Positions 1 to 64,000 of a DNA stretch of 64,000 bases are shown piece after piece. The DNA comes from Anaeromyxobacter dehalogenans 2CP-1 (GTDB lineage: Bacteria; Myxococcota; Myxococcia; Myxococcales; Anaeromyxobacteraceae), in NCBI RefSeq assembly GCF_000022145.1, contig NC_011891.1:3640501-3704500 (forward strand), read 5' to 3'. The translations under genes were made by a program, and so were the position numbers. Every line of letters begins with the position of its first letter. Positions within the stretch are counted from its first letter, which is position 1. Under the pieces are notes generated by a model, which saw nothing but the letters and a program-made list of their open reading frames with translations, made no database searches and was not told the DNA's origin.

Positions 1-1135
1 AGATCGCGCCCGTGCCGTGACCCTCCACCGGCGTGCCGGAGGCCGTCACGCGCTTCCCGTTCGACTCCATGGTGAGCTGCTGCAGGTACGCGGGGAAGCG
101 GTCGAGGTACTGATCGTAGGGAAGGACCGCGACGGTCCCCGCGCCGAGCAGGTTCGCGTTCCACACGCCGATCAGGCCGATCAGCGCGGGCAGGTTCCGC
201 TCGAGCGGCGCGTCCCGGAAGTGCTCGTCCATCTCGCGGAAGCCGGCGAGCAGCTCGCGGAAGCCCTCGGGGCCGACGGCGATCATGGTCGAGAGCCCGA
301 TCGCCGAGTCCATCGAGTAGCGCCCGCCGACCCAGTCCCAGAACCCGAACATGTTGGCGGGATCGATGCCGAAGCGGCGCACCTCGGCCTCGTTCGTGGA
401 GATGGCGACGAAGTGGCGCGCCACCGCGCGCGGATCGCCGAGCGCCGCGAGCAGCCAGGACCGGGCCGAGGCGGCGTTGGTCATGGTCTCGAGGGTGGTG
501 AACGTCTTCGACGCCACCAGGAACAGCGTCTCGGCGGGATCGAGGTCGCGGACCGCCTCGGCGAGGTCGGTCCCGTCCACGTTGGAGACGAAGCGGAACG
601 CGAGGTCCCGGATCGCGTACGCGCGCAGCGCCCGGTACGCCATGGCGGGGCCGAGATCCGAGCCGCCGATGCCGACGTTCACCACGGTGCGGATGCGCTT
701 GCCGGTGAACCCGGTCCAGGCGCCGCTCCGCACCTGGTCCGCGAACGCCGCCATGCGGTCCAGCACGGCGTGGACCTCGGGCACCACGTCGTTCCCGTCC
801 ACCAGGATCCGCTCGCCGCGCGGGGCGCGCAGCGCGACGTGCAGCACCGCCCTGCCCTCGGTGACGTTCACCTTCTCGCCGCGGAACATGGCCGCGCGCC
901 GCTCGGGCAGGCCGCGCGCCTCGGCGAGCGCGACCAGCAACCGGACGGTCTCCTCGGTCACGCGCTGCTTCGAGTAGTCGAGGTGGAGCCCGGCGCCGTC
1001 CGCGACGAGCCGCTCGCCGCGGCCGGGATCGCGCGCGAACAGCTCGCGCAGGTGCAGCGGCTGGAGCTCGGCGAGGTGCGCCTCGAGCGCCCTCCAGGCA
1101 GGCGTTCGGAGGAGGGGTCCGGTCCGATCGGGCAT
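1..1135 (-). CDS. pgi: Glucose-6-phosphate isomerase (partial, C-terminus outside window)
   Basis: Interconverts glucose 6-phosphate and fructose 6-phosphate in the cytoplasm (glycolysis/gluconeogenesis). The product begins [10 protein letters not shown] from an ATG at 1135 and stays open to the window edge, giving about 378 of the roughly 500-550 residues usual for the family. The sugar-phosphate isomerase signatures are visible: [12 protein letters not shown] near residue 140, the SKTFTT phosphate-binding loop, and [13 protein letters not shown]. Later catalytic residues lie beyond the window. No gene overlaps it; a short 92-base gap separates it from the next minus-strand gene. Its product, fructose 6-phosphate, is a substrate of the phosphoketolase at 46-49 kb, but nothing in the sequence links their regulation. 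Confidence 0.95.
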
Positions 1136-1227
1136 GCGCAGGCTCTTACCGCGTTCGACCGCGCCTGGCACGCGCGGCGGAGGGGCTCGCTCCGGGCGGG
1201 CGGCGGGGGGCCTGCTTTCACGGTGCG

Positions 1228-1632
1228 TCACCGCGCCCCGCCGCCCCCCATCCGCTCCGCCGCCTCCCGCAGCCCCTCGCGCGCGCACGCCTCGGCCACG
1301 CGGCGCGGCAGCCCCTCGTCGCTGGCCCCGAGCTGCACCGCCTGCGCGACCACGTGCTCGGCCTCGGCGACGCTGCCGGACAGGCAGTGCAGCAACGCCA
1401 GGCGGATGGCCTCGCGCTCGGTGAACGGCTCGGCCAGGCCGGCCTCGGCGAGCGCGCTGACCTCCTCCCAGGCGCGGCGCCGGGCCGCCTCGAACGCGCG
1501 CCACCACCGCACCTCGCGCAGCAGCGCCTCCGGCGCGGCGGGCGCCTCCGCGAGCCGCAGCCAGGGCGCCGCCTCCTCGGCGGTGGGGCGCCAGGCGGGG
1601 TCGCGCGACAGGAGCTCGAGGGCGGGGTCCAC
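1228..1632 (-). CDS. Hypothetical protein, alanine/glutamate-rich helical
   Basis: I do not recognise this protein. From a GTG at 1632 it reads [20 protein letters not shown] and continues for 135 residues, with helical, Ala/Glu/Arg-rich segments and a stretch around [20 protein letters not shown] that looks like a tetratricopeptide-type helix pair. An upstream ATG at 1716 (163 residues) is possible but would leave only 12 bases before the divergent oxidoreductase at 1729, so I prefer the GTG. The same frame stays open much further upstream, opposite the oxidoreductase; that part is a shadow. The frame ends GGGGAR just downstream of pgi. Function unknown; likely cytoplasmic as no signal peptide is visible. 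Confidence 0.55.
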
Positions 1633-1728
1633 GAGGCAGAACCTACCGCGCGACCCGCCCGGGCGCGAGCGCCGGCGGAGCGCCGCTCGACCGCGCGCCG
1701 TGGCCGCGGTTAGCATGAACGTTCGACC

Positions 1729-3360
1729 ATGCCCGGCCCCCAGCCCGACGCCCCCTTCGACTACGACTACCTGGTGATCGGCTCCGGCTTCGGCGGCTCG
1801 GTGTCCGCGCTGCGGCTGGCCGAGAAGGGCTGGCGCGTCGGCGTGCTCGAGATGGGCAAGCGCTGGCGGCCGGAGGACTTCCCGCGCACCAACTGGAACC
1901 TGCGCAAGTTCCTGTGGATACCGAGGCTGCGGCTGTTCGGGATCCAGCAGATCACGCTGCTGAAGGACGTCCTGGTGCTGCACGGCGCTGGCGTGGGCGG
2001 CGGCAGCCTGGTCTACGCGAACACGCTGCTCTCCCCGCCGGACCGCGCCTTCGAGGATCCGCGCTGGCCGGGCGGCGGCTGGAAGGCGCGCCTCGCGCCG
2101 CACTACGCGATGGCGAGGTTCATGCTCGGCGCGGTCCTGGCGCCGGAAGTGTTCCCGGGCGACGAGGCGCTGCGCCAGGCGGTGGAGGAGGAGACCGGGC
2201 GCGGCGACACCTTCGCGCGCCACACCGTCGCGGTGCACTTCGGCGACCCGAAGCGCGCCGCACCGGACCCGTACTTCGGCGGCGAGGGGCCGGCGCGGAT
2301 CGGCTGCTCGCTGTGCGGCGAGTGCATGACGGGCTGCCGCCACGGCGCGAAGAACACGCTCGACCGGAACTACCTCTACCTGGCCGAGCGGCGCGGCGCC
2401 GAGATCCTGCCGGAGACGCGGGTCACCGACCTCCGCCCGCTCGTGGGCGGAGGCTGGGAGGTCCACACGCGGTCGTCCACGCACGTGGTCCGGCGCCAGC
2501 GGCGCGTGCTCCGCGCGCGCGGCGTGGTGCTGGCCGCGGGCGCGATCGGCACGGTGCGCCTGCTGCTCCGCTGCAGGGCGGGCGGGAGCCTGCCGGCGCT
2601 CTCCGATCAGCTCGGCAACCACGTGCGCACCAACAGCGAGGCGCTGCTCGCCGTCACCGCGCGCCGCGACGACGTGGACTACAGCCACGGGCTCGCCATC
2701 ACCTCGGGGCTGCAGGCGGACGACGACACGCACATGGAGGTCGTCCGCTACGGCGCGGGCCACGACTTCATGTCGCTCCTCGCCACCCACCTCACCGGCG
2801 GCGGCCCGCCCTGGCCGCGCCCGCTGCGCTGGCTCGGGAACCTGTTCCGGCACCCGGTGGACTTCTTCCGCGCGCACTGGCCGTTCGGCTGGGCGCGCCG
2901 CACCGCGGTGCTGCTCGTGATGCAGCCGCTCGCGAGCCACCTGCGGCTGCGGCTCGCGCGCCGGCCGTGGGGGCGATCCCTCACCAGCGCGCTCGACGGC
3001 CCGCGGCCGCCGAGCTACATGCCGCTCGCGAACGCGGTGGCGCGCAGGATGGCGGCGCGCATGGACGGGGTGGCGCAGAGCGGGCTCCACGAGGTGTTCC
3101 TGGGCGCCTCGAGCACCGCGCACATCCTGGGCGGCGCGACCATGGGCGCCTCGCCGGCCGAGGGCGTGTGCGACGCGCAGGGACGCGTGTTCGGCTACCA
3201 GGACCTCTACGTCGCCGACGGCAGCCTGGTGCCCGCGAACCTGGGCGTGAACCCGTCGCTCACCATCACCGCGCTGGCCGAGCACGTCATGAGCCGGATC
3301 CCCGCCAGCCCCGCCGGCGCGCAGCGGCCGGCCCCGCGTCCGCCGGGTGGCGCCGCGTGA
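1729..3360 (+). CDS. GMC-family FAD oxidoreductase (cholesterol oxidase-like) with cysteine cluster
   Basis: A 543-residue flavoprotein of the glucose-methanol-choline family. It opens with the FAD-binding dinucleotide fold (YLVIGSGFGGSVSALRLAE, residues about 14-32) and a second FAD contact at HGAGVGGGSLVYAN. The C-terminus has GGATMGASP and the ending ADGSLVPANLGVNPSLTI, which carries the conserved GMC active-site region. Near residues 193-203 sits IGCSLCGECMTGCRHGAKNT, a CxxCxxCxxxC pattern seen in a subset of bacterial GMC/cholesterol-oxidase-like proteins and resembling a metal or Fe-S ligand set. Substrate is unknown; a sterol or long-chain alcohol is plausible by family only. No signal peptide. 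It stands alone, divergent from the small gene before it. Confidence 0.85.
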   Translation: MPGPQPDAPFDYDYLVIGSGFGGSVSALRLAEKGWRVGVLEMGKRWRPEDFPRTNWNLRKFLWIPRLRLFGIQQITLLKDVLVLHGAGVGGGSLVYANTLLSPPDRAFEDPRWPGGGWKARLAPHYAMARFMLGAVLAPEVFPGDEALRQAVEEETGRGDTFARHTVAVHFGDPKRAAPDPYFGGEGPARIGCSLCGECMTGCRHGAKNTLDRNYLYLAERRGAEILPETRVTDLRPLVGGGWEVHTRSSTHVVRRQRRVLRARGVVLAAGAIGTVRLLLRCRAGGSLPALSDQLGNHVRTNSEALLAVTARRDDVDYSHGLAITSGLQADDDTHMEVVRYGAGHDFMSLLATHLTGGGPPWPRPLRWLGNLFRHPVDFFRAHWPFGWARRTAVLLVMQPLASHLRLRLARRPWGRSLTSALDGPRPPSYMPLANAVARRMAARMDGVAQSGLHEVFLGASSTAHILGGATMGASPAEGVCDAQGRVFGYQDLYVADGSLVPANLGVNPSLTITALAEHVMSRIPASPAGAQRPAPRPPGGAA

Positions 3361-3477
3361 CCGGGCGCCGCGCGCCTTCCCGTCTGAGCCCGAATTGGGG
3401 CTTGAGTCCGCTGGGCGCGGGCGCGCACGCTTCCAGAGGGTTCACGCCACGCCGCAGCTCACTTGCGAGGAGGTTCG

Positions 3478-3798
3478 ATGGCCACGAAGGCTGAGCGGTT
3501 CCGCTACGAGACCGAGCGTTCCGGCCCGAAGAAGGCGAAGCAGCCGCGGCCGGCGCGGCGCGACACCCCCGTGGACACCGCGCTGCCCGGGGTGAGCGCC
3601 ACGAGCCGCAAGAGCGCGCGCCACGAGTCGGTCCGCGCCGGGAAGAAGGCGCAGTACGCGCTGGAGGACTCGGCCGGGAAGCCGTCGCGCAAGTCCACCC
3701 GCAAGGCATCGAACCGCCAGAAGACCGACAGCCAGATGCGCGTGAAGCGCCGCACCGGCGAGATGCGCCCCGAGTCGCGCGGCCAGCGCGGCCGCTGA
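3478..3798 (+). CDS. Small, highly basic hypothetical protein
   Basis: A 106-residue protein beginning MATKAERFRYETERSGPKK. The ATG at 3478 follows an excellent ribosome-binding site (GAGGAGG about 6 bases upstream), so a TTG at 3463 in the same frame is rejected. Composition is extreme: Lys and Arg dominate, with repeated K/R-S/T patches such as KPSRKSTRKASNRQK, and almost no hydrophobic core, suggesting an intrinsically disordered nucleic-acid-binding or nucleoid protein. I recognise no family. It is followed by a strong GC hairpin, consistent with a monocistronic, well expressed gene. Function is inferred only from composition. Confidence 0.75.
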   Translation: MATKAERFRYETERSGPKKAKQPRPARRDTPVDTALPGVSATSRKSARHESVRAGKKAQYALEDSAGKPSRKSTRKASNRQKTDSQMRVKRRTGEMRPESRGQRGR

Positions 3799-3806
3799 CG
3801 CGCACT

Positions 3807-3839
3807 GCCCGCCCTCCGCGGCCGGCGCGGGGGGCGGGC
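3807..3839 (+). terminator. GC hairpin after the small basic protein gene
   Basis: A 14-base stem (left arm 3807-3820, right arm 3826-3839) with a single T-G wobble and a 5-base loop lies 8 bases past the stop of the 3478 gene. There is no T tract, which is normal for this GC content, so it could act as an intrinsic terminator or as an mRNA-stabilising hairpin. Confidence 0.4.
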
Positions 3840-3859
3840 GTCACCGCGCCGGCGACCCC

Positions 3860-5038
3860 ATGGCCCGCCACCCCGCCCCCTCCCCCACCACCGCCACCCT
3901 CTCCGACCGCGTCTACAGCCCGACCGGCGGCCCGGTGCACCTGCCCCAGGGCCCGGTGTACGCGCTCAACGTGGGCGACACCTGGCGCGAGCCGCCCGCC
4001 TTCGCCCGCGCCGAGGCGCAGCGCGTGGCCGATCACCCGGGCCTCCACGGCTACGCGCCGGTGCAGGGGGAGCCGGCGCTGCTCGACGCCATCCAGGAGC
4101 GGCTGCAGGCGCGCGGCGGGGCGCCGGTCGCGCGCGAGGCGCTGCAGGTGGTGGTGGGCGCCACCGCGGGGCTCGCGGTGGTGGTGGACGCGCTGCTCGA
4201 CCCGGGCGACGAGGTGATCGTGCTCGCGCCCTACTGGCCGCTCATCCGCGGCATCGTGGCGGCGCGCGGCGCCGTGCCGGTGGAGGTGCCGTTCTTCGAC
4301 CGGCTCGACGCGCCGGGGTTCGACCCGGAGGCGGCGCTCGCCGCCGCGGTGACGCCACGCACCGCGGCCATCTACGTGAACTCGCCCAACAACCCCACCG
4401 GCCGCTCGCTGCCCGACGAGCTGGTGACCGCCCTGGCTCGCCTGGCGCGGCGCCACGCGCTGTGGGTGATCGCGGACGAGGTCTACGAGGACCTGCAGTA
4501 CGGCACGCCGCGCCCGCCGCCGTGGACCCGCCCGGAGCTGCGCGAGCGCACCGTCGCGACCCACTCGTTCTCGAAGGCGTACGCGCTCGCGGGCGCGCGG
4601 GTGGGCTACACGCACGGGCCCGAGGAGATCATGCGCGCGGTGCGGGCGGTGCAGACGTTCAAGACCTACTGCGCGCCGCGTCCGTTCCAGATCGCCGCCG
4701 CCCGTGCGCTGCGCGAGGGCGACGCCTGGCTCGCGGAGACCCGCGCCATGTACGCGCAGGCCGGCCGCAGCGCCGCCGCCGCGCTCGGCGTGCTCGCGCC
4801 GGAGGCCGGGACGTTCCTGTTCCTGGACGTGGCCCCGCACCTCCGGCCGGGCGAGGCGCTCGATGGCTTCCTGGCGCGCTGCCTCGAGGCGGGCGTGCTG
4901 CTCACGCCGGGGCCGGCGACCGGCGCGGCGTACCGGACGCACGCGCGGCTCTGCTTCACCGCGGTCACGCCCGACGCGCTCGGCGCGGCGCTGGCGCGGC
5001 TCGGGCCGCTGCTGGGGCGAACGAGCCGGCCCGACTGA
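3860..5038 (+). CDS. Pyridoxal-phosphate aminotransferase, class I/II
   Basis: A 392-residue fold-type I aminotransferase acting in the cytoplasm. Visible family marks are the ligand asparagine in NSPNNPTGRSLPDEL, the ADEVYEDLQY aspartate/tyrosine segment, and the Schiff-base lysine in HSFSKAYALAGARVGY (about K239), followed by the substrate-carboxylate arginine near ARLCF. Length fits the family. The N-terminus reads MARHPAPSPTTATLSDRVYS. Substrate specificity (aspartate, aromatic or other amino acid) cannot be read from the motifs. It stands alone and is convergent with the chemoreceptor gene. Confidence 0.9.
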   Translation: MARHPAPSPTTATLSDRVYSPTGGPVHLPQGPVYALNVGDTWREPPAFARAEAQRVADHPGLHGYAPVQGEPALLDAIQERLQARGGAPVAREALQVVVGATAGLAVVVDALLDPGDEVIVLAPYWPLIRGIVAARGAVPVEVPFFDRLDAPGFDPEAALAAAVTPRTAAIYVNSPNNPTGRSLPDELVTALARLARRHALWVIADEVYEDLQYGTPRPPPWTRPELRERTVATHSFSKAYALAGARVGYTHGPEEIMRAVRAVQTFKTYCAPRPFQIAAARALREGDAWLAETRAMYAQAGRSAAAALGVLAPEAGTFLFLDVAPHLRPGEALDGFLARCLEAGVLLTPGPATGAAYRTHARLCFTAVTPDALGAALARLGPLLGRTSRPD

Positions 5039-5060
5039 GCGGCGCCGGTGGCTCCGCTCA
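5036..5060. terminator. Shared hairpin spanning both stop codons
   Basis: An 11-base inverted repeat (TGAGCGGCGCC / GGCTCCGCTCA, one mismatch, 3-base loop) begins with the TGA of the aminotransferase and ends with the TGA of the convergent chemoreceptor gene, so one element could terminate both transcripts. Confidence 0.4.
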
Positions 5061-6677
5061 CCGCCCCGACGCGAGCCGGAGCGGCGGCGCGGAGGGCGGG
5101 TGGGGCTCCGCCCCGGCGGCCACGCCGCGGAAGAAGCCGATCGCGTCCCGCAGCCCCTCGGCCTGCGCGGCCAGCTCCTCGGCGGTGGACGACAGCTCCT
5201 CCGCCGCGGCCGCGTTCCGGCCGCCGATCTCCTCCAGGCTCCGCAGCGCGCCGCTCACCCGCGCGGCGCTCGCCCCCTGCGCGGCGCTGCCGGCCGAGAT
5301 CTGCTGGACGAGGGCCGCGGTCCGCTCCACCTCGGGCACCACCGCGTCGAGCGCGGTCCCGGCCTGCGCGGCGAGGTCCACGCTCGCGGCGGTGAGCCGG
5401 CCGATGTCCTCGGCCGCCGCCCGGCTCCGCTCGGCGAGCCGGCGCACCTCGCTCGCCACCACCGCGAAGCCGCGCCCGTGCTCGCCGGCGCGCGCCGCCT
5501 CGATGGCCGCGTTCAGGGCGAGCAGGTTGGTCTGGTAGGCGATCTCCTCCACGATCGAGATCTTCTCGCCCACCTCGCGCATGGCCGCTGCGGTCCGGGC
5601 CGCCGCCTCGCCGCCGGCGCGGGCGCCCCGGGCCGCGCCCGCCGCGGCCTCGCCGGTCCGCGCCGCCGCCGCGGCGTTCTCCTGCGCGTGCCGCGCGATC
5701 TCGTGCATGGCCGCCGAGGCCTGCTCGGTCTCGGAGGCCTGCTCGCTCGACGCCTGCGAGAGCGCCGCGGCGCCACCGGCGAGCTGACCGCTGCCGGCGG
5801 CGAGCGCGTCCGCCGCCCCGCGGATGCTCCCGGCCGCACCGGAGAGCGCCGCCACCATCCCGCGGAGCGCCTCGACCACGCGCCCGATCTCGTCCGCCCC
5901 GCCGTCCTCCTCCAGCTCGACGTCCAGCCGGCCGCGCGCCACCAGGTGGAGGGTCGCGCCCACGCGCTGCAGCCGCGCCAGGAGCGGGCCGAGCATCAGC
6001 GCCGACGCGAGCAGGCCCAGGGCGAGCACCGCGGCGCCCGTGGCGAGCGCGCGCCACAGCGCCGCCCGGATCGCGCCCTCCAGCGTGGCGGTGTGGACGT
6101 CCACCCCGAGGAAGAACTCCTTGCCGCTGCGCGAGCGGAGCGGCACGTAGACCGAGCGCAGCGAGTCGGTGGGATCGACGTAGGTGTCGAAGTGGACCCG
6201 GTGATCCGCGAGCGCCGCCACCAGGCCCGGGCTCGGGTGCGTGGTGGTCTGGAAGAAGCGCGGGCCGGTGCCGGAGGCGAGCTCCTCGCGCGTGGCGCTC
6301 GACGACGTGAACGCGCTCCCGGAGCCCTGCGCGACGACCGTGTACAGGTAGGCGAGGCCGGTCTCCTCCGCGAGCGCGGAGAGGCGCCGCTGCACCTCGA
6401 GGTGCTCCTCGGGCGTGATCGAGGCGGGGCCGTCGACCCGGTCGTGGAACGGCACCAGGAACAGCGCCGCCGCGCGGGCCGCCGTGAGCAGCTTGTCGTC
6501 CACGGCCGCGCGGATCTCGCCGGCCTGCACGCGGTACGAGATCGTCACGAACGCGGCCGCCGAGGCCGCGTTCACGGCCGCGAGCAGGACGAGCAGCTTG
6601 GTCCGGAGCTTCAGGTCGCGCAGGCGCGCGAGCGCGCCGCGAGCGGGCCGCGCGGAGGGAGGGCGTGCGTGGGCCAT
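5058..6677 (-). CDS. Methyl-accepting chemotaxis protein
   Basis: A 539-residue transmembrane chemoreceptor that would signal through CheW/CheA. Order of parts: short basic N-terminus, membrane helix 1 ([20 protein letters not shown], about residues 27-47), a periplasmic sensing region of about 150 residues with a Cache-like pattern ([17 protein letters not shown]...[10 protein letters not shown]), membrane helix 2 (about 200-220), a HAMP linker, and a cytoplasmic signalling domain ending near the terminus. The signalling hairpin tip reads [20 protein letters not shown], then [20 protein letters not shown], which is diagnostic. Methylation-helix sequences are Ala/Glu rich. Ligand unknown. No che genes are nearby, so it is an orphan receptor. 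Confidence 0.95.
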
Positions 6678-6783
6678 GGACCTCAGTCCTAACCCGGCTC
6701 GCGCTCCCGTCGCAGGGGACGCCGGGGCGTCGATGTGGGAGCAGGGAGCAGATCCGGCGCGGCCGCGGGGCCGCGCCGGGCGA

Positions 6784-8458
<1,675 letters not shown>

Positions 8459-8701
8459 ATGCCGCCTCGCACCGCGGCCCTGATCGCCGGCCTCCGCAGG
8501 ATCGTCGCGATCGAGACCCTCCCCCCGGCGCCTCCCCCGGCGCCGCCGCGGTGCGAGCGGCGCAGCCTCCTCGGCCTGCTGCTCCTTCCCGAGCCCCTCC
8601 CGCTCGCGCCGCCCCGGCCGCGCCGGCGGACGCGGTGGCTCGCCTGGCTCTTCCTCCCGGAGCAGCTCGGCCGGGAGGGTCCGGATCCGGAGGTGCGGTG
8701 A
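8459..8701 (+). CDS. Small proline-rich protein, translationally coupled to the tetrahaem cytochrome gene
   Basis: An 80-residue frame beginning MPPRTAALIAGLRRIVAIET. It is rich in Pro, Arg and Leu and holds two similar segments, LLGLLLLPEPLPLAPPRP and LAWLFLPEQLGREGPDPEVR. Its TGA overlaps the ATG of the cytochrome by one base (TGATG at 8699-8703), the same arrangement used between the Fe-S and NrfD genes, which argues that it is translated. I recognise no family. The hydrophobic segments could be membrane-associated. The start is uncertain because no clear ribosome-binding site is seen and the frame is open upstream to 8291. Confidence 0.45.
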   Translation: MPPRTAALIAGLRRIVAIETLPPAPPPAPPRCERRSLLGLLLLPEPLPLAPPRPRRRTRWLAWLFLPEQLGREGPDPEVR

Positions 8702-9165
8702 TGGAGCACGCACGCCACGTCTTCCGCGCCGCGCTGGGGGTCCTGGTGCTGCTCGCCGGCGTCGGGATCACCCGCGGCTTCCTGGTGCCGCCCACGTACG
8801 GCCTCCACGGCCCCTACCGCTGGGCCAACGTGGCCGAGCAGATGAACGCGCGGACGCCGGCCCATCGTGGCCCGGCGGCCTGCGGCGCCTGCCACGAGGA
8901 CGAGCTGCGCCGCCGCGCGGCCGGCGCGCACCGCGCGGTGAGCTGCGAGATCTGTCATGGGCCGCTCCTCGCGCACGTGGCCGACGACGGGCGCGTGACC
9001 TCGCCCACGGTGGACCGCTCGCCGGCGCTGTGCGCGCGCTGCCACCGCAAGGTCCTCGGCCGGCCCGCCGCGTTCCCGCAGGTGGTGCTCGAGGAGCACG
9101 TCGAGGGCCCGCTCGACGCCGGCGCCTGCCTCGCCTGCCACGACCCCCACGCTCCCACGCCGTAG
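8701..9165 (+). CDS. Tetrahaem c-type cytochrome, membrane-anchored
   Basis: A 154-residue periplasmic electron carrier. One N-terminal membrane segment (FRAALGVLVLLAGVGITRGF, about residues 8-27) is an uncleaved anchor or signal. Four CxxCH haem c motifs follow: CGACH, CEICH, CARCH and CLACH, spaced through the remaining 125 residues, with extra His residues available as distal ligands. It is the first recognisable subunit of a set with the Fe-S protein and NrfD-type membrane protein, so it probably exchanges electrons between the quinone pool and periplasmic carriers, as cytochrome subunits do in Qrc/NrfBCD-type complexes. The direction of electron flow is not evident. Confidence 0.9.
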   Translation: MEHARHVFRAALGVLVLLAGVGITRGFLVPPTYGLHGPYRWANVAEQMNARTPAHRGPAACGACHEDELRRRAAGAHRAVSCEICHGPLLAHVADDGRVTSPTVDRSPALCARCHRKVLGRPAAFPQVVLEEHVEGPLDAGACLACHDPHAPTP

Positions 9166-9176
9166 CGGAGGCGATC

Positions 9177-9998
9177 ATGGACGACCGCACGCCGTGCCCC
9201 GCCTCGACCGGAGGCCCCTCCACCCGGCGCGTCCTCGGCCGCCGCGCGTTCCTGGAGGACGTCCTGCTCCTCTCCGGCGGGGCGGTGGTCTTCCTCGCCG
9301 GCGCCACCGCCGCCGCGCCGGCCGCGGCGGAGGCGGCCTCCGGCGCGCCGCCGCCCGCCGACGGCTACCAGCCCTGGGAGCACCGCTGGGCCTACCTCGT
9401 CGATCCGGAGCGGTGCATCGGCTGCGGCTCCTGCGTGCGGGCGTGCAGCGCCGAGAACCACGTGCCCGACGGCTTCTTCCGCACCTGGGTCGAGCGCTAC
9501 GTCACCGGCATGGACGGGACCAGCGTGGACTCGCCGAACGGCGGCAAGGACGGCTTCCCGGCGCTCCAGGTCGCGTTCGTCGCGACGAAGTCGTTCTTCG
9601 TGCCGAAGATGTGCAACCACTGCCGCGAGACGCCCTGCATCCAGGTGTGCCCGGTGGGCGCCTCCTACCGCACGCCCGACGGCGCGGTGCTGGTGGACGG
9701 CGAGCGCTGCATCGGGTGCGCGTACTGCGTGCAGGCCTGCCCGTTCGGCAGCCGCTTCCTGTCGCCGGAGACGCACACGGCCGAGAAGTGCACCTGGTGC
9801 TACCACCGCATCAGCCGCGGGCTGCGCCCGGCGTGCGTCGAGGTCTGCCCCACCGGCGCGCGCGCGTTCGGCGACCTGCGGCGCGAGGGCGATCCGGTGC
9901 GACACGCCATCGAGCACGACCGCGTCGCGGTGCTGCAGCCGCACCTGCGCACCGAGCCGCAGTGCTTCTACCTCCACCTCGACGGGGAGGTGCGGTGA
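9177..9998 (+). CDS. Tat-exported ferredoxin-like protein with four [4Fe-4S] sites (HybA/NrfC/PsrB type)
   Basis: A 273-residue periplasmic electron-transfer subunit. The start MDDRTPCPASTGG at 9177 follows a GGAG site; the frame runs on upstream but inside the cytochrome gene. A twin-arginine signal (STRRVLGRRAFLEDV, then a hydrophobic stretch ending AAAPAAAEA) exports the folded protein. Four cysteine groups can be read: CIGCGSCVRAC, CNHCRETPCIQVCP, CIGCAYCVQACP and CTWCYHRI...ACVEVCP, the usual pattern for four cubane clusters. It overlaps the next gene by one base (TGATG), so stoichiometric synthesis with the NrfD subunit is likely. Confidence 0.94.
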   Translation: MDDRTPCPASTGGPSTRRVLGRRAFLEDVLLLSGGAVVFLAGATAAAPAAAEAASGAPPPADGYQPWEHRWAYLVDPERCIGCGSCVRACSAENHVPDGFFRTWVERYVTGMDGTSVDSPNGGKDGFPALQVAFVATKSFFVPKMCNHCRETPCIQVCPVGASYRTPDGAVLVDGERCIGCAYCVQACPFGSRFLSPETHTAEKCTWCYHRISRGLRPACVEVCPTGARAFGDLRREGDPVRHAIEHDRVAVLQPHLRTEPQCFYLHLDGEVR

Positions 9999-11239
9999 TG
10001 CCCCAGATCAGCGGCTTCGCGTTCCCGAACGACGTCCACGTGTGGTGGAGCCTGATGATCGTGATGTACCCGTACATCACCGGCTTCGTGGCGGGCGCGT
10101 TCATCGTCACGAGCCTGTTCCACCTGTTCGGCCGCGCCGAGCTCCGGCCGGTGGCGCGGCTCGCCATGGCGACGTCGTTCTCGTTCCTGCTGGTGGCGTC
10201 GCTGCCGCTGCAGCTCCACCTCGGGCACCCGGAGCGCGGCCCGCTCGTGCTCGTCACGCCGCACTTCACCTCGGCCATGGCCGGCTTCGGGATGCTGTAC
10301 GGCGGCTACCTGCTCGTCCTCGCGCTGGAGGTCTGGTTCGTCTGGCGGCGCGAGATCATCGACCGGGCCCGGCGCAGCCGGGGGGCGGCGCGCGCCCTCT
10401 ACGCGACGCTCGCGCTCGGCACCTACGACACGAGCCCCGAGGCGCTGGCGGTGGACCACCGCGCCATCGCGGTGCTCGCCGGCATCGGCCTCCCCGGCGC
10501 CTGCATGCTCCACGGGTACGTGGGCTTCATCTTCGGCGCCATCAAGGCGAACCCCTGGTGGTCCACGCCGCTCATGCCCATCATCTTCCTGGTCTCTGCG
10601 GCGGTGTCGGGCATCGCGCTGCTCCTGGTGCTCTACCAGGTGGTCTCGAAGCTGCGCGGCCGCCCCGCGGACCAGCCCTGCGTCTCCTCTCTGGCGCGCT
10701 GGCTGTGGCTGTTCCTGATCCTCACGCTCTCGCTGGAGCTGCTCGAGATCCTGGTGATGGCCTACGAGCGCTCCGACTCGTGGCTGATCATCTCGGAGCT
10801 CATCACCACCCGCCTCGAGCTCTCGTACGTGACGGTGCAGATGATCGTGGGCGGGCTCATCCCGGTGATCCTGCTCGCGGTGGTGGTGCTGATGAACCGC
10901 TACCTGCACCCGCGCGTCCGGAACACGCTCTCCACGGTGGCGGCGCTGCTCTGCCTGCTGCAGGTGTTCTCGATGCGCTGGAACATCGTGATCGGCGGGC
11001 AGCTCCTCTCGAAGTCGCTGCGCGGGCTGCGCTCGCACTACGAGCCGGAGCTGTTCGGGCGCGAGGGCGTGCTGATGGCCGTCGCGCTCGTGCTCGCGCC
11101 GTTCGCGATCCTGTGGGTGTTCGACCGGGTGCTCGGCATCGACCCGCCCGGCCCGGGCGAGGCGGACGCCGCCGCGCACGAGCCCGGCGGCGTCCGCGAC
11201 GCGCGCGCCCGCACCGGGCTGGGAGACGTTCACCCTTAG
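9998..11239 (+). CDS. NrfD/PsrC-family membrane subunit (polysulfide reductase-like)
   Basis: A 413-residue integral membrane protein with about nine hydrophobic helices, of the NrfD/PsrC family that exchanges electrons between the Fe-S subunit and menaquinone. It starts MPQISGFAFPNDVHVWWSLM and contains typical features: an early helix with YPYITGFVAGAFI, LPLQLHLGHPER between helices, and IKANPWWSTPLMPIIFLVSA. The C-terminal 30 residues are polar and Ala/Gly-rich. Together with the tetrahaem cytochrome and the four-cluster ferredoxin it would form a membrane quinone-oxidoreductase module. No catalytic molybdenum or haem-reductase subunit is encoded in the set, so the partner enzyme must be elsewhere or may be the nearby octahaem protein. 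Confidence 0.92.
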   Translation: MPQISGFAFPNDVHVWWSLMIVMYPYITGFVAGAFIVTSLFHLFGRAELRPVARLAMATSFSFLLVASLPLQLHLGHPERGPLVLVTPHFTSAMAGFGMLYGGYLLVLALEVWFVWRREIIDRARRSRGAARALYATLALGTYDTSPEALAVDHRAIAVLAGIGLPGACMLHGYVGFIFGAIKANPWWSTPLMPIIFLVSAAVSGIALLLVLYQVVSKLRGRPADQPCVSSLARWLWLFLILTLSLELLEILVMAYERSDSWLIISELITTRLELSYVTVQMIVGGLIPVILLAVVVLMNRYLHPRVRNTLSTVAALLCLLQVFSMRWNIVIGGQLLSKSLRGLRSHYEPELFGREGVLMAVALVLAPFAILWVFDRVLGIDPPGPGEADAAAHEPGGVRDARARTGLGDVHP

Positions 11240-11260
11240 CGAAGGACGCGGAGGCGGGCC

Positions 11261-12997
11261 ATGGCCGAGGGCGCGCCGGGGACGATCGAGGCGAGGCTGC
11301 AGGAGCTGACCCAGGCCGTGGAGCGGCTCGAGCGGCGGGTGGGCGCGCTGGAGGGCCACACGAGCGCGCTGCGAGGCGCCTCCGCCAGGGCCGCGGGGAC
11401 CGCCGCGGTGGGTCGCGGCCCGGCCGCCGCCGACGCGGCCGCGCTCGCCGGCGGCCTCGCGGGCGGGCTCACCGTGGCCGGCCGCAGCTTCCTCGTGCTG
11501 GCCGGCGCGTTCGTGCTGCGCGCCGTCACCGACGCCGGCCGGCTCCCGCCGTGGCTGGGCGTGGCGCTCGGGGTGGCGCTCGCGTTCGCCCTGCTCGCGC
11601 TCGCCGACCGCGCCGCGCGCGCCGCGCCCGCGGGCGGGCCGCCGCCGGCGAGCGCCGTCGCGCACGGCCTCACCGCCGCGCTGGTCGGGTTCCCGCTCGT
11701 GTTCGAGGCGGCCACCCGCCTCCGGCTGCTCGGGCCGGGCACGGCGGCGCTCGCGCTCGCGGCGCTCGCCGGCCCGGCGCTGGCGGTCTCCTGGCGTCGC
11801 CGCCTGCCCGCGCTCGCCTGGATCGCGGCGCTGGGGGCGGTCGCGACCTCGCTGGCGCTCGCCGCCGCCTCCGGTCGGTTCGCGCCGGCGGCCCTGGTCC
11901 TCGTGGCGGTGGGGACGGCGACGCTGTGGATGGGCTACGTGCTCGACTGGTACGGCCCGCGCTGGCCGGTGGCGGCCGCCGCCGACCTGGCGGCGCTCGC
12001 GCTGGCGGTGCGCGCCGCGCGCGGCGGCGAGGACGCCGGGACCGCCCTGCTCGTGCTCGGGATCCTGCTCGCCGCGTACCTCGGCAGCATCGCGGTCCGC
12101 ACGCTGGTGCTCCAGCGGGCGGTGGTGCCGTTCGAGGTGGTCCAGGCGGCCGCCGCGCTCGCGGTCGGCCTGGGCGGCGCCGCGCTGCTCGACGCGCGGG
12201 CGGAGGGCGGCGCGGCGGGCTTCGGCGTCGCGGCGCTCCTGCTGGCGTCCGGCGCCTACGGCGTCGCGTTCGCGTTCGCCGACCGGCGCGACGCGGCGCG
12301 CGCGAACTTCCGCTTCTACGCCGCCGTGGCGCTGCTGCTCGCGCTGTGCGGCAGCGGCCTGCTCCTCGACGGTGCCGCGCGGGCCATCGCCTGGGCCGCG
12401 CTGGGCCTGGGCGCAGCGCTGCTGGCCCGGCGGCTGCGCCGGGCCACGCTCGCGCTTCACGCGGCGCTGGCGGGCGCGGCGGCGGCGCTCGCGGGCGGCC
12501 TCGTCAGCGGGGCCGCGGTCGCGCTGGCCGGGCCCGCCGAGCCGCCCGGGGCGGCGGCGCTGGCGGTGCTCGCGCTGGTCCTCGCCACCGCCTGGCGCTG
12601 CGCCGGCGCGGTGGGGCGCGCCACCCGCGCCGAGCGGGCGCCGCAGCTCGTGCTGGTGGGGGTGGCGGCGGCCGGGCTGTGCGGCGCGGCGGTGGGCCTC
12701 GCCTCGCCCGCGCTGGCCGGGTCGCCGGCGGGCCTGTCCGCCGCGCGCACCGCGGCGCTCGTCGCGGGGGTGCTCGCGCTGGCGGCCCTGGGCCGCCGGC
12801 CGGAGTGGCTGGAGGCGTCCTGGCTCACCTATCCGGTGCTGGCGCTCGCCGGGCTGCAGCTGCTCGTGGACGCGGTCCCGCACGGCCGTCCGGCCACGCT
12901 GGTCCCCGCGTTCGCGCTGTTCGGGCTGGCGCTGCTGGCGGTGCCGCGCCTGCGCCGGCCGCGCGCCGCGCCCGCGGCGCCGGCCAGGGTGCGGTGA
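11261..12997 (+). CDS. Large polytopic membrane protein, DUF2339-like
   Basis: A 578-residue protein that starts MAEGAPGTIEARLQELTQAV, giving an N-terminal coiled coil (about residues 8-35, heptads of Leu/Val with Arg/Glu), followed by about fifteen or more alanine- and leucine-rich membrane helices. The coiled coil plus many-helix layout recalls DUF2339 proteins, but I have no motif that proves it. The ATG lies 22 bases after the NrfD gene, same strand, so it probably belongs to the same transcript. Function unknown; the location suggests a role at the membrane alongside the respiratory module. Ends before a strong hairpin. Confidence 0.8.
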   Translation: MAEGAPGTIEARLQELTQAVERLERRVGALEGHTSALRGASARAAGTAAVGRGPAAADAAALAGGLAGGLTVAGRSFLVLAGAFVLRAVTDAGRLPPWLGVALGVALAFALLALADRAARAAPAGGPPPASAVAHGLTAALVGFPLVFEAATRLRLLGPGTAALALAALAGPALAVSWRRRLPALAWIAALGAVATSLALAAASGRFAPAALVLVAVGTATLWMGYVLDWYGPRWPVAAAADLAALALAVRAARGGEDAGTALLVLGILLAAYLGSIAVRTLVLQRAVVPFEVVQAAAALAVGLGGAALLDARAEGGAAGFGVAALLLASGAYGVAFAFADRRDAARANFRFYAAVALLLALCGSGLLLDGAARAIAWAALGLGAALLARRLRRATLALHAALAGAAAALAGGLVSGAAVALAGPAEPPGAAALAVLALVLATAWRCAGAVGRATRAERAPQLVLVGVAAAGLCGAAVGLASPALAGSPAGLSAARTAALVAGVLALAALGRRPEWLEASWLTYPVLALAGLQLLVDAVPHGRPATLVPAFALFGLALLAVPRLRRPRAAPAAPARVR

Positions 12998-13001
12998 CGA
13001 C

Positions 13002-13036
13002 GGGCCGCGGCCCCGGATGCACCGGGACCGCGGCCC
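13002..13036. terminator. Bidirectional hairpin between convergent respiratory genes
   Basis: A 15-base stem with one mismatch (left arm 13002-13016, right arm 13022-13036) and the 5-base loop ATGCA lies between the stop of the 11261 gene and that of the octahaem cytochrome gene. Its position between convergent genes suits a two-way terminator. Confidence 0.55.
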
Positions 13037-13049
13037 CCTCACCTGCGCG

Positions 13050-15383
13050 CTACGGACAGCCGAACGGCCGGGTCGCCGCGCCCTGGTACAGGTCGCAGAC
13101 CGGGACGCGCGCGCCCGAGGCGTGGCAGTCCGTGCACGCCGAGATCGCCTGCGCCCGCGGCGCCACCTCGTGGTTCACGTTCATGAACATCTCGGTGTCG
13201 CTCCAGCGCCAATCCACGCCGCGGACGAGCGCGCGGAAGAGGCGCACCGGCTGCGTCGAGACCACCGGGGCGGCCGGGCTCGGCAGCGCCGCCTCGTGCC
13301 AGCGGAGCGTGTTCGCGTCCACCGCGGTGACCGCCTTGATGCCGGGCGCAAAGCCGGCGTCGGGCGTCATCACGTTGTACGTGCCGGAGGCGAGCCCGTG
13401 CCCCGGCGCGTCGAGCGTCACGTCGCCGGCGGCGTCGCGCGTCGCGTGGCCGGCGGCCACGGTGACGAGCACAGGGACCTGCCCCGCGGTGGCCGCGCCG
13501 AACGAGACCACGTCGTTCCACATGGCATCGAGGAACGCCGCGTAGGTGGCGTGGTCGCCGTACCTCGGCCCGGTCGGCGCGGCCGAGGTGGCCGGGACGA
13601 CCGGGATCGACGCGCCCGCGGCGGTCGGATCCGGCTTCGTGCCCCACAGCGACCAGGCGCCGAACACGTGCGGCACGATGGCGAACGCGCCGTCGATCAT
13701 CACCGGCTGCCGCCCCTGCATGTGCTTGAACGGGGTGATGCGCGCGCCGGCGTCGCCCAGCCGGGCGGCGGGCTCGGACAGCGCGATGGGCGCGCCGGCC
13801 GCCAGCCCATCGGCGGGATCGAACGAGGCCAGGGCGCCCGCGACGGTGGTGTGACGGGCGGTGCCGTCGTACCAGCGGTACGCCGGCTTCACGCCCTTCT
13901 CCATCACGAACACGCCCTTCTGCCAGTTGTAGTCCACCTCCACCCCGTCGATGACGGCCCTGGACGTGCCGAACGCCGGGCTGGCCGGGTCGGTGACGCA
14001 CGCGTCCACGATCGCCTGCGGCGCGCCGGGGTACTTGCAGTCCTTGTAGCCGGCCTGCGCCCAGTTCCAGTTCGTCTTGGTGGCGAGCTGCCGCGAGAAC
14101 GCGGGCACGTGGCAGGTCTGGCAGGCGACCGCGGCGAGGTGCTTCGCGGTGTGGATGGGCGCGGTCGGCGCGTGGCAGTCGGCGCAGGCGAGCGGCGCCT
14201 CCTCCACCATGGCGACCGAGAGGCCGGTGCCCTTCATGCGGTCGTGGCGGAAGGCGTCGCCGGCGTGGCAGTCCACGCACAGCGTGGGCGCGCCGGCGTT
14301 CGCCGAGCCCATGTGCACGTCCACCTCCGGGCCGGCCGGCGCCGCCAGCGAAGAGGCGAGGTCGCCCATCTTCACGTTGTCACCGCCGCCTGCGTAGAAG
14401 TGGCACTTGCCGCAGTTGTCGCGGCCGGGGCGCCGCACCGAGCGCGCGGCCTGGAGCAGGACGTCGGAGAGCTTCGCGGCGTACTCCGGCGAGCCAGGCG
14501 CGACGCAGGCCGGCCCGGCCTCGAGCGGGAGGCACACCTGCGTGCCGGTGCAGGCGGGGCTGCAGCCGGAGACGGGCTTCACGTCGGCGACGCCGAAGTT
14601 CTTCTGCGCCTTCACGTACCCCGTGCCCAGGTCGGCGTGGCAGACCAGGCAGTCCACGCGGCCGGCATCGGGCGCGAGCTGGTAGGCGAGCTTCTTCTGC
14701 GCCGGGTCGCCGTAGCCGGCGTGGCACTCGCCGCAGCGCCCCTCGTTGCTGGGCACCGCCACGCAGAAGTCGTTGATGAGCCCCTTCTTGCCGACGGTCC
14801 CGTCGTCCACCGGGTTGCCCGCGGCGTCGCGGAGCCCGGGGGTCGGGCCGGCCCAGCGGAAGTGCGCCGAGGCCAGCATCTCCTGGCCGGCGCCGGCGTG
14901 GCAGGTGAGGCACTCGGCGGTCACCTCCTCGCCCTTCGTGAACGGGCCGGTGAGCCAGGCCGCGTGGATGTTCGTGACCTCGCAGCGCAGCGCGGTGGCG
15001 TTCCAGGCCTGGCCCGGGCCGCAGAGGGAGGCGGTCGCCTCGCAGCGCTGCGCCCCCGCGTTCCACGCCTGCCCGGCGCCGCACACGCCCACGCAGGCGG
15101 CGGTGCCGCCCGCCGCGAGGCACACCTGATCCTGCGCGCAGCCGCCGGCGCAGGCGCTGGAGAGGAGCGGCACGCAGGTCGCGGACGCGCCGGCGCCCTG
15201 GCACACCGTGCCCGCGCCGCAGGCGGGGCTGCAGGCCTCCACCGCGACACAGGCGCCGCCCACGCAGGCGGCGCCCTCGCCGCAGAAGTCCTGGCACTTC
15301 TTGTCCTCGGTCGACGAGCAGCCGGCCAGCCCGGCGGCCGCGACGAGCGCGGCGACGGCGAGGCCGTGGATCATTCGGATCAA
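13050..15383 (-). CDS. Octahaem c-type cytochrome of the OTR (octahaem tetrathionate reductase) family, lipoprotein
   Basis: A 777-residue exported multihaem protein. A GAGGAG site lies 6 bases before a TTG at 15383 (product MIRMIHGLAVAALVAAAG); an ATG at 15374 is too far from it. The signal ends LAGCSS, a lipobox. Residues about 30-140 form a cysteine-rich region with repeats such as CGAGQAWNAGAQRCEA. Eight CxxCH haem sites follow: CLTCH (about 158), CGECH, CLVCH, CGKCH, CVDCH, CADCH, CQTCH and, far downstream at about 750, CTDCH. Segments such as LTGPFTKGEEVTAECLTCH, SNEGRCGECHAGYGD and NCGKCHFYAGGGDNVKMGDL match the OTR family, whose Shewanella member reduces tetrathionate, nitrite and hydroxylamine in vitro. 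The natural substrate here is unknown. A sigma-54-type promoter and upstream repeats precede it. Confidence 0.88.
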   Translation of the reverse strand: MIRMIHGLAVAALVAAAGLAGCSSTEDKKCQDFCGEGAACVGGACVAVEACSPACGAGTVCQGAGASATCVPLLSSACAGGCAQDQVCLAAGGTAACVGVCGAGQAWNAGAQRCEATASLCGPGQAWNATALRCEVTNIHAAWLTGPFTKGEEVTAECLTCHAGAGQEMLASAHFRWAGPTPGLRDAAGNPVDDGTVGKKGLINDFCVAVPSNEGRCGECHAGYGDPAQKKLAYQLAPDAGRVDCLVCHADLGTGYVKAQKNFGVADVKPVSGCSPACTGTQVCLPLEAGPACVAPGSPEYAAKLSDVLLQAARSVRRPGRDNCGKCHFYAGGGDNVKMGDLASSLAAPAGPEVDVHMGSANAGAPTLCVDCHAGDAFRHDRMKGTGLSVAMVEEAPLACADCHAPTAPIHTAKHLAAVACQTCHVPAFSRQLATKTNWNWAQAGYKDCKYPGAPQAIVDACVTDPASPAFGTSRAVIDGVEVDYNWQKGVFVMEKGVKPAYRWYDGTARHTTVAGALASFDPADGLAAGAPIALSEPAARLGDAGARITPFKHMQGRQPVMIDGAFAIVPHVFGAWSLWGTKPDPTAAGASIPVVPATSAAPTGPRYGDHATYAAFLDAMWNDVVSFGAATAGQVPVLVTVAAGHATRDAAGDVTLDAPGHGLASGTYNVMTPDAGFAPGIKAVTAVDANTLRWHEAALPSPAAPVVSTQPVRLFRALVRGVDWRWSDTEMFMNVNHEVAPRAQAISACTDCHASGARVPVCDLYQGAATRPFGCP

Positions 15384-15459
15384 GACGTTCTCCTCGGAAC
15401 GGGGTTCACCGCAGGTGGCGGCGCGCCGCGCGCCCGCAGGCGGCGGCGCCGGCCGTTGA

Positions 15460-15474
15460 GCAACGCGCGTGCCC
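15460..15474 (-). promoter_or_regulatory. Sigma-54 (-24/-12) promoter of the octahaem cytochrome gene
   Basis: Read on the minus strand, 15474 to 15460 is GGGCACGCGCGTTGC followed by T. This fits the sigma-54 consensus TGGCACG-N4-TTGC(A/T) at all positions but the first, with the invariant GG and GC exactly 10 bases apart. The start of transcription would fall near 15448, leaving a leader of about 65 bases before the TTG start. A sigma-54 activator gene is divergent to it. Confidence 0.75.
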
Positions 15475-15570
15475 CACCGTGTCGCCGCGCGGCGCCCTGC
15501 GCGGTTCCGTCCCCGTCCCGAGCCATCCCGGGCAGATGGCGCCGCCGATCCCCGCGCGGCCTCCGTCCGG

Positions 15571-15588
15571 ACGTTCACGCGTGAACGT
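15571..15588. promoter_or_regulatory. Upstream activator site 1 (perfect 18-base palindrome)
   Basis: ACGTTCACGCGTGAACGT is its own reverse complement. Arms GTTCAC and GTGAAC are 2 bases apart. It lies about 100 bases upstream of the -24/-12 promoter, the normal distance for an enhancer of a sigma-54 activator. Confidence 0.65.
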
Positions 15589-15598
15589 TCGCCGTCTC

Positions 15599-15620
15599 GT
15601 TCACGCCGGCGCCGGTGAAC
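15599..15620. promoter_or_regulatory. Upstream activator site 2 (GTTCAC-N10-GTGAAC)
   Basis: The same arms GTTCAC and GTGAAC are separated by a 10-base, itself GC-symmetric, spacer. Site 2 is 28 bases from site 1 (start to start) and about 130 bases upstream of the -24/-12 promoter. Confidence 0.6.
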
Positions 15621-15729
15621 GCCTGGCCGCGGCGCCCGGGCCGCGGCCCGGAAGCCCTCGGAAACCGGCCATGCGGCGATCCGCCGCAGCGCCGCGCGGA
15701 ACCTTCGCCAGGGCGTGCGGCTCCGATCC

Positions 15730-15747
15730 GGCGTTCACGTGAACGCC
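15730..15747. promoter_or_regulatory. Palindromic site 3 before the activator gene
   Basis: GGCGTTCACGTGAACGCC is a perfect 18-base palindrome with abutting GTTCAC/GTGAAC arms. It ends 9 bases before the GTG of the activator gene, directly against its ribosome-binding site, a position suited to negative autoregulation of that gene. Confidence 0.6.
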
Positions 15748-15756
15748 GGAGGAGAC

Positions 15757-17127
15757 GTGCCCCCGCCCAGCGCCGCCCCCCTCCCGTTCCTCGGCCTCGG
15801 CAGCGAGGACGCGCTCCGCGCCGTCGCCGACGCGCTCCCGGACGGCCTGTTCACCACCGACGCCGCGGGGCGCATCACGTTCTGGAACCGCGCCGCGGCG
15901 CGGATCACCGGGTGGTCCTCCGGCGACGCGGTCGGGCGCGACTGCTCGCTGCTCGCCGGCGACCCGGTGCATGGCTGTGCGTGCGGCGCCGGGCCCATCC
16001 GCTGCGGCATGGCCGAGCGCGAGCGCACCTCCAAGACCTGCTCGGTGCGCACGCGCGACGACCGCCTGCTGGTGATCGTGAAGAGCGCCGTGCCCCTGCT
16101 CGCGCCCGACGGCACCGCGGTCGGGGCGCTCGAGTCCTTCAGCCCGGTGGACCCGGTGCCCGGCGGGCGGCGGCAGGACGCGTGCGCGCGGCCCCAGGCG
16201 TCCGGCCTGCTCGGCCGCGGGCCGGCCATGGAGGAGCTGCGCCGGATGATCGCGCTGGTGGCGCGCTCCGACGCCACGGTGATGCTGCACGGCGAGAGCG
16301 GCTCCGGCAAGGAGCGCGTCGCCGAGGCCATCCACGCCGGCAGCGCGCGGGCGGCGGGCCCGTTCGTGCGCGTGAACTGCTCCGCGCTGAACGAGAACCT
16401 GCTGGAGAGCGAGCTGTTCGGGCACGTGCGCGGCGCGTTCACCGGCGCCCTGCGCGATCGGCGCGGGCGCTTCCAGGACGCGGACGGCGGCACCTTGCTG
16501 CTGGACGAGATCGGCGACATCTCGCCGGTGGTGCAGGTGAAGCTGCTGCGGGTCATCGAGCAGCGCCAGATCGAGCGCGTGGGCGACTCCGCGCCGGTCC
16601 CGGTGGACGTGCGCATCGTGTGCGCCACCCACCGCGACCTGCGCGCGCTGGTCGACGCGGGTCGGTTCCGCGCGGACCTGTACTTCCGCCTGGCGGTGTT
16701 CCCGCTGCGCGTCCCCCCGCTGCGCGAGCACGTCGAGGACCTCCCCGAGATCGCCACCGCGTTCCTGGAGCGCCACGCGCCGGCCCCCGGGGGGCGGCCG
16801 CGCGCCCTCTCCGCCGCCGCGATCGCGGCGCTGTCCGCCTGCACCTGGCCCGGCAACGTGCGCGAGCTCCAGAACGTGCTCGAGTTCGCGGCGCTGCAGG
16901 CGGGGGACGGTGACCTCGGGATCGAGCACCTCCCCGCCGAGCTGCGCGGCGCCTGCGCCCCGCTGCCCCGCCGCCCGGGTGCGATGCCGGGGCCGGAGGA
17001 GATCCGGTCCGCGCTGGAGGCCTGCGGCGGGCGCCGGGCCGAGGCCGCGCGGCGGCTCGGCATCTCGCGGGGTACCCTCTGGAAGCGGATGCGGGCGCTC
17101 GCGCCGGGCTCGTCCGATCCGGGCTAG
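15757..17127 (+). CDS. Sigma-54-dependent transcriptional activator with cysteine-rich PAS sensor
   Basis: A 456-residue enhancer-binding protein. GTG at 15757 is chosen because GGAGGA lies just upstream; the frame also runs from 15715, across palindrome 3. An N-terminal PAS domain (residues about 20-130) carries five cysteines (about 63, 74, 76, 83, 95), grouped as CxC-x6-C with flanking Cys. The AAA+ domain follows: Walker [11 protein letters not shown], the sigma-54 contact loop GAFTGA in [16 protein letters not shown], Walker [12 protein letters not shown], and the arginine-finger region. A Fis-type helix-turn-helix closes it ([20 protein letters not shown]). No phosphoacceptor receiver domain is present, so it senses directly. 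It is divergent from the octahaem cytochrome gene with the palindromes between. Confidence 0.93.
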
Positions 17128-17288
17128 GCCGCCGCGGTCCCTCCGGCATCCGCCGCCTGCTGGCGGGCAAGTGCCCGATCTCGCACGGCGCCAGGCCATG
17201 CGTCATGCGCCGGATGGCGCGTCCGCGCGCGCCCTCCCATCGTGACCATCGCCCCGGGCCGGTCCGGGCTGCGCGATGGAGGTTCACC

Positions 17289-17906
17289 ATGCGGAAGATT
17301 GCGATCGCGTTGGGGACGTGGGTGCTGCTGCTGCTCGGGGGGCGTGCGCTCGGCGCCGAGCCCTCCCCCACGCAGGCGAACCTCCAGGCGGCGCACCAGC
17401 GCGATCTGGATGCGCACGCGCGGTACCAGGCCTTCGCCCTCGCCGCGGACCGCGAGGGCTACCCGGGCGCGGCGGCGCTGTTCCGGGCGGCGGCGCGGTC
17501 CGAGCAGATCCGGGCGGAGCAGCACGCCGCGGCGCTCCGTCGCCTGGGCGGGTCGGTGACGACGGCCGCGGCGGTGGTGGGGACGGTGCGCGACACCCCG
17601 TTCAACCTGCGGGCGATGCTGTCGCACGAGAGCGCGGAACGGTTCGGCTCCTACCCGCGCGCGGTCCGGCAGGCCCGTCGCGAGGAGCTGGCGGAGGCGG
17701 CGCTCGGCTTCACGCTCGCGCACGCGGTCGAGCGGGAGCTGGTCGCGCTCTATCAGGACGCGGTGGGGCGACTGGACGCCCTCCGCACGCCGGGCGAGCC
17801 GTTCCACGTCTGCCGCACGTGCGGGCACGTGGCGCGCGGCGCCCGGCCGCCGGAGACGTGCCCGGTGTCGCTCTCGCCCGCCGAGGCGTTCGAGCGCGTC
17901 CCGTAG
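17289..17906 (+). CDS. Exported rubrerythrin-like protein with altered metal ligands
   Basis: A 205-residue protein beginning MRKIAIALGTWVLLLLGGRA with a cleavable-looking signal (cleavage near ALGAEP), so probably periplasmic, unlike ordinary cytoplasmic rubrerythrins. The ferritin-like part keeps the rubrerythrin layout (ARYQAFALAADREGYPGAAALF, then RSEQIRAEQHAAAL and a second helix pair), but the first ExxH reads EQIR and the last reads EREL. The C-terminal rubredoxin-like knuckle has CRTC and then CPVS where CPxC is expected, leaving three cysteines. A good GGAGG site precedes the ATG at 17289. The family reduces peroxide; loss of ligands makes that activity doubtful here. Confidence 0.85.
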   Translation: MRKIAIALGTWVLLLLGGRALGAEPSPTQANLQAAHQRDLDAHARYQAFALAADREGYPGAAALFRAAARSEQIRAEQHAAALRRLGGSVTTAAAVVGTVRDTPFNLRAMLSHESAERFGSYPRAVRQARREELAEAALGFTLAHAVERELVALYQDAVGRLDALRTPGEPFHVCRTCGHVARGARPPETCPVSLSPAEAFERVP

Positions 17907-17922
17907 CGCACGCCCGGGGGCC

Positions 17923-18165
17923 TCAGGCGGCGAGCGGCACCAGCGGCGGCTGGAGGTCGCCGGGATCCACCCCGACGAGCTCGCCCGCCTCCTCCGGCGT
18001 GAGGAACCGCTCCGCGACGAGCATGCGCCCTGCGAGGGCCCGGGCGGCGCGCGCCCGGCGCGCATCGCGCACCAGCAGCGACGCGTGCAGCGCGCGGCGG
18101 GCGTCCGGGGGGATGGAGCTTTCGACCAGCAACATGGGAACGAGGGACCAGGTGTTCATCGGCAC
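17923..18165 (-). CDS. Small hypothetical protein
   Basis: An 80-residue frame, GTG at 18165 with AAGGA 6 bases upstream, or ATG at 18159 (MNTWSLVPMLLVESSIPPDA). It has an Ala/Arg-rich central helix and a C-terminus RFLTPEEAGELVGVDPGDLQ that looks like a short helical hairpin. I do not recognise a family. It lies downstream of the ArsR-type regulator gene on the same strand and is convergent with the rubrerythrin gene. Confidence 0.5.
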   Translation of the reverse strand: MPMNTWSLVPMLLVESSIPPDARRALHASLLVRDARRARAARALAGRMLVAERFLTPEEAGELVGVDPGDLQPPLVPLAA

Positions 18166-18246
18166 CCCTGGTCCTTAATTCGATGCCGGTCGATTTTCAG
18201 GGGAAAGCGGGCGGCGCGCCGAGGGGCCCCCGGCAGCGGGAGGGAA

Positions 18247-18579
18247 TCAGCCGCCGCGCGCCCGCGATTCCGCGAGCTTGCGCGGGGGCGGGGGCGCGAG
18301 GGTGCGGGCCCGCAGCGCCTCCAGGTACGCCTCCATCACGTCGCGCCGGAGCCGGAAGTACGCGAAGTGCCCCTCCCGGCGCCGCTCCAGGAGCTGCGCG
18401 GCCACCAGCTCCTTCAGGTGGTGCGAGACGGTGGACTGGCACAGGGCGACGCCCTCCACCAGCTGGGAACAGGCCACCTCTCCCTCGGCCGCGGCGCGGC
18501 GCAGGATCTCGCAGCGCTGCGGGTCGGCGAGCGCCCGCGCGATGGTGCAGAACTCGTCGTCGGTGAGCTGGACGGGCAT
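18247..18579 (-). CDS. ArsR-family transcriptional regulator
   Basis: A 110-residue winged-helix repressor. It starts MPVQLTDDEFCTIARALADP at 18579 after an AGGAG site; the open frame upstream is not homologous. The DNA-binding core is LADPQRCEILRRAA...CQSTVSHHLKELVAAQLLERR, followed by the wing REGHFAYFRLR. Two cysteines (in ACSQLVEGVALCQSTV) occur near the recognition helix, but the classical ELCVCDL metal-binding box is absent, so the inducer is unclear. Its target could be its own gene and the small gene downstream. Confidence 0.88.
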   Translation of the reverse strand: MPVQLTDDEFCTIARALADPQRCEILRRAAAEGEVACSQLVEGVALCQSTVSHHLKELVAAQLLERRREGHFAYFRLRRDVMEAYLEALRARTLAPPPPRKLAESRARGG

Positions 18580-18623
18580 GGGCGCTCCTGGCGGGCCTTC
18601 GATAGCCGTCGATGCGCGCCGCG

Positions 18624-19058
18624 TCAAGCCCGGGCGCGTCCGGCCGGGGCGGGCCGGCTCTTCGGCTCCTCCCGCGCCGCCAGGATCCGGGGGAGGCTGT
18701 CCTCGATCCAGTCCGTCAGCGCCTCCACGTGCCCGGCCACCTCGCGGCCGAGCGAGGTCAGGCTGTAGTCGACGCGCGGCGGGATGACGGGGTGGACCTC
18801 CCTCCGCACGAAGCCGTCGTGCTCCAGGGCCTGGAGCGTCTGCGAGAGCATCTTCTCGCTCACCCCGGCGACCTTGCGGCGCAGCGCGCTGAACCGGTGC
18901 GTGCCCTCGAGGAGCGAGACGAGGACGAGCACGCCCCACCGGCTGGTCACGTGATCGAGCACGCCGCGCGACGGGCAGGCGGGCGCGTGCAGATCTCCCC
19001 GTCCCGCCTGCGATCGCAGCGCCTCGGCCAGCCGTCCGCCCCTGCCCGTCCTCGCCAT
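18624..19058 (-). CDS. HxlR-family transcriptional regulator
   Basis: A 144-residue regulator of the HxlR/YtfH/QorR type. The family core is visible: CPSRGVLDHVTSRWGVLVLVSLLEG, FSALRRKVAGVSEKMLSQTL and RREVHPVIPPRVDYSLTSLG. One cysteine sits before the winged helix (HAPACPSRG), the same place as the redox- or quinone-sensing cysteine of YodB/QorR-type proteins. It is divergent from a QorB-like gene across about 105 bases that contain a GTACT/AGTAC inverted repeat, the typical arrangement of a repressor of a quinone reductase gene. Confidence 0.92.
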   Translation of the reverse strand: MARTGRGGRLAEALRSQAGRGDLHAPACPSRGVLDHVTSRWGVLVLVSLLEGTHRFSALRRKVAGVSEKMLSQTLQALEHDGFVRREVHPVIPPRVDYSLTSLGREVAGHVEALTDWIEDSLPRILAAREEPKSRPAPAGRARA

Positions 19059-19075
19059 GCCAGTAGCTTACTCGA

Positions 19076-19102
19076 AAGTACGTACTTCCCACAAGTTAGT
19101 AC
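19076..19102. promoter_or_regulatory. Probable HxlR operator between the divergent genes
   Basis: A perfect palindrome AAGTACGTACTT at 19076-19087 overlaps a longer repeat, GTACT-N11-AGTAC at 19082-19102. HxlR-family repressors bind TACT/AGTA half-sites of this sort. It is AT-rich for the region and lies 18 bases upstream of the regulator ATG, so it could control both genes. Confidence 0.6.
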
Positions 19103-19163
19103 GGGCCCTACGGTAAGCATTCCCCCACACCCCGGGCGCCCCGCGCCCGCAGGAGAGAATCCC

Positions 19164-20036
19164 GTGATCGCCATCACCGCCGCCTCCGGAAAGCTCGGCC
19201 ACCAGGCCGTCGAGGCCCTGCTGAAGCGCGTCCCCGCCGCAACGCTGGTGGCGCTGGTCCGCCACCCTGCGCGGGCGGCCGATCTCGCCGCCCTCGGGCT
19301 CCAGGTTCGCGAGGGCGACTACGACCGGCCGGCCACGCTCGACACGGCGCTCGCGGGCGTGGAGAAGCTGCTCTTCATCTCCGGCAGCGAGGTCGGCCGG
19401 CGCGTGCCGCAGCACCAGGCGGTCGTCGACGCCGCCCGGCGCGCGGGGGTCGGGCTGGTGGCGTACACCAGCATCCTGCACGCGGACACCTCCGGCGTGA
19501 TGCTCGCCGTCGAGCACCGCGAGACCGAGGCCATGCTCCGCGCCTCCGGCGTGCCGCACGTGCTGCTCCGGAACGGCTGGTACCTCGAGAACTACACCGA
19601 GCACCTGGGGCCGGCCCTCGCGCACGGCGCCATCGCCGGGGCGGCCCGCGACGGCCGGATCGCCGGCGCCGCGCGCGCCGACTACGCGGAGGCCGCGGCC
19701 GCCGTGCTGACCGGCGAGGGCCACGAGGGCCGCGCGTACGAGCTGGCGGGCACGCCCTTCACGATGGCCGACCTCGCGGCGGAGGTCTCGCGCCAGGCCG
19801 GCAAGCCGGTCGCCTACCGCGACCTCCCACCCGCGGACTACCGCGCGGTGCTGGTCGGCGCGGGCATCCCGGGACCGTACGCCGACGCGCTGGTGGACGC
19901 GGACCTGGGCGTCGCCCGGGGCGAGCTCGACGACGCGAGCGGCGACCTGGAGCGGCTCATCGGGCGACCCAGCACGCCGCTCGCGACCGCGGTGGCGGCG
20001 GCGCTCGCCGCGCTCGGCGCGCGGCCACGCGCCTGA
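19164..20036 (+). CDS. qorB: NAD(P)H-binding quinone reductase of the NmrA/QorB type
   Basis: A 290-residue atypical short-chain-dehydrogenase-fold enzyme. GTG at 19164 follows AGGAGA; product MIAITAASGKLGHQAVEALL carries the GxxGxxG-like nucleotide-binding turn. Further family segments are LVRHPARAADLAALGLQVRE, the SGSEVGRRVPQHQAVVDAA region and LLRNGWYLENYTEHL. E. coli QorB (YtfG), which sits beside the HxlR regulator YtfH, has the same size and layout. It would reduce quinones with NADPH, in line with control by the divergent HxlR regulator. The name is inferred from family and context. Confidence 0.8.
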   Translation: MIAITAASGKLGHQAVEALLKRVPAATLVALVRHPARAADLAALGLQVREGDYDRPATLDTALAGVEKLLFISGSEVGRRVPQHQAVVDAARRAGVGLVAYTSILHADTSGVMLAVEHRETEAMLRASGVPHVLLRNGWYLENYTEHLGPALAHGAIAGAARDGRIAGAARADYAEAAAAVLTGEGHEGRAYELAGTPFTMADLAAEVSRQAGKPVAYRDLPPADYRAVLVGAGIPGPYADALVDADLGVARGELDDASGDLERLIGRPSTPLATAVAAALAALGARPRA

Positions 20037-20037
20037 C

Positions 20038-21021
20038 CTAGGTCCAGGCGAGGGTGGCGCGCCGGGCCCAGTAGCGCGCCGGCGGCTCGACCAGCGCGGC
20101 GAGCCGCTCCTGGTCCTCGGCGCGCGGCTGCAGCTCGAGCGCGCGCAGGTTGGAGCGGAGCTGGTCCACGGTGGCGGCGCCCAGCAGCACCAGGTCCGCC
20201 CAGGGGCGGGCCAGCGCCGCCGCGAGGGCGAGCGCGTCGGGCGTGGTGCCGGCCTCGCGGGCCACGCGCGCGAGCGGCCCGTCGGACCCGACGTCGCCGC
20301 GCGGCCCGAGCCGCCCGTTCGCGAGCGGCTCCTTCACGATCACCAGCCGGCCCGACGCGTGCGCCTCGCCGAGCACCGCCTCGCAGGAGCGCTCGAGCAG
20401 GTTCCAGGTGCCCTGCACCGCGGTGAACAGCGGCCGCCCCCCGCGCTCGATCCCGAGCGCGCGCGCGGCCGCCTCGGCCTGCCCCGGCCCGCTCACGGTG
20501 ACCCCGAGGCGCAGCCCGCCGTCGCGCAGCCGGGTCAGCTCGTCCAGCACCGCGCCGTCGCCGAGCACCGGGCCATCCGCGGTCACCGAGTGGATCTGGT
20601 ACAGCGAGAGCAGCGGGCCGAGCGCCTCGACCGACTCGGCGTGCTGCCGCCGCAGCGCCTCCAGCGAGTGGTCCTTCACCTCGTGCTTCTCGGCGTCCAC
20701 GCGCCAGCCGCCCACGTAGCGGTAGCCCCACTTCGACGAGACGGTGAGGTCGCCGGGACCGAGGCCGCGGGCGTCCGCCCAGGCGCGCAGGAAGGCCTCG
20801 CCCGCGCCGTAGGAGCGGGCCGCGTCGAAGTGGCGGATCCCGGCGTCGTGCGCGGCGTCGAGCACCGCGTGCGCGTGCCGGCGGAGCTGCTCGGGCGAGC
20901 GGCCCTCGGGGAAGTCGGCGCCGTGTCCGATGGTGTGGTAGGCGGGGCGGCCCAGCGCGGCCATCCCCAGCCCGAGCCGGCGGACGGCGGGCGCCGTCCG
21001 CGGGGGTTGCGGGATCTCCAT
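20038..21021 (-). CDS. Aldo/keto reductase
   Basis: A 327-residue TIM-barrel oxidoreductase that uses NADPH. Catalytic residues are visible in the usual order: Asp and Tyr in FDAARSYGAGEAFL, Lys in VSSKWGYR and His in YQIHSV. The C-terminal cofactor region reads LVLLGAATVDQLRSNLRAL. The gene is convergent with the QorB-like gene, with only one base between stop codons. Substrate unknown; such enzymes reduce aldehydes and sugars. Confidence 0.9.
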   Translation of the reverse strand: MEIPQPPRTAPAVRRLGLGMAALGRPAYHTIGHGADFPEGRSPEQLRRHAHAVLDAAHDAGIRHFDAARSYGAGEAFLRAWADARGLGPGDLTVSSKWGYRYVGGWRVDAEKHEVKDHSLEALRRQHAESVEALGPLLSLYQIHSVTADGPVLGDGAVLDELTRLRDGGLRLGVTVSGPGQAEAAARALGIERGGRPLFTAVQGTWNLLERSCEAVLGEAHASGRLVIVKEPLANGRLGPRGDVGSDGPLARVAREAGTTPDALALAAALARPWADLVLLGAATVDQLRSNLRALELQPRAEDQERLAALVEPPARYWARRATLAWT

Positions 21022-21073
21022 GCCGTATCCTTCTAGCAGGGATCCCGCCCCCCGTCCGCCAAAGCGGACGACG

Positions 21074-22096
21074 TCACTTCGCGAGCTTCGCGATGAGCGC
21101 GTTCGCCTCGGCGGGCGCGCGCTTGCACTCGAGCAGCGCGGTGAGCATCAGCGGCGCCACGATCGTCGCGTCGGACTCCACCACGTACATGGGCGTGTCC
21201 TGGGTGAGCTTGTCCCAGGTGATCTTCTCGTTGGGCGTCGCGCCCGAGTACGAGCCGTAGGACGTCGTCGAGTCCGAGATCTGGCAGAAGTAGGCCCAGG
21301 GCTTCACCGGCTCGCCCAGGTCGTACTTGATCGACGGCACCACGCAGATGGGGAAGTCGCCGGCGATGCCGCCGCCGATCTGGAAGAACCCGACGCCCTT
21401 GCCGGCCGACAGCTCCTTGTACTGGTCGTAGAACGCGGCCATGTACTCGATGCCGGACTTCACGATGGACGGGCTGCACTCGCCGGTCTTCACGTGCGAG
21501 GCGAAGATGTTGCCGAACGTGGAGTCCTCGTGGCCGGGGACCACGATGGGCAGCTTCGCCCGCGCGGCGGCGAGCAGCCAGCAGGCCTCGGGGTCGCCCT
21601 CGTAGAGGTCGGTCCCGATCGACTGGATCAGCTCGTAGAAGTACTCGTGCCAGAAGCGGCGCTCGCCCTTCTCGGTGGCGCGCGTCCACATCGGGACGAT
21701 GAACTTCTCCACCGCGCGGAACGCCTCGTCCTCCGGGATGCTGGTGTCGGTCACCCGGCGCATCCGGTCCTCGAGGATGCGGGTATCGTCCGCCTTGGTG
21801 AGGTAGCGGTAGTCGGGGAAGTCCTTGTAGCTGTGGTGCGCGACAAGCCGGAACAGCGACTCCTCCAGGTTCGCGCCGGTGACGGAGAACCCGTGGATGA
21901 GCCCAGCCCGGATGGCGGGCGCCAGCGTGAGCCCGAGCTGCGCCGACGACATGGCGCCGGCGACGGCCCAGAACATCTTCCCGCCCGCCTCCACGTGCCG
22001 CCAGTAGGCGACGAGCGCGTCGCGGGTCTGGCGCGCGTTGAAGTTCTTGTAGTTCGTGAGGACGAACTCGAGGACGGGCAGCTCGGTCTTCGGCAT
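21074..22096 (-). CDS. Deoxyhypusine synthase-like protein (bacterial)
   Basis: A 340-residue member of the deoxyhypusine synthase fold, an NAD-dependent aminobutyl transferase that acts on spermidine. Visible segments: FSVTGANLEESLFRLV, VPGHEDSTFGN, GGGIAGDFPICVVPS and, at the active site, ITWDKLTQDTPMYVVESDAT, where the lysine (about K296) aligns with the enzyme-imine lysine of eukaryotic enzymes. Bacteria lack the eIF5A substrate, and bacterial homologues have been assigned to polyamine (homospermidine-type) chemistry, so I do not name the reaction. It stands alone with no polyamine gene adjacent. Confidence 0.85.
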   Translation of the reverse strand: MPKTELPVLEFVLTNYKNFNARQTRDALVAYWRHVEAGGKMFWAVAGAMSSAQLGLTLAPAIRAGLIHGFSVTGANLEESLFRLVAHHSYKDFPDYRYLTKADDTRILEDRMRRVTDTSIPEDEAFRAVEKFIVPMWTRATEKGERRFWHEYFYELIQSIGTDLYEGDPEACWLLAAARAKLPIVVPGHEDSTFGNIFASHVKTGECSPSIVKSGIEYMAAFYDQYKELSAGKGVGFFQIGGGIAGDFPICVVPSIKYDLGEPVKPWAYFCQISDSTTSYGSYSGATPNEKITWDKLTQDTPMYVVESDATIVAPLMLTALLECKRAPAEANALIAKLAK

Positions 22097-22271
22097 CTCG
22101 GCACCTTTCCGTCGCGCCGTCGAGGCGCGCGCACTGCGATCCGGGCGCTCGTACCCGACTGCGCCCCGCCGATCAAGCCCGGCGTTTCGCGGGGGCCCGA
22201 CGGGCGGGCGGCGAGGCGGTTCCCCGGCGCGCCCGGGGAGCGTATCGTCTCGGTCTCCCCCGAGGTGAACC

Positions 22272-25070
22272 GTGACGCTGCTGCGCCGCGCCGCCCCGCC
22301 CCCGCCCCGCCCCGCCCTCCTCGCCGCGGCCGCGCTGCTGGCGCTCGCGACGCGTGCCGCCGCCGGCCCCGCGGCACCGCCCGGCCCTTCCCGCGCGCCC
22401 GCGCCCGGCGCCGGCGAGGAGCCGCCGCCGCTGCTGCAGCTCCCCGCCGACGTGCGCCCGGTCCGCTACGCGCTCGACCTGGAGATCCTGCCCGAGCGCG
22501 AGGACGGGATCCGCGGGCGCGCCGACGTGGCGGTGGTGCTGGAGCGGCCGCTCGCCCGGATCTGGCTCCACGCGCGCGACCTCGCCGTCTCGGAGGTCAC
22601 CGTGGAGGCCGCCGGCGGCGCCCGCGTTCCCGGACGGCTGACGCAGGTGCACCCCTCGGGCGTCGCACGGCTCGACCTGCCGCGGGCGGTCGGGCCCGGG
22701 CCGGCCACCATCCGCATGGCCTGGTCGGCGCGCTGGGGCCCGGCCGGCGCCGGCGCGTTCCGGGCGCGGGAGGGGGGCGACCTCTACGCCTCCACGCAGT
22801 TCGAGGCGGTCGACGCCCGCCGCGCCTTCCCGTGCTTCGACGAGCCCCGGTTCAAGACGCCGTTCGAGGTGACGCTCACGGTTCCGGCCGGGCTGGTCGC
22901 GATCTCGAACGCCCCGGAGCGCGGCAGCGAGCCCGCCGCGGGCGGCCTCCGCCGCGTCCGCTTCTCGGCCACGCGCCCGATCCCCACCTATCTGGTGTTC
23001 TGGACGGTCGGGCCGTACGACGTGGTGGACGCGCCGGCGCCGCCGAACGAGATCCGCCCGACGCCGCTGCCGGTGCGGTACGTCGTGCCGCGCGGCCGCG
23101 CCGCCGACGCGGCGTTCGCGCGCGAGGCCGGGCCGGCGCTGCTCGCCGAGCTGGAGCGGTGGTTCGGGACGCCGTTCCCCTATCCGAAGCTCGACCACGT
23201 CGTGGTCCCCGGGTTCCCGCTCGCCATGGAGAACCCGGGCGCGATCTCCTACGTGGAGTCCGCGCTCCTGTTCGACCCGCGCCGCCAGGCGCCCGACGAG
23301 CGCCGGTGGATCGCGGACACCATGGCGCACGAGATGTCGCACCACTGGTTCGGCGACCTCGTCACCCTGCCCTGGTGGACCGAGATCTGGCTGAACGAGT
23401 CCTTCGCGCAGTGGATGGGGACGCGCGCGGTCCAGCGCTGGCAGCCGACCTGGGGCGCGGACGTGGCCGGGGTCGCCGGCACCACGCGGGCGATGCGCCA
23501 GGACGAGCTCGCGGCCACGCGCGCCATCCTGAAGCCGCTCGCGCGCATCGAGGAGGTGGAGGGGCAGTTCGACGCCATGAGCTACCAGAAGGGCGCGGCG
23601 CTCCTCGGCATGATCGAGCGCTGGGTGGGCGAGGCGCCGTTCCGGGACGGCGTCCGCCGCTACCTCGCGGCCCACGTGGACGGGACCGGCTCCACCGACG
23701 CGATGCTCGCCGAGATCTCCGCCGCGGCCGGCCGCGACGTCGCCGCGCCGTTCCGGACCTTCCTCTCGCAGCCGGGGGTGCCGCGGGTGGAGGCGGCGGT
23801 CGACTGCGGAGGAGGGACCGCGCGCGTCCGGCTCCGCCAGGCGCGGGCGCTTCCGCGCGGCTCCGCGGCGGCGCCGGGCGGCGCCTGGAGGATCCCGGTC
23901 TGCCTGCGCTACGAGGCGGCCGGCGCGGTGCGCGAGCGCTGCACGCTGCTGGAGCACGCCGAGGGAACGCTGGCGCTCCCCGAGGGCTGCCCGGCGTGGC
24001 TCATGCCCGACGCCGGCGCGGCGGGCTACTACGCCTGGGCGCTCGCGCCCGCCGACCTGGCCCGGCTGCGCGCGCGCGGGCTCGCTCGGCTCTCCACGCT
24101 GGAGCGGCTCTCGTTCGCGCGCGCCGTCGCCGCCTCGGAGCGCGCGGGCGCGCTGCCCTACGCCGACGCGATGGACGCGCTCACCGCGCTGGCGCGGGAC
24201 CCACGGCCCGAGGTCGCCGCCGAGCCCATCGAGGCGCTCGAGCACGCCCACGACTGGCTGGTGCCGGCGGCGGGCCGGCCTGCGGTGGAGGTCGTGGCGC
24301 GGCGGCTCTACCGGCCGGTGCTGGCCAGGCTCGGGTGGTCCGCGCGGCCCGCCGAGTCGAGCGCCGTCCGCGACCTGCGCGCCCGCGTGGTGCGCCTGCT
24401 CGCGCTCGCCGGCCGCGACCCGGCCGTGCGCCGCGAGGCGGCGCGGCGCGGCGCGGCGTACGCCGGGGTGGCCGACGGGAAGCTGCACCCGGAGGCGCTG
24501 GACCCCGAGCTCGCCCCCATCGCGCTCGCGGTCGCGGTGCAGGAGCGCGGGCGGCCGATGTTCGAGGCCGTCCTCGCGCGCGCCCGGGCCGCCCCGGATC
24601 TCGCGACCCGCGAGCGGCTGCTCCCGGCGCTCGCCGCGGCGGACGATCCCGACCTCGCGCGCCGCTTCGCGGCGGTGCTCGCGGGCGACGACCTCCCGCT
24701 GCTCGAGCGGGTCGACGCCGTGCTGGACCCGCACGCGGTGCGCAGCGATCCCGCGTTCGTCGCCCGGCGGCTGGCGCTCCTCGAGGAGAACGTCGACGCG
24801 TGGGCGGCGGAGCTGCCGCCGTTCATGGCCGCCGGCCTCCCCGGGGCCGCGCGCGGGGCCTGCTCGGGCGGCGACGCGGCGCGGGTCGAGGCGCTGTTCG
24901 CGCGCCGCGCGGCGGCGCTGCCCGGCGTCGAGCCGATGGTGGCGAGGGCGGTGGAGCGGATCCGGCTGTGCGCCGCCGGCCGCGAGGCCGACGCGGGGCC
25001 GGCGTCGGCGTGGTTCGCCCGCGCGGCCCGGCGCGTTGCGCCCCCGCCCGCCGGCGCGGCCGCGCGCTAG
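22272..25070 (+). CDS. M1-family zinc aminopeptidase, exported
   Basis: A 932-residue gluzincin peptidase. GTG at 22272 follows GAGG; the N-terminus MTLLRRAAPPPP plus a hydrophobic stretch to RAAAGPAAP looks like a signal peptide, so the enzyme is probably periplasmic. The exopeptidase loop reads LAMENPGAIS (about 318) in place of GAMEN, and the zinc site is HEMSHHWFGDLVTLPWWTEI then WLNESF, i.e. HExxH-x18-E, at about residues 352-375. A long C-terminal helical domain (about 450-930) follows, as in ERAP/PepN-type enzymes. It removes N-terminal residues from peptides. Confidence 0.93.
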   Translation: MTLLRRAAPPPPRPALLAAAALLALATRAAAGPAAPPGPSRAPAPGAGEEPPPLLQLPADVRPVRYALDLEILPEREDGIRGRADVAVVLERPLARIWLHARDLAVSEVTVEAAGGARVPGRLTQVHPSGVARLDLPRAVGPGPATIRMAWSARWGPAGAGAFRAREGGDLYASTQFEAVDARRAFPCFDEPRFKTPFEVTLTVPAGLVAISNAPERGSEPAAGGLRRVRFSATRPIPTYLVFWTVGPYDVVDAPAPPNEIRPTPLPVRYVVPRGRAADAAFAREAGPALLAELERWFGTPFPYPKLDHVVVPGFPLAMENPGAISYVESALLFDPRRQAPDERRWIADTMAHEMSHHWFGDLVTLPWWTEIWLNESFAQWMGTRAVQRWQPTWGADVAGVAGTTRAMRQDELAATRAILKPLARIEEVEGQFDAMSYQKGAALLGMIERWVGEAPFRDGVRRYLAAHVDGTGSTDAMLAEISAAAGRDVAAPFRTFLSQPGVPRVEAAVDCGGGTARVRLRQARALPRGSAAAPGGAWRIPVCLRYEAAGAVRERCTLLEHAEGTLALPEGCPAWLMPDAGAAGYYAWALAPADLARLRARGLARLSTLERLSFARAVAASERAGALPYADAMDALTALARDPRPEVAAEPIEALEHAHDWLVPAAGRPAVEVVARRLYRPVLARLGWSARPAESSAVRDLRARVVRLLALAGRDPAVRREAARRGAAYAGVADGKLHPEALDPELAPIALAVAVQERGRPMFEAVLARARAAPDLATRERLLPALAAADDPDLARRFAAVLAGDDLPLLERVDAVLDPHAVRSDPAFVARRLALLEENVDAWAAELPPFMAAGLPGAARGACSGGDAARVEALFARRAAALPGVEPMVARAVERIRLCAAGREADAGPASAWFARAARRVAPPPAGAAAR

Positions 25071-25151
25071 CCGTCGCCCCGCCCGCGGCGGGCGCCCGCC
25101 CCCGCGGCGCCTGCCCTGGTGGGTGTCCCCGCCGAGTTCCCCTGGCCCATG

Positions 25152-25175
25152 CCGAACGACCGTTCTATTTTCCGG
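25152..25175. promoter_or_regulatory. Operator A before the TetR-type gene
   Basis: CCGAACGACCGTTCTATTTTCCGG, with a GAACG-AC-CGTTC inverted repeat, ends three bases before the ATG of the TetR-type gene. It is closely matched, in inverted orientation, by operator B on the far side of the gene. The TATTTT part is strikingly AT-rich for this genome and may be part of the promoter. Confidence 0.6.
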
Positions 25176-25177
25176 GC

Positions 25178-25774
25178 ATGGGGAAGGGCGCCGAGACGCG
25201 CGAGGCCATCCTGCACCGCGCCGTCCAGCTCGCCAGCGAGGTCGGGCTGGAGGGCGTCACCATCGGGCGCCTGGCCGAGGCCATGGACCTCTCCAAGAGC
25301 GGCCTGTTCGCGCACTTCCAGTCGAAGGAGGCGCTCCAGGTCGCGACCCTCGAGCACGCGGGCGCGCTGTTCGTCGAGGCCGTGGTCCGGCCGGCGATGG
25401 CCGAGCCGCGGGGGGCGCCGCGGATCCGGGCCCTCGTCGAGCGGTGGCTGCGCTGGCCGGAGCTGGTCCCGCAGCCCGGGGGATGCGTCTTCGTGCAGGC
25501 CGCGGTGGAGCTCGACGATCGCCCCGGCCCGGCGCGCGAGCTGCTGGTCTCGATGGAGCGCGCGTGGCTCGGGACCCTCGCCCGCGTGGCGCGCGACGCC
25601 CGGGACGGCGGCCAGTTCCGGGCGGACGTGGACCCGGACCAGGTCGCGTTCGAGCTCCACGGGATCATGCTGACCACCCACCACGCCTGGCGGCTCCTCG
25701 GCGATCGCCACGCCCGGCGCCGCGCCCGCGCCGCGGTGGAGCGGCTGCTGGCGGACTGCCGGCTGCCCGCCTGA
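25178..25774 (+). CDS. TetR-family transcriptional repressor
   Basis: A 198-residue regulator starting MGKGAETREAILHRAVQLAS. The N-terminal helix-turn-helix is typical: VGLEGVTIGRLAEAMDLSKS then GLFAHFQSKEALQVATLEHA, as in the AcrR-like subset with a TetR_C C-terminal domain. No upstream ribosome-binding site is seen; operator A sits immediately before the ATG, so the message may be nearly leaderless. Matched inverted sites before this gene and at the start of the following hydrolase gene suggest that it represses both. Effector unknown, perhaps a fatty-acyl or hydrophobic compound given the hydrolase. Confidence 0.92.
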   Translation: MGKGAETREAILHRAVQLASEVGLEGVTIGRLAEAMDLSKSGLFAHFQSKEALQVATLEHAGALFVEAVVRPAMAEPRGAPRIRALVERWLRWPELVPQPGGCVFVQAAVELDDRPGPARELLVSMERAWLGTLARVARDARDGGQFRADVDPDQVAFELHGIMLTTHHAWRLLGDRHARRRARAAVERLLADCRLPA

Positions 25775-25801
25775 CCTCGTCCCCTTCCCGCAGCGCCCGA
25801 G

Positions 25802-26770
25802 GTGCCCGTGCCCCGTCCCGAAAATAGTACGAACGTTCGCTCTCCTGCCCGCCGCGCGCTCCGCGCCGGCTTCTCCGCGCTCTCCGAGGTGGCGCCCCGC
25901 CTCGCCGCGCGCGCCGCCGGCCGGCTCATCCTGACGCCGCCGCGGCACCGCCCCCCGCCCGCCGAGCGCGAGGCGCTCGCGCGCGCCGAGCCGCTGGCGC
26001 TCCCTGGCCGCGACGGTGCGCTGCGCGCCTGGCGCGTCGGGCAGGGCCCGGCGGTGCTCCTGCTGCACGGCTGGGGCGGCCGCGCCGGCCAGCTCCTCCC
26101 GATCGCGGAGGCGCTCGCGGCGGCGGGCTGCAGCGCCGTCACCCTGGACGCGCCCGCGCACGGGGCGTCGCCCGGGTGTCTCGCGTCGATGATCCACTTC
26201 GCCGAGGCGGCCCGCGCGGCGGCGGCGGCGGTGGGCGCCCGCATGGCGGTGGGCCACTCGCTGGGCGGCTCGGCGGTCGTGCTCGCCATGATCCGCGGGC
26301 TGCGCCTCGACACGGCGGTGGCGATCTCGCCGCCGCGCGGGCCGGCCGGCTTCGTGGCCCAGGCGGCCGCCGAGCTGGGCGTCTCCGCCGCGGCGCTCGG
26401 GGAGGACATGGAGCGAAGGCTGGGCGTCTCCCCGGACGCGCTCGACCTCCCGCGGCTCGCCCCGCCTGGCGCGGCGCCGCTCCTCGTGATCCACGATCCC
26501 GGGGATCGCGAGATCCCGTTCGCGGACGGTGCCGCGCTCGCCGAGGGCTGGCCCACCGCGCGGCTGCTCGCGACGCAGGGCCTGGGCCACCGCCGCATCC
26601 TGCGCGACGCTGGCGTGATCGCCGCCGTGGTGGCGCAGGCCCGGCAGTGGCTGCCGCGCTGCGGCGGGTGCGGACGCCTGGCGACGACCGCCGGACCCGA
26701 GCCGCGCTGCGCCGGCTGCGCGATGGCGGACGACCTCTGGGACCGCGACGCCCGGTGGGCGGCCTCCTGA
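25802..26770 (+). CDS. Alpha/beta hydrolase with C-terminal zinc-ribbon-like tail
   Basis: A 322-residue hydrolase. The oxyanion region is VLLLHGWGGRAGQLLPIAEA and the nucleophile elbow is GHSLGGSAVV (GxSxG, about Ser 152); an Asp in LLVIHDPGDREIPF and a His in LATQGLGHRRIL complete a plausible triad. After the hydrolase core come LPRCGGCGRLATT and EPRCAGCAMADDLW, two CxxC pairs that look like a zinc ribbon, an unusual tail for this fold. Start is a GTG at 25802 or 25808; both place operator B within the coding start. Probably controlled by the TetR protein encoded just upstream. Confidence 0.82.
   Translation: MPVPRPENSTNVRSPARRALRAGFSALSEVAPRLAARAAGRLILTPPRHRPPPAEREALARAEPLALPGRDGALRAWRVGQGPAVLLLHGWGGRAGQLLPIAEALAAAGCSAVTLDAPAHGASPGCLASMIHFAEAARAAAAAVGARMAVGHSLGGSAVVLAMIRGLRLDTAVAISPPRGPAGFVAQAAAELGVSAAALGEDMERRLGVSPDALDLPRLAPPGAAPLLVIHDPGDREIPFADGAALAEGWPTARLLATQGLGHRRILRDAGVIAAVVAQARQWLPRCGGCGRLATTAGPEPRCAGCAMADDLWDRDARWAAS
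25817..25840. promoter_or_regulatory. Operator B at the start of the hydrolase gene
   Basis: CCCGAAAATAGTACGAACGTTCGC contains the perfect palindrome CGAACGTTCG. Compared with the reverse complement of operator A it shares GAAAATAG-N-ACG-N2-CGTTCG, so both are probably bound by the same TetR protein. It overlaps the first codons of the hydrolase frame. Confidence 0.6.
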
Positions 26771-26792
26771 GCGGCAGCGGCCGCGGCGCCGG

Positions 26793-29700
26793 TCAGCGGG
26801 CCGACGGGCCGGCGCCGAGCGGCGAGAGCCAGTAGGCGAGGCCGTTCAGGTCGGCCACCGAGAGCGCCACGAACCAGCCCTGCGGGCCGGACCGCGCCGC
26901 CGGGTCGCGCGCGCCGACGATCACCGCGAACCGATCCTGCACCGCGGCGACGCGGGCCTCGATCCCCAGCCCGGAGGGCCCGTCCCAGTCGGCCCACCAG
27001 CGCGGCCCGGCGCCGAACGAGAAGCCGCGCGCGTGGCCGAGCACGACCGCGCCGGCGGCGCTCGACCAGGTGTCGTGGGCGGCCCGGAAGGCGACCGGCT
27101 CGAGCGTGGTGGCGATCGAGAGCCAGGGGCGCAGATGGAGCTCCGGCTCCAGCCACGCGACGGCGAAGCCGCCGCGCGACACGTCGAGCGAGAGCCGGTA
27201 CGGGACGAGGCGGGCCGCCAGCGGGCGCCACGCCGCCTGGCCCGGAGCCGCTGTGACCGGGAGCGTCGAGGGATCGAGCACCAGGCGCGGCGTCGGCCCG
27301 CGCTCGGCCTGGCGGCGGGAGAGCAGCTCGGCCGCGCCGAACGCCGAGATCATCGCGCCGGAGAGGGGGCCCGGATCCCTCCCGACGGCGGTGCGCTCCA
27401 CCGCCAGCGCGCGACCCGCCAGCCGGTCGAGGGTGTCCGCCCACCACGCGTCCTGATCGCGCATCGCAAGGCGGAGCCCCTCCGACCCGGCGCGGTAGCC
27501 GTGGGCGGACAGGGCGGCCAGGAACTCGCCGAAGCCGAGCTCCGCCGGGCAGAGCGCCTCCGTGTCCCCGGACCGGCACGGCACCCGGCGGTCGGTGAGC
27601 GCCTCCAGCGTGGCGAGGACCGGGTCGCCCGCCGGCGCCGGGCGCGGCGCCAGCTCGTCGAGCCAGCTCCAGCTCGCCTCCTGCCGGAGCAGCTGCGCGC
27701 GCGTGGACCGGCCGAGCCACGCGGCGAGCTCCAGCCCCGCGAGGCGCGCGACCACCTGGCTCGCGTACGGCGAGGCGCGGACGCCGAGGACGTCCACCGT
27801 GCGCCGCAAGGCCTGGCCGACGCAGCGCTGGGTGGCGGGCGCGGTGAGATCCACGTCCGCCGGACTCCCGCGCAGCCGGATCGGACCCGCGTCGCCCGCC
27901 TCCGGCGCGCCGCCGGCGCACTCCGCCACCGCGATCCCGTGCGCCGCCTCGTAGACGCCCGCGTAGTAGTCGTAGCGGCGCAGGGGGCGGTCGAGGAAGC
28001 CGGCGAAGCCGGAGAGCTGCGCCCCGGCGAGCGGCGCGAACCGGCTGGGCGCCACCAGCCGGCGCTCGGTGGCGGCGCGATCGGCGAGCGCCATGGCGTC
28101 GGCGCGGAGCGCGGTGACGCGCGAGGACAGCCCGAGGAGGCGCGTCCTGGCCTCGAGCACGCCGAGCGCGCCGCGCCACGCCTCGGTCATGGCGCGCGCG
28201 TCCCACTCGCCGCGAGCCAGCAGCGCCGACGACGCGGCCACCGTCCCCTGGAGCGCGTCCACGTCGAGCAGGGCGTCCCCGGGGAGCGTCGCGAGGCGCG
28301 CGCGGGCGCGGCGCGCCTCGGCGGCCACGGCCGGCGGCGCCACCGCGGCCAGGCGCTCGAGCTGGGCGTCGAGCAGCCCGGCGAGCAGCGCGCCGGCGGC
28401 GCGCGTGAGGCCGTCCGAGCGGCGGATGGGCTCGAGGACGGCGGCGCGGAACCGGTGCAGCACCTCCTCCGGCAGGCCGCTCGCGGAGACGCGCTGCGCC
28501 TCGTCCGCGAGGAACAGCAGCGCCGACGCGACCAGCGTCGAGCGCCGCTCGAACGTCTCGGCGTCTGGGAGCTCCGAGGCGCGCCGCGCCGGCGGGGCGG
28601 TCGCGGCCTCCCGGAGCAGCGCGGCGAGCCCGTCGGCGAGGCGCACCACCTCTGCCGCGGGGAGCGGTGCGTCCTGCGGCCCCGGCGGCGCGAGCGACAG
28701 CCCTGCGACGTCGCGCGTGCACGGCTCCGGCTCGCGCCCGTGGGAGATGGGCGCCGCCGCGAGCCGGTCGATGCAGGCGGAGAGGGCCCGCCCGAACGCG
28801 GCCCGGCTCACCGAGGCCGGCGCCGGGCCGAGGGCCTCGGGGCGCCGGGGCGCGCGCGCCGGCGCGTACGCCGTCGCCGACGTCGCGCTCAGCTCCGCGA
28901 ACTCCGCCGCCACCTCGGCGAACTCCCGCAGGACGCGCTGGGTGGTGCGGTTCCAGCCGCTCGCCCCGATGGTGCGCGAGAGCTCGGCGCTGCGCGCGGT
29001 GGCGAGCAGGCTCCCGAACAGCCGCAGGTGTCGGCCGAGCGTGAAGTGCTCCGGGGCGGCCGTGTCCGTGGCGGAGGGCGGGCGCAGGCGCCGCAGCTCC
29101 GGGTCCACCACGAAGAAGACCACCGGGTGGAGCACGCTCCCTCCGCCGGCGGCGTCCACCAGGTGAACCGCCAGCCCGATGGGCGCGTTGTCGAAGACGC
29201 CGCCGTCCACGTACTCGTGGCAGCGCGCGGGCGCGCGCTCCGCATCCGCGTCCGCCGGCGCGGGGGCGCACAGCCGCCGGGGCGCGAACGCCATCGGCAC
29301 CGCGGCCGACGCGAGCAGCGCGTCCTCGATCACCTGCGGCCGGAACGGCGCGGCCTCGCCGGGTGCGGGGACGCCGTCCAGCTCGAGCACGCTCTCGGCC
29401 AGCTCCCCGGGCAGCAGCGCCTGGCGGACCACGGCCACGGCGCCGTCCCGCCCCGCCTCCAGGCGCCACGGAACGACGAGCCGCTGCGTCGAGGTGGTGA
29501 GCCCCGCCACGTCGCGCTGCCGCGGCTCGGCCTGGGTCACCGCGATCCCGACCGGCACCCGGCACCCGGGGCGGAAGGCGCCGGCCGCGCCCGGGCCGAA
29601 GAGCGCCGACCGGATGAGCGCCCCGGTCCGCTCCAGCGGCGCGGCGGACAGCAGGCCGTCCCCCGGCCGGTAACCTCGCGCCGAGCGCGGCAGCAGCTCG

Positions 29701-30080
29701 TCGAAGTCGAGATCGATCCAGGCGCTCAGGAGCAGGTTCTCGTCCACGTCGCCGGCGCGCTCCGGGCGCGCGCACCAGGTCGCAGCGGCGAGGAGCGCGT
29801 TCACCGCGCCGGCGGAGGTCCCGGTCACGGCGGCCAGGCGGGGCCGGAACAGCGCGGCGACCCCGGCCCTGCCGTCGCGGACCGCCGCGAGGTAGCGGAC
29901 GGTCGCCCAGGACAGCCCCGCCTCGTAGGCGCCCAGGCTGACCCCGCCACTGACCGTGAACGCGACCAGGTCGTCGGGCCGACCGCCGGCCGCGGCGGGC
30001 GCGGGCTCCCCGGCCCGGGCGCCCGCGGGCGCCAGGGTCGCGAGGACGACGGCGACGAGCGCGGCGCGGCACGGGAGCAC
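26793..30080 (-). CDS. Very large patatin-like phospholipase, exported
   Basis: A 1095-residue protein, far longer than the usual 300-400 of bacterial patatins. After a signal peptide (MLPCRAALVAVVLATLAPAG, cleavage near ARAGEP) the patatin domain shows the glycine-rich oxyanion motif VSGGVSLGAYEAG, the nucleophile in GTSAGAVNALL, and the catalytic aspartate in YVDGGVFDNAPIGL (about residues 38-320). The remaining 750 residues are helical and unassigned, ending in a beta-rich stretch (LRLSLDVSRGGFAVAWLEPE ... VADLNGLAYWLSPLG). Expected activity is lipid acyl hydrolysis in the periplasm or outside the cell. It lies 64 bases downstream of the molybdenum-hydroxylase large-subunit gene on the same strand. 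Confidence 0.9.
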   Translation of the reverse strand: MLPCRAALVAVVLATLAPAGARAGEPAPAAAGGRPDDLVAFTVSGGVSLGAYEAGLSWATVRYLAAVRDGRAGVAALFRPRLAAVTGTSAGAVNALLAAATWCARPERAGDVDENLLLSAWIDLDFDELLPRSARGYRPGDGLLSAAPLERTGALIRSALFGPGAAGAFRPGCRVPVGIAVTQAEPRQRDVAGLTTSTQRLVVPWRLEAGRDGAVAVVRQALLPGELAESVLELDGVPAPGEAAPFRPQVIEDALLASAAVPMAFAPRRLCAPAPADADAERAPARCHEYVDGGVFDNAPIGLAVHLVDAAGGGSVLHPVVFFVVDPELRRLRPPSATDTAAPEHFTLGRHLRLFGSLLATARSAELSRTIGASGWNRTTQRVLREFAEVAAEFAELSATSATAYAPARAPRRPEALGPAPASVSRAAFGRALSACIDRLAAAPISHGREPEPCTRDVAGLSLAPPGPQDAPLPAAEVVRLADGLAALLREAATAPPARRASELPDAETFERRSTLVASALLFLADEAQRVSASGLPEEVLHRFRAAVLEPIRRSDGLTRAAGALLAGLLDAQLERLAAVAPPAVAAEARRARARLATLPGDALLDVDALQGTVAASSALLARGEWDARAMTEAWRGALGVLEARTRLLGLSSRVTALRADAMALADRAATERRLVAPSRFAPLAGAQLSGFAGFLDRPLRRYDYYAGVYEAAHGIAVAECAGGAPEAGDAGPIRLRGSPADVDLTAPATQRCVGQALRRTVDVLGVRASPYASQVVARLAGLELAAWLGRSTRAQLLRQEASWSWLDELAPRPAPAGDPVLATLEALTDRRVPCRSGDTEALCPAELGFGEFLAALSAHGYRAGSEGLRLAMRDQDAWWADTLDRLAGRALAVERTAVGRDPGPLSGAMISAFGAAELLSRRQAERGPTPRLVLDPSTLPVTAAPGQAAWRPLAARLVPYRLSLDVSRGGFAVAWLEPELHLRPWLSIATTLEPVAFRAAHDTWSSAAGAVVLGHARGFSFGAGPRWWADWDGPSGLGIEARVAAVQDRFAVIVGARDPAARSGPQGWFVALSVADLNGLAYWLSPLGAGPSAR

Positions 30081-30143
30081 CGCGCCACTCTGCGCGACCG
30101 GCCCGGGACCGTCAACGCATCCGGCGGCGGCCGGGGTCGCCCG

Positions 30144-32267
30144 CTACCCTGCGCGCCCCGCCGGCCGGAGCGGCAGCCTGCGCAGCCGCTCCCCGGTGGC
30201 GGCGAACACCGCGTTCGCGACGGCCGGGGCGATGGGCGGGAGCGCGGGCTCGCCCATGCCGCCGGGCTCGGCGTTGCTCGGGACGAGGTGCACCTCGACC
30301 CTCGGCATCTCGCTCATCCGGAGCGGCTCGTACGCGTCGAAGTTGCCCTGCTCCACCGCGCCGCCCTTCACGGTGATCTCGCCACGCAGCGCCGCCGACA
30401 GCCCGTACACCACCGAGCCCTCCACCTGCGCCTCGACGCTGTCCGGGTTGAGGGCGGTGCCGCAGTCCACCGCGCACACCACCCGGTGCACGGTGATCCG
30501 GCCGTTTCGCACCGACACCTCGGCGACCTGGGCGACGTAGCTGCCGAACGACGCGTGGCAAGCGAGGCCCAGCGCGTGCCCGGCCGGCGGCGCCTTGCCC
30601 CAGCCGGCGCGGTCGGCCGCCAGCCGCAGCACGCCGCGCAGGCGGCTGTCGCGCGGGAGGTTGGCGAGGCGGAACGCGAGCGGGTCCTGGCCGGCGGCCC
30701 GCGCCAGCTCGTCCACGAAGACCTCCTCCGCGAACGCGTTCTGCGACGAGTACACCGAGCGCCACCAGCCGAGCGGCACGCCGATCTCGGGCAGCGCGTG
30801 CTCCACGCGGACGGCGCGGGCGGTGTACGGCACGTCGGCCGCGCCCTCCACCGTGTCCGGCCGGTCGCCGCGGCGGCGCGCCTCGCCGAACAGCTGCTGC
30901 CCGATGGACGGGTTGCGCACCACGTGGTGCCACGCCACCAGGCGCCCCTTCGCGTCCAGGCCGGCCCGCAGCTCGTTGCGCCCCGGCGGCCGGTAGAAGT
31001 CGTGGCGCAGGTCGTCCTCGCGCGTCCAGGTGACCTGGACCGGCGCGCCCGCCGCCCGCGACACGTGCGCCGCCTCGACCGCGAAGTCCGGCAGCGCCCG
31101 GCGGCCGAAGCCGCCGCCGAGGAACGTGACGTGCACCGTCACCGCGGCCTCGGCGAGGCCGAGCGCCTTCGCCACCTCGGCGCGGGCCCAGAGCGGCGCC
31201 TGGGTCGGCGCCCACAGTTCCGCCTTCCCCAGGGCCACGTGGGCCGTGCAGTTCATCGGCTCCATGGTGGCGTGGGCGAGCAGCGGCAGCTCGTACACGG
31301 CCTGCACGCGCTGCGCCGCGCCCGCCAGCGCCTGCTCCACGTCCCCGCCCTCGCTGCGCGACGGGACCGGGTCCACCTTCGCCTCGGCGAGCAGGCGCGC
31401 GATGGCGGCGCCGTCGAGCGCGCCGTTCGGGCCCGGCTCGAAGGTCGCCTTCAGCGCCTCGCGCCCCTGGATGGCGGCCCAGGTCGAGTCGGCGATCACC
31501 GCGATGCCGCTCGGGACCTCGACCACCTTGCGCACGCCGGGCACGTTCGCGGCCGCGGCCGCGTCGAAGCCCTTCACCTTCCCGCCGCGCACCGGCGGCC
31601 GCGCCACCGTGGCGTGCAGCATGCCCGAGACGCGCACGTCGAGTCCGAACACCGCCTCGCCGCGAACCTTGGGCGGCGTGTCGAGGCGCGGCACGCGCTT
31701 GCCGATGAGCTTGAACCGCCGCGGATCCTTCAGGCGCGGGTTCGCCGGGACCGGCAGCGTCGCCGCGTCGGCCGCCAGCTCGCCGTACCCGAGGCGCCGC
31801 CCGCTCGCGGCGTGCACCACCGCGCCGCCCTCGGCCCGGCAGGCGCGCACGGGGACCCCGAGCCGCCTCGCGCCCGCCTTCAGCAGCACCTCGCGCGCCG
31901 CGGCGCCGGCCTTGCGGAGCGGGATGAACTCGCTGCGCACCGAGCGCGAGCCGCCGGTGACCATCTCGCCGTACTTCGGGTCGGCGTCGCCCTGGACGAC
32001 CTTCACCTTGGTCCAGTCCGCCTCCAGCTCCTCCGCCACCAGCACCGCCATGCCGGTGTAGGTCCCCTGCCCCATCTCCGAGCGGCCGAGGAAGATCGTC
32101 GTGGTGCCGTCCGGCGCGAGGTGCAGCCACGCCGACGGCCTGAAGCCTTCCGCCGCCGCCACCTGCCCCGCGGCCAGCACGCGGCCCGGACCGGACACGG
32201 CCAGCCACAGCCCCGCGCCCGCCGAGAGCTTCAGGAAGTCCCTTCGCCCCAGCGCCCCGGCGCTCAT
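30144..32267 (-). CDS. Molybdenum hydroxylase large subunit (xanthine dehydrogenase/isoquinoline oxidoreductase family), Tat-exported
   Basis: A 707-residue molybdopterin-binding subunit. [20 protein letters not shown] is a twin-arginine signal, so the holoenzyme is periplasmic, like isoquinoline 1-oxidoreductase-type (IorB) proteins. Cofactor-binding segments include [34 protein letters not shown] and, near the end, the catalytic glutamate in [20 protein letters not shown]. There is no separate FAD subunit gene, as is usual for the Tat-exported two-subunit type that passes electrons to cytochromes. The ATG overlaps the small-subunit TGA (ATGA). Substrate unknown: aldehyde or N-heterocycle are family possibilities. 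Confidence 0.9.
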
Positions 32268-32731
32268 CGCGCACCTCCCTTGGCCCGCGCCGCGCGGTGG
32301 ATGGCGCGGCGGATCCGCTGGTACGTCCCGCACCGGCACAGCACGCCGTCCATGGCGGCGTCGATCTGCGCGTCGGTGGGATCCGGGGTCCTGGTGAGGA
32401 GCGCCGCCGCGGACATGATCTGCCCGGACTGGCAGTACCCGCACTGCGGGACCTCCTCCTCCACCCACGCCGCCTGCAGCGGGCTGCCGCCGGCGGCGAG
32501 CCCTTCGATCGTGGTGATGCGGTGCCCGACGGCGTCCTTCACCGGCGTCTGGCAGCTCCGCACCGCGTCGCCGTCGAGCAGCACCGTGCACGCGCCGCAG
32601 AGCGACATGCCGCAGCCGAACTTCGTGCCGGTGAGGCCGAGCGTGTCGCGGAGCACCCACAGCAGCGGCGTCTCCGGCGCGACGTCCACCGTGCGCTTCT
32701 GGTCGTTCACGAGCAGGGTCAGGCTGGCCAT
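32264..32731 (-). CDS. Molybdenum hydroxylase small subunit, two [2Fe-2S] clusters
   Basis: A 155-residue electron-transfer subunit. The N-terminal plant-ferredoxin-type cluster has [20 protein letters not shown] then RSCQTP, and the C-terminal helical cluster has [11 protein letters not shown] then [10 protein letters not shown], the standard eight cysteines. It begins [20 protein letters not shown]. No Tat signal, so it probably travels with the large subunit. The start follows a GAGGAG site. Order on the minus strand: MobA-like, XdhC, small, large. Confidence 0.95.
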
Positions 32732-32760
32732 CTCGTCTCCTCCATGTCCTGCGGCCGGGA

Positions 32761-33681
32761 TCAGGTGGCGGGCGCGGCGGCGGCGGGCGCCGGGACGGGC
32801 GCGGCCGCGCGGCGCAGCGTCGCCACCAGGTCTGCGAGGATCTCCACCGCGAGCTCGGCGGGCGCCTCGCCGCCCAGGTCGAGCCCCACCGGCCCGTGCA
32901 GGCGCGCCAGGTCGGCGTCGGCGAGTCCCTCCTCGCGGAGCCGGCTGCGGATCCCCGCCTGCGTGCGGCGGCTCCCCAGCGCCCCGACGTAGAACGCCGG
33001 CGACCGGAGCGCCGCGGCGAGCGCCGGGTCGTCGAGCTTGCGATCGTGGCTGAGCGTCACCACGGCCGTCCGCGCGTCGAGGCCGATCCGGGCGAGCGCC
33101 TCCCCGGGCCAGGCGCGCTCGACGGCAACGCCGGGGAAGCGCGCCTCGGTGGCGTAGACGGGGCGCGGGTCCACCAGCCGGACCTCGTAGCCCGCCACCT
33201 CCGCCATGCGCGCGAGCGGCTGCGCGAGGTGCACCGCCCCGACGATCACCAGCCGCACCGGCGGCTCCAGCACCAGCCGGAACGTCTCGCCCCCGCCGAG
33301 CTCGAGCACCCGCTCGACCCGCTCGCGCGCGCGGAGCGCGCGGACGTCGCGTGCCAGCGCGTCGGCGCCGGCCGCCTCCACGTGGACGCGCACCCGCCCG
33401 CCGCACGGGAGCCCCACCTCCCAGGCGCGCTCGGCCGTCACCCCGTACTCGAGCGTTCGCGGCGCCCCGGTGCGCAGCACCTCCAGCGCCGCCTCCGCCA
33501 CGGCCGACTCCACGCAGCCGCCCGACACCGAGCCCGCCAGCTCTCCGCGCTCGCTCACCGCGAGCTGGCTGCCGGCCGGTCGAGGCGACGAGCCCCAGGT
33601 CGCGACCACGGTCGCGAGCGCCACTCGCTGCCCCGCGGCGCTCCAGGCGGCCGCCCGCTCCAGGACCTCGCGATCGGTCAC
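32761..33681 (-). CDS. xdhC: XdhC/CoxI-family molybdenum cofactor maturation protein
   Basis: A 306-residue protein that binds molybdenum cofactor, promotes its sulfuration and inserts it into hydroxylases of this family. N-terminal XdhC part: [20 protein letters not shown] and [12 protein letters not shown] with the conserved cysteine. C-terminal Rossmann part: [20 protein letters not shown] then [10 protein letters not shown], and the final [15 protein letters not shown]. It lies 29 bases before the small subunit gene and shares four bases with the MobA-like gene, so its job is maturation of the neighbouring enzyme. Confidence 0.93.
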
Positions 33682-34283
33682 CGCGTGCCTCCCTCGCCGA
33701 GCCGCGCGCGCAGGCGCTCCAGGTCGGCCGGACCGTCCACGTCGGCGAGCGTGCCGGCGGGCGCGTCCACCACCTGCAGCCGGTCCGCGTGACGCCGCAG
33801 CAGCGCGCGCCCGATCCCGTCACCCTCGCCGCCCGCGGCCAGCTCGGCGAACAGCGCGCGATGGTAGAGCACCGGCGGCGCGAGGGCGTCGCCATCGCGG
33901 GTCGCCACCAGCGGCGCACCGGAGGCGCGGTGGCGCACCACCAGGGCGCGGATCGCCGCGGCGTCCACCAGCGGCATGTCGGCGAGGAGCACCACCGCGC
34001 CCGCCGCGAGGGCGGGCACCGCGGCCAGGCCGGCCGCGAGCGAGGCGTTCATGCCGCGCGAGGTGAGGGCGGGATCCGCGACGATCGTGCAGGGGAGGCC
34101 CTCCAGCTCCGGCCGGGCGCGCTCGGCGGCGTCGCCGAGCACCACCACCACGGGGCCCACCGCCGCGTCCGCCGCGGCGCGCGCGACGCGCCGGAGCAGC
34201 GAGACGCCCCCGAGCTCGAGCACCAGCTTGCTGCGGCCCATCCGCGACGAGCCGCCGGCCGCGAGCACGATGGGCGCGAACAT
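33678..34283 (-). CDS. MobA-like molybdenum cofactor nucleotidyltransferase (MocA type)
   Basis: A 201-residue NTP transferase. The nucleotide-binding N-terminus is [20 protein letters not shown], followed by [18 protein letters not shown] and the metal-binding [10 protein letters not shown]. Such proteins add CMP or GMP to the pterin cofactor; the version beside hydroxylase genes usually makes the cytosine form. It overlaps xdhC by four bases (ATGA) and would be the first gene of the transcript. Confidence 0.88.
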
Positions 34284-34388
34284 GGCCGGAACCTTAACCC
34301 GGCGCGCGCGCGCCCGCCGAGACGGCGACGCGCGAGCGCGCCCGCGGCGCGCCCCTTCCGGGAGCGCACCGCGGGCGCAAGACCTCCG

Positions 34389-34406
34389 TCCCGCGGCGCC
34401 GCGGGA
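34389..34406 (-). terminator. Palindromic hairpin after the outer-membrane protein gene
   Basis: TCCCGCGGCGCCGCGGGA is a perfect 18-base palindrome (7-base stem with a 4-base loop) lying 9 bases past the stop codon of the 34415 gene. It may end that transcript before the MobA-like gene. Confidence 0.4.
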
Positions 34407-34414
34407 TCGGCCGG

Positions 34415-34990
34415 CTACCGGCCGCCGAAGTAGACGCTGAGGCCGACGCCGACGTTCAGGCCCGAGATGTCCCAGTCGCGGTTCACGTCGTCCTCGAGGT
34501 ACAGCGCCTGGTAGCCGAGGCCGGCGTCGATCGAGAGGTACGACACCGGGAAGAAGCTCAGCCCCGCGCCGACGCCCCAGCCGAACCCGTCCATGTCGAG
34601 GTCGTCCTGCGAGCCCCGCGCGAACACGAGGTTGCCGTTCAGCTTGAGCGAGAGCTGCTGGGCCAGGCTCACGTTGAAGCCGATCGTCGGGCCGAAGGTG
34701 GTGGTGCTGGACTCGGTCTTGTCGAGGCCGTAGGTGGTCTCGACGTTCTGGTGCCCGAGGACGAGGCCGATGCCGAGGTTCGGGGCGATGTAGACGAGGC
34801 CCGAGCCGTGGACGGTCCAGATGTCCTGGTCGAAGTCGTTGGGGTCGCCGTCCACCTCGGTCGACGTGGTCGAGAACCCGAGCTGGGTCGAGCCGGAGAG
34901 CTCCAGCGTGCCCGGCGACAGGTTGCGGGCCTGCGCGGCGAACGGCGCCAGCGCGAGGACGGCGAGGACGGAGATGAGCATCCGCTTCAT
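34415..34990 (-). CDS. Outer-membrane beta-barrel protein
   Basis: A 191-residue protein with a clear signal peptide (MKRMLISVLAVLALAPFAAQA, cleavage after AQA). The mature part is a series of alternating polar/hydrophobic strands (ELSGSTQLGFSTTS, GIGLVLGHQNVETTYGLDK, TTTFGPTIGFNVSL, LSIDAGLGYQALYL) ending in an aromatic-containing strand, GLNVGVGLSVYFGGR; a near-terminal phenylalanine is typical of OmpW/OmpX-type barrels. About eight strands fit the length. Role unknown; small barrels act as adhesins or small-molecule pores. Confidence 0.85.
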   Translation of the reverse strand: MKRMLISVLAVLALAPFAAQARNLSPGTLELSGSTQLGFSTTSTEVDGDPNDFDQDIWTVHGSGLVYIAPNLGIGLVLGHQNVETTYGLDKTESSTTTFGPTIGFNVSLAQQLSLKLNGNLVFARGSQDDLDMDGFGWGVGAGLSFFPVSYLSIDAGLGYQALYLEDDVNRDWDISGLNVGVGLSVYFGGR

Positions 34991-35214
34991 GTGTGTTCGC
35001 TCCGTGGGTGGTGAGGGGCGGCGCGCGGCGGCCCGGCTGCCGCGCCCGTGGCGCGCCGGCGAGCGCCGGCGCACGCACGTTCAACCTGCCTTCGCGCCGC
35101 GTGTCAACCGCGGATCGCACCGCGACGCGCACGTGATCCGGCGCGACGAGGGACTTGACCCGCTCGCGGCCCCGCGCGAGAGAACCGGGAGCCCATTCGG
35201 CGCGGAGGTCGTAC

Positions 35215-37368
35215 ATGTCGGCACTCGTCGCGAGCGCGCTCGCACAGCTCGTCCTGCTCTCCAGCCCGCCCGCGGCCCCCGCGCGCGCGGAGGTCCCCGT
35301 GAACAACCCGCTGCTCGCCCCGTGGGCGGGCCCGCACGGCGGCGTCCCGCCGTTCGACGTGGCGCGCGTCGATCAGCTCGCCCCGGCCATCGAGGCCGGC
35401 ATGGCCGCGAAGCTCGCCGCCGTCGAGGCGATCGCCGCCGACCCGGCCGCGCCCACCTTCGACAACACGCTGGCCGCGATGGAGCGCTCCGGCCGGGCGC
35501 TCGACCGCGCCATGACGGTCTTCGGGGTGTTCTCCACCTCGATGAGCACGCCGGAGTTCCAGGCGGTGGAGCGCGAGCTGGCGCCGAAGCTGGCCGCGTT
35601 CGACGACCGGATCACGCAGAACGAGAAGCTGTTCGCGCGCATCGCCGCCGTCTACGATGCGCGCGAGACCTCCTGCAGGACGCCCGAGCAGAAGCGGCTC
35701 GCCTGGCTCTATTACACGACGTTCGTCCGCGCCGGCGCGAAGCTCGACCCGGCCGCGAAGCAGCGCGTCGCCGCGATCAACGAGCGGCTCGCCACGCTGT
35801 ACACGAAGTTCGCGCAGGACGTGCTGGCCGACGAGTCCGGCTACACCCTGGTCCTCGAGGACGAGGCGGCGCTGGCGGGCCTGCCGGCGAGCGTGCGCGC
35901 CGGCATGGCGGCCGCGGCCGCGACCCGCGGGAAGGCCGGCAAGTGGGCGGTGCTCAACACGCGCTCCAGCGTCGAGCCGTTCCTGGCCTACTCGGAGCGG
36001 CGCGACCTCCGCGAGCGGGTCTGGCGCGACTTCACCAGCCGCGGCGATCACGGCGACGCGCACGACACCAAGGCGGCCATCACCGAGATCCTGAAGCTGC
36101 GCGCCGAGCGCGCGAAGCTGCTCGGGTACCCGACGCACGCGCACTGGCGGCTCGAGGACTCGATGGCGAAGACGCCCGGGCGCGCCATGGCGCTCATGGA
36201 GGCGGTCTGGCCGGCGGCGGTGGCGCGGGTCCGCGAGGAGGTCGCCGACATGCAGGCGGTGGCCGACCGCGAGGGCGCGGGCATCACCATCGAGCCGTGG
36301 GACTACCGCTTCTACGCGGAGAAGGTCCGCAAGGCGAAGTACGACCTCGACGAGAACGAGGTGAAGCCGTACCTCCAGCTCGAGAAGCTGCGCGAGGCGA
36401 TGTTCTGGGTGGCCGGCCGCCTGTTCGACCTGCACTTCACGCCGGCGAAGGGCGTGCCGGTGTACCACCCCGACGTGCGCGTCTGGGAGGTGAAGGACGG
36501 CAAGGGCCGGCACGTGGGCCGCTGGTACTTCGACCCGTACGCGCGCGACGGGAAGCGCTCGGGCGCGTGGATGAACGCGTACCGCGCGCAGGAGCGGTTC
36601 GACGGCGAGATCCCGACCATCGTCTCGAACAACGCGAACTTCGTGAAGGGGAAGCCGGGCGAGCCGGTGCTGGTGAGCTGGACCGACGCCGAGACCCTGT
36701 TCCACGAGTTCGGGCACGCGCTGCACGGCCTCGCCTCCAGCGTCGGGTACCCGTCGCTCTCCGGCACCGCGGTGGCGCGCGACTACGTGGAGTTCCCGTC
36801 GCAGCTCCTGGAGCGCTGGCTCGAGACGCCGGAGGTGCTGGACCGCTTCGCGCGCCACGTGAAGACCGGCAAGCCGCTGCCGCGGGCGCTGGTGGCGAAG
36901 ATCCAGAAGGCGTCCACCTTCAACCAGGGCTTCGGGACGGTGGAGTACCTCTCGGCCGCGCTGGTGGATCTGAAGATGCACCTCGCCGGCTCGACCGAGA
37001 TCGACCCCGCCGCGTTCGAGAAGGACACGCTCGCCGCGCTGGGCATGCCGCGCGAGGTGGTGATGCGCCACCGGCCGCCGCACTTCCTCCACGTGTTCTC
37101 CGGCGACGGCTACTCCGCCGGCTACTACAGCTACCTCTGGGCCGACACCCTCAGCACCGACGCGTACGAGGCGTTCACCGAGGCGAAGGGACCCTACGAT
37201 CGGGCGGTCGCCGCCCGCCTGCGCGAGCACGTGTTCTCCGCCGGGAACACCGTCGACCCCGCCGACGCGTACCGCGCGTTCCGCGGGCGCGACCCCGGCA
37301 TCGGCGCGCTCATGCGCAAGCGCGGCTTCCCGGTGCCGGCGGCGGAGCCGGGCGCGGCGCCGCGGTAA
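35215..37368 (+). CDS. M3-family metallopeptidase (oligopeptidase/peptidyl-dipeptidase), exported
   Basis: A 717-residue zinc peptidase of the thimet-oligopeptidase family, closest in layout to Dcp/OpdA. The catalytic motif is LFHEFGHALHG (HExxH at about 497) with a third ligand glutamate in DYVEFPSQLLERW. The substrate-binding tyrosine region near the end is FSGDGYSAGYYSYLWAD. A hydrophobic N-terminus (MSALVASALAQLVLLSSPPA, cleavage near ARAEVP) suggests a periplasmic enzyme. ATG 35215 is preceded by GGAGGTCGTAC; upstream open frame is not homologous. Confidence 0.94.
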   Translation: MSALVASALAQLVLLSSPPAAPARAEVPVNNPLLAPWAGPHGGVPPFDVARVDQLAPAIEAGMAAKLAAVEAIAADPAAPTFDNTLAAMERSGRALDRAMTVFGVFSTSMSTPEFQAVERELAPKLAAFDDRITQNEKLFARIAAVYDARETSCRTPEQKRLAWLYYTTFVRAGAKLDPAAKQRVAAINERLATLYTKFAQDVLADESGYTLVLEDEAALAGLPASVRAGMAAAAATRGKAGKWAVLNTRSSVEPFLAYSERRDLRERVWRDFTSRGDHGDAHDTKAAITEILKLRAERAKLLGYPTHAHWRLEDSMAKTPGRAMALMEAVWPAAVARVREEVADMQAVADREGAGITIEPWDYRFYAEKVRKAKYDLDENEVKPYLQLEKLREAMFWVAGRLFDLHFTPAKGVPVYHPDVRVWEVKDGKGRHVGRWYFDPYARDGKRSGAWMNAYRAQERFDGEIPTIVSNNANFVKGKPGEPVLVSWTDAETLFHEFGHALHGLASSVGYPSLSGTAVARDYVEFPSQLLERWLETPEVLDRFARHVKTGKPLPRALVAKIQKASTFNQGFGTVEYLSAALVDLKMHLAGSTEIDPAAFEKDTLAALGMPREVVMRHRPPHFLHVFSGDGYSAGYYSYLWADTLSTDAYEAFTEAKGPYDRAVAARLREHVFSAGNTVDPADAYRAFRGRDPGIGALMRKRGFPVPAAEPGAAPR

Positions 37369-37380
37369 GCGCGCGCGGCA

Positions 37381-37417
37381 CGCGATCCGCGATCCGGTCC
37401 CGGGATCGCGGATCGCG
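37381..37417. terminator. Bidirectional hairpin, 15-base perfect stem
   Basis: Arms 37381-37395 and 37403-37417 (CGCGATCCGCGATCC and its reverse complement) pair without mismatch around a 7-base loop. It lies between the M3 peptidase gene and the convergent histidine kinase gene and is the strongest hairpin I see in the window. Confidence 0.65.
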
Positions 37418-37449
37418 CCGACCAGGCCCTGCGCCCGGCGGCGTCCCGG

Positions 37450-38799
37450 CTACGGCCCGGGCGCGGCGGGGCGCGCCGGCAGGACCAGCTCCGCGGCGGT
37501 GCCGCCGTCCGGCCGGGGCGCGAGCGCGAGGTCACCGCCGTGCTGGCGGGCGATGGCCCGCGCCACGGTGAGGCCCAGGCCGGAGCCCTTCGCCTTGCTG
37601 GTCACGCCGGGGTGGAACACGGCGTCGCCGAGCGCGGGGTCCACCCCTGCGCCGCGATCGAGCACGCGCACGCGCGCGCCGCCGTCCGCGGCGGGCGCGA
37701 CCTCGAGCACCACCTCGCCGCCCGGCGCGCTCGCCTCCACCGCGTTCTGGACCAGGTTGATGAGCACCTGCTTCAGCTTGCGGCGATCGCCGCGGACGGA
37801 CGCGCCGTCGCCTTCCACCGACAGCTCCAGCCCGCGCTCCGAGGCGACGCCCTCGTGCAGCGCCGCGACCTCCTGGCAGAGCGCGGCGAGGTCGCACGCG
37901 TCCACCGAGAGCGGCACGAGCGGGCGCGAGAAGTTGAGGAAGTCCTCCAGCACCGACTGCATCCGGTCCACCTCGTGGCGGAGGACCTCGAGCCGCTCGG
38001 CGCCCTTGCCGTCCGGGAGCTGCTGCCTCAGCAGCCCCGCGAGCGCCTTCACGCTGGCGAGCGGGTTCTTCAGCTCGTGCGCGATCTCGCCGGACAGCTC
38101 GACCAGCTCGGCGGCGCGCTCCTGGTGCGCGCGCAGCGCGTCCTCCTGGGCGGCGAGCTGGCGCCGGAGGACGGCCTGGTACGCGTGGCGCAGCCCGTTC
38201 CCGAGCGCGTGCACGCCGGCCAGCATGAGGCAGAGCAGCGCCGCGTCGGCCCACAGGTACGCGGTGCCGGCGCCCACGCGCGCGCCGCCGCCGAACGCCG
38301 CCAGGTTGAGATCCGGGATGGCGCCGCTCGCCCCCAGGGCCGCCAGCGTCAGCACCCCCGAGATCTGCATGGCAGGGATGAGCCAGCGCACCGGCCCTTC
38401 CACCAGCATCGCCGGGATCACCGCCAGCACCAGCGCGGCCGGAAGGAACGGGCTGTCGATGCCGCCGGTCGCGAACGAGACCACCACCTGCCCGAACGTC
38501 GCGAGCAGCACGTTGCGGTTCACCGACCGCTGACCCGCCCCGCCCGCCCGGAACGCGAGCAGCTCCCGGACGAAGAAGATCGACACCGCCACCAGCGCCG
38601 CGAGCAGCACCGCGCGCCGCCAGGGGGACGGATCGATCCAGACCACCCATCCCACCAGCAACAGCACCGGCAGCAGCACCCACAGCCGGAAGGTGAGCAG
38701 CCGCCCGAACAGCCTGGAGAACTCCTCCCGCTGGATGCGCTCCGGCAGCGGCGGGCCGGAGCCCACCCGCCGCCGCGCCAGGGTCGCCGCCGCGCGCAT
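37450..38799 (-). CDS. Membrane sensor histidine kinase (NtrB-like transmitter)
   Basis: A 449-residue kinase starting MRAAATLARRRVGSGPPLPE. About six hydrophobic helices between residues 35 and 200 form a membrane sensor (LWVLLPVLLLVGWVVWID, LLATFGQVVVSFATGG, and others), then a short coiled linker. The transmitter has the H box GEIAHELKNPLASVKALAG, the N box LINLVQNAVEAS, and G boxes VLDRGAGVDP and GSGLGLTVARAI. The H/E-L-K-N-P form is that of NtrB/AtoS kinases, which pair with sigma-54 response regulators. No response regulator lies next to it. Confidence 0.9.
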   Translation of the reverse strand: MRAAATLARRRVGSGPPLPERIQREEFSRLFGRLLTFRLWVLLPVLLLVGWVVWIDPSPWRRAVLLAALVAVSIFFVRELLAFRAGGAGQRSVNRNVLLATFGQVVVSFATGGIDSPFLPAALVLAVIPAMLVEGPVRWLIPAMQISGVLTLAALGASGAIPDLNLAAFGGGARVGAGTAYLWADAALLCLMLAGVHALGNGLRHAYQAVLRRQLAAQEDALRAHQERAAELVELSGEIAHELKNPLASVKALAGLLRQQLPDGKGAERLEVLRHEVDRMQSVLEDFLNFSRPLVPLSVDACDLAALCQEVAALHEGVASERGLELSVEGDGASVRGDRRKLKQVLINLVQNAVEASAPGGEVVLEVAPAADGGARVRVLDRGAGVDPALGDAVFHPGVTSKAKGSGLGLTVARAIARQHGGDLALAPRPDGGTAAELVLPARPAAPGP

Positions 38800-38813
38800 G
38801 GCCGCCCCCGGCG

Positions 38814-40136
38814 CTACAGGTCCCGCCCCAGCGCGCGCCCGAGCGCGAGCCGCGCCTGCGCGAGCCGCGCGCGCGCGTCGGCGAGGCCGATCTCGGCCAG
38901 GTACTGGCGGTCGTTCGCGTCGATCACGTCGAGGCTCGACGCGATCCCCGCCTCGAAGGACCGGCGCGCCGACGCGGCCGTCTCGCCGGCCAGCCGCGAC
39001 TGCGTGTCGGCCAGGCGGAGCCGCTCGCGCGCCACGCGCAGGTCGCGCCGGCCGTCCTCCACCTCCTGGCGCACCGCCAGCCGCTGCGCCTCCGCGCCGG
39101 CGCGCGCGCCGGCGGCCTGGGCCTCCGCCTGGCGGCGCTTCCCGTACCGGAAGCCGCCGTCGTAGAGCTGCCAGGTGAGGTCGAGCGTCACCCGCCAGCC
39201 GTCCTTCTCGCCGGAGACGTAGGGGGTGTCCGCCGCGAACGCGGACCCGGAGGCGGAGAGCTGCGGGGCGAGGCGCGCCCAGGCGGAGCGGACGCCGGAC
39301 TCGGCCGCCGCCACCCGCGCGTCCTGCGCGGCGATCTCCGGCCGGTGCTCGAGCGCCTCGCCCGCCAGCGCCTCGGCCGGAACGTCGAGCTCCGGCGCGG
39401 GCGCCGTGGTGCCGTCCGGCACCACCACCCGGACCGGATCCCTCCGCCCGAGCAGGATCCCGAGCGCCAGCCGCGCCCGCTCCAGGCCGGCGCGCGCGGA
39501 CACCAGGTCGCTCTCGCGCCGGACCTGCTCCGTGCGCGACTTCAGCACGTCGAGCGGCGCCGCGGTCCCGGCGGCCACGCGGCGCTCCGCGCTCCGCACC
39601 AGCTCGGCCGCGCTCTCGACGGCGCGCTCGGAGGCGGCCACCACCTCCTCCGCCGAGGCGGCACCGTGCGCCGACTGCGCCAGGCCGGTGCGGAGCGTGC
39701 GCCGGGTGGCCTCGGCGCCGAGATCCTCGGCGCGGGCCGCGTCGCGCGCGGCGGCGAGGTCGAACCAGGCGGTGGGGACGAGCAGCGGGACGCGCGCGGT
39801 GGCGGTCACGCTCAGCGACTCGTCCGGCTGGATGACGCGCTCGGGGCCGCCCGGGAGCGCCAGCGTGACGCCCTCGCTGTTCCTCAGATAGGTGCCCTGG
39901 GCGGTGAGCGTGGGGAGGAGCGCGGCGGCGGACTGACGCACGAGCGCGCCCGCCTCGTCGGCGCGGCTGCGCGCCTGCGCCAGGGTCAGGCTCTGCGCGT
40001 CGAGCTCGCGGAGGGCGGCCTCGAGCGTCAGCTCGGCGACGGCGGCGTCGGGCGGCGCGGCCGGCGAGGCGGCGGGCGCCGCCGGGGTACCGCCCGGCGT
40101 GGCGAGGAGGAGCGCGAGGAGGATCGGCGTGTTCAC
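38814..40136 (-). CDS. TolC-family outer-membrane efflux protein
   Basis: A 440-residue outer-membrane channel subunit. A short signal (MNTPILLALLLATPGGTPAA) is followed by two long helical halves typical of the family: LTLEAALRELDAQSLTLAQA ... LLPTLTAQGTYLRNS, and EALEHRPEIAAQDARVAAAE ... LDLTWQLYDGGFRYGKRR. Repeated internal structure and helix content fit TolC/OEP. It is divergent from the HlyD gene and probably provides the outer-membrane exit for that exporter. It lies 14 bases upstream of the histidine kinase gene on the same strand. Confidence 0.9.
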   Translation of the reverse strand: MNTPILLALLLATPGGTPAAPAASPAAPPDAAVAELTLEAALRELDAQSLTLAQARSRADEAGALVRQSAAALLPTLTAQGTYLRNSEGVTLALPGGPERVIQPDESLSVTATARVPLLVPTAWFDLAAARDAARAEDLGAEATRRTLRTGLAQSAHGAASAEEVVAASERAVESAAELVRSAERRVAAGTAAPLDVLKSRTEQVRRESDLVSARAGLERARLALGILLGRRDPVRVVVPDGTTAPAPELDVPAEALAGEALEHRPEIAAQDARVAAAESGVRSAWARLAPQLSASGSAFAADTPYVSGEKDGWRVTLDLTWQLYDGGFRYGKRRQAEAQAAGARAGAEAQRLAVRQEVEDGRRDLRVARERLRLADTQSRLAGETAASARRSFEAGIASSLDVIDANDRQYLAEIGLADARARLAQARLALGRALGRDL

Positions 40137-40420
40137 GGTGCGTTCTCCGGGGCGGCGCGGGGGGGACGGCGCCGCCGGGCGCGGAGGAGAGCAAGGACGG
40201 TGCCGGCGCGCGGGATCGCGCCGCGGCGGCGGTTTCGGCGCGCGGCCCGGGTGCGCGCGTTCGGATTCCCGTACGCCGCGTCGGTTCTCCTACGCCGGAG
40301 GGTCGACACGCCGGGCGCAACGCCGCGTCCCCGCGGCGCGCCGGGCACCGGCGCACGGCGGCACGCGTCTTGCGACGCGACCGGGCGCAGCCCGCGGAAT
40401 CCACCGCGGAGGGAGCAGAC

Positions 40421-41461
40421 ATGAGACGAGTCGTCGCGGTCCTGGTGGTGCTCACGCTCGTGCTGGCCAGCCTCATCGGCTACCGCCTGTGGAGCCAGGC
40501 GCGCGCCCTGTCGGCGCCGGCGGGCGGCTCGGGCGAGATCGAGGGGACCGTGGTCGAGCTCTCCTCGCGCGTGGGCGCGCGCATCCTCGAGCTGAAGGTG
40601 CGCGAGGGCCAGCGAGTGAAGGCGGGCGACCTGCTGGTCCGCCTCGACTGCGCCGATCCCGCCGCGGCGCTCGCCGAGGCGGAGGCGCGCCTCGCCGCCG
40701 CGCGGGCGCAGGCGGCGGCCGCGATGGCGCAGGTGAAGGCGTCCGAGCGCGCGCGGGTGGCGGCGGGCGCGACGCAGGAGGCGGCGAAGGCGCAGGCGGC
40801 CGCGCTGGCGGCGCAGGCCGAGGCCGCCGAGCGGCAGGCGCGGCGGCTCACGAACCTGCCCGAGGACGTGGCCGCGTCGAGCATCGACCTCACCCAGGCG
40901 AGCGCGGCGCAGCTCTCGCAGCAGACGCTCGCCGCGAGGGCGCAGGCCACCGCCAGCGCCGAGCAGGCGCGCGCCGCGGCGGTCAACACCACCGCCACCG
41001 CGTCGCAGGCGCAGGCCGCGCTGGCGCAGGTGCGGGCGGCGGAGGCGTCGGTGGAGCGCGCCCGGATCCTCGCGGGGGAGTGCGAGCTCCGCGCGCCGCG
41101 CGACGCCGAGGTGCAGACGCTGCCGCACGAGGCCGGCGAGCTGGTGCCGCCGGGCGCGGTGCTGGCGCGCCTCGTGGACCTCTCGGAGGTGACCGCCACC
41201 TTCTACCTGCCCAACGCCGAGATCGGCGCGGTGAGGCCGGGGCAGAAGGCGGAGGTGGCGGCGGACGCGTGGCCGGGCGAGCGGTTCCAGGCGACGGTGC
41301 GCACGGTCTCGCTGGAGGCCGAGTTCACCCCGAGGAACATCCAGACCCGCACCGACCGCGACCGGCTCGTCTACCCGGTGGAGGTGGTGGTGGTGAACCG
41401 GGACGCGAAGCTGCGGGCCGGGATGCCGGTGCAGGTGACGCTGCCCGGGACGGGGCGCTGA
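40421..41461 (+). CDS. Membrane fusion protein, HlyD/YbhG family
   Basis: A 346-residue periplasmic adaptor with an N-terminal membrane anchor (VVAVLVVLTLVLASLIGYRL). The biotinyl-lipoyl half-motifs flank a long alanine-rich coiled-coil hairpin: VGARILELKVREGQRVKAGD at about 50-70 and CELRAPRDAEVQTLPHEAGE at about 225-245; the beta-barrel part follows. Gene order adaptor-ATPase-ATPase-permease-permease matches the E. coli ybhGFSR exporter. A GGAGGG site precedes ATG 40421. Confidence 0.93.
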   Translation: MRRVVAVLVVLTLVLASLIGYRLWSQARALSAPAGGSGEIEGTVVELSSRVGARILELKVREGQRVKAGDLLVRLDCADPAAALAEAEARLAAARAQAAAAMAQVKASERARVAAGATQEAAKAQAAALAAQAEAAERQARRLTNLPEDVAASSIDLTQASAAQLSQQTLAARAQATASAEQARAAAVNTTATASQAQAALAQVRAAEASVERARILAGECELRAPRDAEVQTLPHEAGELVPPGAVLARLVDLSEVTATFYLPNAEIGAVRPGQKAEVAADAWPGERFQATVRTVSLEAEFTPRNIQTRTDRDRLVYPVEVVVVNRDAKLRAGMPVQVTLPGTGR

Positions 41462-41471
41462 GGCGCGCGCC

Positions 41472-42404
41472 ATGACGCACGAGCCCACCCCCTCCCCCGG
41501 CGCCGGCCCCGCGGTGGTCGCGCGCGCGATGGTCCGGCGCTTCGGCGCCACCGTCGCGCTCGACGGCCTGTCCTTCGAGCTCGCGCGCGGCGAGCTGCTG
41601 GGCCTGGTCGGCCCCGACGGCGCCGGCAAGACCACCGCCATCCGCGCGCTGGCCGGCCTGCTCGCGCTGGACGGCGGCGAGGCGCGGGTGCTGGGCGCGG
41701 ACCCGCTCTCCGGCGCGAACCGCGAGCGGCTCGGGCTCATGCCGCAGCAGTACTCGCTCTACCGGGACCTCACCGTGGAGGAGAACCTGCACTTCTTCGC
41801 CCGGCTCTACGTGCTGCCGCGGGCGGTCTACCGCGAGCGCAAGGAGCGGCTCCTCGCCATCACCCGCCTCGACCGGTTCACCGACCGCCGCGCCGACGCG
41901 CTCTCCGGCGGCATGTACAAGAAGCTCGCGCTCGCCTGCGCGCTGCTGCACGAGCCCGAGGTGCTGCTCCTCGACGAGCCGACGAACGGCGTGGACCCGG
42001 TCTCGCGCCGCGAGCTGTGGGCGCTGCTCCACGAGTTCGTGCACGGCGGCATGACGGTGCTCGTGTCCACCCCGTACATGGACGAGGCGGAGCGCTGCAG
42101 CCGCGTGGCGCTGGTACACCGGGGCCGGGCCCTGCTCGACGGGGAGCCGGGCGCGCTCATCGCCCGCTTCGAGGACGAGGCGTACGAGGTGCACGGCGGC
42201 GATCGCGAGCGGCTCGACGCGGCGCTCGCGGCGCACCCGGCCGTGCTGGCTGCCTCGCCGGCCGGGGCGCGGCTCAAGGTGGTGGTCGCCCGCGGCGCGC
42301 GGGACGAGGTGGCGCGGGCCATCGCGCCGCTCGGCGCCGAGCTGGAGCCCACCCACCCCGACTTCGAGGACCTGTTCCTGGCCCGCATCCGGGAGGCGGC
42401 GTGA
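41472..42404 (+). CDS. ABC exporter ATP-binding protein, first half of a split YbhF
   Basis: A 310-residue ATPase. Walker A is GPDGAGKTTA, the Q-loop lies in LGLMPQQYSLYRDLTVEE, the signature is LSGGMYKKLAL and Walker B is VLLLDEPTNGVDP with the catalytic Glu, followed by a switch region lacking a clear His (VLVSTPYMDEAE). In E. coli the corresponding YbhF has two such domains in one chain; here they are separate genes overlapping by 4 bases (GTGA). It starts MTHEPTPSPGAGPAVVARAM. Confidence 0.93.
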   Translation: MTHEPTPSPGAGPAVVARAMVRRFGATVALDGLSFELARGELLGLVGPDGAGKTTAIRALAGLLALDGGEARVLGADPLSGANRERLGLMPQQYSLYRDLTVEENLHFFARLYVLPRAVYRERKERLLAITRLDRFTDRRADALSGGMYKKLALACALLHEPEVLLLDEPTNGVDPVSRRELWALLHEFVHGGMTVLVSTPYMDEAERCSRVALVHRGRALLDGEPGALIARFEDEAYEVHGGDRERLDAALAAHPAVLAASPAGARLKVVVARGARDEVARAIAPLGAELEPTHPDFEDLFLARIREAA

Positions 42405-43369
42405 CCCCGGCCGCGAGCGCCGCCGCGCCGGCGATCGAGGCGCGCGAGCTGACGCGCCGCTTCGGCGCGTTCCTGGCGGTGGACCGCGTCAGCTTCGAGG
42501 TCGAGCGCGGCGAGATCTTCGGCTACCTGGGCGCGAACGGCGCGGGGAAGTCCACCACCATCCGCATGCTCACCGGGCTGCTCGCGCCCACCTCCGGCAC
42601 CGGCCGCGTGGCCGGCCACGACCTCGCCACCGACCCCGAGGCGGTGAAGGCCTCCATCGGCTACATGTCGCAGAAGTTCTCGCTCTACCTCGACCTCCCC
42701 GTGCGCGAGAACCTGATCTTCTTCGGCGGCGCCTACGGGCTCTGGGGCAAGGCGCTGGAGCGGCGCGCCGACGAGGTGCTGGCGCTCGCCGACCTGCGCG
42801 ACGCGGGCGACGTCATCACCGGCGATCTGCCCGGCGGCGTCCGCCAGCGGCTCGCGCTCGCCAGCGCCATCCTGCAGCGGCCGCAGGTGGTGTTCCTCGA
42901 CGAGCCCACCGCCGGCGTGGACCCGGTGGCCCGCCGCACGTTCTGGCGCGTCATCCGCGACCTGGCTCGCGAGGGGACCACCGTGTTCGTCACCACGCAC
43001 TACCTCGACGAGGCCGAGTACTGCCGGCGCATCGGCCTGATGGTGGACGGCAAGCTGGTGGCGCTCGACACGCCGGCCGGCCTGAAGGCGCGCTGGGTGC
43101 CGGAGCGGCTGCTCGTGGCGCGCGGCCGGGACCTGGCGCGCGCGGTCGAGCGAGCGCGCGGCCTGCCCGGCGTGAGGAACGTGATGCGCTTCGGCGCGGC
43201 GCTGCACCTGCGCGTCGAGCCGGGCGCGCTGTCCGAGCAGGACGCGGCGGCGGCGCTGCGGGCCGGGGGCGCCTCGGACGTGGTGGTCGAGCGCGCCGAG
43301 CCGAGCCTCGAGGACGTGTTCCTGGCGGTGGTCGGCGCCGGCGGGCGCGGCGAGGAGGGCTCGCCGTGA
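42401..43369 (+). CDS. ABC exporter ATP-binding protein, second half of a split YbhF
   Basis: A 322-residue ATPase. GTG at 42401 overlaps the previous stop. Walker A is GANGAGKSTT, the Q-loop lies in IGYMSQKFSLYLDLPVRENL, the signature is degenerate (LPGGVRQRLAL instead of LSGGQ), Walker B is VVFLDEPTAGVDP and the switch His is in VFVTTHYLDEAEYC. The first ATPase lacks the switch His and this one has a non-standard signature, so one of the two composite ATP sites may be inactive. Confidence 0.93.
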   Translation: MTPAASAAAPAIEARELTRRFGAFLAVDRVSFEVERGEIFGYLGANGAGKSTTIRMLTGLLAPTSGTGRVAGHDLATDPEAVKASIGYMSQKFSLYLDLPVRENLIFFGGAYGLWGKALERRADEVLALADLRDAGDVITGDLPGGVRQRLALASAILQRPQVVFLDEPTAGVDPVARRTFWRVIRDLAREGTTVFVTTHYLDEAEYCRRIGLMVDGKLVALDTPAGLKARWVPERLLVARGRDLARAVERARGLPGVRNVMRFGAALHLRVEPGALSEQDAAAALRAGGASDVVVERAEPSLEDVFLAVVGAGGRGEEGSP

Positions 43370-44508
43370 CGGGGCCCCGGGAGCGGACGCGCCGCTCGCT
43401 GGTGCGCATCGGCGCCATGGCGCAGAAGGAGACCATCCATGTCCTGCGCGACCCGCGCACGCTGTACCTCGCGCTGGTCATGCCGCTGGTGATGCTGTTC
43501 CTGTTCGGCTACGGCGTGACCACCGACCTGGAGCGGATCCCGCTGGCGGTGGCGGACGCGGACCGGAGCGAGGCGTCGCGCGAGCTGGTCCGGGCGCTCA
43601 CCGAGAGCGGCGAGCTGGCGCTGGCGGGCGAGGTCGCGCCCCGGGACGCGGACCGGCTGTTCCGCCGGGGCGAGGCGGCGGCGGTGCTGGTGATCCCGGA
43701 GGACTACGAGGAGCGGCTGGCCCGCCGCGAGACGGTGGAGCTGCAGCTCCTGGCCGACGCGTCCGACGTCAGCTCGGCGAACCAGCTCCTCTCCAAGGCC
43801 GACGCGCTGGTGCGCGCCGAGTCGCGCCGGCGCTCCGCCGCCCTCGCGGCGCCGGCCGCGCCGCCGCTCTCGGTGAAGGTCCGGACGCTCTACAACCCCG
43901 CCGCGCGATCGGCGCTGTTCCTGGTGCCGGGGCTCGCCGCGTACATCCTGGCGATCACCGCGATCCTGCTCACCACGCTCACCGTGGCCGGCGAGTGGGA
44001 GCGCGGCTCGATGGAGCAGCTCTTCGCCTCGCCGGTGGGCCGGCTGGAGATCGTGCTCGGCAAGCTCCTGCCCTACCTCGTGCTGGCGATGCTCGAGCTG
44101 CTGGTGGTGATCGCGTTCGGGGCGGCGGTGTTCGACGTGCCGGTGATGGGCAAGCCGCCGCTCCTCATCGCCATGGGGTTCTTCTTCGTGGTGGGGATGC
44201 TCGGCCAGGGGCTGCTCGTGTCGGTCCTCACCAAGAACCAGCTCCTCGCCACGCAGGTGGGGCTCATCTCCGCCCTGCTGCCGTCCCTGCTCCTCTCCGG
44301 CATGGTGTTCCCCATCGAGAACATGCCCGTGGCGCTGCAGCTCCTCTCCCGCCTGATCCCGGCCCGCTACATGGTGCACGCGCTCCGCGAGATCCTGCTG
44401 AAGGGGAACGGCCTCGACGTGCTCTGGCCCGACCTGCTCGCGGTGGTGGCGTTCGCGCTCCTCGTGATCGCGCTCTCCACCGCGCGCTTCAAGCGGAGGC
44501 TCGCGTGA
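43366..44508 (+). CDS. ABC-2 type permease, YbhS-like
   Basis: A 380-residue membrane permease with GTG start at 43366 overlapping the upstream TGA by 4 bases. One N-terminal helix (TLYLALVMPLVMLFLFGYGV) is followed by a periplasmic domain of about 140 residues (IPLAVADADRSEASRELVRA) and five C-terminal helices with GEWERGSMEQLFASPVGR, the usual ABC-2 signature loop. It pairs with the following permease as a heterodimer. Confidence 0.92.
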   Translation: MTGPRERTRRSLVRIGAMAQKETIHVLRDPRTLYLALVMPLVMLFLFGYGVTTDLERIPLAVADADRSEASRELVRALTESGELALAGEVAPRDADRLFRRGEAAAVLVIPEDYEERLARRETVELQLLADASDVSSANQLLSKADALVRAESRRRSAALAAPAAPPLSVKVRTLYNPAARSALFLVPGLAAYILAITAILLTTLTVAGEWERGSMEQLFASPVGRLEIVLGKLLPYLVLAMLELLVVIAFGAAVFDVPVMGKPPLLIAMGFFFVVGMLGQGLLVSVLTKNQLLATQVGLISALLPSLLLSGMVFPIENMPVALQLLSRLIPARYMVHALREILLKGNGLDVLWPDLLAVVAFALLVIALSTARFKRRLA

Positions 44509-45656
44509 CCCCCCGACGCCCCAGGCCCTCGGCGCGCGTGCAGTTCCTGGCGGTGTTCCGCAAGGAGGTCCGCCAGACGGCGCGCGACAAGCGCATGATG
44601 GCGGTGCTGGTGATCGCGCCGCTGCTGCAGACGGTGGTGTTCGGGTTCGCGGCGAACTTCGACGTGGACCGGGTGCGCACGGTGGTGCTCGACCGCGACC
44701 GCACCGACGTGTCTCGCGAGCACGCGCGGCGCCTGCTCGCCGACGGGACGCTGATCCGCGCCGGCGACACCGCCTCGGCGGTCGAGGCCGAGCTGCGGGT
44801 GCACCGGGGCGAGGCCGCCGCGGCGGTGATGTTCCCGGAGCGGCTCGCCGCCGACCTGGCCGCCGGCCGGCCGGCGGAGGTGCAGGTGCTCATCGACGGC
44901 GCCGACCCGAACCGCTCCACGGTGGCCGCCGACGCGGTGGCGCGCTACTTCGGCGGCGTGGGCGAGCGCCTGGCGCGGGAGGCGCTCGCCGCGCGCGGCG
45001 CCACGCCGCCCGGCCAGCTCGCGCTCGTGCCGCGGCTCTTCTACAACCCCGGGCTCGACTCCCCGCCCTACATGGTCCCCGGCATCGCGGCGCTGCTTCT
45101 GGTGGTGGTGACCACGATCGTGAGCGCGATGGGGCTCGCGCGCGAGCGCGAGATGGGCACGCTGGAGCAGGTGCTGGTCACGCCCATCCGGCCCGCCGTG
45201 CTGCTCGCCGGCAAGATCGCGCCGTACGTGATCATCGGGTTCGTGAACCTGGCGCTGCTGGTGGGGGTCGCCAGCCTGATCTTCGGGGTGCCCATCCGCG
45301 GACCGCTCCCGGTCCTGGCGCTCGGCACGCTCCTCTACCTGCTCACCACCCTCGGCGTGGGGCTGTTCATCTCGACCATCTCGAAGAACCAGCAGCAGTC
45401 GTTCCTGGGCGGCTTCCTGTTCCTGGTCCCGGCGCTGCTGCTGTCCGGCGTCATGACGCCGGTGGCCGCGATGCCCGGCTGGCTCCGGGCCATCACCTTC
45501 GTGAACCCGGTGCGCCACTTCGCCACCGTGATGCGCGGCTCGCTGCTGCGGGGCGCCGGCCTGGCCGACCTGGCGATCCCCCTCACGGCGCTCGCGGTCA
45601 TCGGCTCGGCCATCTTCGTCCTCTCCGCGCTCCGCTTCCGCAAGACCCTGAGCTGA
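44505..45656 (+). CDS. ABC-2 type permease, YbhR-like
   Basis: A 383-residue permease; GTG at 44505 overlaps the upstream TGA. Layout matches its partner: N-terminal helix (MMAVLVIAPLLQTVVFGFAA), periplasmic domain (TVVLDRDRTDVSREHARRLL), then five helices with ALAREREMGTLEQVL-type loop (MGLAREREMGTLEQVLVTPI) and SGVMTPVAAMPGWLRAITFV. It ends the exporter transcript, or the transcript may run on into the acetate kinase/phosphoketolase gene 75 bases later. Confidence 0.92.
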   Translation: MTPRRPRPSARVQFLAVFRKEVRQTARDKRMMAVLVIAPLLQTVVFGFAANFDVDRVRTVVLDRDRTDVSREHARRLLADGTLIRAGDTASAVEAELRVHRGEAAAAVMFPERLAADLAAGRPAEVQVLIDGADPNRSTVAADAVARYFGGVGERLAREALAARGATPPGQLALVPRLFYNPGLDSPPYMVPGIAALLLVVVTTIVSAMGLAREREMGTLEQVLVTPIRPAVLLAGKIAPYVIIGFVNLALLVGVASLIFGVPIRGPLPVLALGTLLYLLTTLGVGLFISTISKNQQQSFLGGFLFLVPALLLSGVMTPVAAMPGWLRAITFVNPVRHFATVMRGSLLRGAGLADLAIPLTALAVIGSAIFVLSALRFRKTLS

Positions 45657-45731
45657 CCCGGGGCGGCGGCCCGGCCTACCGCGCGGGGTGCGACCCGACT
45701 TCCGCTGACCGGGGGCGGGGCGAGGCGCAGT

Positions 45732-48700
45732 ATGACGATCCGGCGGCGCGCCATGTCCGAGCGGATCCTCGTCCTCAACGCCGGGTCGTCCTCGATCAAG
45801 TTCGCGCTGTTCGCCGGGCAGGCGGACGGCGCGCTCGCCGCCGAGCTCCGCGGCAAGGTCGAGCGCCTCGGCGGCGACGGCGCGCCACACCTCCTCGCGC
45901 GCGGGCCGGACGGCGAGCCGGCGGCCGAGCGCACCTGGCCGGCGAACGCGTACGTGGATCACGCGGCCGCCCTGGGGGCGGTGCTCGAGCTGGTGCGCGC
46001 GGCGCCCGGGGGGCGGACGCTCGACGGGGTGGGCCACCGGGTGGTGCACGGCGGCACGGTGTTCGACGGGCCGGCGCTCCTCACCGGCGAGGTGCTCGCG
46101 CGCCTCCAGACGTTCGTCCCGCTCGCGCCGTTGCACCAGCCGCACAACCTCGCGCCGATCCGCGCCGTGCGCGAGCTGCTTCCCGGCGTGCCGCAGGTGG
46201 CCTGCTTCGACACCGCGTTCCACCGCACCGCGCCGCCGCTGTTCGAGCGGTTCGCCATCCCGGAGGAGCTGCACGAGGCCGGCCTGCGCCGGTACGGCTT
46301 CCACGGGCTCTCCTACCAGCACGTGGCCGAGGCGCTCCCGGCGCTCGCCCCCCGGGCCGCGGCCGGACGCACCGTCGCGCTGCACCTCGGGAACGGCGCG
46401 AGCCTGTGCGCGCTGCAGGGCGGTCGCAGCCTGGGCGCCACCATGGGCTTCAGCGTGCTCGACGGCCTGGTGATGGGCACGCGCTGCGGCTCCATCGACC
46501 CCGGCGCGCTGCTGTGGCTCTCGGCCGAGCGCGGGATGCGGGCGCGCGAGATCGAGGCGCTGCTGTACGACCGCTCCGGCCTGCTGGGCGTCTCCGGCGT
46601 CTCGGCCGACATGCGCACGCTGCTCGCCTCGGCAGACCCGCGCGCGGCCCTGGCGGTGGACCTGTTCGTGGACCGGATCCGGCGCGAGCTGGGCGCCGCC
46701 GCGGCCGCGCTGGGCGGCCTCGACGCGCTCGTGTTCACCGGCGGCATCGGCGAGAACGCGCCGGAGATCCGCGCGCGGGTCTGCCGCGACGCGGGCTGGC
46801 TGGGCGTGGAGCTCGACCCGGGCGCGAACGCGGCCGGGGGCCCGCGCGTCTCGGTCGCCGGCAGCCGCGCCTCGGCCTGGGTGGTCCCGGCCGACGAGGA
46901 GCTCACCATCGCGCGCCAGGCCCGGGCGCTGCTCGAGCGCGCGCGGCCGCGCGCCAGGGAGGGAAGCCACGTGACCTCGAACCCCGCCGTCGCGACGGGC
47001 GCCGCCGCGCTGTCCGCGTACGGCCCCGCCCGCGCCACCGTCTCCGAGCGGCCGCTCGCGCCCGAGGAGGTCCACCGCCTCGACGCGTTCTGGCGCGCCT
47101 GCAACTACCTCGCGGCCGGGATGATCTACCTGCGCGACAACCCGCTGCTGCGCGAGCCGCTGCGCCCCGAGCACGTGAAGAACCGCCTGCTCGGGCACTG
47201 GGGCGCGAGCCCGGCGCTGTCGTTCGTGTACGCGCACCTGAACCGGCTCATCCGGCTGCGCGGCGCCGAGGTGCTGTTCATGGCGGGCCCGGGGCACGGC
47301 GCGCCCGGCGTGCTCGGCCCCGTCTACCTGGAGGGCACCTACTCCGAGGTCTACCCGGACCGCAGCCTGGACGAGGAGGGGCTGCGCCGGTTTTTCCGCC
47401 AGTTCTCCTTCCCCGGCGGCGTCGGGAGCCACTGCACGCCCGAGACGCCGGGCTCGATCCACGAGGGCGGGGAGCTGGGCTACGTGCTCTCGCACGCCTG
47501 CGGGGCGGCGTTCGACAACCCGGACCTGGTCGTCGCCGCGGTGGTGGGCGACGGCGAGGCGGAGACCGGGCCGCTCGCGACGTCCTGGCACGTGAGCAAG
47601 TTCCTGAACCCGATCCGCGACGGCGCGGTGCTGCCGATCCTGTCGCTCAACGGCTACAAGATCGACAACCCCACCCTGCTCGCCCGCATCGGGCACGACG
47701 AGCTGGAGGCGCTGCTGCGCGGCGCCGGCTGGACGCCGTTCTTCGTGGAAGGATCCGAGCCGGAGTCGATGCACCAGGCCATGGCCGCCACGCTCGACCG
47801 GTGCGTCGAGCTGATCCGGGGCGCGCAGCTCGAGGCCCGGCGCACCGGGGTCCCCGCCCGCCCGCGCTGGCCCGCCATCGTGCTCCGCACGCCCAAGGGC
47901 TGGACCGCGCCGGCCGAGCTGGACGGCCACCGGCTGGAGGGCTCGTGGCGCGCGCACCAGGTCCCCATCCCGCGCGTGAAGGACGACCCGGCGCGCCTGG
48001 CGCTGCTGGAGCGCTGGCTGCGCAGCTACCGGCCCGAGGAGCTCTTCGACGCCTCCGGCGCGCCCGCGCCGCGGGTGCGGGAGGCCGCGCCGCGCGGCGA
48101 GCGCCGCATGGGCGCCAGCCCGCACGCGAACGGCGGGGTGCTGAAGAAGGCGCTCCTGCTCCCGGACTTCCGCGAGTACGCGGTGCCGGTGCCCGCGCCC
48201 GGCGAGTCGCGGGCGGAGAACACGCGCCCGCTGGGCGCGTTCCTGCGCGACGTGATGCGCGAGAACCCGACCCGCTTCCGGTTGTTCGGACCGGACGAGA
48301 CCAGCTCCAACCGGCTCGACGCCGTCTACGAGGCGTCGCGGAAGCTCTGGCTCGCCGAGCGCTTCCCGGAGGACGAGGACGGCGGGCGGCTCGCGCCGGA
48401 CGGGCGGGTGGTGGAGATGCTCTCCGAGCACACGCTGGAGGGGATGCTGGAGGGCTACCTGCTCACCGGCCGCCACGGCCTGCTCTCCACCTACGAGGCG
48501 TTCGTCCACATCATCGACTCGATGTTCAACCAGCACGCGAAGTGGCTGTCCATCTGCAACCAGCTCTCCTGGCGCGAGGAGATCGCCTCGCTCAACCTGC
48601 TCGTCACCTCCACGGTGTGGCGGCAGGACCACAACGGCTTCACCCACCAGGACCCGGGCTTCCTCGACGTGGTGGTGAACAAGAGCGCCGCGGTGACCCG

Positions 48701-49424
48701 CATCTACCTGCCGCCCGACGCGAACTGCCTGCTCTCGGTGGCCGACCACTGCCTGCGCAGCGAGAACTACGTGAACGTGATCGTGGCCGACAAGCAGGCG
48801 CACCTGCAGTACCTGCCCATGGACGCGGCCATCACCCATTGCGCCAAGGGGCTCGGGATCTGGGACTGGGCCAGCAGCGACGAGGGCGCCGAGCCGGACG
48901 TGGTGATGGCCTGCGCCGGCGACGTCGCCACGCTCGAGGCGCTGGCGGCCACGGCGCTGCTGCGCGAGGCGTTCCCGGACGTCAAGCTGCGCTTCGTCAA
49001 CGTGGTGGACCTGTTCACGCTGCAGCCGGACACCGAGCACCCGCACGGCCTCCCCGACCGCGACTTCGACTCGCTGTTCACGACCGACCGGCCCATCATC
49101 TTCAACTTCCACGGCTACCCGTGGCTGATCCACCGGCTCGCCTACCGCCAACGGAACCACCCGAACCTGCACGTGCGCGGCTACAAGGAGAAGGGCAGCA
49201 TCGACACGCCGCTCGAGCTCGCCATCGACAACCAGATCGACCGGTTCAGCCTGGCCATGGACGTCATCGACCGCGTCCCGCGGCTCCGCGCCACCGGCGC
49301 GCACGCCAAGGAGCGGCTGCGCAACCGGCAGCTCACCGCGCGCATGTACGCGCACGAGCACGGGGTGGACGCGCCGGAGGACGCGGGCTGGACCTGGCCC
49401 GGCGGGCGGCTGGGGGCGCGTTGA
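45732..49424 (+). CDS. ackA-xfp: Acetate kinase-phosphoketolase fusion protein
   Basis: One uninterrupted frame of 1230 codons. Residues 8-413 are acetate kinase: [43 protein letters not shown] and [12 protein letters not shown], ending at the family's usual C-terminus ([20 protein letters not shown]). Residues 414-1230 are a full-length phosphoketolase: [20 protein letters not shown], the thiamine-diphosphate motif [28 protein letters not shown] and the C-terminal [18 protein letters not shown]. Phosphoketolase converts xylulose 5-phosphate or fructose 6-phosphate with phosphate to acetyl phosphate; acetate kinase turns that into acetate and ATP. GAGG 6 bases upstream supports ATG 45732 over 45753. 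I checked the junction codons: no stop lies between the two enzymes. Confidence 0.9.
46956..46973 (+). promoter_or_regulatory. Internal ribosome-binding site and GTG at the phosphoketolase start
   Basis: AGGGAGGGA (46956-46964) lies 6 bases before an in-frame GTG (46971), which is where free-standing phosphoketolases begin ([10 protein letters not shown]...). Initiation here would give a separate 817-residue phosphoketolase in addition to the fusion. The GTG overlaps a TGA in the +1 frame (GTGA), the junction used by the other gene pairs just upstream. Confidence 0.6.
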
Positions 49425-49460
49425 CGCCGGCGCCGGGCCGCGGGCGCTCGACCTCGGCGA

Positions 49461-49829
49461 TCAGGGGAAGGCGTACTCGCGCTCGACGCGGCACACTCGG
49501 ACGCGGTACGCGCGGTACCACCGCTCCCGCCCGGCCCGCTGCGCTGCGCGGTGGTCCGCCAGCTCCCGCCAGCGCCGGATGGCGTCCTCGTCGCGCCAGT
49601 ACGCGACGGTGATGCCGAGGCCGTCGGCGCCACGGGCGCTCTCCACGCCGAGGAAGCCCGGCTGCACGCGCGCGAGCGCCTCCATCTCCTCGGCGGTCTG
49701 GGCGTAGCCCTGATCACCGTCGGTGCGGAGGGAGGTGAAGACGACGGCGTAGGCACCGGGGCCGGCCGGCGGGGCGATGCCCCCGGCCGGCGCGGCGCGG
49801 GATGGATCGCGCTCGAACATGGGCGGCAC
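49461..49829 (-). CDS. Antibiotic-biosynthesis-monooxygenase-like small protein
   Basis: A 122-residue protein of the dimeric alpha+beta barrel type (ABM/EthD-like). Core: YAVVFTSLRTDGDQGYAQTA, FLGVESARGADGLGITVAYW and RWYRAYRVRVCRVEREYAFP; the pattern of strand-helix-strand with a conserved YW and RWR is typical. Start is ATG 49829 or 49820 (MFERDPSRAA). Family members cleave or oxidise small aromatic or haem substrates, but many have no known activity. It follows the decayed nhaA gene on the same strand and is convergent with the fusion gene. Confidence 0.75.
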   Translation of the reverse strand: MPPMFERDPSRAAPAGGIAPPAGPGAYAVVFTSLRTDGDQGYAQTAEEMEALARVQPGFLGVESARGADGLGITVAYWRDEDAIRRWRELADHRAAQRAGRERWYRAYRVRVCRVEREYAFP

Positions 49830-49870
49830 TCATACCCGTCCGCCGCAGGCGCCGGAACGGCCCTGGCGGG

Positions 49871-50819
49871 CTACGTGCCCGCCGCGTCCACCTCGGAGCC
49901 CTCGGGCGCCGGGAGTGCCTCCGCCTCCGCCGCGGGCGAGCGCCGGGCCAGAGCACCAGCGCGCCGAGGACGCCGGCGAGCATCGACGCGGCGAAGATCG
50001 CGATCTTCGCCGCGGGGACTCGATGCGATCGTGGATGGCGTCCAGCGCGCGCAGCGCCGGCAGCGAGCGGTGGCGCAGCACGCCCTCGCGCGCCCGGCGC
50101 AGCTCCGCCTCCAGCACCGCCTGCGCCTGCCCGGTGAGCGCGCGGAGGTCGGGCGGCGGCCGGGTCGGCGTCACCACCGCCAGGATCACCCCCGCCAGCC
50201 TGGGGTGCAGCCCGGCCGCGTGGAGGCAGGCCCACAGCAGCACGCCCAGCGCGGCGTACGGCGGCGCCGCCGAGATCGCCGCCCGGCTCAGCCCGGCGAG
50301 GGGCGCGGTCACCGCCGCCGCCGCGAGCAGCCACGGCACCGAGATCGCGCCGGAGTCGAACAGCGCCACCACCGCGATCGCGACCAGGTCGTTCACCCAT
50401 TGCACCAGCGGCAGCGCGAACGCGTGGCCGCCCAGCGACAGCCCGAGCGGCGCCTGCCAGGCGGCGGTGAACGCGGCGCGGGCCGGCGAGCTCGCGATGG
50501 CGACCGCGAGCGCGGTGGCGGCCAGCAGCAGCAGGCGCGGTGGAGGGCGCCCGCCAGAAGCCGTCACCGGCGAGCCCGGCCGCCTCGGCCAGCTCGGCCG
50601 CCGGCCGGGCCGCCTTGGCGCGGATGGGCGCTGGCGGAACACGTACCGGAGCCGGTCGCGCAGGTCTGCGACGACCGCGTGGGCGGCGTGGCAGTGCGGG
50701 CAAGCGGAGCTGCCGTACTCGACCAGCGTCAGCTCCGCGCCGGCCTCGCCGAGCACGTGATCCCGCGCCGGGTCCACCGGAGGATCGAGCCGGACCGGGA
50801 GGGGAGCGGACGCGCTCAT
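49871..50819 (-). pseudogene. nhaA: Decayed DsbA-NhaA fusion gene (sodium/proton antiporter remnant)
   Basis: From ATG 50819 the frame starts as a DsbA-like domain ([20 protein letters not shown], then [20 protein letters not shown] with a CPHC active site) and breaks off at RYVFRQRP; the continuation is legible in another frame ([20 protein letters not shown]). The first frame then resumes as NhaA helix 1 ([20 protein letters not shown]), but [16 protein letters not shown] joins the start of helix 2 to the end of helix 5, deleting about 115 residues with the essential Asp pair. Helices 6-7 remain, helices 9-11 are missing, and the last helix ([20 protein letters not shown]) is out of frame. 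I infer at least two frameshifts and two deletions. Confidence 0.8.
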
Positions 50820-51076
50820 CGGGTGGCCTTCCGGCGCGAGGCGAGCGGGTCGGCCATCGGCGCGATTCGACTCCGGGCCGTGCGGGCGGCAAGCACCAGC
50901 CCGGGCCGGGCGCTCGGGCGTCCCGCCGACGCGCGCCGGCGCACCGCGAGCGGCCCCGCGCGGCGTCGCCATCGAGGGAGCACGCGCGGGCGGCCCCAAG
51001 CGACGCAGCGCCGGACCCGTCAGGCGCACGGCCGCCAGCCGCCCTCGTACATAGCGATGCAGAGGTCACGGTTTCG

Positions 51077-51094
51077 CGCGCGAACGATCGCGCG
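51077..51094. promoter_or_regulatory. Inverted repeat before the sugar-transport operon
   Basis: CGCGCGA-ACGA-TCGCGCG has perfect 7-base arms around 4 bases and ends next to the ribosome-binding site of the solute-binding protein gene. Such a position suits a repressor operator, but alternating CG runs easily form by chance here. Confidence 0.35.
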
Positions 51095-51106
51095 CCGGAG
51101 GTCGGG

Positions 51107-52435
51107 ATGGCAAGCGATCGCGGGTCCTCGAGGTGGAGCCGTCGGCAGTTCGTGAAGGCTGCGGGCGTGGGCGCCCTGGCGGCGGCCGGGCTGCCGCGCC
51201 GCGCGCGCGCGCAGGGCGGCAAGACGCTCAAGATCATCCAGTGGAGCCACTTCGTGCCGGGCTACGACAAGTGGTTCGACGGCACCTTCTGCAAGCAGTG
51301 GGGCGAGAAGCACGGCACGCGGGTGATCGTCGATCACATCTCCATCCCGGAGATCAACGCCCGCGCCGCCGCCGAGGTCTCCGCGCAGAAGGGCCACGAC
51401 CTGTTCATGTTCCTCTCGCCGCCGGCGGCGTACGAGAAGCAGGTCATCGACCACACCGAGATCTACCAGCAGGTGGAGAAGCGCTGGGGCAAGGTGAACG
51501 ACCTCGGGCACAAGTCCACGTTCAACCCGAAGACCAGGAAGTACTTCGCGTTCGCGGACAGCTACGTCCCGGACCCCGGCAACTACCGGCAGGATCTCTG
51601 GTCGCAGGTCGGCTTCCCGCACGGCCCGGACACCTGGGAGGACCTGCGCAAGGGTGCCGCGGCCATCAAGCAGAAGATCGGCAACCCGTGCGGCATCGGG
51701 CTCTCGCAGGAGCTCGACACGAACATGGCCATGCGCGCGCTGCTCTGGTCGTTCGGCGGCTCGGTGCAGGACGCGGAGGGCCGGGTGGTCATCAATTCGC
51801 CGCAGACCATCCAGGCGCTCGAGTTCATGCGCGCGCTGCAGAAGGAGGCGCAGACCGGGGAGGTGTTCACCTGGGATCCCTCCTCGAACAACCGGGGCAT
51901 CCTGGCCGGCAAGCTCTCCTTCGTGCTGAACGCGATCTCGGTGACGCGCACCGCCGAGAAGGAGAACCCGGAGATGTCGAAGAAGATCCAGATCGTGCCC
52001 GCGCTGAAGGGGCCGGTGCGCCGGATGGCGGCCGAGCACGTCATGGACTGCTACGTCATCTGGAAGTTCGCCGAGAACAAGGACGGCGCGAAGCAGTTCC
52101 TGGTGGACTACCTGGACGCGTTCGGCGACGCGTTCAAGGCGAGCGAGTTCTACAACTTCCCCTGCTTCCCGAAGACGGTGCCGGACATCGCCCAGCAGGT
52201 GGCGAACGACCCGAAGGGCGTGCCGCCGGACAAGTACAAGGTGCTCGCGGGCGTGACCGAGTGGGCCACCAACGTCGGCTACCCCGGCTACGCCACCGCC
52301 GCCGTGGACGAGGTGTTCAACACCTTCGTGATCCCGACGATGTTCGCGAAGGTCGCGCGCGACGAGATGCCGGCGCGCGACGCCGCCAAGGCGGCCGAGG
52401 CCGAGGTGAAGCGCATCTTCGACAAGTGGAAGTGA
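51107..52435 (+). CDS. ABC transporter solute-binding protein, family 1 (sugar type), Tat-exported
   Basis: A 442-residue periplasmic binding protein. MASDRGSSRWSRRQFVKAAG is a twin-arginine signal, cleaved near ARAQGG. The mature part has the family-1 layout: LKIIQWSHFVPGYDKWF, the hinge region GPDTWEDLRKGAAAIKQK, ALLWSFGGSVQDAEGRVVIN and YVIWKFAENKDGAKQFLVDY. GGAGG precedes ATG 51107. It heads an operon with one ATPase and two permeases (CUT1 type), so the ligand is probably an oligosaccharide, sugar or sugar alcohol; nothing shows which. Confidence 0.92.
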   Translation: MASDRGSSRWSRRQFVKAAGVGALAAAGLPRRARAQGGKTLKIIQWSHFVPGYDKWFDGTFCKQWGEKHGTRVIVDHISIPEINARAAAEVSAQKGHDLFMFLSPPAAYEKQVIDHTEIYQQVEKRWGKVNDLGHKSTFNPKTRKYFAFADSYVPDPGNYRQDLWSQVGFPHGPDTWEDLRKGAAAIKQKIGNPCGIGLSQELDTNMAMRALLWSFGGSVQDAEGRVVINSPQTIQALEFMRALQKEAQTGEVFTWDPSSNNRGILAGKLSFVLNAISVTRTAEKENPEMSKKIQIVPALKGPVRRMAAEHVMDCYVIWKFAENKDGAKQFLVDYLDAFGDAFKASEFYNFPCFPKTVPDIAQQVANDPKGVPPDKYKVLAGVTEWATNVGYPGYATAAVDEVFNTFVIPTMFAKVARDEMPARDAAKAAEAEVKRIFDKWK

Positions 52436-52448
52436 GGCGGAGGGGCGC

Positions 52449-53495
52449 GTGGCGGTCGTCGAGACGCGGAGGCTCACCAAGATCTTCCGGAAGGCCGACC
52501 AGGGCGCCGCGGTCAACGAGGTGGACCTCGCCACCCGCGACGGCGAGTTCCTGGTCTTCCTCGGGCCCTCCGGCTCGGGCAAGTCCACGCTCCTCCGGAT
52601 GATCGCCGGGCTGGAGGAGCCCACCCGCGGCGACGTGCTCATCGGCGGCCGCGTGGTCACCGGGCTCCCGCCTCGCGCCCGGGGCATCGCCATGGTGTTC
52701 CAGAGCTACGCGCTCTACCCGCACCTCTCGGTCGAGCAGAACATCGGCTTCCCGCTCAAGGCGCACGGCGTCCCCCGCGACCGGCGCCGCGAGCGGGTGC
52801 GCTGGGCCGCGGAGCTGCTCGGGATCGGCCACCTGCTGGCCCGCAAGCCGCGGGAGCTGTCCGGCGGCGAGCGGCAGCGGGTGGCGCTGGCCCGGGCGCT
52901 GGTGCGCGAGCCGACCGTCTTCCTGCTGGACGAGCCGCTCTCGAACCTGGACGCGAAGCTGCGCGCCTCCGCCCGCACCGAGCTGATCCAGTTCCACGCG
53001 CGGGTGGGCACCACCACCATCTACGTCACGCACGATCAGGTCGAGGCCATGAGCATGGGCGACCGGATCGTGGTGCTGGACAAGGGGGTGGTGCGGCAGG
53101 TGGGCACGCCGAAGGAGGTCTACGACGAGCCGGCCGACACGTTCGTGGCCACGTTCCTGGGCTCGCCGCCCATGAACCTGGTCGACGGCGGCGACGTCAT
53201 CGCCGGCTTCCGCCCCGAGAGCCTGCTGCCGCGCGCGACCGTGACCGGCCCGGCGGTGGCGCTCGACGTCCTCGTGCAGGCGGTCGAGTACCTCGGCTCC
53301 GAGCGGATCCTGCATGGCGTCGTCGAGGGCGGCCGGTTCGGCGGGCGAAAGGTCGTGTCGCGCATGACGCTCGGCGCGAGCACCGGGCTCGACGAGGGCG
53401 CGGTGCACCCGCTGGCGGTGGCGGAGCGCGATCTCCGGCTGTTCGACCCGGGCACCAAGCGGCGCGTGCCCACGCGGGAGCTGGCGTGGCGATGA
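52449..53495 (+). CDS. ABC transporter ATP-binding protein, MalK/UgpC type
   Basis: A 348-residue ATPase that powers the importer. Walker A GPSGSGKSTL, Q-loop MVFQSYALYPHLSVEQNI, signature LSGGERQRVAL, Walker B FLLDEPLSNLD and switch YVTHDQVEAM are all standard. The C-terminal regulatory OB-type part is shorter than in MalK (about 110 residues, GFRPESLLP...). GTG at 52449 lies 13 bases after the binding-protein stop; its end overlaps the permease start by 4 bases. Confidence 0.95.
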   Translation: MAVVETRRLTKIFRKADQGAAVNEVDLATRDGEFLVFLGPSGSGKSTLLRMIAGLEEPTRGDVLIGGRVVTGLPPRARGIAMVFQSYALYPHLSVEQNIGFPLKAHGVPRDRRRERVRWAAELLGIGHLLARKPRELSGGERQRVALARALVREPTVFLLDEPLSNLDAKLRASARTELIQFHARVGTTTIYVTHDQVEAMSMGDRIVVLDKGVVRQVGTPKEVYDEPADTFVATFLGSPPMNLVDGGDVIAGFRPESLLPRATVTGPAVALDVLVQAVEYLGSERILHGVVEGGRFGGRKVVSRMTLGASTGLDEGAVHPLAVAERDLRLFDPGTKRRVPTRELAWR

Positions 53496-54436
53496 CCCCG
53501 GCCGACGCGGCGCGGCCGGCCGCCGGAGCGCTCCGCGACGTCCCGCGCCGCCGCGGCCCGTCTTCGGCGACCTGGCTCGGCGTGGCCCTGTTCACGCCGG
53601 CGGTGGTCTACATCCTCGCGCTGGTGGGCCTGCCGCTGGCGCTCGCGTTCCTGTACAGCGTCAGCGACGTCACCGTCGGCTCCGAGGGCTGGTCGTTCGT
53701 CGGCCTCGACAACTTCCGCAGCGTGATCCGCAGCCCCACGTTCCGCCGCGCGCTGCTCGACTCCTTCGTCTTCACGGTCGCCACGCAGGTCATCGTGCTG
53801 GTCGCGGCCACGGCCCTGTCGCTCGCGCTGCGCGAGCGCTTCCGGGGCCGGGCGGCGGTCCGGTTCCTGATCCTGCTGCCCTGGGTCGCGCCCATCAGCC
53901 TCGGCGCGATCGGCTGGAAGTGGATCCTCGACTCCATCTACTCGGTGGTGAGCTGGGTGCTCGCGCGGCTCCACCTCGTGAACCGGTTCGACCCGCCCAT
54001 GTGGCTGGGCGAGCCGGCGCTCGCCATGGGCTCGGTGATCGCCGTGCACGCCTGGCGCATGATCCCGTTCGCGACCGTGATCATGCTCGCCGGCCTGACC
54101 TCCATCCCGAAGGAGATCCCCGAGGCGGCAGCGGTGGACGGGGCCGGGTTCTGGCGCACGCACTTCCAGATCACCCTCCCCATGATGCGGCCGATCATCA
54201 ACGTCGCCGTGCTGTTCGGGGTGGTCTTCACGTTCACCGACATGACGGTGGTCTACATCCTGACCCGCGGCGGTCCGTACGACACCACCCAGGTGCTGCC
54301 GTCGCTGGCGTTCTTCACCGGCGTGCTCGGCTCGGACCTGGCCGAGGGTGCCGCCATCTCGGTGTTCCTGGTGCCCATCCTGGTCGCGGTGGCGTTCCTG
54401 ATGCTGCGGGTCGCGCACCGGGCCGAGGTGACGTGA
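53492..54436 (+). CDS. ABC sugar transporter permease, MalF/UgpA type
   Basis: A 314-residue permease with about six helices. ATG 53492 overlaps the ATPase stop (ATGA); a GTG at 53486 is possible but less likely. The cytoplasmic coupling loop EAAAVDGAGFWRTHFQITLP is the standard EAA motif that docks on the ATPase. Early helix: WLGVALFTPAVVYILALVGL. Partner of the next permease. Confidence 0.94.
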   Translation: MTPADAARPAAGALRDVPRRRGPSSATWLGVALFTPAVVYILALVGLPLALAFLYSVSDVTVGSEGWSFVGLDNFRSVIRSPTFRRALLDSFVFTVATQVIVLVAATALSLALRERFRGRAAVRFLILLPWVAPISLGAIGWKWILDSIYSVVSWVLARLHLVNRFDPPMWLGEPALAMGSVIAVHAWRMIPFATVIMLAGLTSIPKEIPEAAAVDGAGFWRTHFQITLPMMRPIINVAVLFGVVFTFTDMTVVYILTRGGPYDTTQVLPSLAFFTGVLGSDLAEGAAISVFLVPILVAVAFLMLRVAHRAEVT

Positions 54437-54446
54437 GGAGGCGCGC

Positions 54447-55292
54447 GTGATCCGGACGCAGGCGACCCTCGGCACCCGCATCGGCCGCTGGGTGATCGTG
54501 GCGGGGTTCGCGGCGCTGCTCGCGTTCCCGTTCTACTGGATGGCGATCACCTCGTTCAAGCAGACCTCGGACCTCTACGATGTCGAGCACGACCCGTTCA
54601 TCTTCAACGCGGCGCCCACGCTCGACCACCTGCGCTTCCTGTTCCACGAGACGCTGTTCCTGCGCTGGTTCTGGAACACCACGCTGGCCGGCGCGGCGGT
54701 GGTGGTCATCACGCTCCTGCTCGCGGTCCCGGCCGCGTACGCGCTGGCGCGGCTCACCGGCGCGGCGGGGCAGCAGCTCGGCATCGGCATCTTCCTCACC
54801 TACCTCATCCCGCCCACCCTGCTCTTCATCCCCATGTCCCGGGTCGTCGCGGAGCTCGGGCTGCAGGACACGCTCTGGGCCATCATCGTCACCTACCCGA
54901 CGTTCACCGTCCCGTTCTCGATCTGGCTGCTGATGGGCTTCTTCAAGGCCATCCCCAAGGACCTGGAGGAGGCGGCGCTGGTGGACGGGCTGACCCGGTT
55001 CGGCGCGTTCGTGAAGCTCGTCATCCCGATCTCGGTCTCGGGGATCCTGACGGTGGTGATCTTCTCGTTCACGCTGGTGACGCAGGAGTTCGTGTACGCG
55101 CTCACCTTCATCTCCTCGGCCGAGCACCAGACGGTGAGCGTGGGCGTCCCCATCTACCTGGTGCGCGGCGACGTCTACTACTGGGGCTCGCTCATGGCGG
55201 CCTGCCTGCTGGCGAGCCTGCCCATCGCGATCGTCTACAACGTGTTCCTGGATCGCTTCATCGCCGGCTTCACCGTCGGCGCGGTGAAGTGA
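54447..55292 (+). CDS. ABC sugar transporter permease, MalG/UgpE type
   Basis: A 281-residue permease with six helices; GTG start at 54447, 10 bases after the previous stop. The EAA coupling loop reads LEEAALVDGLTRFGAFVKLV. First helix: WVIVAGFAALLAFPFYWMAI, followed by the conserved TSFK. It completes the importer; nothing further downstream on this strand belongs to sugar metabolism. Confidence 0.94.
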   Translation: MIRTQATLGTRIGRWVIVAGFAALLAFPFYWMAITSFKQTSDLYDVEHDPFIFNAAPTLDHLRFLFHETLFLRWFWNTTLAGAAVVVITLLLAVPAAYALARLTGAAGQQLGIGIFLTYLIPPTLLFIPMSRVVAELGLQDTLWAIIVTYPTFTVPFSIWLLMGFFKAIPKDLEEAALVDGLTRFGAFVKLVIPISVSGILTVVIFSFTLVTQEFVYALTFISSAEHQTVSVGVPIYLVRGDVYYWGSLMAACLLASLPIAIVYNVFLDRFIAGFTVGAVK

Positions 55293-55484
55293 GGGGCCCG
55301 CGCCCACCGCCTCCGTCCGTCCTTCCGCGCTCGCGGTGAGCGGACGCTCGAGCCGCGTCCCTGCGTCCGCCCGCGGATGCGCCGGGCTCGCGCGCGCCCG
55401 CCCCGCGCCCCGCCTCCGTCGGCACCTCCCGGCGCGATGCGTACCGTAGCTGGGGCTTCGGGCCCCGGAACGGGAGGAACCGCC

Positions 55485-55967
55485 ATGTGGTTCGAACGAC
55501 GGAGCCGGGCGTGGGGCGGGAGCGTGCCGTCCTTCCTCGCGGGCGCCGCCCTCGGCGCGCTCGCCGCCGCGCTGCTCGACCCGCGCCGCGGCGCAGCCCG
55601 CCGCGCGCTGGTCCGGGACAAGGCCACCTCGGCCGCCCGCCAGGCGAGGCGCGAGGCGGAGCGGCGCGCGAAGGACGTGGCCAACCGGGCGCGCGGGAGG
55701 CGCCACGAGCTCGCGCACGCGGACGAGCGCGTGCCCGACGACATCCTGGTCGAGCGGGTGCGCGCGCACATGGGTCGTCCGGTGAGCCACGCCCGGTCGA
55801 TCCAGGTGCACGCCGACGATGGCATCGTGACGCTGGCCGGCCCGATCCTGCGGGACGAGGTCCAGGGCCTGCTCACGGCGATCGGGCAGGTGCGCGGCGT
55901 CCGCCGGATCGACAACCGGCTCGAGGTGCACGACGCGCCGGGCAAGCACCCGGGCCTGCAGAGCTAG
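55485..55967 (+). CDS. BON-domain protein with N-terminal glycine/alanine membrane segment
   Basis: A 160-residue protein. [20 protein letters not shown] leads into [20 protein letters not shown], a single hydrophobic segment followed by a DPxxG turn often seen before BON domains in myxobacteria and other soil bacteria. A basic helix follows, then the BON domain ([55 protein letters not shown]). BON domains bind membranes or phospholipids, often under osmotic stress. GGGAGG precedes ATG 55485. Confidence 0.88.
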
Positions 55968-56039
55968 GCGGGTGGCGCCCGCATGGGGGCCGCGCTGGCG
56001 CTTCGCACCGGCCTGGTCCTCCGCTATGACCTCGGTCGC

Positions 56040-56987
56040 ATGACCACGGTCGATCAGCTGGAGACGCACCGGGCGGCGCTCACCGGTCACTGCTACCGGA
56101 TGCTGGGCTCCGCCGCCGAGGCGGACGACGCGGTCCAGGAGACGCTGCTGCGCGCCTGGCGCAGCCTCGAGCGCTTCGAGGGACGCTCGTCGCTCCGCAC
56201 CTGGCTGTACCGGATCGCCACCCGGGTGTGCCTCGACGCGCTGGAGGACCGGGCGCGGCGGGCCCGCCCGGTGGATCTCGGGCCGGCCGGCACCGCGGCG
56301 GACGCGCTCGAGGCGCTCCCTGGGGAGCGCTGGATCGAGCCCATCCCCGACGCGCAGGCGATCCCGGCCGACGTCGATCCCGCCGAGCAGGTGCTGCTGC
56401 GCGAGAGCATCCGGCTCGCGTTCGTGGCCGCGCTCCAGCAGCTGCCGCCGCGCCAGCGGGCCGCGCTGCTCCTGGCGGACGTGCTGGGCTGGTCGGCCGC
56501 GGAGATCGCCGGCGACCTCGACACGTCCGTGGCGGCCGTGAACAGCATGCTGCAGCGGGCCCGCGCGACGCTGCCGGCGCGGGATCCCTCCGGCCCCGGC
56601 GCCGCGCTGTCGCAGGCCGAGGCCGTGCTGCTCGAGCGCTACGTGGACGCCTTCGAGCGCTACGACGTGGCGGCGCTCACCGCGACGCTCCGCGAGGACG
56701 CCTGCTTCTCCATGCCGCCGTTCTCGCTCTGGCTGCGGGGGCGCGAGGCGGTGGCGGCCTGGCTCACGGGCCCGGGCGCCGGCTGCCGCGGCTCGCGCCT
56801 GGTGCCCACCGCCGCGAGCGGCCTGCCCGCGTTCGCGCAGTACCGGCCCGCCGGCCCCGGCGTCCACCGCCCCTGGGCGCTCCTCGTGCTGGAGCCGGCG
56901 CCCGGCGGGATCGCCGCCTGGACCGCGTTCCTCGACACGGCCACCCTGTTCCCGCGCTTCGGCCTCCCGTCCGAGCTCACCTCGTAG
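56040..56987 (+). CDS. ECF-type sigma factor with SnoaL-like C-terminal domain (SigG/SigX5 type)
   Basis: A 315-residue sigma factor. Region 2 is [20 protein letters not shown] then [20 protein letters not shown]; region 4 is [20 protein letters not shown] then [22 protein letters not shown]-terminal SnoaL-type domain of about 110 residues ([53 protein letters not shown]) replaces an anti-sigma factor as the likely regulatory part. ATG 56040 is chosen on homology; the frame is open from 55983. It ends overlapping by 11 bases the convergent YCII-domain gene. Confidence 0.9.
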
Positions 56988-57732
56988 CCGCGCTCAGGGC
57001 CGGCTCGGCGATGGCCCGCAGGTCCACCTCCGGGCACCCCACGGCCACCCCGTAGCGCTCGGCCCAGCCGCGCGCCTCGGCCAGCGACGGCACGTCCACG
57101 ATGACGTAGCCCCCCATCAGCTCCTTCGACTCGGCGAACGGCCCGTCCACGACGGTGACCCCGCCGCGCCCGAAGCGGAGGCGCTGCCCGCGGGCGCTGG
57201 GCCGGAGCGCCTCGTCGGCGAGCAGCACGCCGGCGGCGCGCATCTCCTCGAGCACGCGCCGGACCGCGCCCGCGCGCGCGGGCGGCGCCGGCTCCTCCGC
57301 CTCGGTGGCGGCGGTGGCCTTGTGGAGCGCCATGTATCGGCGCGTCGCCAGCCCCTCCGGCGCCGGCGCGACGCCGAGATCCCACGCCTCGGTCACCGGG
57401 CGCACGTCCACCTCCACGCCGTCGCCACCGAGCGCCTGGCCCAGGCGCGCGCCCCACTCCGCCGCGTCCTCGATCGAGGCGACGCGCAGGATCACGAACC
57501 CCGCCGGGAGCTCGTTCTCCGGCCTGAACGGACCGGCCAGCACCGCGCGGTGACCCGCGGTGAACCGGAGCCGGACGCCCTGCGCGCTCGACCGGAGCCC
57601 CTCGCCCGCGCGCAGCACGTCCGCGGCCTGCATCGCCGAGATCATCGCGCCCACCCGCGCGATCAGCTCCGGCCCCGGCCTCGCGCCCGCCTCCCACGCC
57701 GGCGTGGTCCGGTGCATGATCAGGAAGCGCAT
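56977..57732 (-). CDS. Tandem YCII/DGPF-domain protein
   Basis: A 251-residue protein made of two YCII-related domains. The second carries the signature [20 protein letters not shown]; the first has a diverged copy ([20 protein letters not shown]). DGPF/YCII proteins are usual neighbours of SnoaL-tailed or related ECF sigma factors and are presumed to be part of that signalling unit, though no activity is established. Start [20 protein letters not shown] follows GGAGG. The two-domain form probably folds as an internal pseudo-dimer. Confidence 0.88.
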
Positions 57733-57815
57733 CGGCCCACCTCCACCGCGGGTGATCGCGCGCCCTGCCGCTCGAACACGATGGCGGTCCCGTCCCTCGA
57801 GATCACCTGCCCCAT
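57720..57815 (-). pseudogene. N-terminal remnant of an alpha/beta hydrolase
   Basis: A 31-codon frame, MGQVISRDGTAIVFERQGAR..., starts at ATG 57815 behind a very good GAGGAGG site and overlaps the end of the DoxX-like gene. VISRDGTAIVFERQG is the opening beta hairpin of many bacterial alpha/beta hydrolases. It then runs directly into the ribosome-binding site and start of the YCII gene, so the rest of the hydrolase seems to have been deleted. Confidence 0.5.
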
Positions 57816-58285
57816 GACGCCTCCTCGGCCTCGCGGGCGGCGCGCCCCCGCAGCAGGGCCACCCGCAGCCGCCGGTCGCGCAGCACCAGGCCGCCCCAGA
57901 TCAGCGCGGCGACGTAGGTGGGGAACAGCACGTGGCTGAACAGCGGGTTCCCCACCCGCACCTGCGTCGCGACCGCGCCGCCCAGATACGCGGTGAGCAG
58001 GATCGCGCCGAGCGCCGCGGTGCGCGGGACGGCGTACAGCGCCACGCAGGCGAGCAGCGTCGCGCCGATCCCCACCACCGTGTCGAGCGGGAACCCGAGC
58101 TGCTGCGTCCCCTCCAGCACCGGCGCCGCCCGCACCAGCTTCCCCATGGCGTCGAGCGCGAGGAACGCGATGGCGAGGCCACTCAGCACGCGACCGGTCC
58201 ACACCGCGGTCCTCGAGGTCGCGCCCGCCTGCACCGGCTCCGCGCCCGCCGTGTTCCGCCCACCGATGTCCGTCGTCAGCTCCAT
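57803..58285 (-). CDS. DoxX-like four-helix membrane protein
   Basis: A 160-residue membrane protein with four helices: VLSGLAIAFLALDAMGKLVR, TVVGIGATLLACVALYAVPR, LGAILLTAYLGGAVATQVRV and FPTYVAALIWGGLVLRDRRL. The spacing and the LDAMGKL and YLGGAVATQVR segments match the DoxX-like/DUF4267-type family, which has no firmly assigned role. AGGAG precedes ATG 58285. It is first of a minus-strand group with the hydrolase remnant and the YCII gene. Confidence 0.82.
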   Translation of the reverse strand: MELTTDIGGRNTAGAEPVQAGATSRTAVWTGRVLSGLAIAFLALDAMGKLVRAAPVLEGTQQLGFPLDTVVGIGATLLACVALYAVPRTAALGAILLTAYLGGAVATQVRVGNPLFSHVLFPTYVAALIWGGLVLRDRRLRVALLRGRAAREAEEASWGR

Positions 58286-58380
58286 TGTCGTACTCCTGAC
58301 CTGTCGGGTCCGGGGCGCTCGCCCCTGGACGTGCGTGTCGGCGCCCATCCCGCCGCCCCTCGTCGCGACGATCGACGCCT

Positions 58381-58403
58381 CTCCGGATCGACACGGTCCG
58401 GAG
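58381..58403. promoter_or_regulatory. Inverted repeat in the divergent DoxX/lipoprotein region
   Basis: CTCCGGA-N9-TCCGGAG has perfect 7-base arms. It lies about 95 bases upstream of the DoxX-like gene and 175 bases upstream of the lipoprotein gene, so either an operator or a leader hairpin is possible. Weak evidence. Confidence 0.3.
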
Positions 58404-58576
58404 GGAATTCTCATCGAAGCGTGAGCGGGGGGTGCGCGGACGACCGTCACGGGTCGTAAACGCCCGCCGACCCCGCCGTGTAGGGGTGCGCCGCGTGGGG
58501 CGTCGCCTCGGCGCTCCCCGAGACGGCACCTTGACGCCGGGGCGATCGCGCCTGACGCGCGGTCGGGGAGGCGGCC

Positions 58577-60388
58577 GTGGAACGCGCGAGCTTGCGGGCG
58601 GCGGGGATCGTCGTCGGGGTGGTGGCGTGGCTGGGCTGCGGCTCCAGTAGCGGCGGAAAGCGGGAGACCTGCACGCCCACGGATTGCGCGGCGGCGGGCG
58701 CGTCCTGCGGCCAGGTGAGCGACGGCTGCGGCGGGTTCCTCCAGTGCGGCGGGTGCCCCGAGGGCCAGACCTGCGGTGGCGGCGGGACGGCGAACGCCTG
58801 CGGGGCGCCGGCGTGCCACCCGGCCACCTGCCAGTCGCTGGGGAAGAACTGCGGCCAGGTGGACGACGGCTGCGGCGGGCGGCTGGACTGCGGGAGCTGC
58901 CCGCAGGGCCAGGTCTGCGGCGGCGCCGGCACGCCCAACGTCTGCGGGACGCCGGCGGCGGGCTGCACCCGCACCACCTGCGCGAAGGAGGCCAAGACCT
59001 GCGGCACCATCCCGGACGGCTGCGGCGGGACGCTCGACTGCGGCGCGTGCGGCAGCGGGAAGGTCTGCACCGCCTCGAACACCTGCGGCCCCGCACCCTG
59101 CACGCCGACCACCTGCGCCGCCCAGGGGAAGGACTGCGGCCGCATCGACGACGCCTGCGGCGGCACGCTCGACTGCGGCGCCTGCCCCGAGGGCCAGACG
59201 TGCGGCGGCGGCGGCAACCAGAACGTCTGCGGCGTGCCCGCGCCCGCCCCGACGGTGCGCTGGTACGCCACCGTGAGCACCCCCGGGCCGGACGTGTACG
59301 CCGCGGTCGGCGTGGACGAGCAGGGATCGCGCGTCCTGCTCTCCACCACCATCGACGAGGCCGGGCCGGGCGGCGGCACGCTGCGCCTGGAGAAGCGGGA
59401 CCACGACGGCAAGGCGGTGTGGTCGAAGACCTTCACGTACGCCGGCTGGCCGGTGTTCCGCATGGCGGTCACGCGCCTCGGCAACGTGCTGCTCGCGATC
59501 GACCCGCAGTGCTGGGGCGACTGCACCGGTCGCCCGGGCATCGACCTCGGCGGCGGCGCGATCCAGGACTCCGCCCTGGTGAAGCTCGGTCCCGACGGGC
59601 GCTACGTCTGGACCGTGTCGCTGGCCGGGTCGAGCGTGAACCAGCTCGCGACCGACGACTCCGGCTCGGCGCTCCTGTTCCGTGCCCCGCGCCAGACGTA
59701 CGCGCCGGTGGTCGAGAAGTACTCCTGGGAGGGCAAGCAGCTCTGGTCGAAGGCGTCGCAGTGGGTGGACGCGATCTCGCTCGCGCCGACCGGCGAGGCC
59801 TACGTCGCCGGCCACGCCTCGAGCGGCCTCGTCGAGGGCGCGCCGGCGCCCGCCTCCGGCACCTGGACGGCGCAGGTGGTCAAGCTCGGGACCGACGGCA
59901 AGTTCCAGTGGTCGGTCCAGTCCGCGACCCTCGGCTACTTCAGCGGCATCGGGACCACCAGCAAGGGGACGCTGGTGCTGCTCGCCGACCGCGCCGGCAC
60001 GGTCACCTGGGGCGACTCGACGGTGGACAACGGCGGGCTGGTGCTGGCGGTGCTGGAGCCCGACGGGAAGCCGCGCTGGGCCCGCGGCGTGGAGCGGCTC
60101 TGGCCGGCGCTCCTGGGCGTGGACCCCACCGGCCGCGCGGCGGTCGCGGGCAACCCGACCAGCTGCCTGGCCGTGACCGTCCGCACGTTCGACCTCGCGA
60201 ACACGCCGCTCTGGACGCGCACCGTGCCGACCAACGGCCAGTGCGGCTCCACGCGCGCGCAGGCGCTCTCGTACGGCGCCGACCACGAGGTCACGGTGGG
60301 CGGCACGTTCGGCGGCACGATCGTCGTGGGCGAGGACACGCTCCTGCCGCAGGGAGACGACGGGATCGCGGTCGAGCTGGCGCCCTGA
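58577..60388 (+). CDS. Lipoprotein with four cysteine-rich repeats and a beta-propeller-like domain
   Basis: A 603-residue exported protein. GTG 58577 follows GGGGAGGCGG; the signal ends VVAWLGCGSS, a lipobox. Residues about 30-220 hold four copies of a roughly 45-residue unit with pattern CxPTxC-x5-CG-x3-DGCGG-x2-CGxC-x4-CGGGG-x2-N-x-CG (for example CGQVSDGCGGFLQCGGCPEG). The remaining 370 residues contain repeated blades with Asp-Gly-Lys turns and Trp (KRDHDGKAVWSKTF, KLGPDGRYVWTVSL, KLGTDGKFQWSVQS, EPDGKPRWARGV), resembling SBBP/PQQ-type propellers. Such repeats are typical of myxobacterial surface proteins. Function unknown. Confidence 0.85.
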   Translation: MERASLRAAGIVVGVVAWLGCGSSSGGKRETCTPTDCAAAGASCGQVSDGCGGFLQCGGCPEGQTCGGGGTANACGAPACHPATCQSLGKNCGQVDDGCGGRLDCGSCPQGQVCGGAGTPNVCGTPAAGCTRTTCAKEAKTCGTIPDGCGGTLDCGACGSGKVCTASNTCGPAPCTPTTCAAQGKDCGRIDDACGGTLDCGACPEGQTCGGGGNQNVCGVPAPAPTVRWYATVSTPGPDVYAAVGVDEQGSRVLLSTTIDEAGPGGGTLRLEKRDHDGKAVWSKTFTYAGWPVFRMAVTRLGNVLLAIDPQCWGDCTGRPGIDLGGGAIQDSALVKLGPDGRYVWTVSLAGSSVNQLATDDSGSALLFRAPRQTYAPVVEKYSWEGKQLWSKASQWVDAISLAPTGEAYVAGHASSGLVEGAPAPASGTWTAQVVKLGTDGKFQWSVQSATLGYFSGIGTTSKGTLVLLADRAGTVTWGDSTVDNGGLVLAVLEPDGKPRWARGVERLWPALLGVDPTGRAAVAGNPTSCLAVTVRTFDLANTPLWTRTVPTNGQCGSTRAQALSYGADHEVTVGGTFGGTIVVGEDTLLPQGDDGIAVELAP

Positions 60389-60405
60389 GCGGCCGCGCGT
60401 CGCCG

Positions 60406-60434
60406 GGACCCCGGGCCGTCGTGGCCCGGGGTCC
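60406..60434. terminator. Bidirectional hairpin, 12-base perfect stem
   Basis: GGACCCCGGGCC and its exact reverse complement flank a 5-base loop (GTCGT) between the convergent lipoprotein and carboxymuconolactone-decarboxylase-family genes. Confidence 0.55.
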
Positions 60435-60455
60435 GCGGCCGGCGCAGCAGCAGCC

Positions 60456-60947
60456 CTAGGCTCGTTGCGCCGCGGGCTCCGCGGGGGCACGGTTCGCGCC
60501 GACCTGGTACGTGCCGACGGGCGCCCGGAACGAGACGGCCAGGCGGTTCCACCCGTTGATGGCGACGATCGCCATGCTGAGGTTCACCAGCTCCGCCTCC
60601 TCGAACTCCTGCCGCGCCGCCTCGAACGCCTCGTCCGGCACGCCGGTCTGGCCGATGAGCGTGACGGTCTCCGTCCAGGCGAGCGCGGCGCGCTCGCGCG
60701 GCGTGAAGAACGGGGTCTCCCGCCAGACCGGCACCGCGTACAGCCGCTGCTCGGTCTCGCCGTGCGCGCGGGCCTCCTTGGTGTGCATGTCCACGCAGAA
60801 CGCGCAGCCGTTCAGGTACGACGCCCGCAGCTTCACCAGGTGGTACAGCGTCAGGTCCAGCCCCGAGCCCCGCACGTACTGCTCGAGCGCGTACATCGCC
60901 CGCAGGGCCCCCGGCGCGACCTTCCCGTGATCGATTCTCGGCTGCAT
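60456..60947 (-). CDS. Carboxymuconolactone-decarboxylase/AhpD-family protein, ECF41 partner
   Basis: A 163-residue protein that starts MQPRIDHGKVAPGALRAMYA at ATG 60947, behind GAGGAGAGG; upstream in-frame ATGs are rejected for lack of such a site. The family's redox motif is GCAFCVDMHTKEARAHGE (CxxC and a His in the AhpD arrangement). AhpD-like proteins reduce peroxides or act as redox partners. Genes of this family are the standard neighbours and targets of ECF41 sigma factors, and here an ECF41-like promoter lies just upstream. Confidence 0.92.
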   Translation of the reverse strand: MQPRIDHGKVAPGALRAMYALEQYVRGSGLDLTLYHLVKLRASYLNGCAFCVDMHTKEARAHGETEQRLYAVPVWRETPFFTPRERAALAWTETVTLIGQTGVPDEAFEAARQEFEEAELVNLSMAIVAINGWNRLAVSFRAPVGTYQVGANRAPAEPAAQRA

Positions 60948-60983
60948 GGCCTCTCCTCGTTGTTCGTGGTTCATGACCGGCAA

Positions 60984-61009
60984 GACGGGCGCGTCCCCGT
61001 CCCGTGACC
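60984..61009 (-). promoter_or_regulatory. ECF41-type promoter of the carboxymuconolactone-decarboxylase-family gene
   Basis: On the minus strand GGTCACG (61009-61003), 15 bases, then CGTC (60987-60984). ECF41 sigma factors recognise TGTCACA-N16-CGTC. Transcription would begin near 60977, 30 bases before the start codon. Confidence 0.55.
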
Positions 61010-61052
61010 GGCCGGCCCGCGACGCCCCGATCGGACCGGGCGACGGCATCGC

Positions 61053-61079
61053 GGTCACGGCACCGTCACCTCGATCGTC
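61053..61079 (+). promoter_or_regulatory. ECF41-type promoter of the sigma factor gene
   Basis: GGTCACG (61053-61059), exactly 16 bases, then CGTC (61076-61079), close to the ECF41 consensus. The same heptamer is used by the divergent gene. Transcription would begin within a few bases of the ATG, giving a leaderless or nearly leaderless message. Confidence 0.6.
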
Positions 61080-61087
61080 TCGGCTCC

Positions 61088-61996
61088 ATGATGACCACCT
61101 CCGCCACCACGCCTGGACACCCCGCGGAGCGGAGCTCGGCGTTCGAGCGCCTCCGCCCCCGCCTGTTCGGCATCGCCTACCGCATGCTCGGCACCGTCCC
61201 GGACGCGGAGGACGTGCTGCAGACCGCCTACCTGCGCTGGCACGAGGCGGACGTCGCGGCGGTGCAGAACCCGGAGGCCTGGCTGGTGGCGGTCACGAGC
61301 CGGCTCGCGGTCGATCGGCTGCGCCAGGCGAGCGGCGAGCGCCAGCGCTACGTCGGCGACTGGTTGCCCGAGCCGCTCGTCACCGGCGCCGCGCCTCCCG
61401 CCGACGCGCGCTCCGAGCTGGCCTCCGACCTGTCCATGGCGTTCCTGGTGCTGCTCGAGCGGCTCTCGCCGGACGAGCGCGCCGCGCTGCTGCTCCGCGA
61501 CGTGTTCGGCGCCGGCTACGCGGAGATCGCCAGGGTGCTGGACCGGAGCGAGGAGGCCTGCCGCCAGGTGGTGCACCGGGCGCGGCTGCGGGTGCGCGAG
61601 GGGCGGCCGCGGTTCGAGGTGCCGCTCGAGGCCAAGCACCGGCTGGTGGCTCGCTTCCTGGACCGGCTGGCCGCGGCCGACGAGCAGGCACTGCTCGCGC
61701 TCGTGTCCGACGACGCCACCTGGACCTCCGACGGCGGCGGCAAGGTCCACGTCGCTCGCGGGCTCCGCGGCAGCGCGCGCATCGTCCGGTTCATGCTGAA
61801 CGTGGCCCGCAAGGGCGCCGGCCGGACGCGGCGCGAGCTGGTGTGGGTCAACGGCGAGCCCGCCATCCTCACCACCCTCGACGGCCGGCCGTTCTCGACC
61901 ATCTCGTTCGCCACCGACGGCGAGCGCGTGACCGCGTTCTACGCGGTGCTCAACCCGGACAAGTTGCGGCGGGTCGAGCCCGCTCGGGCGCGCTGA
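61088..61996 (+). CDS. ECF41-family RNA polymerase sigma factor
   Basis: A 302-residue sigma factor (ATG at 61088 or 61091). Region 2: RLFGIAYRMLGTVPDAEDVL; region 4: LSPDERAALLLRDVFGAGYA then EIARVLDRSEEACRQVVHRA. It has all three marks of group ECF41: WLPEP in the linker, DGGGK and NPDKL in the SnoaL-like C-terminal domain, which replaces an anti-sigma factor and tunes activity. Its divergent neighbour is the expected carboxymuconolactone-decarboxylase-family gene, and both have matching promoters, so autoregulation is likely. Confidence 0.95.
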   Translation: MMTTSATTPGHPAERSSAFERLRPRLFGIAYRMLGTVPDAEDVLQTAYLRWHEADVAAVQNPEAWLVAVTSRLAVDRLRQASGERQRYVGDWLPEPLVTGAAPPADARSELASDLSMAFLVLLERLSPDERAALLLRDVFGAGYAEIARVLDRSEEACRQVVHRARLRVREGRPRFEVPLEAKHRLVARFLDRLAAADEQALLALVSDDATWTSDGGGKVHVARGLRGSARIVRFMLNVARKGAGRTRRELVWVNGEPAILTTLDGRPFSTISFATDGERVTAFYAVLNPDKLRRVEPARAR

Positions 61997-62001
61997 GCCG
62001 A

Positions 62002-62940
62002 TCAGCCGGGCGGGCGCCGGCGGCGCGCGACGTCGGAGCCGCCCGGTCCCGTGCGCCGGACCCACTCGATGGCGTCGCGCACGCGCCGGGGCACGAGCCG
62101 CCGCGACGGGTAGACCGCGAACAGCTCCCGCCCCTCCGGCTCCCCCAGCGCGCACTCCAGCGCCACCAGCCCTCCCGCGCGGGCGATCATCTCGGCCGGC
62201 GCGCGCACCACGCCGAGCCCCGCCAGCGCGGCCTCGACCGCGACGCGCGGGTCGGTCGCCGCGAAGCGCTCGTTCGGCCGCAGCTCGCGCACCACCCCGT
62301 CCGCACCCAGGAACCGCCACGGCCGGCCCGGGTGCGTCACCACCGCCGGCGCCCGCGCCAGCGTCGCCGCGTCCACCCGCCGCCGGCCCCCGAGCGCGCG
62401 CGCGACCACCTCCGGCGAGGCCGCCAGCGCGGACGGGATCGCCCAGAGCCGGCGCGCCACCACGTCGGCCTCGGCGACCGGCCCGACCCGGAACGCCAGG
62501 TCGAGCCCCTCCTCCACCAGGCTCAGCACCGAGTTGGTGAGCCGCAGGTCCACGCTGACGCGCGGGTGGGCCGCCGCGTACGCGATGAGCGCCCGGCCGA
62601 CCCGCTCCGCGCCCGTCACCACCGGCGCCGTCACCCGCAGCCTGCCGGAGGGCTCCTCCTCGCGATCGGCCGCGTCCTCGAGCAGGTCCCGGAGCTGATC
62701 GAGCAGCGGCGCCGCGCGCGCGAGCAGCCGCGCCCCCTCGTCCGTGGCGGAGACGCGCCGGGAGGTGCGGTGCAGCAGGCGGACCCCGAGCCGCTCCTCC
62801 AGGCGCGCCACCGCGCGGCTGACGGTGCTGGTCGGGACGCCGGTGCGCCGGGACGCCGCCACGAAGCTCGACTGCTGCGCCACCGCCACGAACAGCCGCA
62901 GGTCCCCCGGATCGATCATCTCATCCATGGCACGAAGCAT
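62002..62940 (-). CDS. LysR-family transcriptional regulator
   Basis: A 312-residue regulator; ATG 62940 gives MLRAMDEMIDPGDLRLFVAV, with ATG 62928 (MDEMID) equally possible. Helix-turn-helix: SSFVAASRRTGVPTSTVSRA then VARLEERLGVRLLHRTSRRV. Effector domain: PSGRLRVTAPVVTGAERVGR and EGLDLAFRVGPVAEADVVAR, of the subgroup that commonly controls divergent oxidoreductase genes. It is divergent from an SDR gene about 50 bases away, its likely target. Confidence 0.93.
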   Translation of the reverse strand: MLRAMDEMIDPGDLRLFVAVAQQSSFVAASRRTGVPTSTVSRAVARLEERLGVRLLHRTSRRVSATDEGARLLARAAPLLDQLRDLLEDAADREEEPSGRLRVTAPVVTGAERVGRALIAYAAAHPRVSVDLRLTNSVLSLVEEGLDLAFRVGPVAEADVVARRLWAIPSALAASPEVVARALGGRRRVDAATLARAPAVVTHPGRPWRFLGADGVVRELRPNERFAATDPRVAVEAALAGLGVVRAPAEMIARAGGLVALECALGEPEGRELFAVYPSRRLVPRRVRDAIEWVRRTGPGGSDVARRRRPPG

Positions 62941-62990
62941 ACCGGATCGTCCCGTTGATCACCCGCGCCGCCGCGGGCATGGATGCGTGC

Positions 62991-63731
62991 ATGACGACGA
63001 CGACTGGGGCCGGGCTGAAGGATCGGACGGTGGTGGTGGTGGGCGGCGGGTCGGGCATCGGCCTCGCGGTCGCGCGGGAGGCGCTGGCGCGCGGCGCGGA
63101 GGTGGTGCTGGCGGGGCGCTCCCGGGAGCGCCTGGCGCGCGCGCTCGGAACGCTCGGCGCCGGCGCGCGGGCGCGGGCCGTCGCGGCCGACGTCCGGCAG
63201 GAGGACGAGGTGATGCGGCTGTTCCGGGAGGTCCCGGCCGCCGACCACGTGGTCGCGACGGCGGTCGTGCCCGCGTACCAGCCCATCGCCGCGTTCGACC
63301 TCGAGGCGGCCCGCGCGGTGGTGGACTCGAAGCTGCTCGGCGCGCTGCTGCTCGCGAAGCACGGGGCGCCCAGGCTGCGGCCGGGCGGCTCGCTCACGTT
63401 CACCACCGGGATCGCCGCGGATCGCCCGATGCCACGGGGCGCGATGATCGCCGCCGTGAACGGCGCGCTGGCCGCCTTCGTGCGGGCCGCGGCGCTGGAG
63501 CTCGCCCCGCTGCGGGTGAACGCGCTCTCGCCCGGGTGGGTGGACACGGAGATCTGGGACGCGGTCGCCGGCGACGGCAAGGCGGCGACGTTCGCCGCGA
63601 TGGCCGAGCGGCTCCCCGCCCGCCGGATCGGGCGGCCGGAGGACGTCGCCCACGCCGCCGCGTTCCTGATGGAGAACGGCTTCACCACCGGGAGCGTGCT
63701 CCGGGTGGACGGGGGGCATCCGCTGGTCTAG
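62991..63731 (+). CDS. Short-chain dehydrogenase/reductase lacking the usual YxxxK
   Basis: A 246-residue NAD(P)-binding protein starting MTTTTGAGLKDRTVVVVGGG (ATG 62991; ATG 62979 possible). The cofactor site is GGGSGIGLAVAREAL and the C-terminus has NALSPGWVDTEIWDAV and GSVLRVDGGHPLV, all normal for SDRs. Where SxnYxxxK should be, the protein reads TTGIAADRPMPRGAMIAAVN, with neither Tyr nor Lys. This occurs in a subset of SDR-like proteins whose activity is unproved. Divergent from the LysR gene. Confidence 0.88.
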   Translation: MTTTTGAGLKDRTVVVVGGGSGIGLAVAREALARGAEVVLAGRSRERLARALGTLGAGARARAVAADVRQEDEVMRLFREVPAADHVVATAVVPAYQPIAAFDLEAARAVVDSKLLGALLLAKHGAPRLRPGGSLTFTTGIAADRPMPRGAMIAAVNGALAAFVRAAALELAPLRVNALSPGWVDTEIWDAVAGDGKAATFAAMAERLPARRIGRPEDVAHAAAFLMENGFTTGSVLRVDGGHPLV

Positions 63732-63806
63732 GCGGCGCTCCGCGACCCCGTCCTCACGAGGCGAGCGCCCCGGCCGCGCGCGCCGCCGGCGGCCGGGGCG
63801 CCCGGC

Positions 63807-64000
63807 TCACCCGCGGTCGCGGTCGCGGTACATCCGTCGCTGCGCCTTCTTGATGGGCCGCCAGCGCAGCTTCTCCGCCCGCGCCGCCGCGCCGCCGCGG
63901 CGGGCCTCCTGGAGCGCCGCCTCGCGCTCCAGCTTGCGCAGGCTCTCGAGCCGCCCGGCGTCGAGCCGGCCCGCCTCCACCGCCCCGGCCACCGCGCAGC
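63807..64000 (-). CDS. rsgA: Ribosome small subunit-dependent GTPase RsgA (C-terminal part only)
   Basis: The last 63 codons of a gene that begins outside the window. CAVAGAVEAGRLDAGRLESL, then RKLEREAALQEARRGGAAAR and KWR-like LRWRPIKKAQRRMYRDRDRG, match the C-terminal zinc domain tail of RsgA/YjeQ, including the Cys at the start of the segment and the ExKLxRE, W-x-IxKA-R pattern. RsgA is a circularly permuted GTPase that matures the 30S subunit. Confidence 0.8.
   Translation of the reverse strand, partial: CAVAGAVEAGRLDAGRLESLRKLEREAALQEARRGGAAARAEKLRWRPIKKAQRRMYRDRDRG

Follow-up and report, generated by a model that had tools for sequence, protein, structure and literature searches.

Conserved GTTCA half-sites as predicted enhancer and autoregulatory sites between a sigma-54 activator gene and an OTR-like octahaem cytochrome gene in Anaeromyxobacter dehalogenans

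The divergent gene pair and its promoter

The window analyzed here is a 64,000-nucleotide stretch of Anaeromyxobacter dehalogenans 2CP-1 (contig NC_011891.1, positions 3,640,501 to 3,704,500), and plain coordinates below are positions within it. On its reverse strand, 13050..15383 encodes a secreted octahaem c-type cytochrome that starts at a TTG at 15383 or an ATG at 15374. The translation contains 8 CxxCH motifs, the eight haem sites expected of the OTR family, and matches PF11783. Full membership of that family was rejected because TIGR04315 gave 311.9 bits and its curated cut-off is 375, and since the only solved-structure match is 1SP3 (E 1e-61), we refer to the protein as OTR-like. A long Cys-rich N-terminal extension lies ahead of the OTR-like domain, behind a lipoprotein-like signal. 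Upstream of the gene is a sigma-54 −24/−12 element, GGGCACGCGCGTTGCT (15459..15474, reverse strand), that agrees with the consensus at 11/12 positions and is invariant at 16/16 positions in the three closest genomes; most other OTR-like promoters carry similar elements. The cytochrome transcript is predicted to begin near 15448.

The divergent gene on the forward strand (15757..17127), with a GTG start at 15757 preceded by the Shine-Dalgarno sequence GGAGGAG, encodes a sigma-54 activator with PAS, AAA+, and Fis-type HTH domains. The AAA+ domain (PF00158, 225 bits) bears the GAFTGA sigma-54 contact loop at residues 226-231, the HTH occupies the C-terminus (PF02954, 45.6 bits, residues 415-447), and because the protein lacks a receiver domain, it is a one-component activator. 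Five PAS cysteines (C63, C74, C76, C83, and C95) are invariant in 13/13 aligned activator homologs, a pattern that suggests a metal, Fe-S, or redox-sensing site. The AlphaFold model (mean pLDDT 67.7) is uninformative on metal binding because the cysteine-bearing PAS insert, residues 68-84, falls below a pLDDT of 50. A NorR-type identity was considered and rejected, the sensor being PAS, not an N-terminal GAF domain with NO-sensing iron, and the NCBIfam NorR score being 317 bits against a cut-off of 476.

Homologs of the activator are present in 24/24 genomes of the family Anaeromyxobacteraceae, but when the PAS domain is used to single out close relatives, 13 of 195 genomes from the phylum have one; a wider search of genome contigs added only generic PAS matches to these lineages. 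The activator and an OTR-like gene occur together in 10 of the 195 (13 and 12 positives, respectively; hypergeometric 1e-12, uncorrected for phylogeny).

Three inverted repeats in the intergenic region

The pattern GTTCACN{0,14}GTGAAC matches exactly three times in the window, every time between the activator and cytochrome genes, and as the original prediction had claimed, the three repeats share identical 6-base arms with spacers of 2, 10, and 0. Site 1 (15571..15588, arms 15573-15586, spacer 2) is an 18-bp perfect palindrome, ACGTTCACGCGTGAACGT, and site 2 (15599..15620) is GTTCAC-N10-GTGAAC, wider than site 3 by one helical turn. Site 3 (15727..15750, core 15733-15744, spacer 0) had been described, like site 1, as a perfect palindrome of 18 bases; that length is right for site 1 and an understatement for site 3, which extends to 24 bp, TCCGGCGTTCACGTGAACGCCGGA. 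None of the three is assigned a strand. This locus holds the only copy of GTTCACGTGAAC and the only copy of GTTCACGCGTGAAC in the 5.03-Mb genome.

The half-sites of sites 1 and 2 start 103–146 bp upstream of the sigma-54 element, roughly the 100–130 bases first estimated, and this is classical enhancer distance. Site 1 would be the proximal and site 2 the second pair of enhancer half-sites, and the locus thus has what is expected of a sigma-54 activator's target, conserved inverted repeats within roughly 80–200 bp upstream of the promoter. Site 3 lies about 265 bp from the cytochrome's sigma-54 element and is likely an autoregulatory operator, since it abuts, and slightly overlaps, the activator's Shine-Dalgarno sequence, as predicted. 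With a sigma-54 promoter present, the enhancer and autoregulatory placements originally proposed both hold up. A search upstream of the activator for a promoter of its own found neither a sigma-54 nor a sigma-70-like sequence.

Could such repeats be chance palindromes of GC-rich DNA, inherited without function? Perfect palindromes are common in DNA of this kind, the window holding 15 of at least 16 bp, so any significance must come from the shared GTTCAC arms, their clustering, and their conservation. Dinucleotide shuffles, however, gave an expectation of 0.01 matches to GTTCACN{0,14}GTGAAC, and 0/100 shuffles reached three. Conservation among close relatives also argues against chance. Both nearest genomes (G001 and G006) retain sites 1 and 3, while site 2 is retained in G001 and partly lost in G006, Anaeromyxobacter sp. 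PSR-1. Site 1 is invariant at 17/18 positions and the 15730-15747 core of site 3 at 18/18 across the three closest genomes, and the sites together with the sigma-54 element are more conserved than the remaining intergenic DNA (Fisher p 0.0002), although these three genomes are too similar to prove constraint by themselves. The motif also recurs at distant and unlinked promoters, described below; as an account of these repeats, chance is exceedingly improbable, and for the half-sites in general it is refuted.

Half-sites in distant relatives and at unlinked promoters

In A. oryzae (G002), about 3.4 Mb separates the activator (C1:1.43 Mb) from the OTR-like gene (4.85 Mb), and the motif is found at both. 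On the cytochrome side, half-sites lie 94–126 bp upstream of a sigma-54 element, CGGTACGCGGGTTGCT; on the activator side, GTTCACCTGAAC lies 35 bp upstream of the gene. The activator's divergent neighbor in this genome has no good sigma-54 element, yet the activator-side site is still kept. This retention of a site with no adjacent sigma-54 target supports autoregulation, and it is the best evidence for it.

In A. soli, where the search used found no OTR-like gene, the activator has the site GTTCAC-N12-GTGAAC, and what the two face is another multihaem cytochrome gene that carries a sigma-54 element of its own. This A. soli cytochrome (L064:1483-3786) is split over two adjacent reading frames with 7 + 1 CxxCH motifs, possibly through a frameshift or because there are two genes.

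Elsewhere, G020 has GTTCAC-N14-GTGAAC and one further pair, and in G013 and G023 the GTTCA half-sites form clusters; a second OTR-like copy in G013 has half-sites and no convergent pair, and G005 shows isolated or degenerate half-sites only. An order-level relative, an Archangium MAG (G068), carries GTTCACGTGAACGTTCACTTGAAC in the equivalent divergent intergenic region, and the 12-mer core of site 3 also occurs upstream of an order-level activator ortholog (L052). In a genome from another family of the phylum (G034), the activator and OTR-like gene are in tandem with a GTTCA cluster between them, 112–148 bp upstream of a sigma-54-like element that is weak here, as it is in G068.

Across these loci, 14 regions were tested against dinucleotide shuffles, and 11 of them showed a significant excess of inverted pairs. 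GTTCA/TGAAC is the top-enriched 5-mer (43 seen against 4.7 expected, with occurrences in 12/12 lineage-reduced regions), an enrichment that is descriptive, since the motif was already under consideration when the regions were chosen around known promoters. The original prediction had staked itself on conservation of the arms in orthologous intergenic regions, and the half-sites are conserved there, including at cytochrome promoters unlinked from the activator.

Comparison with these relatives also bears on the idea that site 3 acts as RNA, forming a hairpin in the leader of the activator mRNA that masks the ribosome-binding site and so imposes translational control. The 24-bp palindrome does fold strongly into the Shine-Dalgarno sequence (−31.6 kcal/mol, z −3.2), and its core is invariant in the three close genomes. 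Sites 1 and 2, however, fold in an ordinary way (z −0.4 and 0.4), and in genomes beyond these three, GTTCA half-sites are retained at differing spacing although the outer arms have gone, a pattern that is the signature of DNA binding. We therefore regard the hairpin as quite unlikely to be the explanation of site 3, where alone it could coexist with DNA binding.

Assignment of the sites to the activator

We propose that the repeats are very probably the enhancer and autoregulatory sites of the adjacent PAS-AAA+-Fis activator, and that the octahaem cytochrome gene is most likely its target. One difficulty for this preferred explanation is that a 12–14-bp palindrome is compact for a HTH dimer and the spacer variation comes without a structural account, both of which count against it. 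So do the exceptions noted above in G005 and in the second OTR-like copy of G013, the weak sigma-54-like elements of G068 and G034, and the failure to recognize a promoter for the activator itself. Compact palindromes of this length are typical of many non-Fis regulators, so the same repeats might instead serve a different factor, TetR-, GntR-, or CRP-like, as operators for joint control of the two divergent genes, with the sigma-54 activator binding elsewhere or being recruited without DNA contact; two ORFs of the window about 1–2 kb away, at 18247 and 18624, are indeed ArsR/HxlR-like genes. The activator is nevertheless the sole regulator gene that accompanies the motif in every linked genome, the motif tracks it to the unlinked site of A. 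oryzae and to the different cytochrome gene of A. soli, and no competing conserved motif is available for the enhancer role.

OTR-like genes with another activator, or with none, further weaken the case for a separate factor because they are without the motif. Full-size OTR-like genes in two genomes that lack the activator (G039 and G163) have no GTTCA..TGAAC pair, and the one in G039 adjoins another activator. The family also contains a second, smaller OTR-like cytochrome (L150-L155, L160, and L163-L165), and at most of these loci stands a different conserved promoter-like element, NGGCACGNNNNNCGCA. No GTTCA..TGAAC pair was found at ten such smaller OTR-like loci, several of them divergent from a different sigma-54 activator. 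Taken with the genomic associations above, this leaves regulation by a different factor rather unlikely, and assignment of the sites to the adjacent activator remains our preferred reading.

In four paralogs of the activator (L024:1501-2814, L025:1501-2856, L039:1501-2874, and L040:1501-2841), the HTH and the cysteines of the PAS domain are still present, but the GAFTGA loop and some stretches of the AAA+ domain are gone. These proteins probably act without sigma-54; no GTTCAC or GTGAAC half-sites were found upstream of them.

If the activator reads these half-sites, then further targets might be expected in its own genome. This was searched with GTTCACN{0,16}GTGAAC, GTTCAN{2,4}TGAAC, and GTTCACGTGAAC with one mismatch, each paired with a sigma-54-like element of at least 10/12 consensus positions no more than 400 bp downstream. 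No match outside this locus has such an element within that distance, and for the GTTCAC...GTGAAC matches this holds on either strand; thus, repeats and sigma-54 promoter occur together only at this locus, and the strict regulon is the locus alone. One candidate further target, GTTCACTTATGTGAAC at L005:1490-1530, was rejected because it resembles an intrinsic terminator, with a run of T after a GC-rich hairpin.

Half-site spacing and a model for activation

The half-site extends to CGTTCAC, with the preceding C in 35 of 43 occurrences and the following C in 26 of 43, and this half-site would be the activator's recognition unit. Convergent 5-mer pairs across lineages have spacers of 2, 3, and 4 and of 12, 14, 16, and 17, with one of 20; none of these pairs has a spacer of 5–11, in a sample that is small and made up of non-independent pairs. 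Counted on the 6-mer, spacers of 0/10 and 2/12 likewise differ by a helical turn. Such spacing is compatible with half-sites aligned along a single helix face, occupied either by one elastic dimer or by neighboring dimers that each have one strong half-site. The varied half-site spacing supports the earlier hint of flexible or alternative binding and stops short of proving it.

A bolder interpretation, which we put forward tentatively as possible rather than probable, is that what the activator recognizes is not a fixed-spacing dimer palindrome but individual GTTCA half-sites arrayed on one helix face. Since convergent spacings of 2–4 and 12–17 are about one turn apart with 5–11 unseen, the hexamer may nucleate on elastic arrays that would evolve fast in both number and spacing.

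In the mechanism we envisage, the activator bound at sites 1 and 2 would assemble into an ATPase ring that, through looping of the DNA, contacts sigma-54 RNA polymerase at the −24/−12 element some 100–145 bp away, and this contact would switch on the octahaem cytochrome gene. Binding at site 3, which overlies the start region of the activator gene, would let the protein set its own level, probably by repression. The cysteine-rich PAS domain may read a redox-type or a metal- or haem-linked signal. The sites, their conservation, the sigma-54 promoter, the GAFTGA-bearing protein, and the co-occurrence of motif and activator, also where the genes are unlinked, are seen in the sequence itself, whereas binding, looping, the sign of autoregulation, and the type of signal are inferred.

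Relation to known sigma-54 systems

The architecture is already established in other bacteria. In E. coli, the pspF activator gene is divergent from its sigma-54 target, pspA, and the enhancer sites also repress the activator's promoter; PspF itself lacks a sensor domain and is kept in check by PspA. The divergence of activator and target is alike at the locus described here, whereas no PspA-like partner was seen.

NorR-norVW of E. coli likewise combines a one-component activator, a sigma-54 promoter, and three sites in a divergent intergenic region, the enhancer sites between norR and norVW serving to scaffold the oligomer (PMC2941729). Its sensor is a GAF domain responding to NO (PMC2941729), in contrast to the PAS domain with invariant cysteines and the GTTCA half-sites with 5-mer spacers of 2–4 or 12–17 found here.

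Closest of all is DVU3142-ohcBAC of Desulfovibrio vulgaris and its relatives: DVU3142 is predicted by comparative genomics to control the octahaem operon ohcBAC from a divergent position in the Desulfovibrionales (PMC4641369). In both systems, a one-component GAFTGA activator diverges from a gene or operon for an octahaem cytochrome that has a sigma-54 promoter with predicted activator sites upstream, and in both the prediction comes from comparative genomics, but the DVU3142 target is ohcBAC with membrane partners, whereas here it is a single secreted OTR-like cytochrome (PMC4641369). The same study describes another sigma-54 activator, DVU2956, with a predicted site of three half-sites and EMSA on wild-type and mutated sites (PMC4641369); its protein and sequence are different from those described here.

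An undescribed switch had been claimed for this locus, and that claim survives in part. The motif and locus are new, and none of the papers searched contains the exact string GTTCACGTGAAC, but a sigma-54 activator divergent from an octahaem operon had been predicted for Desulfovibrio (PMC4641369). What is new is the GTTCA motif with its elastic half-site spacing of 2–4 or 12–17 bp; the architecture belongs to NorR, PspF, and above all DVU3142.

The physiological role of OTR-like octahaem cytochromes is still debated. The locus supplies a concrete, testable motif for the PAS activator by which they appear to be controlled, and the signal of the switch would hint at the purpose of the cytochrome. 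Related enhancers with varied half-site spacing also constitute a natural series for the study of sigma-54 activator assembly on DNA.

Other features of the window and its relatives

The longest palindrome found in the window is a 28-bp perfect one, CGCGGCGAAGATCGCGATCTTCGCCGCG, at 49987-50014. The activator ortholog of G023 (L021:1501-2868) contains one in-frame TAG in the PAS region, reflecting decay or an assembly error. Just downstream of the activator, the product of 17289-17906 resembles rubrerythrin, ends in a rubredoxin-like tail, and has an apparent signal peptide.
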